From: Alphaproteobacteria bacterium
GTDB taxonomy: Bacteria > Pseudomonadota > Alphaproteobacteria > WRAU01 > Hepatincolaceae
DNA: 54,729 nt
Direction of reading: 5' to 3'
Assembly: GCA_009780035.1 (NCBI GenBank)
Contig: WRAU01000010.1
Location: 1 to 54,729, forward strand
Positions 1 through 54,729 of this stretch are shown one piece after another; position 1 is the first letter of the stretch, and each line of letters opens with the position of its first letter. The notes below the pieces were generated by a model, which saw only the letters and a program-made list of their open reading frames with translations, made no database searches and had not been told where the DNA came from. Made by a program: the position numbers and the translations under genes.

Positions 1-1
1 A

Positions 2-511
2 TCAATTACTTATCAATACAACACTACAAATATATATAAAACAAATTTCTTTGAAGATTTCTTCAGCAATATTAGATTAATGGATGTTAATGCCAAAGGT
101 GCTTTATTATTCAAAATTGCTGTTTATATAGTAGTTATTCATAGTATTGTGTATATAGGTTTTAGAATGTTTGGTTATAATTATGCCTCTTTTATTGTTA
201 GAGAAACTTCTATGGCTGGAAATATGTTATGGGGCTGGATAGTATTTGCATGGCCTATGAGTTTTGTCTTACCTTTGCTTATTAAGCATTGGTCAATTTA
301 TGCCATTCTGCTGGTAACTTTTCATAGCATGGTTTCATTAGCAGCCACTGCTCTTAATATTGGAGTTGATAATATTGGTGCTAATCAAATTGACTCTCAG
401 ATAGCATGGCTTATGAAAGGTGCGGTTGCTTTAGTATTAACATTAGGCTATGCGTGGATAGTAAAAACATATTTAAGAAACCCTCCAAAAACTATAACCA
501 AAATTGCTTAG
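2..511 (+). CDS. Membrane protein, C-terminal part of an HTH-4TM family protein (5' end outside the window)
   Basis: The frame is open from base 2 to the stop at 509-511, so the gene starts upstream of the window; the first in-frame ATG, at 80, lies inside the protein. The residues before that Met (YQYNTTNIYKTNFFEDFFSN) align with the linker of the protein at 44502-45290 (NNYYNKSNIFADFFSN), and similarity continues to the shared end (LRNPPKTITKIA versus LRSPPKTITKTA). Four hydrophobic segments are visible, including the shared WPMSFVLPLLIKHW. By analogy the missing N-terminus should carry an XRE-type helix-turn-helix, but that is inference. The function is unknown. The two copies are also nearly identical in DNA over their last 80 or so bases, which suggests a recent duplication or gene conversion. 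Confidence 0.8.
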   Translation, partial: SITYQYNTTNIYKTNFFEDFFSNIRLMDVNAKGALLFKIAVYIVVIHSIVYIGFRMFGYNYASFIVRETSMAGNMLWGWIVFAWPMSFVLPLLIKHWSIYAILLVTFHSMVSLAATALNIGVDNIGANQIDSQIAWLMKGAVALVLTLGYAWIVKTYLRNPPKTITKIA

Positions 512-523
512 TTTTTAAAGGCG

Positions 524-557
524 CCTATAGATGCCGTTTTGCAACGGCATCTATAGG
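524..557. terminator. Perfect 15-bp palindrome downstream of the membrane gene
   Basis: The arms 524-538 and 543-557 are perfectly complementary around the loop TTGC. The hairpin starts 12 bases after the stop codon and faces the convergent truA gene. No run of T follows on either strand, so it is either a non-canonical terminator or a 3'-end stabilising stem. Confidence 0.55.
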
Positions 558-633
558 ATTGTTTCACAAAATGAAAAGATGTAATAACAATCCCTTTGAA
601 AATTAGTTAGTTTTGCTAACTATAACAACTTTA

Positions 634-1374
634 TTAATAAGACACTTTATAAAAATACAGTCCATAAGCAGGAGCTTTAGGTCCTGCTTTAGTTCTATCG
701 CAGGCTTCAAGGATTTTCTTTACATCATTTGGTGTAATTTTTTCTCTGCCTGCTAAAGCTAATGTTCCCATAATGTTCCGCACTTGATGGTATAAAAAAG
801 AGGGGGCTTTGATATGCATGCTTATTACATTGTTTTCTTTATAAAAATTAATTTCATCGATAGTTTTTAATGGAGAATTTGCTTGGCATCCTGCCGCACG
901 AAAGCTAGAAAAATCGTGAGTTCCCAGCAAGAATTCTGCAGCTTTTTCCATAGCGCCTAGATTAAGCTCTTGAGGAATCCACCAATACAAAAATTCCTCT
1001 ACTGCCGGAGGATAGCCTCTATTTAAAATTTTATAAATGTATTCTCTTTGTTTGGCAGAAAACCGTGCATGAAAATCTGAGTTTTCACCTAAATTTTCTG
1101 TATTAAATACAGAAATGCCACTTCCGTGAAGATGAAAATTTAAAGCCTGCTGCAGCTGCCATGAAGAAAGATTTTTTTCCATATCAAAGTGTGCAACCTG
1201 CCCGTAAGCATGAACACCGCTATCGGTTCTGCCGGCACAGAATAACTCAACTGGAGATTTATTAATTTTGGCAATAACAGCTTCTATAGTTTGCTGCACG
1301 GTTGGCAAATTATCTTGTTTTTGCCAACCATGAAACTTAGTCCCATTGTATTCAATTGAGATTTTATAGCGCAA
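634..1374 (-). CDS. truA: tRNA pseudouridine synthase A
   Basis: This enzyme converts U38-U40 of the tRNA anticodon stem-loop to pseudouridine. The 246 residues are a normal TruA length. The catalytic aspartate is Asp51 in FCAGRTDSGVHA, followed by the conserved YGQVAHF strand. The second half carries FRAAGCQANSP and YHQVRNIMG, typical of the family. The start ATG lies three bases after the stop of the upstream membrane gene on the same strand (1378-2085), so the two are probably co-transcribed. It converges on the gene ending at 511. Identification is secure. Confidence 0.96.
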   Translation of the reverse strand: MRYKISIEYNGTKFHGWQKQDNLPTVQQTIEAVIAKINKSPVELFCAGRTDSGVHAYGQVAHFDMEKNLSSWQLQQALNFHLHGSGISVFNTENLGENSDFHARFSAKQREYIYKILNRGYPPAVEEFLYWWIPQELNLGAMEKAAEFLLGTHDFSSFRAAGCQANSPLKTIDEINFYKENNVISMHIKAPSFLYHQVRNIMGTLALAGREKITPNDVKKILEACDRTKAGPKAPAYGLYFYKVSY

Positions 1375-1377
1375 AAT

Positions 1378-2085
1378 CTATCGTCTGTCGCCGATTAGTC
1401 TTAACAGCATTAGGAATAGATTTAGGAAATTTAAGTATAAAGATAAAGCACCAAGAATTGCAGATTTTTTAAGAGTATTGCTATCTAGTCTTTCATCAAA
1501 ATTAGTTTTAAGTTTTTGAGTATCCCAAGCGGTTAAACCTGTAAATACAATTACGCCAATGATAGAAATTGCAAAATCTAGTTGTGAGCTTTTCATAAAG
1601 ATATTTACAATCATAGCAATAATTATCCCGATTAAAGCCATTAAAAGAATTGCACCCATTTTGCTAAGATCAGCTTTAGTAGTGTATCCGTAAATACTCA
1701 TAGTTAAAAAAGTAGCGGCAGTAATTAAAAATACTCTGGTAATAGACATTCCTGTATATAAAAGGAAAATATATGATATTGATACGCCCATTACTGCGCA
1801 GAATATCCAAAATAGCAACTGTGCAGTGCTTGCTTGAATTTTATTAACCCCAAAAGAAAGAACCAATATAAAAACCAGCGGAGCGAACATAGCCACCATA
1901 CCTAAAGGAGTTCCGTAAATAGCGTTGATAAGTGCAGGAGTTGATGCTACTAAATAAGCGATTAATCCAGTAAGAATTAAACCAAATCCCATATAGTTGT
2001 AAACTCTTAGCATATAGTTTCGCAGTGCGAGGTCGGTATCGGTGCCTGATAATCCTTGCGAGTTAATATCATTAAATTTATTCAT
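1378..2085 (-). CDS. BAX inhibitor-1 family (YbhL/YccA-like) inner-membrane protein
   Basis: The protein has 235 residues and about seven hydrophobic segments. Features of the Bax inhibitor-1/TMBIM family are present: an N-terminal Arg-rich stretch before the first helix (ALRNYMLRVYNYMGFGLILTG), an acidic-flanked helix containing FTGLTAWDTQKLK, and the C-terminal LSLYLNFLNLFLMLLRLIGDRR. In alphaproteobacteria such proteins are common; bacterial members act as proton-sensitive calcium-leak channels or as FtsH-associated modulators (YccA), and the role here cannot be decided. A Shine-Dalgarno GGGAGA precedes the ATG. It lies 84 bases downstream of mutL and 3 bases upstream of truA on the same strand. 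Confidence 0.9.
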   Translation of the reverse strand: MNKFNDINSQGLSGTDTDLALRNYMLRVYNYMGFGLILTGLIAYLVASTPALINAIYGTPLGMVAMFAPLVFILVLSFGVNKIQASTAQLLFWIFCAVMGVSISYIFLLYTGMSITRVFLITAATFLTMSIYGYTTKADLSKMGAILLMALIGIIIAMIVNIFMKSSQLDFAISIIGVIVFTGLTAWDTQKLKTNFDERLDSNTLKKSAILGALSLYLNFLNLFLMLLRLIGDRR

Positions 2086-2169
2086 ATTGTTCTCCCTTAA
2101 ATTTCATTTATATAAAATATATAGTTGGATATTGCAAAAAATGCAATTAAATTCTTAAAATATCCCGTA

Positions 2170-3987
2170 TTATCGGCTAAAAAGTTTTTCAATATCTGTT
2201 AGGCTTATTTGAATATAGGTAGGGCGCCCATGCGAACACTGAGCATAATTAGGAGTTTTTTCCATAGTTCGTAAAAGATCGTCCATTTCAGGAATACTCA
2301 TGCTTCTGCCAGCTCTAATAGAGCTATGGCAGGCTATAGTAGAAATAATATCATTAAGTTTTACGTTAAAACTCTGCGGCGTTTCTAACTGGCTGAAATC
2401 AGCGATAATATCCAGCATTAAAGCGCTGGGATTGGTGTTTTTTAAAATTGAAGGAATAGCTTTAATTAAAATGCTATCTTTGCCAAAAATATCAAAAGAA
2501 ATGCCAAGTGTAGAAATTTGTTCTTGATAAATATTAACAACCTCCATCTGCAGAGGATCTAACTTAAGCAGTTCGCCATGCAGTAATAGCTGCTGCGGAA
2601 TTTTTTTAGTAAAATACTGTTTTTTAATAGCCTCTTGGGTAATTCTTTCGTGAGCGGCATGCTGATCTACTAAAATCAACCCATCTTTATTCTGTGCAAT
2701 AATCCAATTTTTATGAAATTGAGCTTTAGCAAAGCCTAAGGGGAATTCTTGAGTATCTGCCTTTGCTTCTTGATTTTGCTCTATGGGAAGATCATTCTTT
2801 GTCCCTTCCCAAGCTGTGCCGGTTTCTTTAACCTGCAATGATGCAGAATTAAATGCAGCAAGATTAAAAGCTTCGCTTGAGTTATCCCAAGACTGCGGTG
2901 AGAAGATATTCAAATCTACAGGGTTGCTGCGCTCTTCTTTACGCAGCAATTGTCCGCTGAAAGTAGAATTAGTTTTTTGAGTATTAGCAGATCCAAGTTT
3001 AGATTTAATGCTGCTAAGCAGCAGATGGCGGATGAAGCCGATATCTTTAAATCTAACCTCAGATTTTGTAGGGCTGACATTAACATCAATTTCCATAGGG
3101 TTAATATCCATAAATAAAGCATAAGCTGGATATTTGCCGCTGAAAAGCACATCGCTGTATGCGAATTTAATAATGCCGCTTAAAGTTTTATCGCGCAGAG
3201 GACGACCGTTGACAATTAAATACTGTTCTTCCTGATTATTTTTAGAATAGGTAGGAATCCCAATAAATCCATATAGTTTCAGCATAGGATTTTGTTCGCT
3301 TAAAAATAGTGAGTTTGCAATAAAAACATTGCCTAAAATTTGTTCTATTCTATTTTTTAGCTGTTCTTCTGCTGTGCTTCCCTGTGCTGTATAATTAAAA
3401 ACAGTCCGTCCGTTATTTTCAAATTTAAAGGATACACTAGGGTTAGCTAAAACAAGTTGTTTAAATATTTTATAGCAGTAAGTTGTTTCTATATTATCGC
3501 CGCGTAAAAAGTTCAGCCTTGCAGGAATGGAATAAAATAAGTCTCTTACTTGAATTGCTGTGCCTTGTGGAATGCTGCTTGGAATTATATTAGTAGTAGT
3601 TCCAGCATTTGCAGAAATTTCGTAGCCGATATTGGCTGCTGCTTCCTTAGAGGTAATATTAACTTTGCTAACTGAAGCAATAGAAGCTAAGGCTTCGCCC
3701 CTAAATCCTAATGTAAGTATATTATTAAGATTTTCCTCATTCAGTTTAGAAGTAGCATGGGGCTTTAAGCATAACAACAGATCATCTTTAAAGATGCCGC
3801 TGCCATTATCTGTGATTGCAATAAAAGTTTTACCGCCGTTTTGAATTTTTATATCTATGCTTGATGCCTCTGCATCAATAGAATTTTCCACAAGTTCCTT
3901 AATAATAGAAGCAGGGCGTTCAACAACTTCGCCTGCGGCAATTTGGTTTACCAAATGGACGGGTAAAACTTTTATTTTACTGCTCAT
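2170..3987 (-). CDS. mutL: DNA mismatch repair protein MutL
   Basis: This is the 605-residue mismatch-repair coordinator that links MutS recognition to strand incision. The N-terminal GHKL ATPase is complete: LVENSIDA, DNGSGI and TLGFRGEALASIASVSK, then GTAIQVRDLFYSIPARLNFL. A polar, low-complexity linker occupies roughly residues 330-415. The C-terminal domain contains DQHAAHERITQE near residue 440, which fits the DQHA-x2-E-x4-E metal-binding motif of MutL proteins with their own endonuclease, plus ACHSSIRAG and CSHGRPT near the end. That is the arrangement expected where strand discrimination does not use MutH. The ATG start is the usual family start. Confidence 0.97.
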   Translation of the reverse strand: MSSKIKVLPVHLVNQIAAGEVVERPASIIKELVENSIDAEASSIDIKIQNGGKTFIAITDNGSGIFKDDLLLCLKPHATSKLNEENLNNILTLGFRGEALASIASVSKVNITSKEAAANIGYEISANAGTTTNIIPSSIPQGTAIQVRDLFYSIPARLNFLRGDNIETTYCYKIFKQLVLANPSVSFKFENNGRTVFNYTAQGSTAEEQLKNRIEQILGNVFIANSLFLSEQNPMLKLYGFIGIPTYSKNNQEEQYLIVNGRPLRDKTLSGIIKFAYSDVLFSGKYPAYALFMDINPMEIDVNVSPTKSEVRFKDIGFIRHLLLSSIKSKLGSANTQKTNSTFSGQLLRKEERSNPVDLNIFSPQSWDNSSEAFNLAAFNSASLQVKETGTAWEGTKNDLPIEQNQEAKADTQEFPLGFAKAQFHKNWIIAQNKDGLILVDQHAAHERITQEAIKKQYFTKKIPQQLLLHGELLKLDPLQMEVVNIYQEQISTLGISFDIFGKDSILIKAIPSILKNTNPSALMLDIIADFSQLETPQSFNVKLNDIISTIACHSSIRAGRSMSIPEMDDLLRTMEKTPNYAQCSHGRPTYIQISLTDIEKLFSR

Positions 3988-4018
3988 TAACTGATTTCTT
4001 TTTAATTTTATACATCTA

Positions 4019-4049
4019 TTTACCTCGCATTTTTAGTATGCGAGGTAAA
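4019..4049 (-). terminator. 12-bp hairpin between pgi and mutL
   Basis: The arms 4019-4030 and 4038-4049 are perfectly complementary with a 7-base loop. The hairpin lies just after the pgi stop on the minus strand and before the mutL start. The tail after it on the minus strand is A/T-rich without a long T run. Confidence 0.6.
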
Positions 4050-4062
4050 TACATTAAAATAA

Positions 4063-5886
4063 CTACTTTCTTTTATTAGTTTTGTAAAGTTTTATTAAAT
4101 TTGCGGTTGATGAGCTTCTTCCCACAACAGGAGTACTGCTTTTTTCTTTAAGCGGCGATGAAGGCATTTTCATTTCAAACTTTTTAGGAGCTGCAGCCGC
4201 AGGCTCTTTAGGTTTTGCTTTTTCTGCTTGCTCTAGCTGTTTTTCAGCATCTGCTGCAGCTTTTGCAGCTTCAAGCTCTGCTTGTTCCTGCTCGGCAGTT
4301 TTTTGCAGGTCTGTTAGAATATCTAAACTTAATTTTTTACCTAATTCTACACCGTATTGATCGAAAGAGTTAATATTCCATAAAAGTCCTTGAATGAAAA
4401 TTTTATGTTCATATAAAGCACAAAGCATTCCTAGGGTTTTAGGAGTTAGCGATTTAAACAGAAGAATATTGCTTGGTCGGTTGCCTTCAAACACTTTATG
4501 GGCGATAGTATTAGCATAATCGGTGTAATGGGCACCTTGCGCCTTGAATTCATCTATAACCTGTTCGCGAGTTTTGCCAATCATTAAGGCTTCTGCTTGT
4601 GCCAGCATATTGGCAAATAAAATATCTTGATGCTGCTGCAGAGGATTTTCAGCAGCCTGATTGATAAATCCTATAAAATCACAAGGAATCACTTGAGTTC
4701 CTTGATGAAGCATTTGAAAAAAAGAATGCTGCGAATCTGTGCCAACTTCACCGAAAATTACTGGAGAAGTGTTATAAAAAATTCTATTGCCCTTAGCATT
4801 AACCGATTTGCCATTGCTTTCCATTTCAAGTTGCTGCAGGTATCTGGCAAAATCTCTTAAACGATAGTCATATCCAATTAAAGCATAAGATTTATAGTTG
4901 AAAAAATTGTTATTCCATATGCCAATTGCGGCTAAAATAAAAGGAAGATTTTTATTAAGAGGAGCAGTTTTTAAATGTTCATCAATAATGTTTGCACCAT
5001 CTAAAAATTGCTGGAATTTTTCTTCGCCAACTTTTAAAAGCAACGGTAAGCCAATTGCCGACCAAATAGAATATCTGCCGCCTACAAAGTTCCAAAAATT
5101 AAAAGTATTTGCTGGACTTATGCCAAATTTTTCTACCTCAGCAGTATTAGAAGAAAGAGCAACGAAATGCTTGGCAACTGCCTGCTTAGTATCGTTAGTT
5201 TTAATATTATTAACAAAAATTTCACGAACTGTTGTGGCATTCTGCAAAGTTTCTTGCGTGGTAAAAGTTTTAGAAGCTACTACGAAAAGGGTTTTTTCTA
5301 AATCTACATGCGAGAGAATATCAATTAAATTAGCAGCATCTACATTAGAAATAAAGTAGGTTTTAATTTTTTTATCATCAAACCCTGCAAGCGCATTGCA
5401 GGCCATAAGACTTCCTAAATAAGAGCCGCCGATGCCAATATTAACCACAGTATCCAGAGATTTGCCAGAAAAGCCGTTTATTTTGCCATTGCGGAAGTTT
5501 CTTGCAAATTCATACAATCTATTTTTAGTTGTTTTAATTTCAGCGGCGTAGTCTTTGCCATCAACCACAAATGAACGAAGATTTTTATCTCTAAGGGCTG
5601 CATGACCTACGGCTCTGTTTTCAGTAAAATTGATTTTGCCGCCGCTAAACATGCCAGCAATGCTTTTTTGAATTCCCATTTCGTTTGCTAATTTTACAAA
5701 AAGATCTAAAGTTTCGCGGGTAAATAAATTTTTAGAAACATCAAGGGTTAACTCATCTAATGTGTAGGTCCATTCTGATGCTCTTTTATCGCCGCCATTC
5801 TGCGGTTCAAAAAAATTAACTATTTTTTTAGAGCGCAGTTCAGAAAAATGTTTTTGGATTTCAGTAAAAGTGCTAGTAGATAACAT
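4063..5886 (-). CDS. pgi: Glucose-6-phosphate isomerase with an internal low-complexity insert
   Basis: It interconverts glucose-6-phosphate and fructose-6-phosphate in glycolysis. Family signatures are clear: IGIGGSYLGSLMACNAL in the sugar-phosphate site, FVGGRYSIWSAIGLPLLL (signature 1), DSQHSFFQMLHQGTQ around the catalytic glutamate/histidine region, and FDQYGVELGKKL (signature 2). At 607 residues it exceeds the usual length of about 550. The extra material is an Ala/Glu/Lys/Pro-rich stretch from about residue 530 to 590. It sits before a C-terminal end (SSSTANLIKLYK) that resembles the normal family terminus, so it reads as an insertion rather than a tail. It is divergent from xseA. Confidence 0.95.
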   Translation of the reverse strand: MLSTSTFTEIQKHFSELRSKKIVNFFEPQNGGDKRASEWTYTLDELTLDVSKNLFTRETLDLFVKLANEMGIQKSIAGMFSGGKINFTENRAVGHAALRDKNLRSFVVDGKDYAAEIKTTKNRLYEFARNFRNGKINGFSGKSLDTVVNIGIGGSYLGSLMACNALAGFDDKKIKTYFISNVDAANLIDILSHVDLEKTLFVVASKTFTTQETLQNATTVREIFVNNIKTNDTKQAVAKHFVALSSNTAEVEKFGISPANTFNFWNFVGGRYSIWSAIGLPLLLKVGEEKFQQFLDGANIIDEHLKTAPLNKNLPFILAAIGIWNNNFFNYKSYALIGYDYRLRDFARYLQQLEMESNGKSVNAKGNRIFYNTSPVIFGEVGTDSQHSFFQMLHQGTQVIPCDFIGFINQAAENPLQQHQDILFANMLAQAEALMIGKTREQVIDEFKAQGAHYTDYANTIAHKVFEGNRPSNILLFKSLTPKTLGMLCALYEHKIFIQGLLWNINSFDQYGVELGKKLSLDILTDLQKTAEQEQAELEAAKAAADAEKQLEQAEKAKPKEPAAAAPKKFEMKMPSSPLKEKSSTPVVGRSSSTANLIKLYKTNKRK

Positions 5887-5905
5887 CTTAAGCTCCGTTT
5901 ATTTA

Positions 5906-5933
5906 TTGTTTATATAAGTATTCTTGCTATAAT
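5906..5933 (+). promoter_or_regulatory. Candidate sigma70-type promoter of xseA
   Basis: TTGTTT (5906-5911) and TATAAT (5928-5933) are separated by 16 bases, and a TG dinucleotide at 5925-5926 gives an extended -10. It sits in the divergent pgi/xseA spacer, about 45 bases before the xseA ATG. Confidence 0.5.
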
Positions 5934-5978
5934 CACCATTATATTACAAAATCGCTGAAAAAACATTAAATAAAAAAA

Positions 5979-7355
5979 ATGATAAGATTATTCAAAGTTT
6001 CCGAGCTGTTAGAAAATATCAAGATTACTCTTAGTGAGAATTTTCCGGTAGTGGATGTTTATGGTGAGATTGGCGAGGTTAATGCTAATTCTAAATCGGG
6101 GCATATTTATTTTAATCTTAAAGAAGATAAAAATGTTATTTCCTGTGCTGTGTGGAAAAATAATGCCGATAAGCTGAAAGATGCCATTGCTGAGGGCAGG
6201 CAGGTTAAAATTAGAGGCAGAGTTTTAAGTTATCCTACTAATTCTAAGTTTTATATTAATGTGGCGGCGATTACAGCAGATGGATTAGGGGAGTCTTTAA
6301 AAAATCTCTCGGCTTTAAAAGAAAAATTAACAGCAGAAGGCTTGTTTTTAGATTCTTATAAAAAGCCTATAGCAAAGTATCCTAAAAGTATTGGATTAAT
6401 AACTTCAATAGACGGCGATGTTATTAATGATATTAAAACTACTTTAGGTTCAAGTTTTCCATGCAAAATATATTTATACGATGTGCCGGTTCAGGGCACG
6501 GATAGTGTTAATAAAATTATTGCCGCCTTAGAATATTTTGATTCTTTAAATAAAAACATTCCAGATTTTTTAATTATTGCCAGAGGGGGAGGATCGGCGG
6601 AAGATTTATTCCATTATAACGATGAAACATTGGTGCGGACAATTTTTAAAGTTAAAATCCCCATAATTATGGCAGTAGGACACGATCCCGACAGTAGTTT
6701 AGCTGATTTAGCTGCTGATAAAAGTGTGGCAACCCCTACGGCTTCAGTGGCATTTTTAGGAAATAATTTAGAATTGCAGGAAGATCTTAAGGTTATAAAA
6801 GAGCATTTAGGTTATTTAACCCAAAGGAAATTAAGCGATTTAAGCAGAAATCTTACTAATAGTGCTAAATTATTAAAAACCCCGATAGATGTTATTAAAA
6901 ATCAGGAAGCTAAAATTTTCTATTTATTAGCTAAACAGCGGCAGGTGGTTAATCATACTTTTGAGCGCTATAAGTCTTCTCTTAATATTTATGAGTATAA
7001 AATAGACGGCATGCTGCAGCAAGTGCTGAATAATATTAGCAGATACCGTCAGAAGGTAGATTTTTTTCTATCGCAAACGCAGCAGAAGATGATTCATACT
7101 TTAGCTAATTATGAGGCAAAAACTGCAGTTTTTGCCTCTAAGGTTAATAATTTTGCGATGAATATTAAAGCTAGTGAACAAAAATTATTCTACTTAAGTA
7201 GAATGTTAGAGTCGCTGTCCTTTAAAGAAACGCTAAAAAGAGGGTTTAGTGTAGTTTCACAGCAAGGTAAAATTGTAAAATCTGTGCAGAGTTTTGAAGC
7301 AGATAAAGAATTTGAGATTGAATTTTTTGATGGCAAGAAAAGTATAAATAAATAA
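5979..7355 (+). CDS. xseA: Exodeoxyribonuclease VII large subunit
   Basis: This is the catalytic subunit of ExoVII, which degrades single-stranded DNA to oligonucleotides during repair. The N-terminal OB-fold (residues 1-100) begins RLFKVSELLENIK and includes VYGEIGEVNANSKSGHIYFNLKED. The catalytic core shows IGLITSIDGDVINDI, FLIIARGGGSAEDLFHYNDE and MAVGHDPDSSLADLAADKSVATPTASVA. A long coiled-coil segment follows, and the C-terminal LKRGFSVVSQQGKIV is typical. The 458 residues are normal. The small subunit XseB is not in the window. The gene ends at a terminator shared with the converging degP. Confidence 0.97.
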   Translation: MIRLFKVSELLENIKITLSENFPVVDVYGEIGEVNANSKSGHIYFNLKEDKNVISCAVWKNNADKLKDAIAEGRQVKIRGRVLSYPTNSKFYINVAAITADGLGESLKNLSALKEKLTAEGLFLDSYKKPIAKYPKSIGLITSIDGDVINDIKTTLGSSFPCKIYLYDVPVQGTDSVNKIIAALEYFDSLNKNIPDFLIIARGGGSAEDLFHYNDETLVRTIFKVKIPIIMAVGHDPDSSLADLAADKSVATPTASVAFLGNNLELQEDLKVIKEHLGYLTQRKLSDLSRNLTNSAKLLKTPIDVIKNQEAKIFYLLAKQRQVVNHTFERYKSSLNIYEYKIDGMLQQVLNNISRYRQKVDFFLSQTQQKMIHTLANYEAKTAVFASKVNNFAMNIKASEQKLFYLSRMLESLSFKETLKRGFSVVSQQGKIVKSVQSFEADKEFEIEFFDGKKSINK

Positions 7356-7367
7356 AAAATTAGGAAA

Positions 7368-7402
7368 AATAAAAGACCGAACTTAATATTCGGTCTTTTA
7401 TT
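7368..7402. terminator. Bidirectional terminator between xseA and degP
   Basis: A 14-bp perfect inverted repeat (7368-7381 and 7389-7402) is flanked by A-runs on the left and T-runs on the right, so it can terminate both convergent genes. Confidence 0.9.
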
Positions 7403-7410
7403 TTTAACAG

Positions 7411-9003
7411 CTAATTTTCCGGGAAACCGGTTTCAATTTCTCTTTGAGTAATTGAGACGAACAATCTATTTTTGTCTCTATCTTCAACCAGAATTAAAAG
7501 TCCGCCTTCACGATTTTTATCAATAGCAGTTTTAAGCTGATCGAGAGTTTTTATTTCTTCCTGATTAACCGAAACAATTATTAATCCTGCTGAAAGGTTT
7601 TTTTGTTTGGCAATTGAAGAAGTTTTTACTCCTAAAATAACTACGCCATTAACGGAATCATCCATTTTAAAATAAGCTCTAACTGCTGGATTAATTTCAA
7701 CTACTTTCAAACCAATATCATCAAAAGTCATTTCCTTTATTTTATTGTTCTTAGTTGAAAGCTCTTCGGGACTGCTTGACTGTGCCTGCTGCATATTTTC
7801 AGGAATTTCTTCAATAGTAATTTTAACATCTTTTTTAACCTTATTGCTGATAATTCCTAAAGTAATTTCAGTTCCCGGTTTAATATTGCTGATGATTCTT
7901 GGCAGAGTTCTTGAATTTTTAAGCGTTTCGCCATTAACAGACAGAATAACATCTCCGCTTTTTAGTCCGGCTCTTTCCGCAGGACCGCCTTTAACGATAT
8001 TAGAAATTAAAGCACCGTTGGCTTCTTTTAAGCCTAGCGTTTTTGACATATTTTCATCAATAGCCTGCACTTGCACGCCTAACCATCCTCTTGTTACTCT
8101 TTTATCTACAAGAAGCTGAGAAACTATGTTTTGAATAACATTAGAAGGCACGGCAAACCCTATGCCGATACTGCCGCCGCCCTGTGTGCTGAAAATAGCA
8201 GTATTAATACCAATAACTTCACCTTTGGTATTAATCATAGGACCTCCAGAGTTTCCTTTGTTAATAGCCGCATCGGTTTGAATAAAATCATTATATGGTC
8301 CGATTTGAATATCTCTTCCAATGGCTGAAACTATTCCAGAAGATACTGTTCCTCCTAAGCCGAAAGGATTGCCGACAGCAATTACCAAGTCGCCCACGCG
8401 AACTTTATCAGAATCGCCGAAACCTAAGGTTTTTAAATCGGTAGCATCTACTTTCAGTAAAGCAATATCGGTAATTTTATCAATGGCATAAATCTGCGCA
8501 TCTAATTTTCTGCCGTCAGAAAAATTAACCTGCACTTTTTCAGCGCCATCAACCACATGGTTGTTGGTAACTACAAAGCCGTCAGAACGAACCACAAAGC
8601 CAGAGCCTAAACTCATAAATCTTTGTTCCTTAGGCTCATCGGGCAGAATATTTTTAAAGAATTCTTTAAAAGCAGGATCCATAGCATCAACAGGAATATC
8701 CATATTCTGCGTTTTAACTACCTTAATTGCCGAGATATTCACAATTGCCGGATTAACAAACTCCACTAAATCGGCAAAGCCTTCTTTGCCTATAGGTTTG
8801 TCGTAAGCCTTGTAGTTGTCTCCTAAATTGGCAGATTTTGCCTCTGCATTTACTGGAGTATCTAAAGTGCTGACAGGAGTGCTTTTAGACTGCGGCTTAA
8901 ACATTCCTGATATATTATCAAAGTAGGCAAGTATTAAGCCTGCAATTACTATAACTAAAATAACTGCGATGATTATTTTAAATTTTTTCTTTAAAAATTT
9001 CAT
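7411..9003 (-). CDS. degP: Membrane-anchored Do-type (DegP/HtrA) serine protease
   Basis: This is a periplasmic quality-control protease/chaperone for misfolded envelope proteins. An N-terminal hydrophobic segment preceded by lysines acts as signal or anchor. The trypsin-like domain has the triad His149 (TNNHVVDG), Asp179 (ITDIALLKV) and Ser252 (GNSGGPM). Two PDZ domains follow, the first around RGWLGVQVQ...GDVILSVNGE and a second C-terminal one. I chose the ATG at 9003 because AGGAAA sits just upstream; an in-frame TTG five codons earlier (9018) would put that Shine-Dalgarno inside the coding region. The length, about 530 residues, is somewhat long for the family. Confidence 0.94.
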   Translation of the reverse strand: MKFLKKKFKIIIAVILVIVIAGLILAYFDNISGMFKPQSKSTPVSTLDTPVNAEAKSANLGDNYKAYDKPIGKEGFADLVEFVNPAIVNISAIKVVKTQNMDIPVDAMDPAFKEFFKNILPDEPKEQRFMSLGSGFVVRSDGFVVTNNHVVDGAEKVQVNFSDGRKLDAQIYAIDKITDIALLKVDATDLKTLGFGDSDKVRVGDLVIAVGNPFGLGGTVSSGIVSAIGRDIQIGPYNDFIQTDAAINKGNSGGPMINTKGEVIGINTAIFSTQGGGSIGIGFAVPSNVIQNIVSQLLVDKRVTRGWLGVQVQAIDENMSKTLGLKEANGALISNIVKGGPAERAGLKSGDVILSVNGETLKNSRTLPRIISNIKPGTEITLGIISNKVKKDVKITIEEIPENMQQAQSSSPEELSTKNNKIKEMTFDDIGLKVVEINPAVRAYFKMDDSVNGVVILGVKTSSIAKQKNLSAGLIIVSVNQEEIKTLDQLKTAIDKNREGGLLILVEDRDKNRLFVSITQREIETGFPEN

Positions 9004-9132
9004 AATTTTTCCTAACAAAATTGCATTTGGCTAGATTATTAACTAAACTAACCTCATAAAAATAATATTATATTATATATTTTTTTAAGTTAAAACTCAA
9101 AATTAAAAATAACATATAAATCTTAACAAAAT

Positions 9133-12100
9133 ATGAAGATAGAACATTTAAACCTTTACAATACTGAATATTTACAAAAATTAGATGCAGAATTTCTGCT
9201 TTATTTACAGAACATTGATGAAAGTTTATATAAATATTTAATTTCACAAAGACAAAAATATCCAAACTTTGCGGAATCTTATGGTAATGAAGATGCTGAG
9301 TTAATAGAATGTGCGAAAATATTAGAAGTTTTTATTGCAGATATATTTGAAATAACCGACTGTTTAGAAAAACTGCATCAAAGTTTTTGCAATAACTTAA
9401 AAGCCTTTGATTTTAAACGAACTTTTGTTAATAAAAAAGTTAAGGCTGTAGATATATCGCAATATAGTCTTGAGGATTTCCATAATATTAAAATTGAATT
9501 AAACCTAGAAGAATTTAATGAAGATATTTTTATAGAGAAAATTAATGGCTGGTTGCAGCAGGAAGCTAAATATAGCAGAGAAATAGAATTAGCCAGTATT
9601 TTTGGGGCTTTTCTGTTTTTTGATAGAAATCTTTACGAAGCACACGGCTGCCCTGTAATTTTTTTTAAATCGCAAAAACGCGATTTTAACAGTCTTGTGC
9701 CAGTTAAAAGAGCAGTAGCTGCTGCTGGCTATACCGAAGTTTTTAAAGCGGATTCTTCAAAGCAGATTATTCGCAACGATTTTAATCTTTACTTACAAAC
9801 AGACTATAAAACCTCGCTGCATAATAGCAATTATTGCGTTAAATGCCATAAAAGAGGCAAAGACTACTGCCGCACAGGAGAAGCCGATGAGGTATTTTAT
9901 AGCAAAAACCCTTTAAATAAAGAACTGACTGGCTGTCCTTTATCTATGAATATTTCACAAATGCATTCTCTCAATGAAGCAGGAAATATCATTGCAGCAT
10001 TAGCAGTTGCTGCCATTAATAATCCGCTATTAGCAGCTACTGGAGCTAATATCTGTAATGATTGCACTGTTGCTTGTATTTTTCAAAAACAAGAGGCGGT
10101 GAATACTCCTTGTGCAGAAACTGAAACTCTTAAACAGGTGCTGTTGCTTGATTATGGTTTTGAAATTTATTCCCTGTTAAGCCGCTGGAATCCCCTAAGG
10201 TTTTATCGTCCATATCCGCTAAGCCTTAAGCATCAAAATATTTTGGTTGTTGGCTTGGGTCCTGCAGGATTTTCTCTAGCCTATAATATGGCGCAAAATG
10301 GCTATGGTGTTGTAGCAGTAGATGCTTTAAAGCTAGAGCCCTTAGCAGATGATTTTAAACCAATTATTAAGTATAAAGAAATTGTTGAAAATTTAGATGA
10401 TAGAATAATTCAGGGTTTTGGCGGGGTTGCTGAATATGGCATAACCAGCCGTTGGGATAAGAACTACCTTAAAGTTCTGAGAATAATTTTGCAAAGGAAT
10501 TCTCTCATTAAAATGTATGGGGGAATTCGTTTTGGTGCAAATTTAGATTTTAAATCTGCTAAGAAGTTAGGGTTTTCCCACATTGCACTTTGCACAGGCG
10601 CCGGCAAGCCTAATATTCCAGAATTGGAAAATGCTATGGTGCAGGGAGTTAAAACTTCCTCAGAATTTTTAATGAACCTTAATTTAGGATCATATAAAAA
10701 AGACAGCCTTTTTAATATGCAGATAAGGCTGCCTTTAATAGTGCTTGGAGGAGGATTAACCGCCCTTGATTGTGCTACGGAAGCAGTTGTGTATTATAAA
10801 AGAATGGTTGAAAAAATTGCTGGTATGTATAAATCTCTTGATAAAAACCTCGCAGATATTTTTTTGCCTAATGAAGATAAAGAACTGCTGCAAGAATATT
10901 TAGCGCATTACGAACTATTTAAAACCCATGATGCCATTGATGCGATAAATAAATTAGGTTGCGTGAAAATTATTTATCATAAAAAGTTTGAAGAAAGCAA
11001 AGCCTATAAAGGCAATGCTGAGGAAACTTATAAAGCGCTAAAGCAGGGTGTATCTTTTATTGAGGAAGCAAAATTAGTAAAAATCCACAAGAATAGTCAA
11101 GGGTTATCTTCATTGGATTTCATAATTAACGGCAAAATAGTTAATATTCCTGCAAAGACTTTAATTTTAGCTATGGGAACCAATCCTAATAATATTTTGA
11201 TGGAAGAATATCCAAATATTTTCGGGGCAGCAGGCAGTGCTTTACAAACTTTAAACATTGGGAAAGCTGAATTTAAAAAGCAAAAATTTTCTGTCATTTT
11301 GCAAAAAATTGCGGCTGCCAATGGTGATATTGCCATTAGCATTTTAGGAGATACTCACAAAACTTTTAATGGCAGCGTGGTTAAGGCAATGGCTTCTAGT
11401 TTTTATGGGCAGTATGAAATTATGGATTCCATGAACGGACATAATACTAAAACAGAATTTAAAAAAATTGCAGAAAATTTTGAAAGTGCAATGCTATCGC
11501 AAATTACAAATATTACAGCAGTAGCTGAAAATATTTATGAAATTAGTATTAAATCGCCATTGCTGGCGGAAAAATTTCAAGCTGGGCAGTTTTTTAAAAT
11601 CCAAAATTTTGAAAGCAGTGCCGCTATTATTAACGGAATTAAATTGTCTGCCGAACCAGTTATGCTAACGGGAGTATCAAGCGATAAAATAAACTCTATT
11701 ATAAAATGTATTGTCTTGAAATGTGGTGTAAGCACAGATATTCTTGCCAATCTTAAAGTTGGGGGAAATATCTTATGTATGGGACCTTTAGGTGAGCCAA
11801 GTAAAATTCCATATGGCAAAAAGATTATGGTTGTTGGCGGAGGGGTGGCAAATGCTACGGCTTTAGCCATAGCACAGCAGGCTAAGCAGCAAAACTGTGA
11901 GGTAATTTATGTGGGAGGCTATAAAAAGAATGAAGATATTTTTTATTTAGATTCAATTAAAAAAAATTCATTGCAAGCATTTTTAAGCGTGGAGAATTTA
12001 AAAGAAAATTTTTTAGATGATAATATCAGCTATATTAAAGGGAATATTTTATCTGCCCTAGATAATGCCTATAATAAAGATATTACAAATATTTTTATTG

Positions 12101-12483
12101 CAGGTTCTGGCAGCATGATGGGGGCGGTTAAAAACTATTTACAAAATGTATTTTCAAACCGCGAAAAAACATTAAATATGTTGAAAGATGTTTCATGCGA
12201 AACATTTTATGAATATTTTTTGCAGACATCAGACTCAATAAATTATCCTATCAATCAGATACAATCTGTATCTTCTATAAATTCTCCAATGAACTGCGGT
12301 CTTGGCGGAGTATGTGCCAGCTGCTTAAGTAAAAAAGAAGATGGGAGCTTTTTTTATGCTTGCAGTAAACAAGAACTATCTACAGAAGAAATTGATTTTT
12401 TACATTTGCAGCAAAGGCTGTCGCAGAATTCTCTTATGGAGAAAATATCTTATTTATTTTATAAAAATCTTGCTGATTATTAA
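9133..12483 (+). CDS. Large iron-sulfur flavoprotein: GltD-like oxidoreductase joined to a PyrK-like electron-transfer module
   Basis: The 1116 residues fall into recognisable parts. Residues 1-230 are not recognised. At about 235-320 two cysteine groups (YCVKCHKRGKDYC, GCPLSMNI, then ICNDCTVAC) resemble the N-terminal [4Fe-4S] domain of glutamate-synthase small subunits and related proteins. A FAD-binding fold begins at about 369 (NILVVGLGPAGFSLA), and a second nucleotide site lies at about 537 (LIVLGGGLTALDCATEA), ending with TLILAMGTNPN. From about 790 a ferredoxin-reductase-like module follows (FQAGQFFKI, KIMVVGGGVANA, FIAGSGSMMGAV). It ends in CGLGGVCASC plus a later Cys near 1054-1075, which matches the [2Fe-2S] pattern of PyrK. 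It should move electrons between NAD(P)H, flavin and Fe-S centres; substrate and partner are unknown. No gltB or pyrD is nearby. Confidence 0.85.
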   Translation: MKIEHLNLYNTEYLQKLDAEFLLYLQNIDESLYKYLISQRQKYPNFAESYGNEDAELIECAKILEVFIADIFEITDCLEKLHQSFCNNLKAFDFKRTFVNKKVKAVDISQYSLEDFHNIKIELNLEEFNEDIFIEKINGWLQQEAKYSREIELASIFGAFLFFDRNLYEAHGCPVIFFKSQKRDFNSLVPVKRAVAAAGYTEVFKADSSKQIIRNDFNLYLQTDYKTSLHNSNYCVKCHKRGKDYCRTGEADEVFYSKNPLNKELTGCPLSMNISQMHSLNEAGNIIAALAVAAINNPLLAATGANICNDCTVACIFQKQEAVNTPCAETETLKQVLLLDYGFEIYSLLSRWNPLRFYRPYPLSLKHQNILVVGLGPAGFSLAYNMAQNGYGVVAVDALKLEPLADDFKPIIKYKEIVENLDDRIIQGFGGVAEYGITSRWDKNYLKVLRIILQRNSLIKMYGGIRFGANLDFKSAKKLGFSHIALCTGAGKPNIPELENAMVQGVKTSSEFLMNLNLGSYKKDSLFNMQIRLPLIVLGGGLTALDCATEAVVYYKRMVEKIAGMYKSLDKNLADIFLPNEDKELLQEYLAHYELFKTHDAIDAINKLGCVKIIYHKKFEESKAYKGNAEETYKALKQGVSFIEEAKLVKIHKNSQGLSSLDFIINGKIVNIPAKTLILAMGTNPNNILMEEYPNIFGAAGSALQTLNIGKAEFKKQKFSVILQKIAAANGDIAISILGDTHKTFNGSVVKAMASSFYGQYEIMDSMNGHNTKTEFKKIAENFESAMLSQITNITAVAENIYEISIKSPLLAEKFQAGQFFKIQNFESSAAIINGIKLSAEPVMLTGVSSDKINSIIKCIVLKCGVSTDILANLKVGGNILCMGPLGEPSKIPYGKKIMVVGGGVANATALAIAQQAKQQNCEVIYVGGYKKNEDIFYLDSIKKNSLQAFLSVENLKENFLDDNISYIKGNILSALDNAYNKDITNIFIAGSGSMMGAVKNYLQNVFSNREKTLNMLKDVSCETFYEYFLQTSDSINYPINQIQSVSSINSPMNCGLGGVCASCLSKKEDGSFFYACSKQELSTEEIDFLHLQQRLSQNSLMEKISYLFYKNLADY

Positions 12484-12548
12484 GTTTTAATGGATTTTAC
12501 CTAGTTTTTAGATTATAATTGCATGAATATTTAATATAAAGGAACTGC

Positions 12549-14528
12549 ATGTTTAAAAAATTATTGTCAAGAATTTTAAAAACTCAAAATGAAAAGGATG
12601 TTGACGGCGTTAGCCTTGCCTTAGGGCGATTTCTTAAAGATATTATTTATCCTAATCTTCCGACCATTCTTGTAGCAATAGGTTTTATGGCAATTTTTGC
12701 AGGAACTAACGCTGCTTTAGCTTGGATTATTAAACCAATTATTAATAATGTTTTTGTTGATAAACAGTCGCAGTCTATTATGTTGATAGGCATGGGGGTA
12801 ATTGGAATTACTGTAGCTAAAAGTATTTCACAGTATGTTTATACGATTTTATTATTCCAAGTTTCTGTAAAAGTTATGGCAAAGGCTCGTAAAAGCCTTT
12901 ACCATGCGTTTATGCAGCAGGATATTTATTTCCATCATAAAAATTCTCCTGGTAAATTAGTTTCAGTTACCATGAATGAGCTTAATGCTATGAGCACTCT
13001 TGCCACCGATATTCCTATTAATGTGGGCAGAGATTTATTTACTTTTTTAGGATTGCTGGGTTTGATGTTTTATCAAAACTCTTTATACGCCTCATTTATT
13101 GTTGGCTCTATTTTCTTTATTGTTATTCCTGTGCGAATGATTGGCAAAAAAGTTAAATCAGCTTTTGCTAAAACTAATAAAGGCATGGGTGAACTAACTG
13201 CCCAGCTAGAACAAACTTTAAATGGCATTAGAGAAGTTAAATCTTATAACAAAGAAATAAAGGAAGAGGAAAGAACTGACGAAATCATTAACTCGCTTGC
13301 TAAAGTGCAAACAAAAATTAATAAGATTAGCAGTATTTTGTCGCCGCTGATGGAAGTTTTTGGCGGCATATCCGTAGGAGCTATTTTAATATATGCAGGC
13401 TATCAGGTGGTGCATCATAACGCTGATCCCGGCGTGTTTTTTTCTTTCGTTGCTGCGCTTTTAATTGCTTATCAACCTCTTAAGAGACTATCTGAGTTTG
13501 CTGTAAAAATTCAAATGGGTGCTTTAGCTGTGCAAAGATACTATTCTTTTTTAGATTCTCAGCCCCTTATTAAAGAAGTTGAAAGTCCTGCGGAATTGCT
13601 GGTAAATAAAGGAGAGATAGAATTTAAAAATGTGGAGTTTTCTTATAATGCTGCGCTTGGAGAAGTTGGCAGCGGTGCAAAAAAAGCGGATCCTAAAAAA
13701 GTAAAAGATAAGGAAAATAAACCTAAGGAAGCTGCTCAAGAGAAAACTGAACCAGTAAAAACAGTTAAATTTATCATTAACTCTAAAGGGTTTATTCAAG
13801 ATAAATTAAAAGATTCTGATAAGCTAGTAAAAGCTATTAATAATATGAGTTTTAAAATAGAATCAGCTCAAAAAGTTGCCCTTGTAGGACGCTCAGGCGG
13901 CGGCAAATCAACAATTATCAATTTAATTGAAAGATTCTATGATGTTGATAAGGGTGAGGTTTTAATTGATGATCAAAATATAAAAGAAGTCAGTATTAAA
14001 TCTTTGCGGGAGAATATTTCTTTGGTATCGCAGGAGGTAATTCTTTTTGATGATACAATTTACCAGAATATTGCCTATTCTAAGGAAAACGCTACGAAAG
14101 AAGAAATAATGGATGTTGCGGCTAAAGCATCATGCCTAGATTTTATTAACAAGCTCCCGCAAGGGTTTGATACGATGATTGGACCTCGCGGTGCAAGACT
14201 TTCCGGCGGACAAAGACAAAGAATTTCCATTGCACGGGCACTGCTTAAAGATTCTCCTATTTTGCTGCTAGATGAAGCAACCTCAGCGCTTGATACGGAA
14301 TCTGAAAAAGCTATACAAAAAGCCTTAGATGTGTTGATGCAGAATAAAACCACAATTATTATAGCGCATAGACTTTCAACCATTATTAATTGTGATAGAA
14401 TTTTTGTTATTGATGGCGGAAAAATAATTGAGCAGGGAAGTCATGGAGATCTTGTTAAAAACCCTAATAGTTTTTATAAATATCTTTATGATTTACAATT
14501 TAAGCAACAAGAAGAAAAATCTGATTAA
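12549..14528 (+). CDS. msbA: MsbA-type lipid A/ABC exporter with a charged insert
   Basis: This is a half-transporter with an N-terminal six-helix domain and a C-terminal ATPase, and probably flips lipid A-core across the inner membrane. ATPase motifs are complete: Walker A GRSGGGKST, Q-loop SLVSQEV, signature LSGGQRQR, Walker B ILLLDEATSALD and the switch His in IAHRLS. At 659 residues it is longer than the usual 580-600. The excess is a Lys/Glu/Pro-rich stretch at about residues 365-427, between the first ATPase strand (IEFKNVEFSYN) and the strand before Walker A. AAGGA precedes the ATG. It is the first gene of a run of lipid A and Kdo genes, which supports the MsbA assignment over a generic exporter. 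Confidence 0.88.
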   Translation: MFKKLLSRILKTQNEKDVDGVSLALGRFLKDIIYPNLPTILVAIGFMAIFAGTNAALAWIIKPIINNVFVDKQSQSIMLIGMGVIGITVAKSISQYVYTILLFQVSVKVMAKARKSLYHAFMQQDIYFHHKNSPGKLVSVTMNELNAMSTLATDIPINVGRDLFTFLGLLGLMFYQNSLYASFIVGSIFFIVIPVRMIGKKVKSAFAKTNKGMGELTAQLEQTLNGIREVKSYNKEIKEEERTDEIINSLAKVQTKINKISSILSPLMEVFGGISVGAILIYAGYQVVHHNADPGVFFSFVAALLIAYQPLKRLSEFAVKIQMGALAVQRYYSFLDSQPLIKEVESPAELLVNKGEIEFKNVEFSYNAALGEVGSGAKKADPKKVKDKENKPKEAAQEKTEPVKTVKFIINSKGFIQDKLKDSDKLVKAINNMSFKIESAQKVALVGRSGGGKSTIINLIERFYDVDKGEVLIDDQNIKEVSIKSLRENISLVSQEVILFDDTIYQNIAYSKENATKEEIMDVAAKASCLDFINKLPQGFDTMIGPRGARLSGGQRQRISIARALLKDSPILLLDEATSALDTESEKAIQKALDVLMQNKTTIIIAHRLSTIINCDRIFVIDGGKIIEQGSHGDLVKNPNSFYKYLYDLQFKQQEEKSD

Positions 14529-14530
14529 GT

Positions 14531-15316
14531 ATGAAAAAAAAATCTAAATTTAGAAGAAAATATAAAAAATTTCTGCTTGATAATAATATTATTTTTTATT
14601 CTTACACTTATTTGCTATCTATCCTAGGGGCAGTCTATTTTAAATTTGTGCTGCTTTCTAGCAAAATTACTTATGATATAGAAGCTCCCAAAGCCTTATT
14701 TAAAGAAGAAAATTTTATTGCCGGTTTTTGGCATGGGCGACTTTTGGCTCCTTTGATTGTTAGAAAGTATTTTGGTAAAAATGCTAGAGTTTTAATGTCT
14801 AGCAGCAAAAGCGCCTATTTAATGAAACTAATCTGCAAGTATTTTGGAGTGGATAGAGTAGAAGGCTCAAGTGGAAAAGGCGGGTTTAACGGAGTTCGTG
14901 AAATACTGCGGCTGTTTAAAAACAAGCCGGTAGTTTTAGCTATTGCTCCAGATGGGTCTATTGGTCCTAGAATGCAGTGTTCCGAGGGTATTGTTTCTTT
15001 AGCACAGATAACTAAAACCCCAATTATTCTGTTATCTTTTTCTTGTTCAAAGGCAATTATTATAAATTCTTGGGATAAGTTTTTTTTACCGCTTCCTTTT
15101 AGCAGAATTGAAGTGCATGTTAGTAAAATTATTGATTATAAAAACGAAGATGGCGAAAATAAAGATAGTGAAACTCTTAGACTGTTTATAGAGAATTATC
15201 TTAATAATAAAACTTGGGAATTAGACAAAAAATATAAGCAGCCCAAAGTTGAGGTAGCCGAGTATGGCAGAAAGGGCGTAAGTGTTAAAACTAGAAATAA
15301 GCATCAAAAGAAATAG
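14531..15316 (+). CDS. DUF374 lysophospholipid acyltransferase-like protein
   Basis: The protein has 261 residues with one N-terminal hydrophobic segment and the DUF374 pattern: GFWHGRLLAPL, VLMSSSKSAYLMKLICKYFGVDRVEGSS, GGFNGVREILR, and LAIAPDGSIGPRMQCSEGIVSLA. The family is related to lipid acyltransferases. In alphaproteobacteria it commonly lies next to waaA and lpxK and is presumed to act in envelope lipid synthesis; the acceptor is not established. It starts two bases after the msbA stop, so the two are co-transcribed. The C-terminus is basic and rich in Lys. Confidence 0.88.
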   Translation: MKKKSKFRRKYKKFLLDNNIIFYSYTYLLSILGAVYFKFVLLSSKITYDIEAPKALFKEENFIAGFWHGRLLAPLIVRKYFGKNARVLMSSSKSAYLMKLICKYFGVDRVEGSSGKGGFNGVREILRLFKNKPVVLAIAPDGSIGPRMQCSEGIVSLAQITKTPIILLSFSCSKAIIINSWDKFFLPLPFSRIEVHVSKIIDYKNEDGENKDSETLRLFIENYLNNKTWELDKKYKQPKVEVAEYGRKGVSVKTRNKHQKK

Positions 15317-15367
15317 CCAATACCTACGGATTGTGAACCAACCTAATATAATTGAAAAATAAAGCAA

Positions 15368-16633
15368 GTGATTTATAATTTATTATTAAAGATATATAAT
15401 TTAATTTTTTATATAATAGCGGTTTTTTCCCTATTATGGCTTTTTGGCAAGTTTAAAGAAAAAATTAAACAGCGGCTCTTGTTAAGTAAAACACCTTTAA
15501 GCAGCTATAAATATATTTGGCTGCATGGGGCTTCAGTAGGGGAGGTGTTGTCGGCACAATCACTTATAAACTCTTTATTAAAGCAATATGCTGATTATAA
15601 AATTATAATTACTTCGCATACGCAGACCTCTAAATCTCTTATTGTTAATAATTTTAATAAAAGAGTGCAGCATCATTATTTGCCTTATGACTGTGGCTAT
15701 TTAGTGAAAAAGTTCCTTAAAAGATATAATCCGGCAATAGTTTTATGGATGGAGCAGGATTTTTTCCCAATTTTTTTAGCAAGTATCCATAAAAATAAAA
15801 TTCCTCTTTTGCTACTAAACGCTAGAATATCTAATACATCTTTCCGAAGATGGCGGAAATTAAAATTTATTATCAGCAGAATTTTAGGCTATTTTAATGA
15901 AATCTATCCCATGTCTTTAAACCATAAAAAGAAGCTAGATAAATTAAGCAGCAGAGATAATAAATTTATCGGTAATTTAAAATATACGAATATTTCTGCA
16001 AAAGAAGAAATTATTAATAAATTTGCTCAAGAAAAAATTTTGCTAGATAATTACCTGCAAGATTCCTTAGCTCTTGTTGCCCTAAGCACTCATAAGCTGG
16101 AAGAAGATATGATGGCAGGAATTCATTGTAAATTAAAGAATAATGGCTTAAATTTAAAAACAATTATTATTCCAAGACATATCCATAGAATTCCAGATAT
16201 TCTTAAAAGCTTTGCTAAAAATAATATTCAAGCTGTGCTTTTTAGTGAAATAACTACTAACCCTAAGGACATTGTTATTGTTGATTCTATGGGCATTGCC
16301 AGCCTTTTTTGCACTGCCGCCGATATTACCTTTATTGGCAAATCTCTGTATTTAAAAGGCGGGCATAATTTATTAGAGCCTTTAAGCATGGGAAGCCCAG
16401 TTATTTTTGGCAAGCATATGGGGAACTTTAAAGACATAGTGTTTGATACTTTGCAGCATAAGGCAGGTATTAAAGTTATTGACGAAAAAGATTTATACAA
16501 TAAATTGCTGGAGGTTTTAAATAATAAAGATGCTTTGCAGCAGATGAAAGCTAATACCAGCTTTGTGCAGAAAGATAAAACCGATATTTTAAAAAATTTT
16601 ATGGGGGAAATTTCTTGCTGTTTAAAAATCTAA
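15368..16633 (+). CDS. waaA: 3-deoxy-D-manno-octulosonic acid (Kdo) transferase
   Basis: It transfers Kdo to lipid IVA at the inner face of the inner membrane. The 421 residues begin with an N-terminal membrane anchor. Motifs are LHGASVGEVLSAQSLI, ITSHTQTSKSL, LWMEQDFFP, IIIPRHIHR and the C-terminal nucleotide-sugar site FIGKSLYLKGGHNLLEPLSMGSPVIFG. The usual acceptor-site acidic residue is visible in ASVGE. The start codon is GTG at 15368; no better ATG exists ahead of the anchor. Its end overlaps lpxK by 19 bases, indicating translational coupling. Whether it adds one or two Kdo units cannot be read from the sequence. Confidence 0.95.
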   Translation: MIYNLLLKIYNLIFYIIAVFSLLWLFGKFKEKIKQRLLLSKTPLSSYKYIWLHGASVGEVLSAQSLINSLLKQYADYKIIITSHTQTSKSLIVNNFNKRVQHHYLPYDCGYLVKKFLKRYNPAIVLWMEQDFFPIFLASIHKNKIPLLLLNARISNTSFRRWRKLKFIISRILGYFNEIYPMSLNHKKKLDKLSSRDNKFIGNLKYTNISAKEEIINKFAQEKILLDNYLQDSLALVALSTHKLEEDMMAGIHCKLKNNGLNLKTIIIPRHIHRIPDILKSFAKNNIQAVLFSEITTNPKDIVIVDSMGIASLFCTAADITFIGKSLYLKGGHNLLEPLSMGSPVIFGKHMGNFKDIVFDTLQHKAGIKVIDEKDLYNKLLEVLNNKDALQQMKANTSFVQKDKTDILKNFMGEISCCLKI

Positions 16634-17637
16634 ATTTTGTAGAGTTCTGGCAGAAAAAATCTCTGCTTAATTATTTGTTATTGCCGCTGTGCTTGATATG
16701 GTGGATTTTATCGCAATTGCGGAAATTTAAGCCTGCTTATGAAAGTAAACTTTTTGTAATTTGTTTAGGGAATCTTAATTTAGGAGGATCTGGCAAAACT
16801 CCTACTGCTATTTTTTTAGGAAAAGCACTGCCGGAAATTTTAAATGATCCTGCTGTTAAAATAGCTTTTTTATCTAAAGGATATGGCGGCGCTTTAAAAA
16901 ATATTTGGGTCGATGCTAACAAGCATGGTGCTCTTGAAGCAGGGGATGAACCTTTGCTTTTAGCACAGCATTTGCCTACATTTGTTTGTGATAATATGAT
17001 AAATGGTTTAAAAATTTTAGAATCCAGCGGTTTTCATATAGTAATTACCGATGATGGTTTTCAAAATCCAACATTTAAAAAAGATTTTAATATTTTAGTG
17101 GTAAATGGTTATTACGGCTTTGGCAACGGTTTAATTTTTCCAGCCGGATCTTTACGAGAAAGCATCAAAGGAGGTTTAAAAAAAGCTGATATTATGGTGC
17201 TTTTAGAAAGGTCTAACAAAAAAATTAAAAAATTAGCAGAAGAATATCGGCTGCCGATTATTAACGGCGAGTATGTTCCTACAAATATGGAAATAAATAA
17301 GGAAGATAAATATCTAGCTTTCTGTGGCATTGGCATTCCTAAAAAATTTAAAAAAACTTTGCGGAAGTATCATATCAAAACAGAAGAATTTCTAGTTTTC
17401 CCCGACCATTATAATTATACTCCCGCAGATATTAATAATTTAATTAAAAATGCAGATGATAGAAACTTAGCTTTACTAACTACCCAAAAAGACTATGTAA
17501 AAATCCCATTGCAAAGCCGTGCAAAAATACTATCATTTAATATTGAATTGCGTATAAATAATTCACAATTATTGCTGGATAAAATAATAAAAAATTATGA
17601 AGAAAAGAAAGAAAAAACTATTAAAGAAAATAGCTAA
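16615..17637 (+). CDS. lpxK: Tetraacyldisaccharide 4'-kinase
   Basis: It phosphorylates the 4' position of the lipid A disaccharide. The 340 residues begin with the LpxK N-terminal amphipathic/membrane helix (LLPLCLIWWILSQLRKF) followed by the Walker A loop NLNLGGSGKTP. Further motifs are FLSKGYGG, GDEPLLLAQ, ITDDGFQNP, and LRESIKGGLKKADIMVLLER. The start is TTG at 16615, preceded by GGGGGA and overlapping the end of waaA. The 3' end overlaps the next acyltransferase gene by 41 bases. Confidence 0.95.
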   Translation: MLFKNLNFVEFWQKKSLLNYLLLPLCLIWWILSQLRKFKPAYESKLFVICLGNLNLGGSGKTPTAIFLGKALPEILNDPAVKIAFLSKGYGGALKNIWVDANKHGALEAGDEPLLLAQHLPTFVCDNMINGLKILESSGFHIVITDDGFQNPTFKKDFNILVVNGYYGFGNGLIFPAGSLRESIKGGLKKADIMVLLERSNKKIKKLAEEYRLPIINGEYVPTNMEINKEDKYLAFCGIGIPKKFKKTLRKYHIKTEEFLVFPDHYNYTPADINNLIKNADDRNLALLTTQKDYVKIPLQSRAKILSFNIELRINNSQLLLDKIIKNYEEKKEKTIKENS

Positions 17638-18481
17638 TTTAATTGAGGCAGGATTAGCTTATACTTTTTATTATATAATTAGACTGCTGCCTATTAAATT
17701 AAGTTCAGCCTGCGGCTATTTTCTTGGTAAAAGATTAATCCCGCTTTTTGTTCCAAATAGAGCCGACATTGCTGTTAAAAATATTATGCTGGCTTTCCCT
17801 AAAAAAACCAAGAAAGAGGCTAAGGAAATTTTTGCAAAATCATGCGGCTATTTTGCTGCCGGAGTTTTTGAAATTCCTAGAATAACCGATTTAGAAAGCA
17901 GAATTACCTTTATTGATGAATATAACACTTTTGATTCTATGAAAAACAGCACTTCATTGGTTTTTTCAGCACATTATGGCTGTTGGGAAATATTCAGCTC
18001 ACGGTTTGTGAATATTGCTGCTGAAAGTTATAATATTTATAAAAGCCCAAAAAATTCTTATTTAGAAAAATTCTTTGCCAAAATCCGTGATAATGATAAG
18101 GGTATGAAAATGATAACCCTTAATAAGCAAAGATTGGTATCCCTTAGCCATGAAATTAAGCAGAAGAATATTAACATTAATATGCTGGTAGATCAAAAAG
18201 TTAAAGAAGGCATAGCTGTAAACTTTTTTGGACGAGATGCGCTTACTTCAACCTTTCTGCCGCTGTTTGCCTTAAGGTATAATCTGCCATTAATTCCTGT
18301 GCGTGTGGTTAGAAAAAGAAATTTCAAGTTTGATATTATTTTAGAAAAACCTATAGTTTTAGAAAAAACTGGTGATAAAGACAAAGATATAGAGAACTTA
18401 ACTTTAGCTATGAATCAAAAAATTGAAGAGTGGATAGTGGAAGATCCAAGCCAATGGTTTTGGCTTCATAAGCGTTGGTAA
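17597..18481 (+). CDS. lpxL: LpxL/HtrB-family lipid A acyltransferase
   Basis: This is a late acyltransferase that adds a secondary acyl chain to Kdo-lipid A. The 294 residues have an N-terminal basic region and one membrane segment, the HxxxxE catalytic motif in SAHYGCWE, NMLVDQKVKEGIAVNFFGR (the loop with DQ), and a C-terminal IVEDPSQWFWLHKRW typical of LpxL/LpxM. It overlaps lpxK by 41 bases, so the msbA-to-lpxL block reads as one operon. Position and motifs do not show whether it is LpxL, LpxM or LpxP-like; the symbol is the generic family choice. Confidence 0.88.
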   Translation: MKKRKKKLLKKIANLIEAGLAYTFYYIIRLLPIKLSSACGYFLGKRLIPLFVPNRADIAVKNIMLAFPKKTKKEAKEIFAKSCGYFAAGVFEIPRITDLESRITFIDEYNTFDSMKNSTSLVFSAHYGCWEIFSSRFVNIAAESYNIYKSPKNSYLEKFFAKIRDNDKGMKMITLNKQRLVSLSHEIKQKNININMLVDQKVKEGIAVNFFGRDALTSTFLPLFALRYNLPLIPVRVVRKRNFKFDIILEKPIVLEKTGDKDKDIENLTLAMNQKIEEWIVEDPSQWFWLHKRW

Positions 18482-18527
18482 TGTGGCATGATAGACTATA
18501 AATAAATATGAGGGGTTTTTAAGTTTA

Positions 18528-18560
18528 GTTGCCTTTCTTTAAAAAAAGGCAACTTTATTC
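18528..18560 (+). terminator. Terminator of the lipid A operon
   Basis: A 9-bp stem (18528-18536 and 18545-18553) is followed by TTTATT. It lies between the lpxL-type gene and the convergent fabI. Nothing else is recognisable in the 165-base spacer. Confidence 0.7.
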
Positions 18561-18646
18561 AAACTTTTCCACCCTTAACGAAATAGATTTAGTTTTATAG
18601 CTTTAATAAAACTTAGCGTATTATATTTATTATTTATAAAACCGAA

Positions 18647-19429
18647 CTAATGAGTAGCTTTCATGCCGATAATATTATACCCGGCATCCACATGAAGAAC
18701 TTCTCCAGTAGTTCCAGAACCCAAATCGCTTAGCAGATACAAAGCTGAACCCGCTACTTCAGTTTGTGAAACTGTTCTTCTTAATGGAGAGTTTTCGGCA
18801 TTCCAATTTAAAATTGCATTAAAATCGCCGATGCCGCTAGCTGCTAAAGTTTTAATCGGTCCTGCAGATATGGCATTAACTCTAATTTTCTCACTGCCTA
18901 AGTCTTCAGCTAAATATTTAACTGAAGATTCAAGAGCTGCCTTAGCAACTCCCATAACATTATAATTCGGTAAAACTTTTTCAGCACCGTAATAGCTTAA
19001 AGTTATTGCACTGCCGCCATCAACCATAAGAGGGGCAGCATGCTGCATAACCTCTACCAAAGAATAGCAGGAAATGTGCATGGTGTTCAAAAAGTTATTA
19101 AGGGTTGTATTTAAATATTTACCGTTCAACTCACTTTTATCAGAAAAAGCAATAGCATGAACTAAAAAATCTAGTTTTCCCCAACTGTCTTTAATTTTAC
19201 TGAAAGTATTTTTAATGGTTTCGCCATTTGTAACATCACATTCAAAAACCATAGTTTCCCCAATAGACTGCACTAAAGGAACTAATCTTTTTTTTGCGGT
19301 TTCATTAGCATAAGTGAAAGCGATTTCTGCACCTTGTTCCTTAAGTTTGTTGGCAATTGCCCAAGCAATTGAGTGATCATTCAGAACCCCCATTACTAGT
19401 CCTTTTTTGCCTTCCATAAGTTTTGACAT
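18647..19429 (-). CDS. fabI: Enoyl-[acyl-carrier-protein] reductase (NADH), FabI
   Basis: It catalyses the last reduction of each fatty-acid elongation cycle. The 260 residues match the E. coli FabI frame almost position for position: the cofactor region GVLNDHSIAWAIA, Tyr146 and the catalytic Tyr156 and Lys163 in YYGAEKVLPNYNVMGVAKA, then VNAISAGPIKTLAASGI and the C-terminal GSGTTGEVLHVDAGYNI. The substrate loop is intact. It stands alone on the minus strand, divergent from the orphan gene at 19576. Confidence 0.97.
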   Translation of the reverse strand: MSKLMEGKKGLVMGVLNDHSIAWAIANKLKEQGAEIAFTYANETAKKRLVPLVQSIGETMVFECDVTNGETIKNTFSKIKDSWGKLDFLVHAIAFSDKSELNGKYLNTTLNNFLNTMHISCYSLVEVMQHAAPLMVDGGSAITLSYYGAEKVLPNYNVMGVAKAALESSVKYLAEDLGSEKIRVNAISAGPIKTLAASGIGDFNAILNWNAENSPLRRTVSQTEVAGSALYLLSDLGSGTTGEVLHVDAGYNIIGMKATH

Positions 19430-19575
19430 ATTATAAACACTCCAACAAAATAAAATATTCTAAATTAGCAATTTTATACTTAATTTATTTTCTAATTATT
19501 TACATTTATTAATATTTGATTAATATTTTAATTAAATATCTATCTAAAATATAGATTAATAAAGGATAATCATTA

Positions 19576-20340
19576 ATGCAAGCAAAAAAAACAAACATGC
19601 AAAATCTTGAGGGACAGCTGAGAGTTTCAATTCGTGACGGCTATATGGAAGGTGATGCTTTAAATTTAAACCTGCATGATATTAATTATACTTGGAATGC
19701 CGAAAAAGGTGAGCTTCTTATTTCTACAAGCATCGATGATTCCGATATTTACAACATTTTAGATAACATATCCCTTTCTAGCAGCACAAACGATGCTTCC
19801 GTAGAAAAGTTCATTGCCGTGGAATATGTATTTAAAGATGGCGAAACATTATCGCTAGAGGAATATGCCTTAAATACTAACGATGCAGATATAGAAGAAA
19901 CTGCCGAAGAAATTACTCAAGAAAAACCGCAGAATGCTGAAGAGTATCCTGATATATTTCTAAGTTTTGATTATGAAGAAAAAGTCGGCGCCGACTTTTT
20001 AGAATCCTCAGTGGAAGAAAATTTCCTTTATGAAGTTAATTTAAAAGAAAACGGCGATATTTATAAAATCCTTAAGGATAGTTTTGAGTCTACCGATACC
20101 TTAGAGATTCATGGGTTAGATATATCCCATGATAAAGTATCCCTAGAAGAATTTACCCGCGAGTTCGGCGATTCTTTTAACTATAGTATTTCTACAAGAA
20201 ATGACGATCTTAATGTCAATATTCATGTGGAAAACCATGAGTATAATGTAGTTTTAAAAGATGTTCTGCCGGATTCTGATAGCTCGCTGGAAGATATTAT
20301 CCAAAATATTATAATAAATAATAGTGATTACAAAATATAA
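19576..20340 (+). CDS. Acidic orphan protein coupled to pdxH
   Basis: I do not recognise this 254-residue protein. It has no signal peptide or membrane segment, is strongly acidic (many Asp/Glu, with an acidic low-complexity middle around DADIEETAEEITQEKPQNAEEYPD), and seems built of two beta-rich halves with similar style (DGYMEGDALNLNLHDINYT and DTLEIHGLDISHDKVSLEE). AAAGGA lies upstream of the ATG. Its stop overlaps the pdxH start (TAATG), so it is a genuine, translationally coupled gene. It is probably a cytoplasmic protein; nothing ties it to vitamin B6 beyond position. Confidence 0.75.
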   Translation: MQAKKTNMQNLEGQLRVSIRDGYMEGDALNLNLHDINYTWNAEKGELLISTSIDDSDIYNILDNISLSSSTNDASVEKFIAVEYVFKDGETLSLEEYALNTNDADIEETAEEITQEKPQNAEEYPDIFLSFDYEEKVGADFLESSVEENFLYEVNLKENGDIYKILKDSFESTDTLEIHGLDISHDKVSLEEFTREFGDSFNYSISTRNDDLNVNIHVENHEYNVVLKDVLPDSDSSLEDIIQNIIINNSDYKI

Positions 20341-20939
20341 TGAATAAGACTGTTGAGAGTGAATTTATTTTTAATAAATTTTCCCTGTGGTTAAATGAAA
20401 GCCGCCGTTTTTACGAAAAACTTAATCTGCAGAATCATAATGCTTTTTGTTTATCTAGTTGTGTGAATAATCTGCCGTCTAGCCGAATGCTGCTTTTGAA
20501 ATCTTTTTCTAAAGAGGGTTTTACTTTTTACACTAATTCCCAATCGCAGAAAGGCAGTGAAATTGCTGAAAATCCTAATGTTGCAATGCTTTTTTACTGG
20601 GGTCCATTACATCGGCAAATTCGTGTGGAGGGAGCTTGTGAAAAGGTAGATTCTCATATAGCTGATGAATACTTTGAATCCCGCCCTTATTTATCAAAAA
20701 TAGGAGCTCACGCTTCACAGCAGTCAAAGGAAATGAAAGGATTAAGCGAATTAGTTAAAAATGTGGCAATATATTCTGCGAAGTATCCGCTTAATGTGCC
20801 GCGCCCTTCTTATTGGGACGGCTATAATATTTTGCCTAAGAAAATTGAATTTTGGGTAGAAAAACCTGCCAGACTGCATATTAGAAAGGTTTATCATAAA
20901 ACTTCTAACCTATGGATTGAAAAAATATTATTTCCTTAA
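20340..20939 (+). CDS. pdxH: Pyridoxamine/pyridoxine 5'-phosphate oxidase
   Basis: This FMN enzyme makes pyridoxal 5'-phosphate from PNP or PMP. The 199 residues carry SSRMLLLKSFSKEGFTFYTN and SQKGSEIAENPNVAMLFYW (FMN phosphate and ring contacts), then RQIRVEGACEKV, FESRPYLSKIGAHASQQS, and the C-terminal signature PSYWDGYNILPKKIEFWV followed by RLHIRK. The length is slightly shorter than E. coli PdxH. The start overlaps the preceding orphan's stop by one base. Confidence 0.95.
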   Translation: MNKTVESEFIFNKFSLWLNESRRFYEKLNLQNHNAFCLSSCVNNLPSSRMLLLKSFSKEGFTFYTNSQSQKGSEIAENPNVAMLFYWGPLHRQIRVEGACEKVDSHIADEYFESRPYLSKIGAHASQQSKEMKGLSELVKNVAIYSAKYPLNVPRPSYWDGYNILPKKIEFWVEKPARLHIRKVYHKTSNLWIEKILFP

Positions 20940-20990
20940 TAATCTGTTATCTTTATGTTATAATTTCATTAATAGACTAGGATTAATTAA

Positions 20991-22454
20991 ATGCTAAAAA
21001 AAGTAGTTTTTTTTATAGTGCTGTTGTTGCTTTGCGGCAGTATTGTTAATGTTGAGCCGGCAAAAGCATTCAGCTTTGACTTTTTTGGATTGCTGCCTCG
21101 CAGCGATAAATTTTCTGATAGTTTTTTAGATGAATTTAAAAAGGCTTTGCCAAATGCTAATAGTAGGGATATCCGCTCGCAGATTGCTATCTATAGGGAA
21201 GCCTACTTTTTATTGCTGGATAACTATATTTATGAAATTAACGATGCTGAGAAAACTAAAATTGCTGAAAAATCTATAGAAGCGCTTAGGACAACCATCG
21301 ATAAGCTGACAATGGATAAAAAACCCATAACTCCAAGTGCGGTTATGGAGGGAGTTATGAGCATTGTTTTTAATGATATAGATGCCCACACGGTTTTTAT
21401 GTCAACTAAAAAAGCTGAGGAGTTCCGAGCAAATTTAACAGGAAATCATAAGGGTATTGGGATTTTATTTAATTTTGATAAAGCCAAAAATATGATTTAT
21501 GTTGTGAAAGTTTTTAATCAATCACCCTCACAAAAAGCAGGCATACAAGACGGTGATTATATAAAAGCTGTAGATGGTAAAAATATTAATCCTAAAGATT
21601 CCTTAGAGAAAGTGTTGGATGCTATTCGCGGTCCTAATTGCACTAAGGTTAATTTAACTATTATACGCGGCGATAAAACTTTTAAGGTAGATGTTATCCG
21701 CGGCGATTATTATGTGCCCTCCCTTGAGGCAAGAATAATTGATGGCAAATTCGCGTATATTAACATTAACAGCTTTAATCAAGATACAGCAGCGCTTTTC
21801 CGCTCCTCTATTAACTCTTTACAGGTTAATAAACTACAGGGATTAATTATTGATGTTAGAAACAATCCAGGAGGGCTGTTAACGGCCGTGGTAATTATTG
21901 CTGATAGTATATTATCAGGTGAAACTATTGTTTCTATTAAAGGAAGAGATACAGCAGCTAATCAAAGTTTTTTATCTTTTAATCAAACGCAAGTGCGTGA
22001 AGATTTACCTGTGGTTATACTTATAAATTCAAGCTCTGCATCCGCTAGTGAGCTATTAGCTGGGGCTATGGCATTGAATAATAGGGCAACACTTATGGGA
22101 GATTCTACTTTTGGAAAATGGAGCGTGCAAAGCAGCTTTACCCTAGCTGATAAAAGTATTTTTAATATTACCACGCAGTTGTTTTATTCTCCTAAAGATG
22201 CTACTTTTCAAGGAGAAGGAATTGCGCCGGATATTAAAATAATCGGTGAGAATCAAAAGACTTTTCATGAAAAAGATTATAAAAATTATCTAAAAGTTCC
22301 AGATATTTATAAGCGGAGTCCTAAATTGCAGCTGCAGGAAAAACAATGTCCGCCAATGGATAAAAAAGATTATGTTTTAGGTTGTGCGATTTTATTCTTA
22401 AAATCAAATATGGATATTATTTTGTTTAAAGATAAGGTGGGAGTAAGAGGATAA
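20991..22454 (+). CDS. ctpA: C-terminal processing protease (S41, CtpA/Prc type)
   Basis: This is a periplasmic serine protease that trims C-termini of envelope proteins or degrades lytic enzymes. It begins with a signal peptide (basic start, then VVFFIVLLLLCGSIVNVEPAKA). A PDZ domain contains GIGILFNFDK...AGIQDGDYIKAVDGKNI. The S41 core follows: FAYININSFNQDTAALFRSSI, LIIDVRNNPGGLL, the nucleophile region INSSSASASELLAGAM and the lysine in FGKWSVQSSF. Where most CtpA proteins have TFGKGSVQ, this one has Trp in place of that Gly; the Ser/Lys dyad is kept. The 487 residues are normal. Confidence 0.92.
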   Translation: MLKKVVFFIVLLLLCGSIVNVEPAKAFSFDFFGLLPRSDKFSDSFLDEFKKALPNANSRDIRSQIAIYREAYFLLLDNYIYEINDAEKTKIAEKSIEALRTTIDKLTMDKKPITPSAVMEGVMSIVFNDIDAHTVFMSTKKAEEFRANLTGNHKGIGILFNFDKAKNMIYVVKVFNQSPSQKAGIQDGDYIKAVDGKNINPKDSLEKVLDAIRGPNCTKVNLTIIRGDKTFKVDVIRGDYYVPSLEARIIDGKFAYININSFNQDTAALFRSSINSLQVNKLQGLIIDVRNNPGGLLTAVVIIADSILSGETIVSIKGRDTAANQSFLSFNQTQVREDLPVVILINSSSASASELLAGAMALNNRATLMGDSTFGKWSVQSSFTLADKSIFNITTQLFYSPKDATFQGEGIAPDIKIIGENQKTFHEKDYKNYLKVPDIYKRSPKLQLQEKQCPPMDKKDYVLGCAILFLKSNMDIILFKDKVGVRG

Positions 22455-22458
22455 TATT

Positions 22459-23637
22459 TTGCAAAAGTCGCTGAAAATAGAGTATTCGCTGCTTTCGGTT
22501 TTTTTTACTGTTTATATAGCGGGATCGTATATTACTCCTGTTATGCCATCAATAGCCAGCAACTTTGAAGGCGGGGAAACTTTTGCTAGGCAAATGCTGA
22601 CTACCCCTTCATTAATTGTAGTGCCCTTTATTTTATTTTCAGCGATTCTATTAAAATTTTTCAGCAAAAAAACACTAATTTTAGCAGGGCTTTCACTATA
22701 TTGTATTTCAGGGGTTGGCACATTTTTAAGTTTTAATGCTGATATACTTTTATTTTTTAGAAGTCTTTCTGGTGTGGCCGCTGGTTTAGTTACGCCTTAT
22801 ACTACCGCTCTTATTACTGATTATTATAAGGGCGATAAAAAAGATGAGGTAATTTCTAAATCAGGAATCTCTAGCAATGTCGGCGGGATTTTCTTATTAG
22901 TTCTAACTGGGTATGTAACCTCTATTTATTGGCGGTTTGGTTTTCTTACTCCGCTCCTTTGTTTAATACCGCTGTATTTAATTTATACCCAAATAGAAGC
23001 AAAAAGAAAGGCAGCAAATCATAAATATCCTTTTGTGTTTGGACTTATTTTTAAAAAAGAAATTTTATATATATGTTTAGTTTATTTTTTAATTATGGTT
23101 TTTGTTTTTAATTATTTTGCGAGTATCTCTTTTGTTATCCGTAATCATAATTTAGGGAATTCCGTGCAGTCAGGCATTGCTCAAAGTTTCTATATGATTG
23201 CAGCTATTATTGCGAACCTTTTATTAACTGTTATTAAAAAACACTCCTCTTATTTATTATTTGCTTTTCAGCTTCTCTTTATAGCACAGGGATTTTTTAC
23301 TCTTTACGATCATAGTCTGGATATTACAGGAGCATATTTTGCCTCATTTCTTATTGGCATGGGTTATGGCGCATTCTTTAACTCTATGCTTAGCCTTGCC
23401 ACTGCCTATACTACTAAGGTTAATTCTGCCAACGCTATTTCTTTAATGGTAGCTTCCATGTATTTAGCTCAATTTGTTTCACCTCTGTTCTTATCTGCCG
23501 TATCCACATGGTTAGGTATTTCACAATACGCTGAAATGTTTTTACTGGAAGGCATTCTTTTTGTTGGCATTGCTATAGTTCTTTTTATTAAATTTCTTCG
23601 CGGCAGTAAAATTAAACCGCAGCCAGAAATTATATAA
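22459..23637 (+). CDS. Major facilitator superfamily transporter
   Basis: The 392 residues form about 12 membrane segments. The N-terminal half has the layout of drug:H+ antiporter-1 proteins: FTVYIAGSYITPVMPSIASNF, then LLKFFSKKTLILAGL at the loop 2-3 position (a weak motif A) and FFRSLSGVAAGLVTPYTTALI (motif B region). The start is TTG at 22459, four bases after the ctpA stop, with AGAGGA upstream, so it is likely co-transcribed with ctpA. The substrate is not predictable; Bcr/multidrug-type efflux is the nearest resemblance. Confidence 0.85.
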   Translation: MQKSLKIEYSLLSVFFTVYIAGSYITPVMPSIASNFEGGETFARQMLTTPSLIVVPFILFSAILLKFFSKKTLILAGLSLYCISGVGTFLSFNADILLFFRSLSGVAAGLVTPYTTALITDYYKGDKKDEVISKSGISSNVGGIFLLVLTGYVTSIYWRFGFLTPLLCLIPLYLIYTQIEAKRKAANHKYPFVFGLIFKKEILYICLVYFLIMVFVFNYFASISFVIRNHNLGNSVQSGIAQSFYMIAAIIANLLLTVIKKHSSYLLFAFQLLFIAQGFFTLYDHSLDITGAYFASFLIGMGYGAFFNSMLSLATAYTTKVNSANAISLMVASMYLAQFVSPLFLSAVSTWLGISQYAEMFLLEGILFVGIAIVLFIKFLRGSKIKPQPEII

Positions 23638-23678
23638 TTTCTTTATAGACTTAGTATAATTATAGTGATTAAAAAGCA

Positions 23679-23711
23679 AAAAGGCTTCTATCTTTTAATT
23701 AGAAGCCTTTT
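23679..23711. terminator. Bidirectional terminator between the MFS gene and pfkA
   Basis: The inverted repeat 23679-23690 / 23700-23711 (AAAGGCTTCT and its complement) is flanked by A-runs and T-runs. It serves two convergent genes. Confidence 0.9.
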
Positions 23712-23729
23712 TTATTAATACCAGTAATA

Positions 23730-24809
23730 CTATTCTCCAAAAGAAATATCTAGTCCTCTAGCAGTTTTTACCATATCACCGTTTAGGTCAACAGCACCGC
23801 TAGTGCTAGTAATATCGTGCAATGGCACATCAATAACTTTTTTATTAGCCCAGCCAACTACGCGTTTGTCTGCTCCGCTATGCAATAGTTCAACGGCACG
23901 AACACCAAAAGCTGAGGCAATAATTCTATCTAATGGAATTGGAGAACCGCCGCGTTGGGTATGACCTAGTGTAGTTACGCGGGTTTCAAAACCGGTAAGT
24001 TTTTCAAGCGCTTCACCAATAATATGACCTACGCCGCCGTATCTTTTGTTTTCGGCTCCTACGGCAAAAGATTGCGTTCCTTCTTTAGTAGTAGCGGCTT
24101 CAGAACATACTACAATAGCATAATTTCTGCCGCTGTTATATACTTCTTTAATTTTTTTAGCAACTGCATTAATATCATAAGGAATTTCAGGTATTAAAAT
24201 TACATCGGCACCGCCGGCAATTCCTGAATGTAAAGCTAAATGCCCTACATCACGTCCCATAACTTCAGCAACCATAACTCTTTTGTGGCTAAGGGCGGTA
24301 TCATGCAGTCTTTCAATGCTTTCTACTGCTACGCTAACTGCCGTCATAAAACCGATAGGAAACTCTGTAAAAGGCACATCATTATCAATAGTTTTAGGAA
24401 TCCCGATAAATTTAATATTGCCAAGAGCAGTAATTTTTTCAATGATTCTCATGCTGCCATCGCCGCCAATGGCAATTAAAGCATCTAAGCCAAGTTCTTT
24501 ATAGCCGGCAACAATTTCATGCGACCTATCTTTAAAAGTGCCGTCTGGCATTGGATAATTAAAGGGATCGCCTTTATTAATGGTCCTTAAAATTGTGCCG
24601 CCCATTCTTAAGAAATTAGCATTGACATTAGTATCATCTAGTTTAATAATTCCTAAAGGTCTTTGCATTAAGCCAACGGTTCCTTCTTGAATTCCATATA
24701 CTTCCCATCCCAGCTGGGTAGCTTTTTTTACCACTGCTCTAATAGCAGCATTTAATCCTGAACAATCACCGCCGCTTGTTAAAACACCAATCTTTTTTAT
24801 TTCACTCAT
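23730..24809 (-). CDS. pfkA: 6-phosphofructokinase
   Basis: It phosphorylates fructose-6-phosphate in glycolysis. The 359 residues begin IGVLTSGGDCSGLNAAIRA. The two phosphoryl-donor positions read GGDGS (Gly118) and IPKTIDND (Lys139). Classical ATP enzymes have Gly at both positions, whereas PPi enzymes have Asp and Lys. The Gly+Lys mix is typical of the clade-X group, whose studied members mostly use ATP, so donor choice is uncertain. The substrate loop EVMGRDVGHLALHSGIAGGAD and the C-terminal TLGHTQRGGSPIPLDRI are intact. The gene converges on the MFS gene and is divergent from rpsU. Confidence 0.94.
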   Translation of the reverse strand: MSEIKKIGVLTSGGDCSGLNAAIRAVVKKATQLGWEVYGIQEGTVGLMQRPLGIIKLDDTNVNANFLRMGGTILRTINKGDPFNYPMPDGTFKDRSHEIVAGYKELGLDALIAIGGDGSMRIIEKITALGNIKFIGIPKTIDNDVPFTEFPIGFMTAVSVAVESIERLHDTALSHKRVMVAEVMGRDVGHLALHSGIAGGADVILIPEIPYDINAVAKKIKEVYNSGRNYAIVVCSEAATTKEGTQSFAVGAENKRYGGVGHIIGEALEKLTGFETRVTTLGHTQRGGSPIPLDRIIASAFGVRAVELLHSGADKRVVGWANKKVIDVPLHDITSTSGAVDLNGDMVKTARGLDISFGE

Positions 24810-24873
24810 GATACTGTTTTCTCCATCTATTTAGAAATTCTAACATCACAATTTTAACACTATTAAATAATTA

Positions 24874-24901
24874 TTGCAATATAACTAAAAAATATTATAA
24901 T
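24874..24901 (+). promoter_or_regulatory. Candidate rpsU promoter
   Basis: TTGCAA (24874-24879) and a perfect TATAAT (24896-24901) are separated by 16 bases. Transcription would begin near 24908, exactly where the leader hairpin starts. Confidence 0.55.
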
Positions 24902-24908
24902 AAATCTA

Positions 24909-24934
24909 CTTAATCAATAGGTATTTTGATTAAG
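24909..24934 (+). promoter_or_regulatory. 5' leader hairpin directly upstream of the rpsU ribosome-binding site
   Basis: A perfect 9-bp stem (CTTAATCAA 24909-24917 with TTGATTAAG 24926-24934) encloses an 8-base loop. It ends two bases before the strong Shine-Dalgarno GAGGAGGTGA (24936-24945). If transcription starts near 24908 the stem is the very 5' end of the mRNA, where it could protect the message or respond to a regulator. Confidence 0.5.
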
Positions 24935-24950
24935 CGAGGAGGTGATTTAT

Positions 24951-25157
24951 TTGTGTATTGTAACGGTTAGAGATAATAATATCGAGCAGTCTCTTAGGAT
25001 TCTAAAGAAAAAACTGCAAAGAGAAGGAGTTTTTAGAGAACTGAAACTAAGAACCGGCTTTGAAAAACCTTCTAAAAAGAAAGCTAGAGAACAATCTGAA
25101 GCTATTCGTAGAGCGAGAAAACTTGCTAGAAAAAGAATAGAAAAGCAGGGATTCTAG
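24951..25157 (+). CDS. rpsU: 30S ribosomal protein S21
   Basis: This is a small basic ribosomal protein with the S21 pattern [39 protein letters not shown], split here as [17 protein letters not shown] then [13 protein letters not shown] start it at TTG 24951 (product [10 protein letters not shown]..., 68 residues) because the near-perfect Shine-Dalgarno GAGGAGGTGA (24936-24945) lies at the right distance. An in-frame GTG at 24942 lies inside that Shine-Dalgarno and cannot use it. The C-terminal tail is Arg/Lys-rich, as usual. It is monocistronic, with its own terminator. Confidence 0.95.
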
Positions 25158-25170
25158 TTTTAATTATTAT

Positions 25171-25213
25171 AAATCAAAAAGGGAGATAAGTTTATTATCT
25201 CTCTTTTTGATTT
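25171..25213. terminator. Bidirectional terminator between rpsU and trcR
   Basis: A 19-base inverted repeat (25171-25189 / 25195-25213, one G-U pair) has A-runs on the left and T-runs on the right, between convergent genes. Confidence 0.9.
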
Positions 25214-25226
25214 AAATATGCTTAGT

Positions 25227-25763
25227 TTAATCAGCAGAACCTTCAACTCTCTTAGAACTTTCAATTAACTTAGATAAAACTTCTTCTTCAATTAAGCCTA
25301 AGCTAACAGGATTTTTTGCTACAAGGTTTTTATAATTCCAATAGGTGCGTGCACGGATAGTTTTTACGGTATTAGTTGTGGTGCTAAGCAGCTTAGATAT
25401 TTGATAATCGTTAATATCCGGGTAGTTAGCCACAACCCATAAAATAGCTTCAGGTTTAGCTTTTCTTTTAAACTTAGATTGAGTTGTATTTTTATTAAAA
25501 ACTTTAGAGTAATTATTATATTCTTGTGATTCAATGTAGATAAGAGATTTCGCAGAATCTTTTTCACACTCCAATATGTTAGACGGTGATAGTTCTCCAG
25601 AGGCAACAGGGTTTACTGGTTTAAGAGATTTATCAGTTTCTTCGTTGGCAAGGGATTCTACTTCTAAAATATGCAAGCCACAATAATCAGCAATTTGTTG
25701 AAAACTAACAGCAGTATTTTCAATTAACCAAATAGCTACAGCTTTCGGCATTAATGGTTTCAT
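25227..25763 (-). CDS. trcR: Cell-cycle transcriptional regulator TrcR (DUF1013)
   Basis: The 178 residues match the alphaproteobacteria-specific DUF1013 family. The conserved N-terminus reads KPLMPKAVAIWLIENTAVSF then QQIADYCGLHILEVESLANE. The C-terminal half is KRKAKPEAILWVVANYPDIN, DYQISKLLSTTTNTVKTIR, and TYWNYKNLVAKNPVSLGL. The latter resembles a helix-turn-helix (DYQISKLLSTTTNTVKTIRAR). In Caulobacter the TrcR homologue is a cell-cycle-associated transcription regulator. A polar, Asn/Ser/Lys-rich middle (residues 60-105) is less conserved. AAGGAG precedes the ATG. It is one of the strongest taxonomic markers in the window. Confidence 0.92.
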   Translation of the reverse strand: MKPLMPKAVAIWLIENTAVSFQQIADYCGLHILEVESLANEETDKSLKPVNPVASGELSPSNILECEKDSAKSLIYIESQEYNNYSKVFNKNTTQSKFKRKAKPEAILWVVANYPDINDYQISKLLSTTTNTVKTIRARTYWNYKNLVAKNPVSLGLIEEEVLSKLIESSKRVEGSAD

Positions 25764-25787
25764 ATTTTTTCTCCTTATTTTTAATAA

Positions 25788-26948
25788 TTATACTTCTTTT
25801 TTTACAACTTTCATAATTAATAAAGCCAAAAGAATGGCAGCAATTGATGTGCTTGCCCAAGCCACAGTATGGCTTATAAAGAACAATATGCCAAATAGAT
25901 TAGGACCAACAACGCGACCTAAACTGCCCATAGCCTGCGATACCCCTAAAATCAAACCCTGTTGATTCTTCTTACCCTCAAGAGATAGCCGTGCATTAAT
26001 GCTTGGCATAAGCATTGCTGCTCCAACGGTCATACAAGCAAAGGCTGCTACTACTAAAATTACATTATGAATATAATCTGCCACTAAAAACATAGATACA
26101 GCTATACCATAAATGAAAAATCCCCATATCATAGCCTTGCGGGCAGTAAATAGCTTAGAGATGTTTAATTGCACTAAAGTCATTATTAGTCCAGAAACAC
26201 CCCAGAATAATCCAATATGCTGAGCGGTAAAATTGAAAGATTCGTTCAGCCATACTCCTAAAAATACCTGCACCCCAGAAATTATTGAGGTAAATAAAAT
26301 CATTATCATTGTGAAAAACTGCACATTTTTACTTCTAAAAGTTTTCTGCATTTGAAAAATTATATTTAAGCGGCGGCGTGATTTTCTATCTTCAGAGGTC
26401 AAGGTTTCCTTAAAGAAAAATAGAGCAATAAGTGCAGCAAGGACATTTAATGCTCCAGCAACATCAAACGGCAGAGTAAAGTTGACATTTTCTAAATTTA
26501 AAGCATTTCCAGCCAGCCAGCCGCCGACTGTAGGACCTAATACAAAACCTAACCCAAAGCTGGCACTAATGGTTCCCATATTTTTAAATCTGTTTGCAGG
26601 GGTTGACATGTCTGCAGTTGCAGCAAAAGCTACAGAGAAGTTTGAGGCAAAAAATCCAGCAAGGCACCGCAAGATAACAAACACTACGACACTATCAGTT
26701 CTGCCGGTTAAATGATAAACCGCTGCCACAACAAGAAGAGGCAAAGCTAAAGGCAGTCTTCTGCCAAATTTATCACTTAAATATCCCCAAAATATACTGC
26801 CGAAAATGCCAAATACTGCAAATAAAGAAGCAATATAGCCAATTTCTAGGTTATTAAGGTCAAATTTCATTTTAAACATTGGGAAAAGTGGAAATATCAT
26901 TCCAAAACCCACAAGGTCAATTACAGTTATTAAAAATAATATCGGCAT
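25788..26948 (-). CDS. MFS efflux transporter (TetA-like), copy 1
   Basis: The 386 residues form about 12 membrane segments. The N-terminal half carries the TetA-type layout: FLITVIDLVGFGMIFPLFP, motif A GYLSDKFGRRLPL, then RCLAGFFASNFSVAFAATAD and FGLGFVLGPTVGGWLAG (motif C, typical of drug antiporters). It is clearly related to the transporter at 27411-28583, and rpmE lies between them, so the pair probably arose by duplication. It starts 24 bases upstream of trcR on the same strand. The substrate is unknown. Confidence 0.88.
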   Translation of the reverse strand: MPILFLITVIDLVGFGMIFPLFPMFKMKFDLNNLEIGYIASLFAVFGIFGSIFWGYLSDKFGRRLPLALPLLVVAAVYHLTGRTDSVVVFVILRCLAGFFASNFSVAFAATADMSTPANRFKNMGTISASFGLGFVLGPTVGGWLAGNALNLENVNFTLPFDVAGALNVLAALIALFFFKETLTSEDRKSRRRLNIIFQMQKTFRSKNVQFFTMIMILFTSIISGVQVFLGVWLNESFNFTAQHIGLFWGVSGLIMTLVQLNISKLFTARKAMIWGFFIYGIAVSMFLVADYIHNVILVVAAFACMTVGAAMLMPSINARLSLEGKKNQQGLILGVSQAMGSLGRVVGPNLFGILFFISHTVAWASTSIAAILLALLIMKVVKKEV

Positions 26949-26977
26949 AAAAATTCTCTTGAATTAAACAACAAAAC

Positions 26978-27006
26978 AAGAACCTATCATATTAGGATAG
27001 GTTCTT
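26978..27006 (-). terminator. rpmE terminator
   Basis: An 11-bp perfect stem (26978-26988 / 26996-27006), read on the minus strand, is followed by a T-rich tail. It lies downstream of rpmE and upstream of the first MFS gene. Confidence 0.8.
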
Positions 27007-27123
27007 TAAAATCTATAAGATTTTTATCCCATTTTGATTTTATCTATAGTCGCAAATTTACTTATGTATTATAAAATAAATTGCGCTCTTTTTTCTATAT
27101 TAAAATCAAAATAGAACAAAGAT

Positions 27124-27351
27124 TTACTTGGAATCTATTCCAAAACCAGCATATTTAGAATTAAATTTAGAAATTTTTCCAGCGTTATCTACCATTTTTT
27201 GAACGCCAGTCCAAGCTGGGTGAGTTTTTGGATCAATATCTAAAATCATTACATCGCCTTCCTTACCCCAAGTAGATTTAGTTTCAATCTTAGTCCCATC
27301 GGTAAATTGAATGTATATTTTATGATAAGCCGGATGTATATCTTTTTTCAT
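27124..27351 (-). CDS. rpmE: 50S ribosomal protein L31
   Basis: The 75-residue L31 begins MKKDIHPAYHKIYIQFTDG and carries KSTWGKEGDVMILDIDPKTH, PAWTG and FNSKYAGFG. It lacks the CxxC zinc motif, as is usual for alphaproteobacterial L31. It has its own promoter (27386-27414) and terminator. It stands alone between two related MFS genes. Confidence 0.96.
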   Translation of the reverse strand: MKKDIHPAYHKIYIQFTDGTKIETKSTWGKEGDVMILDIDPKTHPAWTGVQKMVDNAGKISKFNSKYAGFGIDSK

Positions 27352-27385
27352 TTTTTACTCTCTAATAAATTCTTATAATTAATAC

Positions 27386-27414
27386 ATGGTAAGACCATAT
27401 TGTTTTTTTGTCAA
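27386..27414 (-). promoter_or_regulatory. Candidate rpmE promoter
   Basis: On the minus strand TTGACA (plus 27409-27414) and TACCAT (plus 27386-27391) are 17 bases apart. The -35 overlaps the stop codon of the upstream MFS gene, so rpmE can be transcribed independently. Confidence 0.5.
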
Positions 27415-28583
27415 GGCTTGCTTGTAAAATTTTTATTTTCATGAAGCATGTATGCTAAGGTTATAAAAGATGCCAAAATAAAGCCACCGCCTATAAGAAT
27501 CCATGCTGCCGAAGGATTAAAGGCAGAATATGAAAACCCAACAATCAATGGTCCTATGGTTTGCCCTAGTGTTCCTGCAGACTGTGATAATCCTAGAATA
27601 AAGCCCCTTTGCGAAGAAGAGCCATACATAGATATGGTAGAGTTTAAGTTAGGATATAATATGCCAATACCTGTAGCAATAAACACTAAAATTATCCCCA
27701 AAATTGGCAGCGATGGGTGGAATAATACAGAAAGAATTGCAAAAGCGGAAATTTGAAAGCCAATTAAAATTGCTTTGCCGCCTTGAATATACATGGGTGA
27801 TACTATTTGCACCACTGCTGCAGTTAAAGCGAAAAGCGTGCCGATTATTCCTAAATGAAACGGCGATAAATCAAACTTTTCCACCGACCATATGGTTAAA
27901 AAAACATTGATTGAGGAGAAAGAGAACCACATTAAAACTGAAAGATATATTAAAAACATCATATTGCGGTTATTGTAAATTAAAAACAATGTGCGTTTTA
28001 TTTTAGTTTGCAAGTTAAAAGTGCCGCGATTATGTTTTGGCAAAGTTTCCTTAAAAAAAACGGCCAATAAAATTCCGGCTGATGTAGTAGCGATAGCGGC
28101 AATATTAAATACCAGATGTAAATTAGCATTTTCTACATTGTCGCCGGCAAAAAAACCACCGATAGCAGGACCCATAACAAAACCAAGTCCTGTAGCTGCC
28201 CCTATAATTCCCATATATTTTGCACGATTTTTTGTGGAAGACAAATCACTTGTTGCAGCAAGAGCAACCGAGATATTGCCGGTAAAAATTCCGGCTAAGG
28301 CACGGCTTAGTAGGGCTTCAAGGAAAGTAGTGGCATTCGCCAGCAGATGATAAGAAAATCCGATTGCCAGCAGGCATACTAGCATAATATATTTTCTGCC
28401 AAATCTATCGCTAAGAGCACCTAAAAACGGCGAGGTTATCAGCTGAAAGAATGAAAAAATTGCTGTGAGAATTCCCAAATGAAAAGCAGTAATTTGAAAT
28501 TTTAAGGCAAAAATAGGAAGCAGAGGAAGAATTATCCCAAAGCCAATGGAATCAATAAAAACAATTAAAAATAACCAAAACAT
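27411..28583 (-). CDS. MFS efflux transporter (TetA-like), copy 2
   Basis: The 390 residues form about 12 membrane segments and are related to the gene at 25788. The N-terminus is FWLFLIVFIDSIGFGIILPL; motif A is GALSDRFGRKYIM; RALAGIFTGNISVALAATSD and GLGFVMGPAIGGFFAGDN follow, then FFKETLP after helix 6 and GFILGLSQSAGTLGQTIGP in the second half. Each of these aligns with a counterpart in copy 1. The predicted role is drug or metabolite efflux by proton antiport; the substrate cannot be read from sequence. Confidence 0.88.
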   Translation of the reverse strand: MFWLFLIVFIDSIGFGIILPLLPIFALKFQITAFHLGILTAIFSFFQLITSPFLGALSDRFGRKYIMLVCLLAIGFSYHLLANATTFLEALLSRALAGIFTGNISVALAATSDLSSTKNRAKYMGIIGAATGLGFVMGPAIGGFFAGDNVENANLHLVFNIAAIATTSAGILLAVFFKETLPKHNRGTFNLQTKIKRTLFLIYNNRNMMFLIYLSVLMWFSFSSINVFLTIWSVEKFDLSPFHLGIIGTLFALTAAVVQIVSPMYIQGGKAILIGFQISAFAILSVLFHPSLPILGIILVFIATGIGILYPNLNSTISMYGSSSQRGFILGLSQSAGTLGQTIGPLIVGFSYSAFNPSAAWILIGGGFILASFITLAYMLHENKNFTSKP

Positions 28584-28641
28584 CCGTTTCCCACTTTATT
28601 AAAATGCGCTTATAAGATATTGCAACCCCTAAATTATTAAA

Positions 28642-28851
28642 CTATTCTATTCTCTCATACTTTGGTCTTTTTCTCAACGGTTCTTTGTTTGTATTCAAGT
28701 AAGTTTCAATTCTATCCTTAGCTGCCTCAACATTTAACTGTGATTTCGGCATATAAGAATCTTCTGGAGCATATTTGCTGTCCTTATCGTAATAGGGAGA
28801 TAAGACGATAAAACTAAACAATCCCGCAATTATTACTGGAAGAATCTTCAT
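28642..28851 (-). CDS. Small hypothetical secreted or anchored protein
   Basis: I do not recognise this 69-residue protein. It starts with a hydrophobic stretch (KILPVIIAGLFSFIVLSP) that could be a signal or single anchor, followed by a polar, charged tail (KDRIETYLNTNKEPLRKRPK). Its ATG overlaps the stop of the upstream gene as ATGA, which argues that it is translated. The role is unknown. Confidence 0.6.
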   Translation of the reverse strand: MKILPVIIAGLFSFIVLSPYYDKDSKYAPEDSYMPKSQLNVEAAKDRIETYLNTNKEPLRKRPKYERIE

Positions 28852-29573
28852 TTAATTTCTTTGCTGGTTAATTTTAAAATATTTTTAGCCTTTTTATTTT
28901 CTGGGTCATCAAATTCCATATCAAAACGAAAGCCTGCTTCATTAGCAATTAATAAAGACGGCAGCAAATCATAAGCTGGTGATTTATCATAAAAATAGCA
29001 GCTGTTAATTTTAGAAGCTGCCAAATAGCAAATATCCATTGCCTTAGCATTGCTTATAAAAGGATTTCCCTTAATTTTATTATTTTTAAGAAACTCTGAA
29101 TCAGTGGCAATGATATTATAGTCATTAACAGGCTTGTTTTCACTAACACGGATTCTCCGTGAATTATAATAGGCGCCTTGACCTTTTTCTGCATAAAATA
29201 ATTCATTAGTAATGGGATTAGAAATTACCGCCGCAAAAATTTGCGAATCCCTTTCCAATGCAATACTAATGCCAAAATTAGGAATGCCTTTAGAGAAATT
29301 CTTCATGCCTACAATGCCGTTAATGATAAAAAAATTTGATTGATCTTTGTTATCAACAACCTCTAAATTTTTATACACTACACTATAGGTTTCTTTAAAC
29401 TTTGCAAGATCTTCCGCCATAATTTTCTGTGCCCTAATATTTGAGGTTAGGGCAAAATTTAATGCTGCTTGAGGATTATTCAATAAAAAATTAATCTCGT
29501 TAAAATCTCTAATAATGCTATGAGAGACTTTATTAATGGCAATTACCATTAAATTAATTAAAGGAGTCTTCAT
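28848..29573 (-). CDS. Degenerate inositol-monophosphatase-like protein (probable pseudoenzyme)
   Basis: The 241 residues follow the inositol monophosphatase (SuhB) frame: FSKGIPNFGISIAL, FAAVISNPITNELFYAEKGQGAYYNSRRIRVS, and YDLLPSLLIANEAG near the end. The metal-binding motif that should read DPIDGTTNF is NGIVGMKNF at residues 85-93, so both metal-ligand aspartates are replaced (Asn85, Val88). The upstream GEE-type glutamate motif is also missing. Asp202 of the later WD motif remains (as YD). Phosphatase activity is therefore unlikely. The frame is intact and the gene is packed between efp (2-base gap) and a coupled small gene, which argues against a dead pseudogene. Confidence 0.8.
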   Translation of the reverse strand: MKTPLINLMVIAINKVSHSIIRDFNEINFLLNNPQAALNFALTSNIRAQKIMAEDLAKFKETYSVVYKNLEVVDNKDQSNFFIINGIVGMKNFSKGIPNFGISIALERDSQIFAAVISNPITNELFYAEKGQGAYYNSRRIRVSENKPVNDYNIIATDSEFLKNNKIKGNPFISNAKAMDICYLAASKINSCYFYDKSPAYDLLPSLLIANEAGFRFDMEFDDPENKKAKNILKLTSKEIK

Positions 29574-29575
29574 TG

Positions 29576-30145
29576 TTAGTCTTTAGCTCTTTCCACATAT
29601 TCTATGGATTCGGTATTAACTACAATTCTTGTGCCTGCTTCAATATGAGGCGGCACCATGATTCTAACGCCGTTATCTAAAATAGCTGGTTTGTAAGATG
29701 AAGATGCTGTTTGTCCTTTAATTACGGCTTCAGTTTCAACTACCTCAGCAATAACATGAGGCGGCAACAGAATTCCAATCGCTTTTTCCTCATAAAATTC
29801 TATGGTAATTACAATGCCTTCTTTAATAAACGGCAGTTGATCTTCAGATATTTCTGCAATTGCCAATGGAATTTGTTCAAAAGTTTCATTATCCATAAAC
29901 ATGTATAAATCGCCGTCAATGTAGGAAAATGTGCATTCTTTTTGTTCTAAAACCACTCTTTCTACGGATTCATCTGATCTAAATCTTTCATTCAGCTTAT
30001 TGCCGGAGATAACATCTTTAAGCTCAACCTGTGCGTAAGCGCCGCCTTTGCCAGGTTTTACATGCTGAGTTTTAACGGCTTTGTATAGTTTGTCATTATG
30101 CAGGATAATCATGCCAGGTCTAATTGCATTACCATTTATTTTCAT
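29576..30145 (-). CDS. efp: Elongation factor P
   Basis: EF-P relieves ribosome stalling at polyproline. The 189 residues comprise three beta-barrel domains: the N-terminal KOW-like domain with HVKPGKGGAYAQVELKD, where Lys33 is the position that receives beta-lysine in E. coli-type EF-P, then FSYIDGDLYMFMDNETFEQI, and the C-terminal signature ASSSYKPAILDNGVRIMVPP. The modification enzymes EpmA and EpmB are not in the window. It begins an operon with the IMPase-like gene two bases downstream. Confidence 0.97.
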   Translation of the reverse strand: MKINGNAIRPGMIILHNDKLYKAVKTQHVKPGKGGAYAQVELKDVISGNKLNERFRSDESVERVVLEQKECTFSYIDGDLYMFMDNETFEQIPLAIAEISEDQLPFIKEGIVITIEFYEEKAIGILLPPHVIAEVVETEAVIKGQTASSSYKPAILDNGVRIMVPPHIEAGTRIVVNTESIEYVERAKD

Positions 30146-30253
30146 AATTTTGCTCTTTTAATTTACTTTATTTTAAAATATTATACACATCGCAATTTGC
30201 TTTTAATATTAAAGCAGGTTGTTTGTATCTATAGTTTGATGATTTTTATATCT

Positions 30254-30682
30254 TTAATTAGTTATTAAACACTCAAATATATTTTCTGTAAAGCTAAATA
30301 TTTTAGTGCCTCTGTTTTCAGCCAGCTCAATAATATTACTAATGTCCTTTTTTTTAAGGACGGTAGATATAAAATTAAATTTATTTTCTATGGCGAAAAG
30401 CAGAAAAGGAAGAGAATCTTCCACATTTAACAGAATAAAATTTTTATGAGTATTATAATAATCAATGGTCTCACGTAACAAAACCATGCCAAGATTGTTA
30501 ATTAAGACAGCATCAACAATTATAAGATTTTTTTCACTTTTATAGCAGTTTTTAATATTTTTTTTGCAGTTTTCTTGATTAATTTCTTTTTGATTAATAA
30601 TTTTATCATTTCCCACTCCGTGGTTATTACAGATAGCCTTAATTAAATCTTCTTGATTATTGACATAGATAATCTTTTTCAT
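30254..30682 (-). CDS. Hypothetical protein, possibly a degenerate response-regulator receiver domain
   Basis: The 142-residue protein is not recognised with confidence. The stretch KNLIIVDAVLINNLGMVLLR, followed by HKNFILLNVEDSLPFLLFAI, ENKFNFISTVLKKKDISN and IIELAE, has the alternating strand/helix pattern of a receiver domain. It has an Asp in LIIVDA and a Lys in VLKKKD at roughly the right places, but the N-terminal acidic pair is absent. No output domain and no kinase lie nearby. A terminator separates it from gapA upstream. Low confidence in function, moderate confidence that it is a gene. Confidence 0.5.
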   Translation of the reverse strand: MKKIIYVNNQEDLIKAICNNHGVGNDKIINQKEINQENCKKNIKNCYKSEKNLIIVDAVLINNLGMVLLRETIDYYNTHKNFILLNVEDSLPFLLFAIENKFNFISTVLKKKDISNIIELAENRGTKIFSFTENIFECLITN

Positions 30683-30696
30683 TCTAAAATATAGAA

Positions 30697-30725
30697 GGCT
30701 TAAGCGTCTATTAAACGCTTAAGCC
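30697..30725 (-). terminator. gapA terminator
   Basis: An 11-bp perfect stem (30697-30707 / 30715-30725) lies 12 bases after the gapA stop. On the minus strand it is followed by a T-rich stretch. Confidence 0.75.
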
Positions 30726-30736
30726 ATTCCAAAAAA

Positions 30737-31747
30737 CTATTTAGCAGCTTTCATTAAAGCAACTGCAGTATCAGACATTCTGTTAGAGAATCCCCATTCG
30801 TTATCATACCAAGAAATAACGCGAACGAAATCACCTTCAGTAACATTAGTTTCTGCTAAGTCAACAATGGAACTTCTAGGATCGTGATTAAAATCATGAG
30901 ATACTAAAGGTGCAGCCTCAACTCCTAAAATTCCTTTTAATTCTCCATTAGCATAGTCGGTAAGGATTTTGTTAACTTCCTCAGCAGTAGTAGCTTTGCT
31001 GGAAATAAATTTAAAATCAACGATGGAAACATTTGGAGTCGGAACTCTTAAAGAAGAACCGTTTAGTTTTCCTTTAAGTTCCGGCAATACTAAACCAACG
31101 GCTTTTGCTGCTCCGGTTGTAGTTGGAATAATAGACATTGCAGCTGCTCTAGCTCTTCTTAAATCTTTGTGGTAGGTATCAAGAGTAGGTTGATCGCCGG
31201 TATAAGAATGCACAGTGGTGCAGAAACCTTTAACCACGCCTAAACTTTTATGCAAAGCATGAACCACAGGTGCTAAGCAGTTAGTGGTGCAAGATGCATT
31301 AGAAATGATTGTATGGTCTTTTGTTAATTTATTATGGTTCACACCATAAACAACCGTTAAATCAGAATCATTAGCAGGTGCTGAAATAATAACTTTTTTA
31401 GCTCCTGCAGCTAAATGGGCAGCAGCTTTTTCTTTTGCTGTGAAAATACCGGTGCATTCATAAACAACATCAATATTTAATTTGCCCCAAGGTAAATTTT
31501 TAGGATCTCTTTCAGCGCAAACAGCAATTTCTTTGCCATTTACTACCATGTTTTCACCTTTAGTAGATACATCAGCATTTAAGATGCCGTGAACGCTGTC
31601 ATACTTTAATAAATGAGCGTTAGTCGCTGCACTTCCTAAATCGTTGATTGCTACAACTTCTACATCAGTTCTTTTGTTTTCTATAAGAGCTCTTAGGGTT
31701 AATCTTCCGATTCTGCCAAAACCGTTAATTGCTACACGAATAGTCAT
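30737..31747 (-). CDS. gapA: Glyceraldehyde-3-phosphate dehydrogenase
   Basis: This glycolytic enzyme oxidises glyceraldehyde-3-phosphate with NAD. The 336 residues begin with the dinucleotide fold [17 protein letters not shown]. The catalytic Cys153 is in [12 protein letters not shown], with its partner His in the following HSYTGDQP region. The C-terminal [12 protein letters not shown] is typical. The conserved substrate loop [16 protein letters not shown] is shown here as [16 protein letters not shown]. It is divergent from the zauP-zapA pair. Confidence 0.97.
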
Positions 31748-31853
31748 GTTTCTCTCCTTGTATTTTAATCATATGTTTACTATAATAATATTAACATTGT
31801 AGAACTATAACATAAATAACAAAAAAATAAAAACTATTTAAAATAGGCAATTT

Positions 31854-32114
31854 GTGAAAAAGGAATTAGAAGAGGATTTAAAAACTCTCGATATATTAAA
31901 TTATGAGTTAGAGAACCTTAAAAACTATCTACTACAAAATAAGCCCTCCATCGGCAAAACAGAGGATATAGATTTCCTTAAGCAGGAAAATATTGTTCTT
32001 AAGCAGCAGCTGTTAAATTATCGTGAATTTCTTAATTCTATTTTAGAAAACCTTGACGATGTTTCTAAAACCATAGCAGAGTTAAAGAATGCGGAGTTAA
32101 AAAATCATGAATAG
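31854..32114 (+). CDS. Small coiled-coil protein upstream of zapA (ZauP-like)
   Basis: The 86-residue protein is almost entirely helical and charged (ELEEDLKTLDILNYELENL, FLKQENIVLKQQLLNY), so a coiled coil. It starts with GTG and overlaps zapA by 8 bases. In Caulobacter zapA is co-transcribed with zauP, a coiled-coil protein that interacts with ZapA at the Z-ring. Position and fold fit that partner, but the sequence is too short and simple for a firm identification. Confidence 0.7.
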   Translation: MKKELEEDLKTLDILNYELENLKNYLLQNKPSIGKTEDIDFLKQENIVLKQQLLNYREFLNSILENLDDVSKTIAELKNAELKNHE

Positions 32115-32427
32115 TATCGATGTTTTAATAAACGGCAAATTATATAAAATTGGATGCGGTGAGGAAGAAACAGCAGAGGTTAAGCAGTATGCCGCATTGC
32201 TAGATCGTAGAATCGTTTCCTTAAAAAAAGAGAATCCAACTTCATTTATGAGCCTATCACAAGAAACATTGTTTTTAGTTGAGGCAATATCTTTAATTGC
32301 AGAGTTGAAAGAAAGCAAGGAGCAGCAAGCCTCTATCGCTGATGCTGAAATAGAAGAGCTTAATCAAAAAATAAAAAAATTAACCAAAACGGTTGAATCT
32401 TTACAAAAAGTTGTAAAAAATATTTAA
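32107..32427 (+). CDS. zapA: Cell division protein ZapA
   Basis: It binds FtsZ and cross-links protofilaments. The 106 residues show the family N-terminus IDVLINGKLYKIGCGEEETA then QYAALLDRRIVSLKKENP, followed by an extended C-terminal coiled coil (LKESKEQQASIADAEIEELN). The gene overlaps the coiled-coil gene upstream. It is followed by a 6S RNA and the 5-formyltetrahydrofolate cyclo-ligase gene, the order widely conserved in proteobacteria. Confidence 0.9.
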   Translation: MNSIDVLINGKLYKIGCGEEETAEVKQYAALLDRRIVSLKKENPTSFMSLSQETLFLVEAISLIAELKESKEQQASIADAEIEELNQKIKKLTKTVESLQKVVKNI

Positions 32428-32440
32428 TTTGTAGTATAAT
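32411..32440 (+). promoter_or_regulatory. Candidate promoter of the 6S RNA
   Basis: TTGTAA (32411-32416) and a perfect TATAAT (32435-32440) are 18 bases apart. It overlaps the end of zapA and predicts a start near 32447. Confidence 0.6.
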
Positions 32441-32446
32441 AAATGC

Positions 32447-32610
32447 AATGTATGGGACTGGGGAATTTGTTTAAATATTTTTTTCTTAAGACCACAAATT
32501 GCATTTTAATAGGGCTGTCTCTGTTATTTCTTTGGAAATATTATATGGCTTAACCTTTTTAGTGAAGGTCTATTAGAATGATATTAATACGGTTCTCTGG
32601 TCTCTTTCAA
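32447..32610 (+). ncRNA. ssrS: 6S RNA (SsrS)
   Basis: 6S RNA mimics an open promoter and sequesters sigma70 RNA polymerase. It is assigned from position and fold. It lies between zapA and the 5-FCL gene, the classical ssrS position, and follows a good promoter. A closing stem pairs 32454-32464 (GGGACTGGGGA) with 32594-32604 (TCTCTGGTCTC) over 11 bp including G-U pairs. An internal loop of 19 and 16 bases follows, then a second stem (32484-32493 with 32567-32577). The length, about 160 nt, fits. No covariance search was possible. Confidence 0.75.
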
Positions 32611-32611
32611 T

Positions 32612-33109
32612 ATGAATAAACAAACATTGCGTAATGCTATTCTTGCTGAAAGAAAATCTCTTGATAGCAATTTTATACAACATAATTCCCAAAAAATATT
32701 TCAGCAGTATCAAAAATTTAATTTTTCAAAAAATTCCATAATTGCCTGCTATTCTCCTATTCATGGCGAGGTAGATACTAAACTTATTATAGAAGATGCT
32801 TGCATAATTCTGCTGCCTAAGGTTATACAGGGCAGCAGGATATTGGAGTTCTATGAAATATTCAGCAATAAAATTTATCTGCCGGAAATTATTTTAGCCC
32901 CGCTGGTGGCTTTTGATAAACATGGCAGCCGCTTAGGCTATGGCGGTGGTTATTACGACGCCACATTAAACTACTATAAAACTATTAATCACAATCCATT
33001 ATATATTGGGTTAGCCTATGATTTTCAAGAGGTTACTAAAATTGATACCGATAATTATGATGTTCCATTGCAGGGAGTTATTACAAATTCTAAAAAACTA
33101 ATGTTTTAA
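32612..33109 (+). CDS. ygfA: 5-formyltetrahydrofolate cyclo-ligase
   Basis: It converts 5-formyl-THF to 5,10-methenyl-THF with ATP. The 165 residues are somewhat short for the family. Motifs are the N-terminal LRNAILAERKSL, IACYSPIHGEVDT, and the C-terminal active-site loop FDKHGSRLGYGGGYYDATL. The ATG comes directly after the 3' end of the 6S RNA with no visible Shine-Dalgarno, so translation probably comes from the 6S precursor read-through with a weak site. Confidence 0.92.
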   Translation: MNKQTLRNAILAERKSLDSNFIQHNSQKIFQQYQKFNFSKNSIIACYSPIHGEVDTKLIIEDACIILLPKVIQGSRILEFYEIFSNKIYLPEIILAPLVAFDKHGSRLGYGGGYYDATLNYYKTINHNPLYIGLAYDFQEVTKIDTDNYDVPLQGVITNSKKLMF

Positions 33110-33132
33110 TTTTGATATATCTATAAATTATA

Positions 33133-33150
33133 CATGTAATGTTTTACATG
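33133..33150 (+). terminator. Small hairpin after the 5-FCL gene
   Basis: CATGTAA (33133-33139) and TTACATG (33144-33150) form a 7-bp stem, followed by AAACATTTTTAC. It is a weak terminator candidate. Confidence 0.35.
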
Positions 33151-33163
33151 AAACATTTTTACT

Positions 33164-33193
33164 TTGACAGAATCTCATATGAAAGGTTAAAAT
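33164..33193 (+). promoter_or_regulatory. Candidate promoter of the YmdB-like gene
   Basis: A perfect TTGACA (33164-33169) and TAAAAT (33188-33193) are 18 bases apart, about 30 bases before the ATG at 33225. Confidence 0.6.
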
Positions 33194-33224
33194 ATTCTGT
33201 TTGCAAAGGATTAAATATAATACA

Positions 33225-34049
33225 ATGAAAATACTATTCTGCGGAGATGTGGTTGGCAAATCGGGACGGACAGTTTTAAGCAAATACTTACCGGATTTAA
33301 AAACTTCATTAAATTTAGATATAATAATTGTAAATGGTGAAAATGCTGCTCATGGTTTTGGAATAACTCAAGGAATTGCTGAGGATATTTTTAATCTTGG
33401 TGTAGATGTTATAACTTTAGGCAACCATTCTTTTGATAATCAAAATATTATTGAATATATTGCTAATCAGCCTAGGTTAATTCGTCCGATTAATTATATT
33501 GATTCGGCAGGCAATGGTTTTTATATCTTAAATTATAAAAGCTATAAGGTATTGGTAATTAATTTGTTAGGCAAGCTCTTTATGTATTCTAAAATAGAAG
33601 CATCTGATCCGTTTGTTTATATCAATAATTTTTTAGAAAAATATAAACTCAAAGAAAACATTGATGCTGTAATTGTAGATTTTCACGCAGAAACTACCTC
33701 AGAAAAAAATGCCATGGGCGTTTTTCTTGACGGCAAAGTAAGTGCTATAATTGGAACGCATACCCATATGCCTACAGGAGATGCTAGAATACTGCCGAAC
33801 GGCACGGGCTATTTAACTGATAGCGGAATGTGCGGTGATTATAATTCTGTAATCGGTATGGAATCAGAATCTGCTTTGCAGAACTTTTTCTTAACAAATT
33901 CAGCCTATAAGGCAAGATTAACTCCTGCAGAGGCAGAAGGTATGCTGTCGGGGGTTGTTTTAGAAATTGATGATAATAGCGGTAAATGTATTTTTATTGA
34001 ATCCGTAAAATATGGTAATATATTTAAAAAAGGAAATAAAAATGAGTAA
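33225..34049 (+). CDS. ymdB: YmdB-family metallophosphoesterase (TIGR00282)
   Basis: The protein has 274 residues. The dinuclear metal site is visible in MKILFCGDVVGKSGR, IIVNGENAAHGFGIT, VITLGNHSFDN, IVDFHAETTSEKNAMG and IIGTHTHMPTGDARILPNGTGYLTD, split here into short pieces. B. subtilis YmdB is a 2',3'-cyclic-nucleotide phosphodiesterase affecting biofilm and motility decisions; the role in this organism is unknown. I start at ATG 33225, where the family N-terminus begins. An in-frame TTG at 33201 would add eight residues not seen in the family. Confidence 0.93.
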   Translation: MKILFCGDVVGKSGRTVLSKYLPDLKTSLNLDIIIVNGENAAHGFGITQGIAEDIFNLGVDVITLGNHSFDNQNIIEYIANQPRLIRPINYIDSAGNGFYILNYKSYKVLVINLLGKLFMYSKIEASDPFVYINNFLEKYKLKENIDAVIVDFHAETTSEKNAMGVFLDGKVSAIIGTHTHMPTGDARILPNGTGYLTDSGMCGDYNSVIGMESESALQNFFLTNSAYKARLTPAEAEGMLSGVVLEIDDNSGKCIFIESVKYGNIFKKGNKNE

Positions 34050-34542
34050 ACTATTCAGCCTAGATAACGATAGTAGCTATTCTTCCATCTCAAAGTTTTT
34101 TCATTGGGGAAGATTCGCGCTTTTAGCAGCTATTATTACGGCAACATCATTTGATATAGAAATCCATAAATTTCTTGGCACAATTATGCTATTTTTTATT
34201 GTTTTAAATATTGTATGGCGTTTGTTTAATAAATATCCTAAAACCTACGCTTCATCAACCTTAGAAACAAATGTTGAAGCCATAGTGCATATTGCCATGT
34301 ATGCACTTTTATTTTTTATTCCAATATTTGGAATGCTAGCTAATACAGACGCCAATGATGCAGAGTTTGCCAGAATCTTAGAGCTTTATTTACAATTAAA
34401 TATTATTGGATTCAAGCATTTAATGCAATTTTTTCATGTAATATTAGTTAATTTATTAATATTTTTAGTTATAGTTCATGTGGTAATGATAGTATTCAAC
34501 AGAGTGTTTAGAAAAACGGGCGAACTTAAAAGGATGCTTTAA
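34042..34542 (+). CDS. Cytochrome b561-type membrane protein
   Basis: This is a four-helix membrane protein of about 166 residues. Histidines sit at positions typical of the bacterial b561/YodB family: SKFFHWGRFALL at helix 1, IEIHKFLGTIML at helix 2, IVHIAMYALLFFIPIFGML at helix 3, and FFHVILVNLLIF...VHV at helix 4. It could transfer electrons from quinol or act in superoxide oxidation; which one is not clear. I chose ATG 34042 because AAGGAA lies just upstream and the ATG overlaps the ymdB stop. An earlier in-frame ATG at 34012 lacks such a site. Confidence 0.85.
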   Translation: MSKLFSLDNDSSYSSISKFFHWGRFALLAAIITATSFDIEIHKFLGTIMLFFIVLNIVWRLFNKYPKTYASSTLETNVEAIVHIAMYALLFFIPIFGMLANTDANDAEFARILELYLQLNIIGFKHLMQFFHVILVNLLIFLVIVHVVMIVFNRVFRKTGELKRML

Positions 34543-34544
34543 TT

Positions 34545-34620
34545 CTTTTGCTTGGATATAGTGGTTGCAAGGCGCACTACTTTATGCTTTTACCTGCAAG
34601 CAAAAAAATTAAAGCATAAG
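34545..34620. repeat. Palindromic intergenic element, copy 1
   Basis: Between the b561 gene and yebC the sequence holds nested inverted repeats: TTTGCTTG with CAAGCAAA, TAGTG with CACTA, and CTTTATGCTTT with AAAGCATAAG. The words CTTTATGCTTT and CTGCAAGC recur in the palindromic spacer at 48613-48708, which suggests a small dispersed repeat family. Confidence 0.5.
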
Positions 34621-34648
34621 GTTAAATAGGTAAAAATAAAGGAGAATC

Positions 34649-35401
34649 ATGGCAGGACATTCGCAGTTTAAAAATATTATGTTCCGTAAGGGAGCACAGG
34701 ATAAAAAAAGATCAAAATTATTTACCAAGCTGCAGAAAGAAATTACAGTAGCAGTTAAAATGGGTTCAGCCGATGTTGCTAGCAATCCAAGATTACGGGG
34801 AGCAATTGCTGAGGCTCGGGCTAACAATATGCCTAAAGATAATATTGAGCGCGCCATCAAAAAAGCTCAAAGTGTAGGTATTGGCGAAAATTACGAAGAA
34901 ATCCGCTATGAAGGCTACGCACAGGGTGGAGTTGCGGTAATTGTAGAAGCATTAACCGATAATCGTAACCGCACAGCTAGTGAGGTGCGTTCTTGGTTTA
35001 CCAAATTAGGCGGAAATTTAGGCGAAAATGGCAGCGTTAATTTTATGTTTGATAGGTTAGGCTTTATTACCTTTGATAAAGATAATCTATCCTTTGATAA
35101 AATTTTTGAAATAGGGCTCGAGGCAGCAGCAGAGGATATAATAGAAGAAGAGGAATCTTTTGTTGTATTAACCGCAGTAGAAAATTTGCATACCGTAGCT
35201 AATGCTTTAGCTGATAAGCTAGGCAAGGAATATACTAGCGCCTATCTTGGTTGGAAGCCTAAAATGGATATTAAAGTAGTTGATGTAAAACAAGCAACCG
35301 CAGTTTTAAGATTAGTTGAAGAATTAGAAGATTTAGACGATGTGCAAAAAGTTTTTTCTAACTTTGATATTGATCAGGATATTCTGCAGAGTTTAGGTTA
35401 A
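34649..35401 (+). CDS. yebC: YebC/PmpR-family protein (translation factor or regulator)
   Basis: The 250 residues are the classic YebC frame: AGHSQFKNIMFRKGAQDKKR, SKLFTKLQKEI, GSADVASNPRLRGAIAEARA, and NMPKDNIERAIKKA. The later domain carries YEGYAQGGVAVIVEALTDN and RNRTASEVRSWFTK. Members are reported as ribosome-associated factors that relieve stalling or as DNA-binding regulators. In many proteobacteria yebC sits upstream of ruvC, as here. AAAGGAG precedes the ATG. Confidence 0.95.
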   Translation: MAGHSQFKNIMFRKGAQDKKRSKLFTKLQKEITVAVKMGSADVASNPRLRGAIAEARANNMPKDNIERAIKKAQSVGIGENYEEIRYEGYAQGGVAVIVEALTDNRNRTASEVRSWFTKLGGNLGENGSVNFMFDRLGFITFDKDNLSFDKIFEIGLEAAAEDIIEEEESFVVLTAVENLHTVANALADKLGKEYTSAYLGWKPKMDIKVVDVKQATAVLRLVEELEDLDDVQKVFSNFDIDQDILQSLG

Positions 35402-36192
35402 TGAATTTATCCATATTTTTTAATACAATTTTTGGCAGCCTTAATAATTTAGAATTAATAGTTATAGTTTTAATAACGGCATTATTTACTTATGTTTTTG
35501 TTAAAATCCGCATTATAAAGAATTTAAAAAGCCTTTCCGGAATAGGAATTATTCTTGTGATTGCTTGTTTTGTCTCTCTAGGAGTTAAAGCAGTTTATAT
35601 GATTTATAAACCGCAAATTGATAAAACTATGTCAGGGAAAAATCATTTTATTGCTGATTTATTTGACGAATATACAAACGGCACTCCAGACAACTCTACG
35701 GAATCTACAGAGCCAGACCCAGCTATAACTCCTGATCCTTTGCCCAACATTTTTTCTCCGGATGATTCTCCGGTTGCAGAAAATAATAAACAAGATGACG
35801 GAGTGTCAGTTGACAGCCGTAATAATAAAAAAGATGACGGTGTGCTGGTGGGCAATTTGCCGCCGAATCGTGAAGCTAGCAGAATGCAGTATTCAGAAGT
35901 AGAAATTAAAAACTCTTTAGATAAAATAGTTGATGATTTCGGATTTGAGGCGATTTTCTATTTGCAAAGGGTTGTGCTAAATGCCAGAGAGCTAGCAGGC
36001 TCACCGAATGTTGTTTATATGAAGCTAGAAGATTATGCTTTTATTTGCTCTATGAATATTTGCAATAAATATTTGTATGATTTTAGCTCCATGAAAGACA
36101 GCAATCAAAGGGAAGGATACTTTTTAGTTTTAGTGATTCCAGAATTTGTTGTTGCTCTAAATAATTATACAAACCTTAAAGAAATTCCATGA
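35401..36192 (+). CDS. Hypothetical membrane protein between yebC and ruvC
   Basis: I do not recognise this 263-residue protein. Two N-terminal membrane segments (LNNLELIVIVLITALFTYVF and GIGIILVIACFVSLGVKAVY) are followed by an acidic, Pro/Asp/Ser-rich linker, then a compact C-terminal domain (DKIVDDFGFEAIFYLQRVVL). The linker contains a 13-residue tandem repeat (NNKQDDGVSVDSR / NNKKDDGVLVGNL) encoded by two 39-base units at 35782-35859. Its start overlaps the yebC stop by one base and its stop overlaps the ruvC start by four, so it is tightly coupled to both. The role is unknown. Confidence 0.8.
   Translation: MNLSIFFNTIFGSLNNLELIVIVLITALFTYVFVKIRIIKNLKSLSGIGIILVIACFVSLGVKAVYMIYKPQIDKTMSGKNHFIADLFDEYTNGTPDNSTESTEPDPAITPDPLPNIFSPDDSPVAENNKQDDGVSVDSRNNKKDDGVLVGNLPPNREASRMQYSEVEIKNSLDKIVDDFGFEAIFYLQRVVLNARELAGSPNVVYMKLEDYAFICSMNICNKYLYDFSSMKDSNQREGYFLVLVIPEFVVALNNYTNLKEIP
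35782..35859 (+). repeat. Two 39-bp tandem repeats inside a coding region
   Basis: Units 35782-35820 and 35821-35859 share AATAATAAA-AAGATGACGG-GTG and keep the reading frame. They encode two 13-residue acidic repeats in the linker of the membrane protein. Confidence 0.8.
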
Positions 36193-36659
36193 AAATACTG
36201 GGTATTGATACGGGATTAAACTTTACTGGCTGGGGGGTAATTGAGGTTAGCGGGCAAAGCATCCAATTTATTAACTGCGGCATTATTCATCCTCATGCTA
36301 AGAATAGTGATTCAATTAGGCTTCATAAAATATACGAGGGGCTTTCTGCAGTTATTGCCGAATTTAATCCACAGGTAGTGGCGATTGAAGAAACTTTTGT
36401 AAACAATAATCCTCGCAGTGCATTAAAGCTAGGCTATGCCAGAGGAGTAGCTCTTATGATTCCTTCAATTTATGGACTGGAAGTTTTTGAATATACTCCC
36501 ACGGCTATTAAAAAAACCGTAGCCGGCAACGGACATGCTACTAAAGAACAGGTTAAAGCCATGCTGAAGTTTGTTATGCCGAGTTTGCCGAATATGAAAG
36601 ATGATGCAATTGATGCTGTATCAATTGCACTTTGCCATGGCTATCATAAGTATTTGTAA
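36189..36659 (+). CDS. ruvC: Holliday junction endonuclease RuvC
   Basis: It resolves Holliday junctions together with RuvAB. The 156 residues carry the acidic active site: Asp7 in ILGIDTGLNFTGWGV, the glutamates in VVAIEETFVNNNPRSALKLG, and the C-terminal pair in NMKDDAIDAVSIALCH. The start overlaps the upstream membrane-protein gene (ATGA). It is separated from ruvA by an opposite-strand orphan gene and a GC-rich structured spacer, whereas ruvC and ruvA are usually adjacent. Confidence 0.96.
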   Translation: MKILGIDTGLNFTGWGVIEVSGQSIQFINCGIIHPHAKNSDSIRLHKIYEGLSAVIAEFNPQVVAIEETFVNNNPRSALKLGYARGVALMIPSIYGLEVFEYTPTAIKKTVAGNGHATKEQVKAMLKFVMPSLPNMKDDAIDAVSIALCHGYHKYL

Positions 36660-36699
36660 TTAAATTTCAAAAATCGATGTCTATTGTAGCTATAGCTTT

Positions 36700-37041
36700 T
36701 TATTTAATATCATTGCTATTTTTTATTGCAAGTTCAATTATATTCAACACATCTTGTTCTGCTCCGTAATAGCTGTTAAGAATTTTTTCTACTTTGTAAA
36801 TTTTATCAAAGTGTTTAAAGGTTTCTCGTATGCCATTAATTCGTCTGTGTCTATCAGCTATTTTATTGTAGTGAGCTGCTATTAGTTCATGAACTTGCGG
36901 TGAATTTTCAATTAAATCTTTAATTTCCAGCAGTAAATCATCATAATTTTTAATAATCATAGCAGAATTATATAAAAGATTATTAAACTGTGTTTTAATA
37001 TCGTAATGAGCTAATGCGGGTTTTTTGGTAGAATCGGTCAT
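36700..37041 (-). CDS. Small hypothetical helical protein, opposite strand in the ruv cluster
   Basis: I do not recognise this 113-residue protein. It is predicted mostly helical and charged (YDDLLLEIKDLIENSPQVHE, HYNKIADRHRRINGIRE, HFDKIYKVEKILNSYY), with no membrane segment or signal peptide. A Shine-Dalgarno GAGAGG precedes the ATG. A candidate promoter (37244-37272, minus) and a long structured leader lie upstream, so it may be regulated through that leader. It is the only minus-strand gene between 31.8 kb and the window end. Confidence 0.65.
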   Translation of the reverse strand: MTDSTKKPALAHYDIKTQFNNLLYNSAMIIKNYDDLLLEIKDLIENSPQVHELIAAHYNKIADRHRRINGIRETFKHFDKIYKVEKILNSYYGAEQDVLNIIELAIKNSNDIK

Positions 37042-37063
37042 TTGCAGCCTCTCTTTTAATATA

Positions 37064-37237
37064 AATTTATAAAGGGCGGGAGGTTCGTAACTCTACTGTA
37101 TCAAAGAGCAAGATTATTTCCCCGGAGGGTATTGTATTCTCTACCCTCCCGCCCAAGCATAATATATATAAAAAAAGAGCCATATATTACGGATAGGCGA
37201 GACCGGATACAATGCACCTATGGGTTACGAAGCCCAC
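37064..37237 (-). ncRNA. Candidate structured leader RNA with competing hairpins
   Basis: This is a GC-rich island in an AT-rich spacer. A 10-bp perfect stem pairs 37074-37083 with 37145-37154 (GGGCGGGAGG and its complement). An 8-bp stem, 37124-37131 with 37142-37149 (GGAGGGTA/TACCCTCC), shares the bases 37145-37149, so the two exclude each other. A third hairpin, 37222-37235, has the loop ACGA. Nested long-range complements also exist: TTCGTAAC 37084-37091 with 37224-37231, and ATTGTAT 37131-37137 with 37207-37213. The promoter and the orphan gene downstream suggest minus-strand transcription. It matches no riboswitch class I know. A 38-codon frame (37067-37183, minus) crosses it but lacks a ribosome-binding site. 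Confidence 0.45.
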
Positions 37238-37243
37238 ATTAAT

Positions 37244-37272
37244 ATTATTTAATAATTGCCAATGGTTGTCAA
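37244..37272 (-). promoter_or_regulatory. Candidate promoter for the leader RNA and orphan gene
   Basis: On the minus strand a perfect TTGACA (plus 37267-37272) and AATAAT (plus 37244-37249) are 17 bases apart. The predicted start, near 37237, is at the base of the ACGA-loop hairpin. Confidence 0.55.
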
Positions 37273-37329
37273 TTTATTATTTATTAATATTTAATTTATA
37301 TTATATAATCAAATAAACGAGAAAAATTT

Positions 37330-37950
37330 ATGATAGCAAAATTAATAGGAATTATCGATAGCGTAGAAGATGACGGCATTACACTAAATGTAAACGGCGT
37401 GGGCTATTTGGTTTATACTCCTAACGGCTATGCGTTAAGCATGAATGCCGGTGAAAATTTAAGTTTATATATCCAAACCATTGTCCGAGAAGATGCTATT
37501 AATCTTTATGGTTTTAAAAATTCTGCTGAAAAACAGCTTTTTAATTTATTAATCAGCGTGCAGGGAGTTGGTGCAAAAGTAGCTTTGCAAATGATGTCGC
37601 AGCTTTCTAGCAACGATATAGCGCAAGCTATTTTATTTGAGGATATAAAAACGCTAAAATCTATCAACGGCGTAGGGGCTAAAGTTGCTCAGAGGCTAGT
37701 GGTTGAGCTGAAAGATAAAATTACGAAAATTGAGAATATTCCTAATGCTATTGATAGTAAAAATATTTTTTCAATACATCAAAATGCTAATACCAACGAT
37801 GCCATAACCGCCCTGTTAGGATTAGGATATACTAAGGCTGAAATTATGAAAGTTATAGATAAAATTCAAGAAAATTCTTCAGCTTCTTTAAGCAGCGAAG
37901 AGCTAATTAAAGAATTTTTAGTATATATGGCACAAGGTTTAGTGAAATAA
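37330..37950 (+). CDS. ruvA: Holliday junction DNA helicase subunit RuvA
   Basis: It forms the tetramer that binds the Holliday junction and loads RuvB. The 206 residues show the N-terminal OB domain (MIAKLIGIIDSVEDDGITLN and VGYLVYTP), then two helix-hairpin-helix motifs (LLISVQGVGAKVALQMMS and LKSINGVGAKVAQRLVVELK). The flexible linker and C-terminal RuvB-binding domain (AITALLGLGYTKAEIMKVI) follow. ruvB begins 15 bases downstream. Confidence 0.96.
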   Translation: MIAKLIGIIDSVEDDGITLNVNGVGYLVYTPNGYALSMNAGENLSLYIQTIVREDAINLYGFKNSAEKQLFNLLISVQGVGAKVALQMMSQLSSNDIAQAILFEDIKTLKSINGVGAKVAQRLVVELKDKITKIENIPNAIDSKNIFSIHQNANTNDAITALLGLGYTKAEIMKVIDKIQENSSASLSSEELIKEFLVYMAQGLVK

Positions 37951-37965
37951 AAAATATGGAATTAA

Positions 37966-38976
37966 ATGGATACAAATAGGCTAGTGTCAAGTGATTTAGA
38001 GGCAGATGATATTGAAACATCAATTCGTCCGCCAAAACTTGAAGATTTTGTTGGTCAGCGAGGCTTAAAAGATAACCTTGCCGTTTTTATCGATGCGGCA
38101 CGGACTAGAGGAGAGGTATTAGACCATATCCTTTTTTATGGTCCGCCCGGCTTAGGCAAAACCACTTTATCAAATATAATTGCTAGTGAAATGGGTGTGG
38201 GAATTAAATATATTTCTGGTCCGGCTATTTCTAAACAGGGAGATTTAGCAGCAATTATTACTAATTTAGAACAAGGCGGCGTGTTATTTATTGATGAAAT
38301 CCACCGTTTGCCTATTGCTGTGGAAGAAATTTTATATTCAGCTATGGAAGATTATAAAATAGATTTTATTGTAGGCGAAGGTCCAACTGCAAGGTCGCTG
38401 CGCATTGACTTGCCGAAATTTACCCTTGTGGGTGCAACTACAAGATACGGCTTGCTTTCTGCTCCCCTGCGCGATAGGTTTGGTATAACTTTGCAGCTGC
38501 AGTTTTATGATGATATTGAGTTGCAAGAAATTATTAAACGCTCGGCATCAATACTAAAATTACAAATTAATGAAGAGGGGCTAAGCGAAATTGCGCATCG
38601 GTCGCGTGGAACTCCCAGAATCGCTAATAGATTATTGCGGCGGATTAGAGATTTTTTGACAGTTTCAAAAAAAGATGTTATAGATGGTAAACTTGCTCAA
38701 AGTGCCTTGCAGAAGCTAGGGGTTGATGGTAATGGACTGGACGAAATGGATAGAAAATATATTAGAGCAATTATTGATTTTTATGATGGCGGTCCCGTAG
38801 GCATAGATACCATCGCTACGGTGCTTTCTGAAAGCAAAGACACCATTGAAGATACTGTAGAACCGTTTTTAATTCAAAAGGGGTTTCTTAACAGAACAAC
38901 AAGGGGCAGGGTTATTACCCCAAAAGCATGGGCGTATTTTAATTTAAAACCAAAAAAAGTAGATCTATTTTTATAA
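37966..38976 (+). CDS. ruvB: Holliday junction DNA helicase motor RuvB
   Basis: This is the AAA+ motor of branch migration. The 336 residues start SDLEADDIETSIRPPKLEDF. Walker A is GPPGLGKTT, Walker B is LFIDEIHRL, sensor 1 is LVGATTRYG with the following SAPLRDRFG containing the arginine finger, and sensor 2 is RSRGTPRIANRLLRRIRDF. The C-terminal winged helix (GFLNRTTRGRVITPKAW) is complete. Confidence 0.97.
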   Translation: MDTNRLVSSDLEADDIETSIRPPKLEDFVGQRGLKDNLAVFIDAARTRGEVLDHILFYGPPGLGKTTLSNIIASEMGVGIKYISGPAISKQGDLAAIITNLEQGGVLFIDEIHRLPIAVEEILYSAMEDYKIDFIVGEGPTARSLRIDLPKFTLVGATTRYGLLSAPLRDRFGITLQLQFYDDIELQEIIKRSASILKLQINEEGLSEIAHRSRGTPRIANRLLRRIRDFLTVSKKDVIDGKLAQSALQKLGVDGNGLDEMDRKYIRAIIDFYDGGPVGIDTIATVLSESKDTIEDTVEPFLIQKGFLNRTTRGRVITPKAWAYFNLKPKKVDLFL

Positions 38977-38989
38977 AGGAGCAAAATTT

Positions 38990-39418
38990 ATGAATATTAA
39001 TGAAGCATGCACATTTAGTGTGGATATTACCTATCAAGATACAGATATTGCAGGAGTAGTTTATTTTGCCAATTATTTAAACTATGCAGAAAGAGGGCGG
39101 TCTAAACTTTTAAAAAACCTATTTGGAAAAATAAAGTTTTCAGGGCAGAATTGGGCGGTTCGCAGCACTTCTATTAATTATTACAGCCCTGCAAAAATTG
39201 ATGATACTTTAGTGGTTAAAACCTCAATCAAGGAACTTAAAAAAGCCAGCCTTGTATTTTTACACGAAATGTATGTGGGTGAAACTTTAGCAGCCGCTAA
39301 TGAAATTCATCTTCTAAGCATTGGAGAAGATTTAAAGCCTGAGCGAATCAGTCCCGAAATCTTTGAAAAACTATCAGAAATTTATACTAACAGCAACTCT
39401 ACAGAAGAGAGAAACTAA
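38990..39418 (+). CDS. ybgC: Acyl-CoA thioesterase YbgC
   Basis: This is a hotdog-fold thioesterase, 142 residues. The motif VDITYQDTDIAGVVYFANYLNYAERGRS (shown in parts: YQDTDIAGVVYFANYLNYAE) carries the catalytic Asp of the 4-HBT/YbgC family. It lies directly before tolQ, the usual position at the head of the tol-pal operon. In E. coli YbgC interacts with phospholipid-synthesis enzymes; its part in Tol function is unclear. It overlaps tolQ by one base. AAAGGAG precedes the ATG. Confidence 0.94.
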   Translation: MNINEACTFSVDITYQDTDIAGVVYFANYLNYAERGRSKLLKNLFGKIKFSGQNWAVRSTSINYYSPAKIDDTLVVKTSIKELKKASLVFLHEMYVGETLAAANEIHLLSIGEDLKPERISPEIFEKLSEIYTNSNSTEERN

Positions 39419-40047
39419 TGGAAAACTTTGGCTTTATTTATGCGTTTATTCATGCAGGAGTTGTAGGAAAAGCAGTATTCAGCTTGCTGTTTATATTGTC
39501 TTTATACTCTTGGGCGTTAATTTTTAAGAAATATGTTACCTATAAAAACTTACTTAGGGAATATGAAGAAATTAGCCGTATTTTTGCTAAAAGGAATCTT
39601 TTTGATGTTAAAAAATATGCTGAAAATAATTACGGCATTTACTCAAAATTTATTGATTTTACTCTTGGTGCTTATAAAAAGGGCAGTAAAGCTAATTTAT
39701 CTGAGGTGCGGCTGCAAAGCGAAATTATTTTAACCCAAGCTACAGGTCAGCTAAATAAAAATTTAAGCAATCTAGCAACCATATCTAACGCAGCGCCATT
39801 TATCGGCTTGTTTGGCACGGTGCTGGGGGTTATTAATAGCTTTCAAAAAATTGGAGTTAGCAGTTCTGCCAGCTTGTCGGTTATTGCCCCGGGAATTTCT
39901 GAGGCATTGTTTGCGACAGCTTTTGGACTTTTTGTGGCAATTCCGGCAGCAGCAGCTTATAACTATTTTTCTAACAAAATTAATGAATATGACGAACTTC
40001 ACAATATTTTAATTCAACAGCTGATTTATTTAGCGCAAAAGGATTAA
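39418..40047 (+). CDS. tolQ: Tol-Pal system proton channel subunit TolQ
   Basis: This inner-membrane protein forms the proton-motive-force motor with TolR. The 209 residues have three membrane helices: one near the N-terminus (VVGKAVFSLLFILSLYSWALIF) and two in the C-terminal MotA/TolQ/ExbB block (LATISNAAPFIGLFGTVLGVINSF and GISEALFATAFGLFVAIPAAAAYNYF). The last helices contain the pore Thr and Pro residues. It is slightly shorter than E. coli TolQ. Confidence 0.95.
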   Translation: MENFGFIYAFIHAGVVGKAVFSLLFILSLYSWALIFKKYVTYKNLLREYEEISRIFAKRNLFDVKKYAENNYGIYSKFIDFTLGAYKKGSKANLSEVRLQSEIILTQATGQLNKNLSNLATISNAAPFIGLFGTVLGVINSFQKIGVSSSASLSVIAPGISEALFATAFGLFVAIPAAAAYNYFSNKINEYDELHNILIQQLIYLAQKD

Positions 40048-40058
40048 TAAAAAACGAT

Positions 40059-40448
40059 ATGAGAAAAAAGAATCGCTTGATAGCTGAAATAAATGTTACA
40101 CCGTTTGTAGATGTTCTTTTAGTTATTTTAATTATTTTTATGGTAACTGCTCCCATGATGAATATGGGTTTTGATGTTAGCCTGCCGAAATCTTCACCGA
40201 ATTTAACCGCCGATTTAGGCAGTAAAAAAGTTGTGGTGTCGGTTGATAAGAAAAATAATATTTATATAGATAGCAAAAGAGTTTCTTTAAAAGATATTAA
40301 TAATGCTATGAAGGCTTATGATAAAGATTCACAAATATTTATTAAGGCTGACCGTGATGTTTTGTATCAGCAAGTTATTGCAATTATGAGCCAGCTTAAT
40401 CAAATTGGTTTTTCTAATATATCTCTTGTAACTGAAGTAGATGAGTAA
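40059..40448 (+). CDS. tolR: Tol-Pal system motor subunit TolR
   Basis: The 129-residue protein has one N-terminal membrane helix. The conserved Asp that carries protons lies in NVTPFVDVLLVILIIFMVTAP. The periplasmic ExbD/TolR domain follows (VVVSVDKKNNIYIDSKRVSL, IFIKADRDVLYQQVIAIMSQ). It overlaps tolA by one base. Confidence 0.95.
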   Translation: MRKKNRLIAEINVTPFVDVLLVILIIFMVTAPMMNMGFDVSLPKSSPNLTADLGSKKVVVSVDKKNNIYIDSKRVSLKDINNAMKAYDKDSQIFIKADRDVLYQQVIAIMSQLNQIGFSNISLVTEVDE

Positions 40449-41461
40449 TGCTGCGATTTATACTAATATCTTTAGGTTTACATATATTGCTTGCGGCAAT
40501 AGTTTTAGGATTTTCTTTTTATACGCCGAAACCTAAAACTATTCAAATTAAACTTGCATCGCTGCCCACTCCTAATAATACTAAAAAAAATATGCCGCCG
40601 CTTATTGATGAGAAAAAAGCTGAGCAGGAAAAAACAGTTGAGGTGCAGAAATTATTAGATTCAGTCCTAAAAGAAGATATTCAAGAAAAAGTTATTGAAA
40701 AAGCAGTGGAAGAAGCTCCAGCTTTGCCAAAACCAAAAACTTCACAGAAACAAGAACAGTTGCTTAAAGAGGCATTGCCAAGCGTAGTGCCGACGCAAAT
40801 GCCTCCTCCTGCGCCAAAACCAGTTGTGCCGTCTCCTATAGCCCCAATACCTAAACAAAACAATGCTCCTATTGTATCTCCGCAGAATAATCAAGTTTAT
40901 CCAAAAGAAGATTCTTCTAATCCTTATTTAAATTCAGTTATGCCGCAGGAATCAAAAGCAGAAGTTAAACCAATTTTGCCGGATAATAATCCATATTTAA
41001 ACCCAGTAGCTCCGACTGAGGAAAATAAAAAACCGTCTCTGCCTCCTAGAAAAACTATCGATGTTTCTGCTGCTAAAGATGACAATATGAGTGCGGTTGT
41101 AAGCAGCATTGCCGAAATGCCTGCTGATATTTTAAGCAAAGATAATTATTCTTTAAGCGATGCCGATAAAAAAGCGCTGTCTAACCAAATTTCGCAATGT
41201 TTATCTTCGCTTGGTCTTGTAAGAGAAAATACCGAGACTATAAATCTAGTGTTTAGCATGGCTGAAAATGCTAAAATAAAAGAGATTAATGTTCTGCGGG
41301 GTGATAAAATTGTGCCCCCTAAAGAGCTAAGCAATTTAGAGAATCGTGTGATATATTTATTTAATAACCCAAAATGTGCAACTTTAATCTTACCGCAAGG
41401 AAAATTTACTTATTGGCAGAAATTTACCATAAAAATAAATTTAAAAGGATTATTTGAATAA
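40448..41461 (+). CDS. tolA: Tol-Pal periplasm-spanning protein TolA
   Basis: It has 337 residues, with one N-terminal membrane anchor (FILISLGLHILLAAIVLGFS) containing the Ser-His region expected in TonB/TolA proteins. The central region is rich in Lys/Glu and Pro (PPPAPKPVVPSPIAPIPK) rather than the long Ala/Lys helix of E. coli, and contains two NPYLN repeats (SNPYLNSVMP and NNPYLNPVAP). The C-terminal domain, about 110 residues (ADKKALSNQISQCLSSLGLV onward), corresponds to the TolA III domain. It overlaps tolB by one base. Confidence 0.9.
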   Translation: MLRFILISLGLHILLAAIVLGFSFYTPKPKTIQIKLASLPTPNNTKKNMPPLIDEKKAEQEKTVEVQKLLDSVLKEDIQEKVIEKAVEEAPALPKPKTSQKQEQLLKEALPSVVPTQMPPPAPKPVVPSPIAPIPKQNNAPIVSPQNNQVYPKEDSSNPYLNSVMPQESKAEVKPILPDNNPYLNPVAPTEENKKPSLPPRKTIDVSAAKDDNMSAVVSSIAEMPADILSKDNYSLSDADKKALSNQISQCLSSLGLVRENTETINLVFSMAENAKIKEINVLRGDKIVPPKELSNLENRVIYLFNNPKCATLILPQGKFTYWQKFTIKINLKGLFE

Positions 41462-42792
41462 TGAAGAAATTATTTTTGGGGATTATTTTAGTTGTTTGCA
41501 CTCAAGGCTTGCAAGCCTTTGATTTAGAGGTAGATGTTTTAAGCGAAGATTATCAGCCGATTTCTCTTTTAGTATCTGATTTTTATGTAGATGACAATTC
41601 CGAAAGAATATACGAATCTCTAAAAGCAGTATTCAGCAGAGATATAAAAAATAGCGGTGTTTTTGATTTAAGATTTTCTTATGAACAAATTCTATCTAGC
41701 AATGCTGATTTAAAAAATGCCTTAGATGAAATTGACCTTTATCCTTATAATCATTATCAATATATTGTAGTTGGAAAAATTAATTATGCGGCTGAAAATA
41801 AAACCTACAATATTGAACTGTCAATATTAAATTCACAAGGAAATATTCTTAGAAATGTTGGCTATAATGTAAAAGCCGCAGCCAATAGAAAAGAAATTAC
41901 CCGCATCGGGCACGATATTGCTAATGAAATTTATGAATCCAGCTTAGGAATTAAAGGCTATTTTACTTCATCTCTCATATTTGTTGACGGCAATAAAATG
42001 ATTATGAGCAATTACGATGGCGAAGATATGGAAACCTTAGTAAAAACCCGCGGAACAATTTTTGCGCCTTCGTTTTCTTATGACGGTAAAATGATTGTTT
42101 ATGCAGATTTTTTCGAGGGGCACAGCGAAGTTTATTTTTACGATATTTATTTTAAAAAAGTTATGAAACTAGCTAATTTTAAAGGATTAAGCCTAGCGCC
42201 ATCGTTCTCTCGCGATAATAAAAAAATAATTTTGGCAGTAGCTAACGAAGGCTCTACTCATATTTACGAGATAAATCTGCAGAATGGAACAATATCCAAA
42301 CTTACAGGGGGGTATTCTATAAATATTCCCGGCAATTATTCACTAGGTGATAAATATATTGTTTTTAATTCCGATAGGGCTGGAAGTCCTAAAATTTACA
42401 CTCTTGATACAGGAGATAAAATTGTTAATAGAATCTCTAAGGGTGTAGGTAATTATTATACTCCTTCTTTTTCTCCGAATTCTAATTTAATTTTATTTAC
42501 GAAAATTGCTAGCGGTGATTTTCAAATAGGACTTCTAAGTTTAAGCGGGTCTGAAAAAATAGTTGCAAAAGATACCTTGGCAGAAAGTCCTGTATGGCTG
42601 GTAGATGGTCGCCATATTATTTATCAGTATGCTTATAAAAAAATCAGCAACCGCCATTTATATTCTTTTTATATTATGGATTTATTATCTGGACACAAGC
42701 TGTTAATTAATCCTACAGGAGATGCCCAAGACCCTAGTTTATCCTTTGGTGTAATTCCTACGAAAAAAATTAGTGCAAAATATTATTTTTAA
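41461..42792 (+). CDS. tolB: Tol-Pal periplasmic protein TolB
   Basis: The 443 residues begin with a signal peptide (KKLFLGIILVVCTQGLQA). An N-terminal alpha/beta domain (residues 20-150) is followed by a six-bladed WD40-like propeller with repeated blades of the type FAPSFSYDGKMIVYADF, LAPSFSRDNKKIILAV and YTPSFSPNSNLILFT. It binds Pal in the periplasm. Between tolB and pal there are 59 bases without a strong promoter, so pal may share the operon mRNA. Confidence 0.95.
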   Translation: MKKLFLGIILVVCTQGLQAFDLEVDVLSEDYQPISLLVSDFYVDDNSERIYESLKAVFSRDIKNSGVFDLRFSYEQILSSNADLKNALDEIDLYPYNHYQYIVVGKINYAAENKTYNIELSILNSQGNILRNVGYNVKAAANRKEITRIGHDIANEIYESSLGIKGYFTSSLIFVDGNKMIMSNYDGEDMETLVKTRGTIFAPSFSYDGKMIVYADFFEGHSEVYFYDIYFKKVMKLANFKGLSLAPSFSRDNKKIILAVANEGSTHIYEINLQNGTISKLTGGYSINIPGNYSLGDKYIVFNSDRAGSPKIYTLDTGDKIVNRISKGVGNYYTPSFSPNSNLILFTKIASGDFQIGLLSLSGSEKIVAKDTLAESPVWLVDGRHIIYQYAYKKISNRHLYSFYIMDLLSGHKLLINPTGDAQDPSLSFGVIPTKKISAKYYF

Positions 42793-42851
42793 TATATACT
42801 ATTGCTATGTATAGAGATATATAGTGATTTATTAATAAAAAGGAAAAAACT

Positions 42852-43325
42852 ATGAAATTCAAATCTTTATTTTTATTACTAGGCATGCTGATTTTAACAG
42901 CTTGTGCTACAGCTCCTGTAAGTGATGACGGCACTGCCAAAAAACCTGAACCAGCTCCAGCTCCTGCTAGCGCTGCAAAAGCTCCTGTAGTAAGCGGCTT
43001 TGATCCGGTTGTGCTTTTTGATTTTGATAAATCTGTAATTAGAGCCGATCAAGCTAGTATTGTATTAGGTCAAGCTGAAAAAATTAAAAAAGATAAATCT
43101 AAAGCAGTTACCGTAGAAGGTCATACCGATCCTATCGGCACTAAAGAATACAACTTGGCTTTAGGTGAAAGAAGAGCTACCGCAACTAAGAATGCTTTAG
43201 TTAAAAACGGTGTTGATAGAAATATCATTGATACCGTATCTTATGGTAAAGAAAGATTAGTTGATACTTCTAATACTCCAGAAGGTAATGCTAAAAATAG
43301 AAGAACTGTTACTATTTTAAAATAG
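42852..43325 (+). CDS. pal: Peptidoglycan-associated lipoprotein Pal
   Basis: The 157 residues carry a lipoprotein signal with lipobox LTAC (LILTACATAP), then an Ala/Pro/Lys-rich linker and an OmpA-like peptidoglycan-binding domain: VLFDFDKSVIRADQ, VTVEGHTDPIGTKEYNLALG, ERRATATKNALVK and NAKNRRTVTIL. It anchors the outer membrane to the wall. AAAGGA precedes the ATG. A strong terminator follows. Confidence 0.96.
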   Translation: MKFKSLFLLLGMLILTACATAPVSDDGTAKKPEPAPAPASAAKAPVVSGFDPVVLFDFDKSVIRADQASIVLGQAEKIKKDKSKAVTVEGHTDPIGTKEYNLALGERRATATKNALVKNGVDRNIIDTVSYGKERLVDTSNTPEGNAKNRRTVTILK

Positions 43326-43341
43326 TATTATTAATTGTATA

Positions 43342-43380
43342 AAAAGAAGATAATTGCTTAATAGTTAATTATCTTCTTTT
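43342..43380 (+). terminator. pal terminator
   Basis: A 14-bp perfect stem (43342-43355 / 43367-43380) ends in TTTT. It would end or attenuate the tol-pal transcript before cpoB. Confidence 0.85.
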
Positions 43381-43406
43381 TAATATTTATGAATTTAAGA
43401 TAAAGC

Positions 43407-44339
43407 ATGAAGAAACTTTATTTAGTATTTTTGTTAGTTTTACTGTTGTTTAATGTTTTAAAGGCAGAGACTGCTACCTTAGTTCCGGAAGATAAAGTAA
43501 AACAATCTCAAAGCGCAGACGATAACTTCTCTTGGCAGGAAGAAATTTCTAAGCTGAATTTAGAAGTTGAAGATCTTAAAGATAAAGTTATGCAGCAAGA
43601 TCAAGAATCTAAAAATCTTAAAGATGAACTAGCAGAATATAAGAAAAAGGAAGAGCTTGATAATACTAGATCTTTAAGAATTGAAAGGCTTAAAAGTATT
43701 TTAGGAAAACCTGTATTTTCAGTAAAAGATATTGAAGATTCGGATGTTGATTATGCTTTTTCAGCGATTCTATTAGGAAATTTAGATCAAGCTAAGCAAT
43801 CTTTAACCAGCTTCCTCGCTAAAGATGTTAAAGATAACCCTAATTATTATAAAGAAATTGAAACTCAGCCGCAGCCATCACGAGAGCTAATTAAAGATCC
43901 TCTTAATGTAGAGGGCAGAAGCACCATGAGTGAAGGGTCGGTAGAAAGAAATAACGCTGTAGAAAATTCTGCTCCTGCGGTTAAACAAAAAGTAGTAGAT
44001 GAAGATTTTATTGCCAGCTATCAACGGACGGTAGATAAAGTTAATTTTTTGTTAGGTGAAATTTATCTTATTAATATACAGCCTAAAGAATCAGTTCCTT
44101 TTTTAGTGGCAGCTTATAATAAATCTAAAGACCCCGATATTATTATGCTGTCTTTAATTGGAATTACAGAATCTTTTGCTATCCTTAAAAAATATCCAGA
44201 GGCTTGTGTTTCAATTCAAAGAATTGAACGAACTATGACTAAAATTAAAGAAATTGATCCCGAATATGAGCTAAGACCATCAGATCTTTCTTTTATTGAA
44301 CGCATCAGAGAAATGTCAAACTGCAATACTCAAGAATAG
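43407..44339 (+). CDS. cpoB: CpoB/YbgF-like periplasmic coiled-coil and TPR protein
   Basis: The 310 residues start with a signal peptide (KKLYLVFLLVLLLFNVLKA). A coiled coil follows (SKLNLEVEDLKDKVMQQDQE), then a charged variable middle and a C-terminal TPR-like part (DKVNFLLGEIYLINIQPKES, VPFLVAAYNKSKDPDIIM). Position after pal fits CpoB, which coordinates cell-wall synthesis with outer-membrane constriction. The TPR region is weaker than in E. coli, so the assignment rests partly on context. Confidence 0.85.
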   Translation: MKKLYLVFLLVLLLFNVLKAETATLVPEDKVKQSQSADDNFSWQEEISKLNLEVEDLKDKVMQQDQESKNLKDELAEYKKKEELDNTRSLRIERLKSILGKPVFSVKDIEDSDVDYAFSAILLGNLDQAKQSLTSFLAKDVKDNPNYYKEIETQPQPSRELIKDPLNVEGRSTMSEGSVERNNAVENSAPAVKQKVVDEDFIASYQRTVDKVNFLLGEIYLINIQPKESVPFLVAAYNKSKDPDIIMLSLIGITESFAILKKYPEACVSIQRIERTMTKIKEIDPEYELRPSDLSFIERIREMSNCNTQE

Positions 44340-44371
44340 CGAATCCTTTATAATAATATCTTTATCCCTGT

Positions 44372-44394
44372 AATGCCGTGTTTTACACGGCATT
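44372..44394 (+). terminator. cpoB terminator
   Basis: A 9-bp stem (44372-44380 / 44386-44394, AATGCCGTG and its complement) is followed by a T-rich stretch. It lies 33 bases after the cpoB stop. Confidence 0.7.
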
Positions 44395-44440
44395 CGTATT
44401 TTATATAAAAAACTAAATGTAATATACATATATGAATAAC

Positions 44441-44469
44441 TTTACAACTATTTAGTGCAATGTTATAAT
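44441..44469 (+). promoter_or_regulatory. Promoter of the HTH-membrane gene
   Basis: TTTACA (44441-44446) and a perfect TATAAT (44464-44469) are exactly 17 bases apart. A strong Shine-Dalgarno AAAGGAG precedes the ATG at 44502. The gene therefore has its own transcription unit inside the tol-tilS block. Confidence 0.75.
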
Positions 44470-44501
44470 AGAGAGGGTATTTGTAAGAAAGGAGTAAAGA
44501 A

Positions 44502-45290
44502 ATGGGAAAAAAACTAAGAATAACACAAAGCAATCTAGCGGGATTGTTAAAAGAAAAGGGAAAAACCTTTAAAGAGCTAGGAGAATATTTAGGAGTAACC
44601 ACACAGCAGGCACAAAAATACGGACATGGCTATAACGAAATGTCTTTAATGTTGCTAATGAAAATCTGTAAATTATTAGATGTAAATCCGCAGGATATAT
44701 ATCCAGAAATAGAAATGTATGATAAAGGATTCTCTGTTCCTAAAACCAAGGTTAAAGAATCTGCTGAAAATTTAGAAGATTTAGATAGTGAAAAGAATGT
44801 TGTTATTAATAACTATTATAATAAATCTAACATTTTTGCAGATTTCTTTAGTAATGTAAGGTTGTTAGATGTTAATGCTAAAGGTGCATTGCTTTTTAAA
44901 ATCGCTGTGTTTATTATTGTTTTAGATTGTTTTTTGTATGCAGGGTTTCGGTTATTAGGACAACAGTATGCTCCTTTTATTGGTGTCAACGGTCATTTAG
45001 GACAACTACTATGGTCTTGGATTATTTTTACATGGCCTATGAGCTTTGTTCTTCCTTTGCTTATTAAGCATTGGGCAGTTTATATTATTACTCTTTTTAC
45101 TTTTCATGGCATGTTAGGTTTTGCTTTTGATATTTGGGGAATGGGTATTTTGCATCAACAGGGACAAATAGATGCTCAATCGTTATGGGTTATTAAATTT
45201 CTTATAGCTTTAGTATTAACGCTAGGCTATGCATGGATAGTAAAAACCTATTTAAGAAGTCCTCCAAAAACTATAACCAAAACTGCTTAG
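44502..45290 (+). CDS. XRE-type HTH protein with four C-terminal membrane segments
   Basis: The 262 residues have two parts. Residues 5-65 form a Cro/XRE-type helix-turn-helix: TFKELGEYLGVTTQQAQKYG followed by NEMSLMLLMKICKLLDVNPQ, closely resembling alphaproteobacterial XRE regulators. After a polar linker (residues 75-110, ending NNYYNKSNIFADFFSN) come four membrane segments, among them LLWSWIIFTWPMSFVLPLLIKHW and VIKFLIALVLTLGYAWIV. It would be a membrane-tethered DNA-binding protein, with ligand and targets unknown. The C-terminal half is paralogous to the partial gene at 2-511. It sits between cpoB and tilS, which are usually close neighbours, so it looks like an insertion into the conserved block. 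Confidence 0.88.
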   Translation: MGKKLRITQSNLAGLLKEKGKTFKELGEYLGVTTQQAQKYGHGYNEMSLMLLMKICKLLDVNPQDIYPEIEMYDKGFSVPKTKVKESAENLEDLDSEKNVVINNYYNKSNIFADFFSNVRLLDVNAKGALLFKIAVFIIVLDCFLYAGFRLLGQQYAPFIGVNGHLGQLLWSWIIFTWPMSFVLPLLIKHWAVYIITLFTFHGMLGFAFDIWGMGILHQQGQIDAQSLWVIKFLIALVLTLGYAWIVKTYLRSPPKTITKTA

Positions 45291-45398
45291 TTTATTAATA
45301 CAAATATCGGTATTTTTTGTATATAATTATTATTACTATAAATAAAAATATTAGCGAGCCCTCTTAATTGAGAGCTTATCTAAAATACAGGCAGCCGT

Positions 45399-46673
45399 GT
45401 GAAACTAGAAATTAATCAAGATGATTTTGAAAATAATATCAAAAAATTAATAATTCTGCCTCCTCGCCCGAAATTTTTAGTAGCAGTTTCTGGCGGTGCT
45501 GATAGCTTTTGCTTAAGTATGATGCTAAAAATATTCTCACAAAAAATTAATGCAGAATTAATTGCCGCTATTATTGACCACAAACTGCGGAGAGAATCCA
45601 CAGAAGAGGCAGCCTTTGTTGCCAAACTGCTGGCGAAAGAGGGCATTAAAAGTGTAATTTTAACAAGAGAGAATATTCCTATTGTTAGCGCTGTCCAGCA
45701 TAAAGCAAGAGAAGACCGCTACAGCTTATTAAAAAACTACGCAAAACAATATGGGTTTCCTTATCTTTTTATCGCACACCATTTAGATGATCAGCTTGAA
45801 ACAATTATGCAAAGGGAAGAATCTGGCGTAAATCTTGTTGGCAATGCTGGAATATCTTCAAAAGTTGTTTCACAGGAAGCCATAATTCTTCGTCCTTTTC
45901 TTAATTATTCTAAAGCACAGATTCTTTACACCATAAAAAAATTCACAGATACTTGGATAGAAGATCCTTCTAACCAAAACGATAAATATACAAGAGTTGT
46001 TAATCGTAAAAAAATCAAAGCTATGTCTGCTGCCGATAAACAGCTTTTAATTGATAAATATCAAATGAATTTTAAAAATCGTGTAGAATTAGAAAAGAAA
46101 GCTATTGAATTTTTAGTGCAGGGAATATTAATTAACAAATTTGGCTTGCTTAAATTAAATTTAAGACTATTTGATAAGTATGAAGATAATATAAAAATTT
46201 TTATCCTAAGAAAACTGCTAAAATTTGCTAATGGCAAAAATTATGAAGTAAAAATAGAAAAAGTAAAATTTTTCTTGCAGAAGTTGAATTCAAATGATTC
46301 TTTTAAATATTCTTTAGGAAATTGTCTGCTGAAAGTAAAAAAAGAGACAATAGCTATTTATAAGAATCAAAATATTAGCGGCAGAATTAAAGCAAATAGC
46401 TCAATAACCTTTTGGGATAACCGTTTTGTGTTATCAGCTTTTTGGCAAAACAAAGAAATTTTTATAGATAAAATGAGTAAGGAAACTTATTTTAGTAAAA
46501 TTAAAGATAAAACTTTTAAAAAATATTTTGAAAATTATGGCTTTGACGGCGATTTTATTTGGGGATTGCCTTGTCTTTTTCAAAAAAATATGCCGCTGAA
46601 AAATTATGCTCAGTGGCAGCATTTTAATTATAAGTCTGCCGCTGCCATTTTTATGGGTTTTTTTTCAAAATAA
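45399..46673 (+). CDS. tilS: tRNA(Ile)-lysidine synthase
   Basis: It modifies C34 of tRNA-Ile2 to lysidine so that it reads AUA. The 424 residues begin with the PP-loop: FLVAVSGGADSFCLSMMLKI. Then come IIDHKLRRESTEEA, VQHKAREDRYSLLKNYAKQY, FIAHHLDDQLETIMQRE and LRPFLNYSKAQI, all typical of the TilS N-terminal domain. The C-terminal domain is poorly conserved. The start is GTG at 45399. It overlaps nothing; ftsH starts 37 bases on. Confidence 0.95.
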   Translation: MKLEINQDDFENNIKKLIILPPRPKFLVAVSGGADSFCLSMMLKIFSQKINAELIAAIIDHKLRRESTEEAAFVAKLLAKEGIKSVILTRENIPIVSAVQHKAREDRYSLLKNYAKQYGFPYLFIAHHLDDQLETIMQREESGVNLVGNAGISSKVVSQEAIILRPFLNYSKAQILYTIKKFTDTWIEDPSNQNDKYTRVVNRKKIKAMSAADKQLLIDKYQMNFKNRVELEKKAIEFLVQGILINKFGLLKLNLRLFDKYEDNIKIFILRKLLKFANGKNYEVKIEKVKFFLQKLNSNDSFKYSLGNCLLKVKKETIAIYKNQNISGRIKANSSITFWDNRFVLSAFWQNKEIFIDKMSKETYFSKIKDKTFKKYFENYGFDGDFIWGLPCLFQKNMPLKNYAQWQHFNYKSAAAIFMGFFSK

Positions 46674-46710
46674 ATTTGTTAGAATAATTCTATTAATAGG
46701 AGAAATAATA

Positions 46711-48612
46711 TTGAAGAATAGGAATAATTTTATTGTAATTATTTTGGTGGTTATGGGATTAGCTTTAGGCTATAACTACTTCTTTTTAAACCAACGCGCC
46801 CCAGCCGAACAGCACCTTACTTATACCGAATTTTTAAGTAAGCTAGATACTAATACTATCCAAAAAGTTTCTATTAACGGCAATTTACTAAAAGCGGTTG
46901 ATGAAAAAGGCGTAGTGTATTTAACTGCTTTTCCGCCGAATGATAATGATATTATTAGAGAGCTTAGAGATAAAGGAGTTAATATTTCTATTGCTATGCC
47001 CGATAGTGCTAGCAGCGGCGTAGGAACTTTTATTGTAATTGCCTTAGCTGTGTTTTTAATTTTTATGATTATTCGTTCTCTCCGTGGCGGCGGCGATAAC
47101 TCTAGCGGTGGTTCTCCGGGAGGCGGCAACAATCCTTTTTCGTTTGGAAAGTCTAAAGCTAGACTCTCAACCCCTAAAGATTCTAATATAACTTTTGCTG
47201 ATGTAGCAGGAGTAGATGAAGCTAAGGATGATTTAGAAGAAATGGTCGATTTCCTAAAAAATCCTAAAAAGTTTGAAAAATTAGGCGCAAAGATCCCTAA
47301 GGGAGCACTTCTTGTTGGTTCGCCGGGAACTGGAAAAACTTTGTTGGCTAAAGCTGTAGCAGGTGAGGCACAGGTGCCTTTTTTCTCTATTTCAGGATCA
47401 GATTTTGTAGAAATGTTTGTGGGTGTTGGTGCCAGCAGGGTTCGTGATTTATTCAATCAAGCAAAAAAACATGCGCCTTGTATTGTTTTTATTGATGAAA
47501 TTGACGCAGTTGGCAGAAAAAGAGGTATCGGTATTGGCGGAGGCAATGATGAAAGGGAGCAAACCCTTAACCAATTGCTTGTAGAAATGGACGGCTTTAG
47601 CTTTAATCAAGGAATTATTATTCTAGCAGCTACGAATCGCTCTGATGTGCTAGATCCAGCCCTGCTTAGACCTGGTCGGTTTGATAGACAAATAACTGTG
47701 CCATTGCCGGATATTGTTGGGCGCGAGAAGATTTTGCAAATTTATCTTAATAAGCTGCCATTGGATTCTCAAGTTAATATCAATGTTATTGCTAGAGGAA
47801 CTACAGGGTTTTCAGGAGCCGAGTTAGCAAATCTTGTAAATGAAGCAGCTTTAGGTGCGGCTCGTAAAAATAGAGAATTTGTTGATATGGAAGATTTTGA
47901 AGAAGCCCGCGATAAAATTATCATGGGGTCGGCTCGTAAATCTGCAAAAATGGGTGAGGAAGAAAGAACTCTTACCGCCTACCACGAAGCCGGACATGCC
48001 TTGGTAGCGTTTAAAAGCGATGGTGCGTATCCAGTGCATAAAGTAACTATTATTCCGCGCGGCAGATCGCTTGGGGTAACTTCATTTATTCCTGAGAAAG
48101 ATGAATATTCTAGGTCTTACAAACAATTAACTGCACAATTAGCAGTATTATTTGGCGGAAGATTGGCAGAAGAAATAAAATTTGGCAAAGAAAATATTAC
48201 CACTGGTGCAGCAATGGATATTCAAATGGCAACAAATATTGCCAATAAAATGATTACCGAGTGGGGTTTTAGTGATGTAATTGGTAGGGTGCGCCATGTT
48301 GATAATGAAAATGGCTATGGGTCGCGTGGGTCTTCCGAGCATACTGCTAAAGAAATTGAAGAAGAAGTTAGAAAACTTATAAATGAGGCTGAAAACAAAG
48401 CAAGAACTATACTAACTGAAAACGCAACGGCTCATATTGCGCTATCAGAGGCTTTGCTTGACTATGAAACCTTAAGCGGGCTTGAGGCAAAACTTGTATG
48501 TGAAGGTAAAACAGTGGAAGAAATCCGTGCTGTAAAAAACACTAGTGAAGTTAAGGCTGAGGAAATTAAAATTGAAGATGAGTTAAGCTCCTCTGTGCCC
48601 ACAGTAAGTTGA
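46711..48612 (+). CDS. ftsH: ATP-dependent zinc metalloprotease FtsH
   Basis: This membrane AAA+ protease degrades misfolded membrane proteins and regulators such as LpxC. It starts at TTG 46711, giving about 633 residues, because TAGGAGA lies just upstream and the product then begins [20 protein letters not shown], the expected first membrane helix. An upstream in-frame extension from 46606 would run inside tilS. The second helix is [18 protein letters not shown]. Walker A is GSPGTGKT (Ser in place of the usual Pro), Walker B is [16 protein letters not shown], the SRH is [20 protein letters not shown], and the zinc site is HEAGH near residue 425. Confidence 0.96.
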
Positions 48613-48708
48613 ATTTTGAATATCTTGGCTTTATGCTTTGTCGTTTTGTATTATACACTGCAAGCCAAAGCTCCTAGTATAAAACCAAGATATTCAAAAT
48701 CTTTAAGA
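48613..48708. repeat. Palindromic intergenic element, copy 2
   Basis: The ends ATTTTGAATATCTTGG and CCAAGATATTCAAAAT are perfect complements. Inside, GGCTT and AAGCC pair, and the words CTTTATGCTTT and CTGCAAGC recur as in the spacer at 34545-34620. It lies immediately after ftsH and could also act as a terminator or mRNA-stabilising hairpin. Confidence 0.6.
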
Positions 48709-48733
48709 ATTTAATATAAATTAGGGAAAAGCT

Positions 48734-50086
48734 ATGGCAAGAATTTTTGGAACTGATGGGATTCGTGGCTATGCCAATGTTTATCCAATGACGGCGGAAT
48801 TGGCATTAAAAGTAGGTATGGCAGCAGCAATCCATTTATCAAAAAATTCCAAAGGCACAAAAAGAGTGCTTATCGGCAAAGATACTCGGCTTTCCGGTTA
48901 TATGTTTGAAACCGCACTAACAGCAGGACTTACCAGCATGGGAAAAGATGTTCTTCTGTTAGGACCAATGCCTACACCTGCTGTAGCAATGCTTACACGG
49001 TCTATGCGTGCTGATTTAGGGATTATGATTTCTGCTTCGCATAATCCTTATTTTGATAATGGGATTAAGTTATTTGATAAAAACGGCTATAAATTATCAG
49101 ATGAAGATGAAAACGCCATTGAAGAACTTCTTACAAAAGACTTAAACGAATATCTAGTTAAATCTGATTCCATTGGTAAAGTAGAAAGATTAAAAGAATC
49201 CAGTGGGCGCTATATTGAGTATGTTAAATCTTCTTTTCCTAGCAGCTGTAATTTAAATAAAATGAAAATTGTTGTAGATTGTGCCAATGGCAGTAATTAT
49301 AAAATTGCACCAACAGTTTTATACGAGCTAGGTGCAGAGGTAGTTCCTATGGGAATTTCACCGAACGGTTTAAATATTAATGAAAATTGCGGATCAACCC
49401 ATATTGAAAATATTCGCAGCAAAGTTTTGGAAACAGGGGCTGATATTGGGATTTCTTTTGATGGCGATGCCGATAGAGTTTTAATGGTTGATGAAAAAGC
49501 TAATATTATTGACGGCGATAATATTCTAGCTATTATTGCTACTAAATTAAAAAAAGATGGCAAACTTCATAAAAATACAGTGGCAGGCACGGTAATGGCA
49601 AATATGGGTTTTGAAAAATATTTGCAAAGCCAAGGTATAAATTTAAAGAGGACTGCAGTAGGAGATAGATATGTTAGCGAAGCTATGGAAAATGAGGGCT
49701 ATAATCTTGGCGGCGAACAGTCGGGACATGTAATTTTAAAAGATTACAATACCACCGGCGATGGCTTATTGGCAAGTTTATTTATACTTTCATACATTTT
49801 AGAGTTAAATGAACCAGCCAGCAAATGCTGCAAATTGTATAATCCTATGCCGCAGGTGTTGAAAAATTTAAGATATAATTCTGCTACGGCTGAGAATCCT
49901 TTGGATAACGATAATATCAAAACCTATATTGCTAATAAACAGAAAGAATATCAAGATTCAACTAGAATATTAGTAAGAAAATCTGGCACAGAAAAGTTGA
50001 TTCGGGTAATGGTTGAAGGCGAAGATAGCGCGCTAATTAATTCCATCGCTGAAGATTTAGTTGCGTATATTAATTCTTGTATATAA
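48734..50086 (+). CDS. glmM: Phosphoglucosamine mutase
   Basis: It converts glucosamine-6-phosphate to glucosamine-1-phosphate for UDP-GlcNAc synthesis. The 450 residues begin MARIFGTDGIRGYANVYPMT. The phosphoserine is Ser102 in GIMISASHNPYFDNGIKLF. The metal loop is SFDGDADRVLMVD, the sugar-binding loop is NLGGEQSGHVILKDYNTTGD, and the C-terminal phosphate site is VRKSGTEKLIRVMVEG. ftsH-glmM adjacency is widely conserved. Confidence 0.97.
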   Translation: MARIFGTDGIRGYANVYPMTAELALKVGMAAAIHLSKNSKGTKRVLIGKDTRLSGYMFETALTAGLTSMGKDVLLLGPMPTPAVAMLTRSMRADLGIMISASHNPYFDNGIKLFDKNGYKLSDEDENAIEELLTKDLNEYLVKSDSIGKVERLKESSGRYIEYVKSSFPSSCNLNKMKIVVDCANGSNYKIAPTVLYELGAEVVPMGISPNGLNINENCGSTHIENIRSKVLETGADIGISFDGDADRVLMVDEKANIIDGDNILAIIATKLKKDGKLHKNTVAGTVMANMGFEKYLQSQGINLKRTAVGDRYVSEAMENEGYNLGGEQSGHVILKDYNTTGDGLLASLFILSYILELNEPASKCCKLYNPMPQVLKNLRYNSATAENPLDNDNIKTYIANKQKEYQDSTRILVRKSGTEKLIRVMVEGEDSALINSIAEDLVAYINSCI

Positions 50087-50145
50087 ATTTTTCAAATTTG
50101 TATTATATATATAATACTTTATTTTTATAAAATTTGATTATATAT

Positions 50146-52197
50146 ATGAAAACAATATTTTTATTATTATTCTCTTTACCTATTGCCATATTAGCTAATA
50201 CTCTTAATGTTACTTCGCCTCCAAGCGGGGATATTACAGGAGGCACCTCAACAGGTAATGTTATCAATTTGAAGACAGATAACATAAACTTTAATGGCTT
50301 TTCCGTTTTTGGTAATACTATAAATGGTTCTAATAACGCTACCAGAAATACTATAAATATTACTGCACGGGGGCTAACTAATGTAGGAGATATTTATGGC
50401 GGAAGAGCTGATGCAGACTCACAATTCCATGTCATAAACATATCTGGAGAAATTAGCAGTGCTTCTGGTGATAATGTAATATATGGAGGTTGGGGACAGT
50501 CTCCCACGTCTAACGGAACTAGTTATGTAAATGCCAATACTATAAATATATCAGGGAATGCTGTAATTAAAGGTTTTAATATTTATACTGCATTTATGGC
50601 AAACGACCATGGCGGGGGAGGCGGGGCAAATAATAATACCATGAACATATCCGGTAATCCAGATTTATCGACATCATCTATATTTGGCGGATACAATTCT
50701 AAGACTAAAGTAAGCAGCGGCAACAATCTAAACCTATCAAGTCATATCAGTGTATTAACCGCAGGTTATTTTCAGAACTATAATTTTTATACAGATGGTA
50801 AAAATATAAGTCAGTCAATGTTAAAAGCTACGCAAACCACCATAGATATGAATTCAGCAGTTATAGGGCTTTATTTGCAAGCAAATTCAAATCCCCTATA
50901 TGACGGAGATAAAATATTTCTTGTAGAAAATATGAGCGGCAGCGGACTAACCCAAGCTAGCAGGCATATTCGGGTAGGAGCAACTATAATTTACGATTGG
51001 GAGATATTGGCAGATGGCGGCAATTTGTATGCAGTGATAAAGAATGATATAATTCCGCCCGATAGTTGTTTTGCCAATCAAGATTTATGTCAAAACCCTG
51101 ATAATAGCTTGCCAAATGTAGACTGTAATAATTATCAACCATTGTGTGAAGGCGGCGGCAACGGTGGTGGAGCTGGTAGATTAAACCCAGAAACAAAGTC
51201 TTTATCAGCAGGCAGAATAGCCTCCATTGCCATGTTGAGCTCAGGATTAGATTTACTGGTAGAGAATGGTATAAGCTCATTAAACTCAGCTCTGCAAAAT
51301 GATGATTACGGCTGGTTTTCTAGTATAAATGCTGGACAGATAAAATATAATAGTGATTCGCAAACTAATACAAATAACTCCTCAATAGATACGCAAAATG
51401 CGTCATTTGTGCTAGGGTTAGGCAGCAAACTTGATAATATTTTGATGGGAGTATTTTTAGAAGGCGGTGGCGGTAATCATAACACTTACAATGAATTTGA
51501 AGATTCTATAGTTAATGGTAATGGCAGAAATGCTTATGCCGGCGGAGGGCTTTTATTTAGGCTATCTTATATAAATAAGGCAACTTATACCGCACCAAGA
51601 AACACAAGCGGCAAGCTTTCAGCCCGCCAAGCCGCTAAAAAATCGGCTGAATGGAGCATATATTTTGATGTATCTGCCAGAGGCGGTTATGCTATTACCA
51701 ATTATGAAGCAGATTATTCTCCAGACGCCAAATATAATACTGGCAGCATGTATTACGGTGGACATGCAGGAGCTGGATTAGTGCATGGTTTGGGTGTAGA
51801 TGGGTTGAGTTTGAACGAATATGTTAAATATTTAGCAATAGTAGCACAGGGCGGCAATGTAGTTTTAGATTCTCAAGAAGAAATCCAGTTTGCTAATATC
51901 ATGTCTTCTCGTGGCGTAGCAGGGATTCGTGCTAAATATGAAATTGTATATATTGGCTATGCTTATGAGCAAGAACTAGCAGGGTATGCCAATGCCAAAA
52001 CAAGAAATATGGCAATAGATGCCCCCTCAATACAAGGGGGGACTGGTGTAATAGAGGCTGGCTACGACCAAACTTTCTCACAAAAACCATCTCGTTTTGG
52101 TGCAGGTTATGGTTTTAATATTGGTCTTGGCGGTAAATATTATATGGGTGTCAGAAACGGCTATTCTGCTAATGTTAAAATTGCTTATTTATTTTAA
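50146..52197 (+). CDS. Autotransporter (type Va) outer-membrane protein
   Basis: The 683 residues start at ATG 50146 with a signal peptide (KTIFLLLFSLPIAILA); an in-frame TTG four codons upstream adds nothing useful. The passenger (about 18-330) is Asn/Gly/Thr-rich with repeated NTINI-type strands (NTINITARG, NTINISGNAV, NTMNISGNP), as expected for a beta-solenoid. A short cysteine-rich linker follows (CFANQDLCQNPDNSLPNVDC), then a Gly-rich hinge and a C-terminal domain of about 290 residues (SLSAGRIASIAMLSSGLDLL onward) with alternating aromatic beta strands ending VKIAYLF. The terminal Phe fits an outer-membrane barrel. The passenger's function is unknown; a surface adhesin is one option. 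Confidence 0.85.
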   Translation: MKTIFLLLFSLPIAILANTLNVTSPPSGDITGGTSTGNVINLKTDNINFNGFSVFGNTINGSNNATRNTINITARGLTNVGDIYGGRADADSQFHVINISGEISSASGDNVIYGGWGQSPTSNGTSYVNANTINISGNAVIKGFNIYTAFMANDHGGGGGANNNTMNISGNPDLSTSSIFGGYNSKTKVSSGNNLNLSSHISVLTAGYFQNYNFYTDGKNISQSMLKATQTTIDMNSAVIGLYLQANSNPLYDGDKIFLVENMSGSGLTQASRHIRVGATIIYDWEILADGGNLYAVIKNDIIPPDSCFANQDLCQNPDNSLPNVDCNNYQPLCEGGGNGGGAGRLNPETKSLSAGRIASIAMLSSGLDLLVENGISSLNSALQNDDYGWFSSINAGQIKYNSDSQTNTNNSSIDTQNASFVLGLGSKLDNILMGVFLEGGGGNHNTYNEFEDSIVNGNGRNAYAGGGLLFRLSYINKATYTAPRNTSGKLSARQAAKKSAEWSIYFDVSARGGYAITNYEADYSPDAKYNTGSMYYGGHAGAGLVHGLGVDGLSLNEYVKYLAIVAQGGNVVLDSQEEIQFANIMSSRGVAGIRAKYEIVYIGYAYEQELAGYANAKTRNMAIDAPSIQGGTGVIEAGYDQTFSQKPSRFGAGYGFNIGLGGKYYMGVRNGYSANVKIAYLF

Positions 52198-52269
52198 GAA
52201 GTTATCTATTTACATATACCAATTTATTACTATATAAATAGTATCTAGTTTAGTAATAGCAGGTATATT

Positions 52270-54528
52270 ATGGAAAATAAAATCTTAGATATTCGCGGTA
52301 TGCGATGTGCTTCTTGTGTAGCGAAAATTGAAAACAAAGTGCGGTTATTGCAGGGCGTGCAAAAGGCGAATGTTAATTTAGCAACAGAGAAACTATCTTT
52401 AGAATACGATTCGCAGTTAATTACTGAAGATTCTATTAAAACTGCCATTAATAAACTAGGATTTGTAGTTCTATCAGAAAATTCTAATAATACTAATACC
52501 ACAGACATGATTGAGGAAGATAAAAAATATCGCCACAAGCAGAATAAAATCTTAAAAATAAAACTTGCCATTGCTGCAATTTTTGCGATTCTACTATTAT
52601 ATATTGCAATGATTCCCATGCTGAATATTGCGTGGCTGCCATTGCCAAAAATTTTAGAGCCAATGCAAAACCCTCTCTTGTTTGCCATTATAAATTTGCT
52701 GCTGGTGTTGCCAATTATGGCAGCAGGGTATCAATTTTATACGGTTGGGTTTAAGTCTTTATGGCAGCTTAATCCTAATATGGATTCGTTGGTGGCAATT
52801 GGCACCTCAAGTGCTTTTATTTATAGTATTTATAATACATGGCAAATTTCTCAAGGTAATATTGCGGCAGTGCATTATTTATACTATGAATCTGCCGGAG
52901 TGATTATCGCCTTGATTCTGTTAGGAAAACTTCTAGAATCCATCAGCCGTAATCGTGCAGGCGAGGCAATTAAAAAACTTATGGGCTTAACTCCTAAAAC
53001 TGCTGTTATTATTAAAGAAGACGGCGAATATGAAATACCTGTAGCAATGGTTCAAATTGGTGATGTGCTGGCAGTGAAACCTGGCAGTAAAATTCCGGTA
53101 GATGGTGTAGTTAAAAAAGGACAAAGCAGTGTTGATGAATCTATGCTAAGCGGTGAAAGCATTCCTGTAGATAAAATTGTTGGCGATAGAGTTTATGCAG
53201 CGTCGCTTAATACCACAGGGAATATAAATATTGTTGCCGAAAAAATTGGCGGCGATACCGCAATAGCGCAAATTATTAAATTAGTAGAAGAAGCGCAAGG
53301 TAATAAAGCCCCTATTTCGCGTTTAGCAGATGCTATTTCCGCATATTTTGTGCCTGCGGTAATAGCTTTAGCAATTATTGCAGGGCTTACCTGGTTTTTT
53401 GCCACAGGGAATATGAGTTTAGCCATGACCATATTTGTTTCTATGTTAATTATTGCCTGCCCTTGTGCGCTTGGTTTAGCAACTCCGGTAGCAATTATGG
53501 TTGGCACAGGCAAGGGTGCAGAAAATGGAATTCTTATTAAAAGCGGCGAATCGCTAGAAATGGTGCATAAAATTAATTATATTCTTATAGATAAAACTGG
53601 CACAATAACGCATGGTAAGCCTAAGGTGGTGGATATTATTAGCCATATCAAACAAGATGATCTGCTGCAGCTGGCTGCCTCAGCTGAAGTTAATTCCGAG
53701 CATCCGTTGGGTGCTGCAATTGTATCAGAAGCACGAAATAACAGACTGCCATTTTTAGAAACAAGTAATTTTCAATCGCTTACGGGATTAGGAATTACAG
53801 CAAAAATTAATGAGAAATCTATATTAGTTGGCAATGCTAAACTAATGGCTGCACAAAATATTGCTATAGATGACTTTTTTGAGGATTCGCATAAATTAGC
53901 GCAAAATGGCAAAACTCCTATGTATATTAGCATAAACGGGAAATTAGCAGGGATTATTGCAGTGGCTGATACCATAAAAGAATCTTCAAAACTAGCAATA
54001 GAAGCTCTCAAAAAAATGGGTTTGCAGGTAGCAATGCTTACGGGAGATAATCAAAAAACAGCTCTCTATATTGCTAAACAGGCAGGGATTGATAATGTAA
54101 TTGCCGGGGTATTGCCTGCTGATAAATCAAGTGAGGTCCGAAAATTACAGAATTCTGGGTTTAAAGTTGCCATGGTTGGCGATGGCATTAACGATGCTCC
54201 AGCCTTAGCGCAAGCTGATATAGGCATTGCCATAGGCGGCGGAGTAGATGTAGCAGTTGAATCTGCTGATATTGTGCTTATGCGCGATAATTTACAAGAT
54301 GCAGTTGCAGCGATTACACTTAGCAAAAAAACTATAATAAATATTAAGCAGAATCTTTTTTGGGCTTTTGCTTATAATATTATAGGAATTCCCATAGCTG
54401 CAGGTGTGTTGTATTTGTTTGGCGGACCATTGCTTAACCCAATGTTCGCAGCCATGGCGATGAGCCTTTCTAGTATTTCGGTTTTATTAAATGCCTTGCG
54501 ATTAAAGTGGTTGCCATTAAAAAGTTAA
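52270..54528 (+). CDS. copA: Copper-translocating P1B-type ATPase
   Basis: The 752 residues form an inner-membrane cation exporter. One N-terminal heavy-metal domain has the metal site [11 protein letters not shown]. The transport core has the CPC motif in [13 protein letters not shown], the phosphorylation site [13 protein letters not shown] in [11 protein letters not shown], and the ATP-hinge [16 protein letters not shown]. The actuator motif is [11 protein letters not shown] plus the C-terminal membrane Met-Ser region ([19 protein letters not shown]) points to Cu+ rather than Zn or Cd, but the metal is inferred. No CueR-like regulator or chaperone is adjacent. Confidence 0.93.
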
Positions 54529-54534
54529 AACAAT

Positions 54535-54563
54535 TTGACAAGGTAAGAAAAGTAGAATATAGT
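54535..54563 (+). promoter_or_regulatory. Strong sigma70-type promoter at the right edge
   Basis: A perfect TTGACA (54535-54540) and TATAGT (54558-54563) are exactly 17 bases apart, starting 6 bases after the copA stop. Confidence 0.75.
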
Positions 54564-54568
54564 ATGAG

Positions 54569-54729
54569 GGTTGCAAAGATGGGGCGTTAGAAAATAATGC
54601 GAAGTTAAGCAGCAAATAGTGAGTGAGAGAGAAGGAAGATAGTAGGCGGCGAGAGAGGGTTGCCTGTTATATGGGAGAGGAAGCTAGCGAAGGTATGTAG
54701 GATGGCTAGAGAAGGAATCGTAGAGGAAT
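54569..54729 (+). ncRNA. Candidate purine-rich non-coding transcript, truncated at the window end
   Basis: The sequence after the promoter is strikingly purine-rich on the plus strand and all plus frames meet early stops, apart from a short open end. Small stems are possible: GCGTTA with TAATGC around a GAAAA loop, GGCGGC with GTTGCC, and CTAGC with GCTAG. I see no match to 6S, tmRNA, RNase P, SRP or rRNA. It could be a leader of a gene beyond the edge instead. Confidence 0.35.

Follow-up and report, generated by a model that had tools for sequence, protein, structure and literature searches.

In phages P1 and P7, the antisense RNA C4 is processed by RNase P and then acts as a repressor through base pairing at the ribosome-binding site (summarised in PMC5320573, PMC12197685). 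The phage P1 annotation lists promoters, a1 (48255), b1 (48269), c4 (48343-48419), a2 (48423), b2 (48452), icd, and ant, with b2 just before icd. C4 folds into three helices, with the a′ segment in the junction between helices P3 and P1 and the b′ segment in the loop of P3, and its leader contains a terminator. Related arrangements exist in other phages. In prophage Gifsy-1, the short terminated leader RNA IsrK, which controls orf45, anrP, and antQ, pairs with and activates the read-through message (PMC4825925). The CI RNA of phage P4 has complementary sites, seqA and seqC, upstream and downstream of the processed RNA, and acts through termination of transcription, not at a Shine-Dalgarno sequence. 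In Acinetobacter baumannii, the Group 1 C4-like sRNAs comprise many chromosomal C4-type RNAs per genome, which differ in their a′ segments, undergo C4-like processing, and match C4 itself (PMC5320573).

The sRNA-Xcc1 family (RF02221) was detected in Xanthomonas campestris, the only species in which it has been mapped, as an RNA of 88 nt (PMC2996969), and is found upstream of symE in Xanthomonas integron cassettes (PMC12444791). Later work treats it as a trans-acting or exported regulator (PMC12189769). In the literature consulted, it is described as a virulence-linked or exported RNA whose predicted targets are distant, without leader targets (PMC12444791, PMC12189769). A search of mostly open-access papers found no link between sRNA-Xcc1 and C4, and the sole co-mention treats them as separate RNAs (PMC12189769). 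Against that literature, both the C4-type interpretation of sRNA-Xcc1 and the expansion of this RNA together with a private small-protein family appear to be new.

The locus described here lies in the window, the whole 54,729-nucleotide stretch of alphaproteobacterial DNA that was analysed. The feature between ruvC and ruvA is very likely one of 13 dispersed cassettes that are built like the phage P1 immunity switch and consist of a C4-type antisense RNA and an ORF.

Layout, family, and fold of the RNA between ruvC and ruvA

The unit is a minus-strand element of roughly 570 bases in the spacer between ruvC (end 36659) and ruvA (start 37330), in the order promoter, leader hairpin, terminator-like stem with U-run, structured RNA, Shine-Dalgarno sequence, and 113-aa ORF. 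All coordinates below refer to the minus strand of the window. The good minus-strand promoter seen in the sequence-only reading was recovered by the promoter scan as TTGACA-17-AATAAT (37272-37244), with 11/12 consensus matches over the -35 plus -10 hexamers; the -35 hexamer TTGACA (37267-37272) is conserved in nearly all 13 copies, and the -10 hexamer is AATAAT (37244-37249). The leader opens with the 5′ hairpin TGGG-CTTCGTAA-CCCA (37221-37236), which is the small ACGA-loop hairpin noted earlier and bears a1 (TTCGTAAC; 37224-37231). This is followed by b1 (TGTATC; 37206-37211) and by a terminator-like stem, GCC..GGC with a subsequent U-run (37169-37198), as the putative end of a short leader; a strict terminator scan of the window did not find this stem. 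A run of at least four T follows the leader stem in 9/13 copies of the genome, and the terminator-like U-run is weak or absent in about 4/13. Downstream lie the structured RNA (37067-37154), the Shine-Dalgarno sequence AAAAGAGAGG (37048-37057), and the ORF (36700-37041), which is the presumed regulated gene and belongs to a paralogous family of helical small proteins.

The sequence-only reading could not place the RNA in a known class; in Rfam, 37067-37154 matches sRNA-Xcc1 over the full length of the model (1-87) at 54.1 bits, just above the gathering cutoff of 53. The remaining copies of the genome score 35-60 bits against RF02221, and the window RNA scores 99.6 bits against a covariance model built from 12 of the 13 copies. 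At E 1, the C4 covariance model RF01695 has no hit in the window stretch, and its best score in the genome is 18.1 bits (cutoff 45), away from the window locus. Among the Rfam clans, C4 and c4-a1b1 (RF03163) are both placed in CL00128 and sRNA-Xcc1 in none. sRNA-Xcc1 is outside the C4 sequence family as defined, yet is built and placed like C4: it shares with the RNAs of P1 and P7 the order promoter, a1, b1, RNA, probable a2 and b2 at the Shine-Dalgarno sequence, presumed regulated gene, the three helices with a′ in the junction and b′ in the loop, and the leader terminator. Since the C4 model does not match, the case for homology with C4 relies on the layout, the folding plan, and the leader terminator. 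One sRNA-Xcc1 leader (L185) has an exact copy of the phage P1 leader terminator, GCGGTATTTTTGTGTCC, and many have a near-identical one; a loose pattern of this terminator type is present in 28/73 sRNA-Xcc1 leaders. The most fitting reading of sRNA-Xcc1 is as a family of C4-type antisense RNAs.

The family is widespread, being present in 50/398 sampled Pseudomonadota genomes and on 68 stretches of viral contigs. The genes that follow its members often encode Bro-N, KilA-N, P22_AR_N, or Rha domains, or SymE. Bro-N, KilA-N, P22_AR_N, and Rha make up the usual antirepressor set, and many sRNA-Xcc1 members, like C4 systems, precede genes of this type; the ORF of the window has no match to these domains. 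Providencia, Pseudomonas aeruginosa, and Arsenophonus plasmids (NZ_OY979118.1, NZ_OY979224.1, NZ_CP064404.1, NZ_CP077978.1, NZ_CP123491.1) also show matches to an sRNA-Xcc1/SymE region, at places without a listed feature.

The fold was examined by comparison of the copies. RNAalifold on a mixed MAFFT alignment yielded three pairs only, because the helices are poorly aligned in it; the copies of the genome were aligned apart. In this alignment, 97% of cells are paired over four helical segments, double changes occur at four pairs, and 0/500 shuffles reach the covariation score. Helix P1 (37145-37154 with 37074-37083) is the 10-bp G/C stem of the sequence-only reading and is conserved in the paralogous copies, with 97.5% of cells paired and double changes at two pairs. 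Helix P2, with the constant internal loop AAUACAAUACC / GGGAAAUAA, and helix P3 lie within 37067-37154; b′ (GATACA; 37097-37102) is in the loop of P3 and a′ (GTTACGAA; 37084-37091) in the P3-P1 junction. The single 202-nt stretch folds moderately better than shuffles (z -2.5, 3/200), so that the strong structural evidence is comparative. The P2 internal loop, AAUACAA-ACC / GG-AAUA (37107-37138), hardly varies across all sRNA-Xcc1 RNAs; C4 of phage P1 lacks it, and sRNA-Xcc1 has the longer P2.

The same stems had suggested a cis-acting riboswitch or attenuator, in which two mutually exclusive leader stems would sense a signal and thereby regulate the gene downstream. The order promoter, structured leader, Shine-Dalgarno sequence, and ORF fits this reading, and an 8-bp stem competing with helix P1 can indeed form in the window copy. 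In the other 12 copies, however, the P1 5′ arm has no alternative pairing longer than 5 bp, which leaves the mutually exclusive arrangement in 1/13 copies and not as a conserved feature. Variable, copy-specific segments are furthermore the opposite of a conserved ligand pocket, and there are 13 dispersed copies, and neighbours in prophages and plasmids. The analysis gave no sign of a ligand, nor of any regulation of ruvA or ruvC, and a riboswitch or attenuator is barely credible here. What holds from the earlier proposal is the position of a regulatory RNA between promoter and ribosome-binding site, with the unrecognised gene as its presumed partner.

Thirteen cassettes and a family of small proteins

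The Rfam model identifies 13 copies in the genome (1.42 Mb, 17 contigs), at unrelated loci and beside unrelated neighbours, and the model made from the genome's copies recovers the identical 13. A dispersed cassette of 13 loci comes close to the repeat at many unrelated loci that the sequence-only reading had named as evidence against itself. A typical copy is a cassette with a sigma-70 promoter, a leader hairpin, often a terminator-like stem and U-run, the RNA, and a Shine-Dalgarno sequence, and is usually closed by a small paralogous gene. A member of the small-protein family begins 21-25 bases after the RNA match in 10/13 copies, and the motif YDIK-QF--LL is common to the ten paralogues (86-120 aa), early in their sequence. 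One of the remaining cassettes (L006) has a Bro-N gene after the RNA, the sole antirepressor-type gene among the 13. In two copies (L005 and L009), the ORF is shortened or broken while the RNA and its targets are intact, and the small ORFs of the cassettes are decaying. An ORF remnant without RNA (L214) was also seen on contig C1.

This genome has expanded sRNA-Xcc1 jointly with a new small-protein family. In contrast to C4 of P1 and P7, the regulated gene would here usually be a new small ORF, and 13 copies are present in one chromosome set. The differences from A. baumannii Group 1 are that the RNAs are of the sRNA-Xcc1 type and do not match C4, and that an unrelated alphaproteobacterium carries them, together with leader targets and in most cases a paralogous ORF.

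The Shine-Dalgarno sequence and unrecognised gene of the sequence-only reading are both present at the window, where the 113-aa ORF matches nothing in NCBIfam and nothing above cutoff in Pfam, and has only weak PHROGs matches to families of unknown function. Its AlphaFold model consists of two long helices at middling confidence (pLDDT 75, pTM 0.44), and a structure search with this model returned no significant match. The ORF family is absent from 238 other alphaproteobacterial genomes save for one weak, stop-interrupted match, and no homologue was found in plasmids or phages.

These proteins bear on a type I toxin-antitoxin-like use of the layout, in which the small ORF would be toxic and the RNAs would silence it. 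SymE-type genes follow some sRNA-Xcc1 members, icd, the C4 target of phage P1, carries the annotation of a cell-division inhibitor, and the cassettes are dispersed with mostly distinct addresses. Against this, the ORF of this genome has neither a toxin family match nor an informative structural match, and the two copies with broken ORFs keep the RNA. A toxin-antitoxin use is unlikely, and would in any case be another purpose for the same switch, not another mechanism.

The three nearest genomes, of the same family, have neither the RNA nor the ORF. ruvC and ruvA are separated by about 25 bases in one of them (G001) and by about 50 in another (G003); in the third (G002), no ruvC was seen beside ruvA. 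Because these relatives are without RNA and ORF, and ruvC adjoins ruvA in G001 and G003, the ruvC-ruvA unit was apparently added in this lineage. In a further genome (G334), nine sRNA-Xcc1 copies were observed (including L159, L164, L165, and L168-L171); of its small ORFs, two that were tested belong to the XAC0095 family (NF047335) and one is SymE-like by eye. sRNA-Xcc1 has apparently expanded alongside a small-ORF family on more than one occasion.

Copy-specific complementarity between leader and RNA

In each of the 13 copies, a′ at the junction of P3 and the P1 3′ arm is complementary to a1 in the leader hairpin, and almost all copies show the corresponding complementarity of b′, in the P3 loop, to b1, just past this hairpin. 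The letters of a and b differ in most copies, although L005 and L012 have a′ in common and L007 is without a clear b1. At the window, the distant complementarity of GTTACGAA and TTCGTAAC reported in the sequence-only reading is an instance of a class that lies far beyond chance, and TGTATC with GATACA is a second pairing that follows the rule. The nested ATTGTAT/ATACAAT pairing does not follow it: it uses the AATACAAT stretch, which is almost constant in all copies, whereas its leader partner is not constant.

Complementarity was measured as the longest Watson-Crick run in matched versus mismatched copies, with 20,000 label shuffles. Among the 13 copies, the runs are 7.62 vs 5.19 nt for a1/a′ and 8.23 vs 5.65 nt for b1/b′ (0/20,000 shuffles), where the matched-versus-mismatched design keeps base composition and, since the copies are related, the shuffles serve here and below as a guide and not as an exact probability. 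At 29 loci from other genomes, the corresponding values are 8.55 vs 5.43 for a1 and 7.07 vs 5.60 for b1 (0/20,000). A further 39 held-out loci, which were not used to set the zones and come in part from the same genomes, give 7.92 vs 5.31 for a1 and 6.67 vs 5.33 for b1 (0/20,000), and in this set the identity and P1-arm controls give no signal. A weak excess of complementarity between the P2 zone and the leader was also seen at the 39 loci (277/20,000), outside the model's account. When the same pairing script is applied to phage P1, complementary runs appear at both sides of C4 and the four annotated sites are recovered.

Further matches to a′ and b′ (a2 and b2) lie on the downstream side, in the sequence that leads to the start codon; they are strong in other genomes and weaker than those of a1 and b1. 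In the 13 copies, pairing with the Shine-Dalgarno region is reached by 8/20,000 shuffles, and a2 alone is not significant (1133/20,000). The Shine-Dalgarno AAAGAG of the window can pair with CUCUUU of P3 as a b2-like target of only 6 nt. Two other readings were considered and rejected. The leader U-run as an anti-Shine-Dalgarno is not copy-specific in the genome (5666/20,000), and for a bridge-RNA-like guide of a mobile element, the partners are the leader and Shine-Dalgarno sequence and no transposase is present at the cassettes in the loci read.

The pairing pattern also bears on the view taken from Xanthomonas, that sRNA-Xcc1 is a free-standing, trans-acting sRNA on distant host genes and the adjoining ORF incidental. 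Detection of the X. campestris RNA at 88 nt (PMC2996969) and its later treatment as a trans-acting or exported regulator (PMC12189769) favour this view, but a processed C4 would equally look like an 88-nt RNA. The variable segments track the leader and Shine-Dalgarno sequence of the same cassette, both in this genome and in unrelated ones, and the ORF partner is kept in 10/13 copies, which makes the free-standing reading quite improbable, though the RNAs may have further targets in trans. Instead, the evidence from sequence says that the primary pairing partners of sRNA-Xcc1 would be encoded beside the RNA, in the layout of the phage P1 C4 switch, which would provide a directly testable target for every member of the family. 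Since most cassettes have their own a and b letters, most should not cross-regulate, and the 13 cassettes offer a natural set for the divergence and specificity of antisense switches.

Proposed operation of the cassettes

In the proposed C4-type switch, the promoter would make a short leader that bears a1 and b1 and may stop at the terminator-like stem, while read-through transcripts would carry the C4-type RNA and then the small ORF. The RNA would probably be freed at helix P1, as C4 is by RNase P, exposing a′ and b′. These segments could pair with the target at the Shine-Dalgarno sequence and keep the ORF silent. As the leader a1-b1 can pair with the same a′-b′, it may serve as a decoy and thereby release the message, in a manner like that of the short IsrK of Gifsy-1. 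By analogy with repression by C4 and activation by IsrK, the RNA would thus silence the ORF and the leader would relieve it.

A broader scenario is that this small-genome alphaproteobacterium turned a phage immunity switch into 13 chromosomal cassettes, mostly with distinct RNA addresses, that silence members of a new family of small helical proteins, and that the RNAs may also act in trans when an incoming phage brings an antirepressor message with a matching target. This is offered tentatively, as possible but doubtful. In another genome (G054), four loci (L014, L021, L025, and L029) are C4-type cassettes before Rha-like genes of 261-282 aa, and in all four a1, b1, a2, and b2 are clear by eye and by script.
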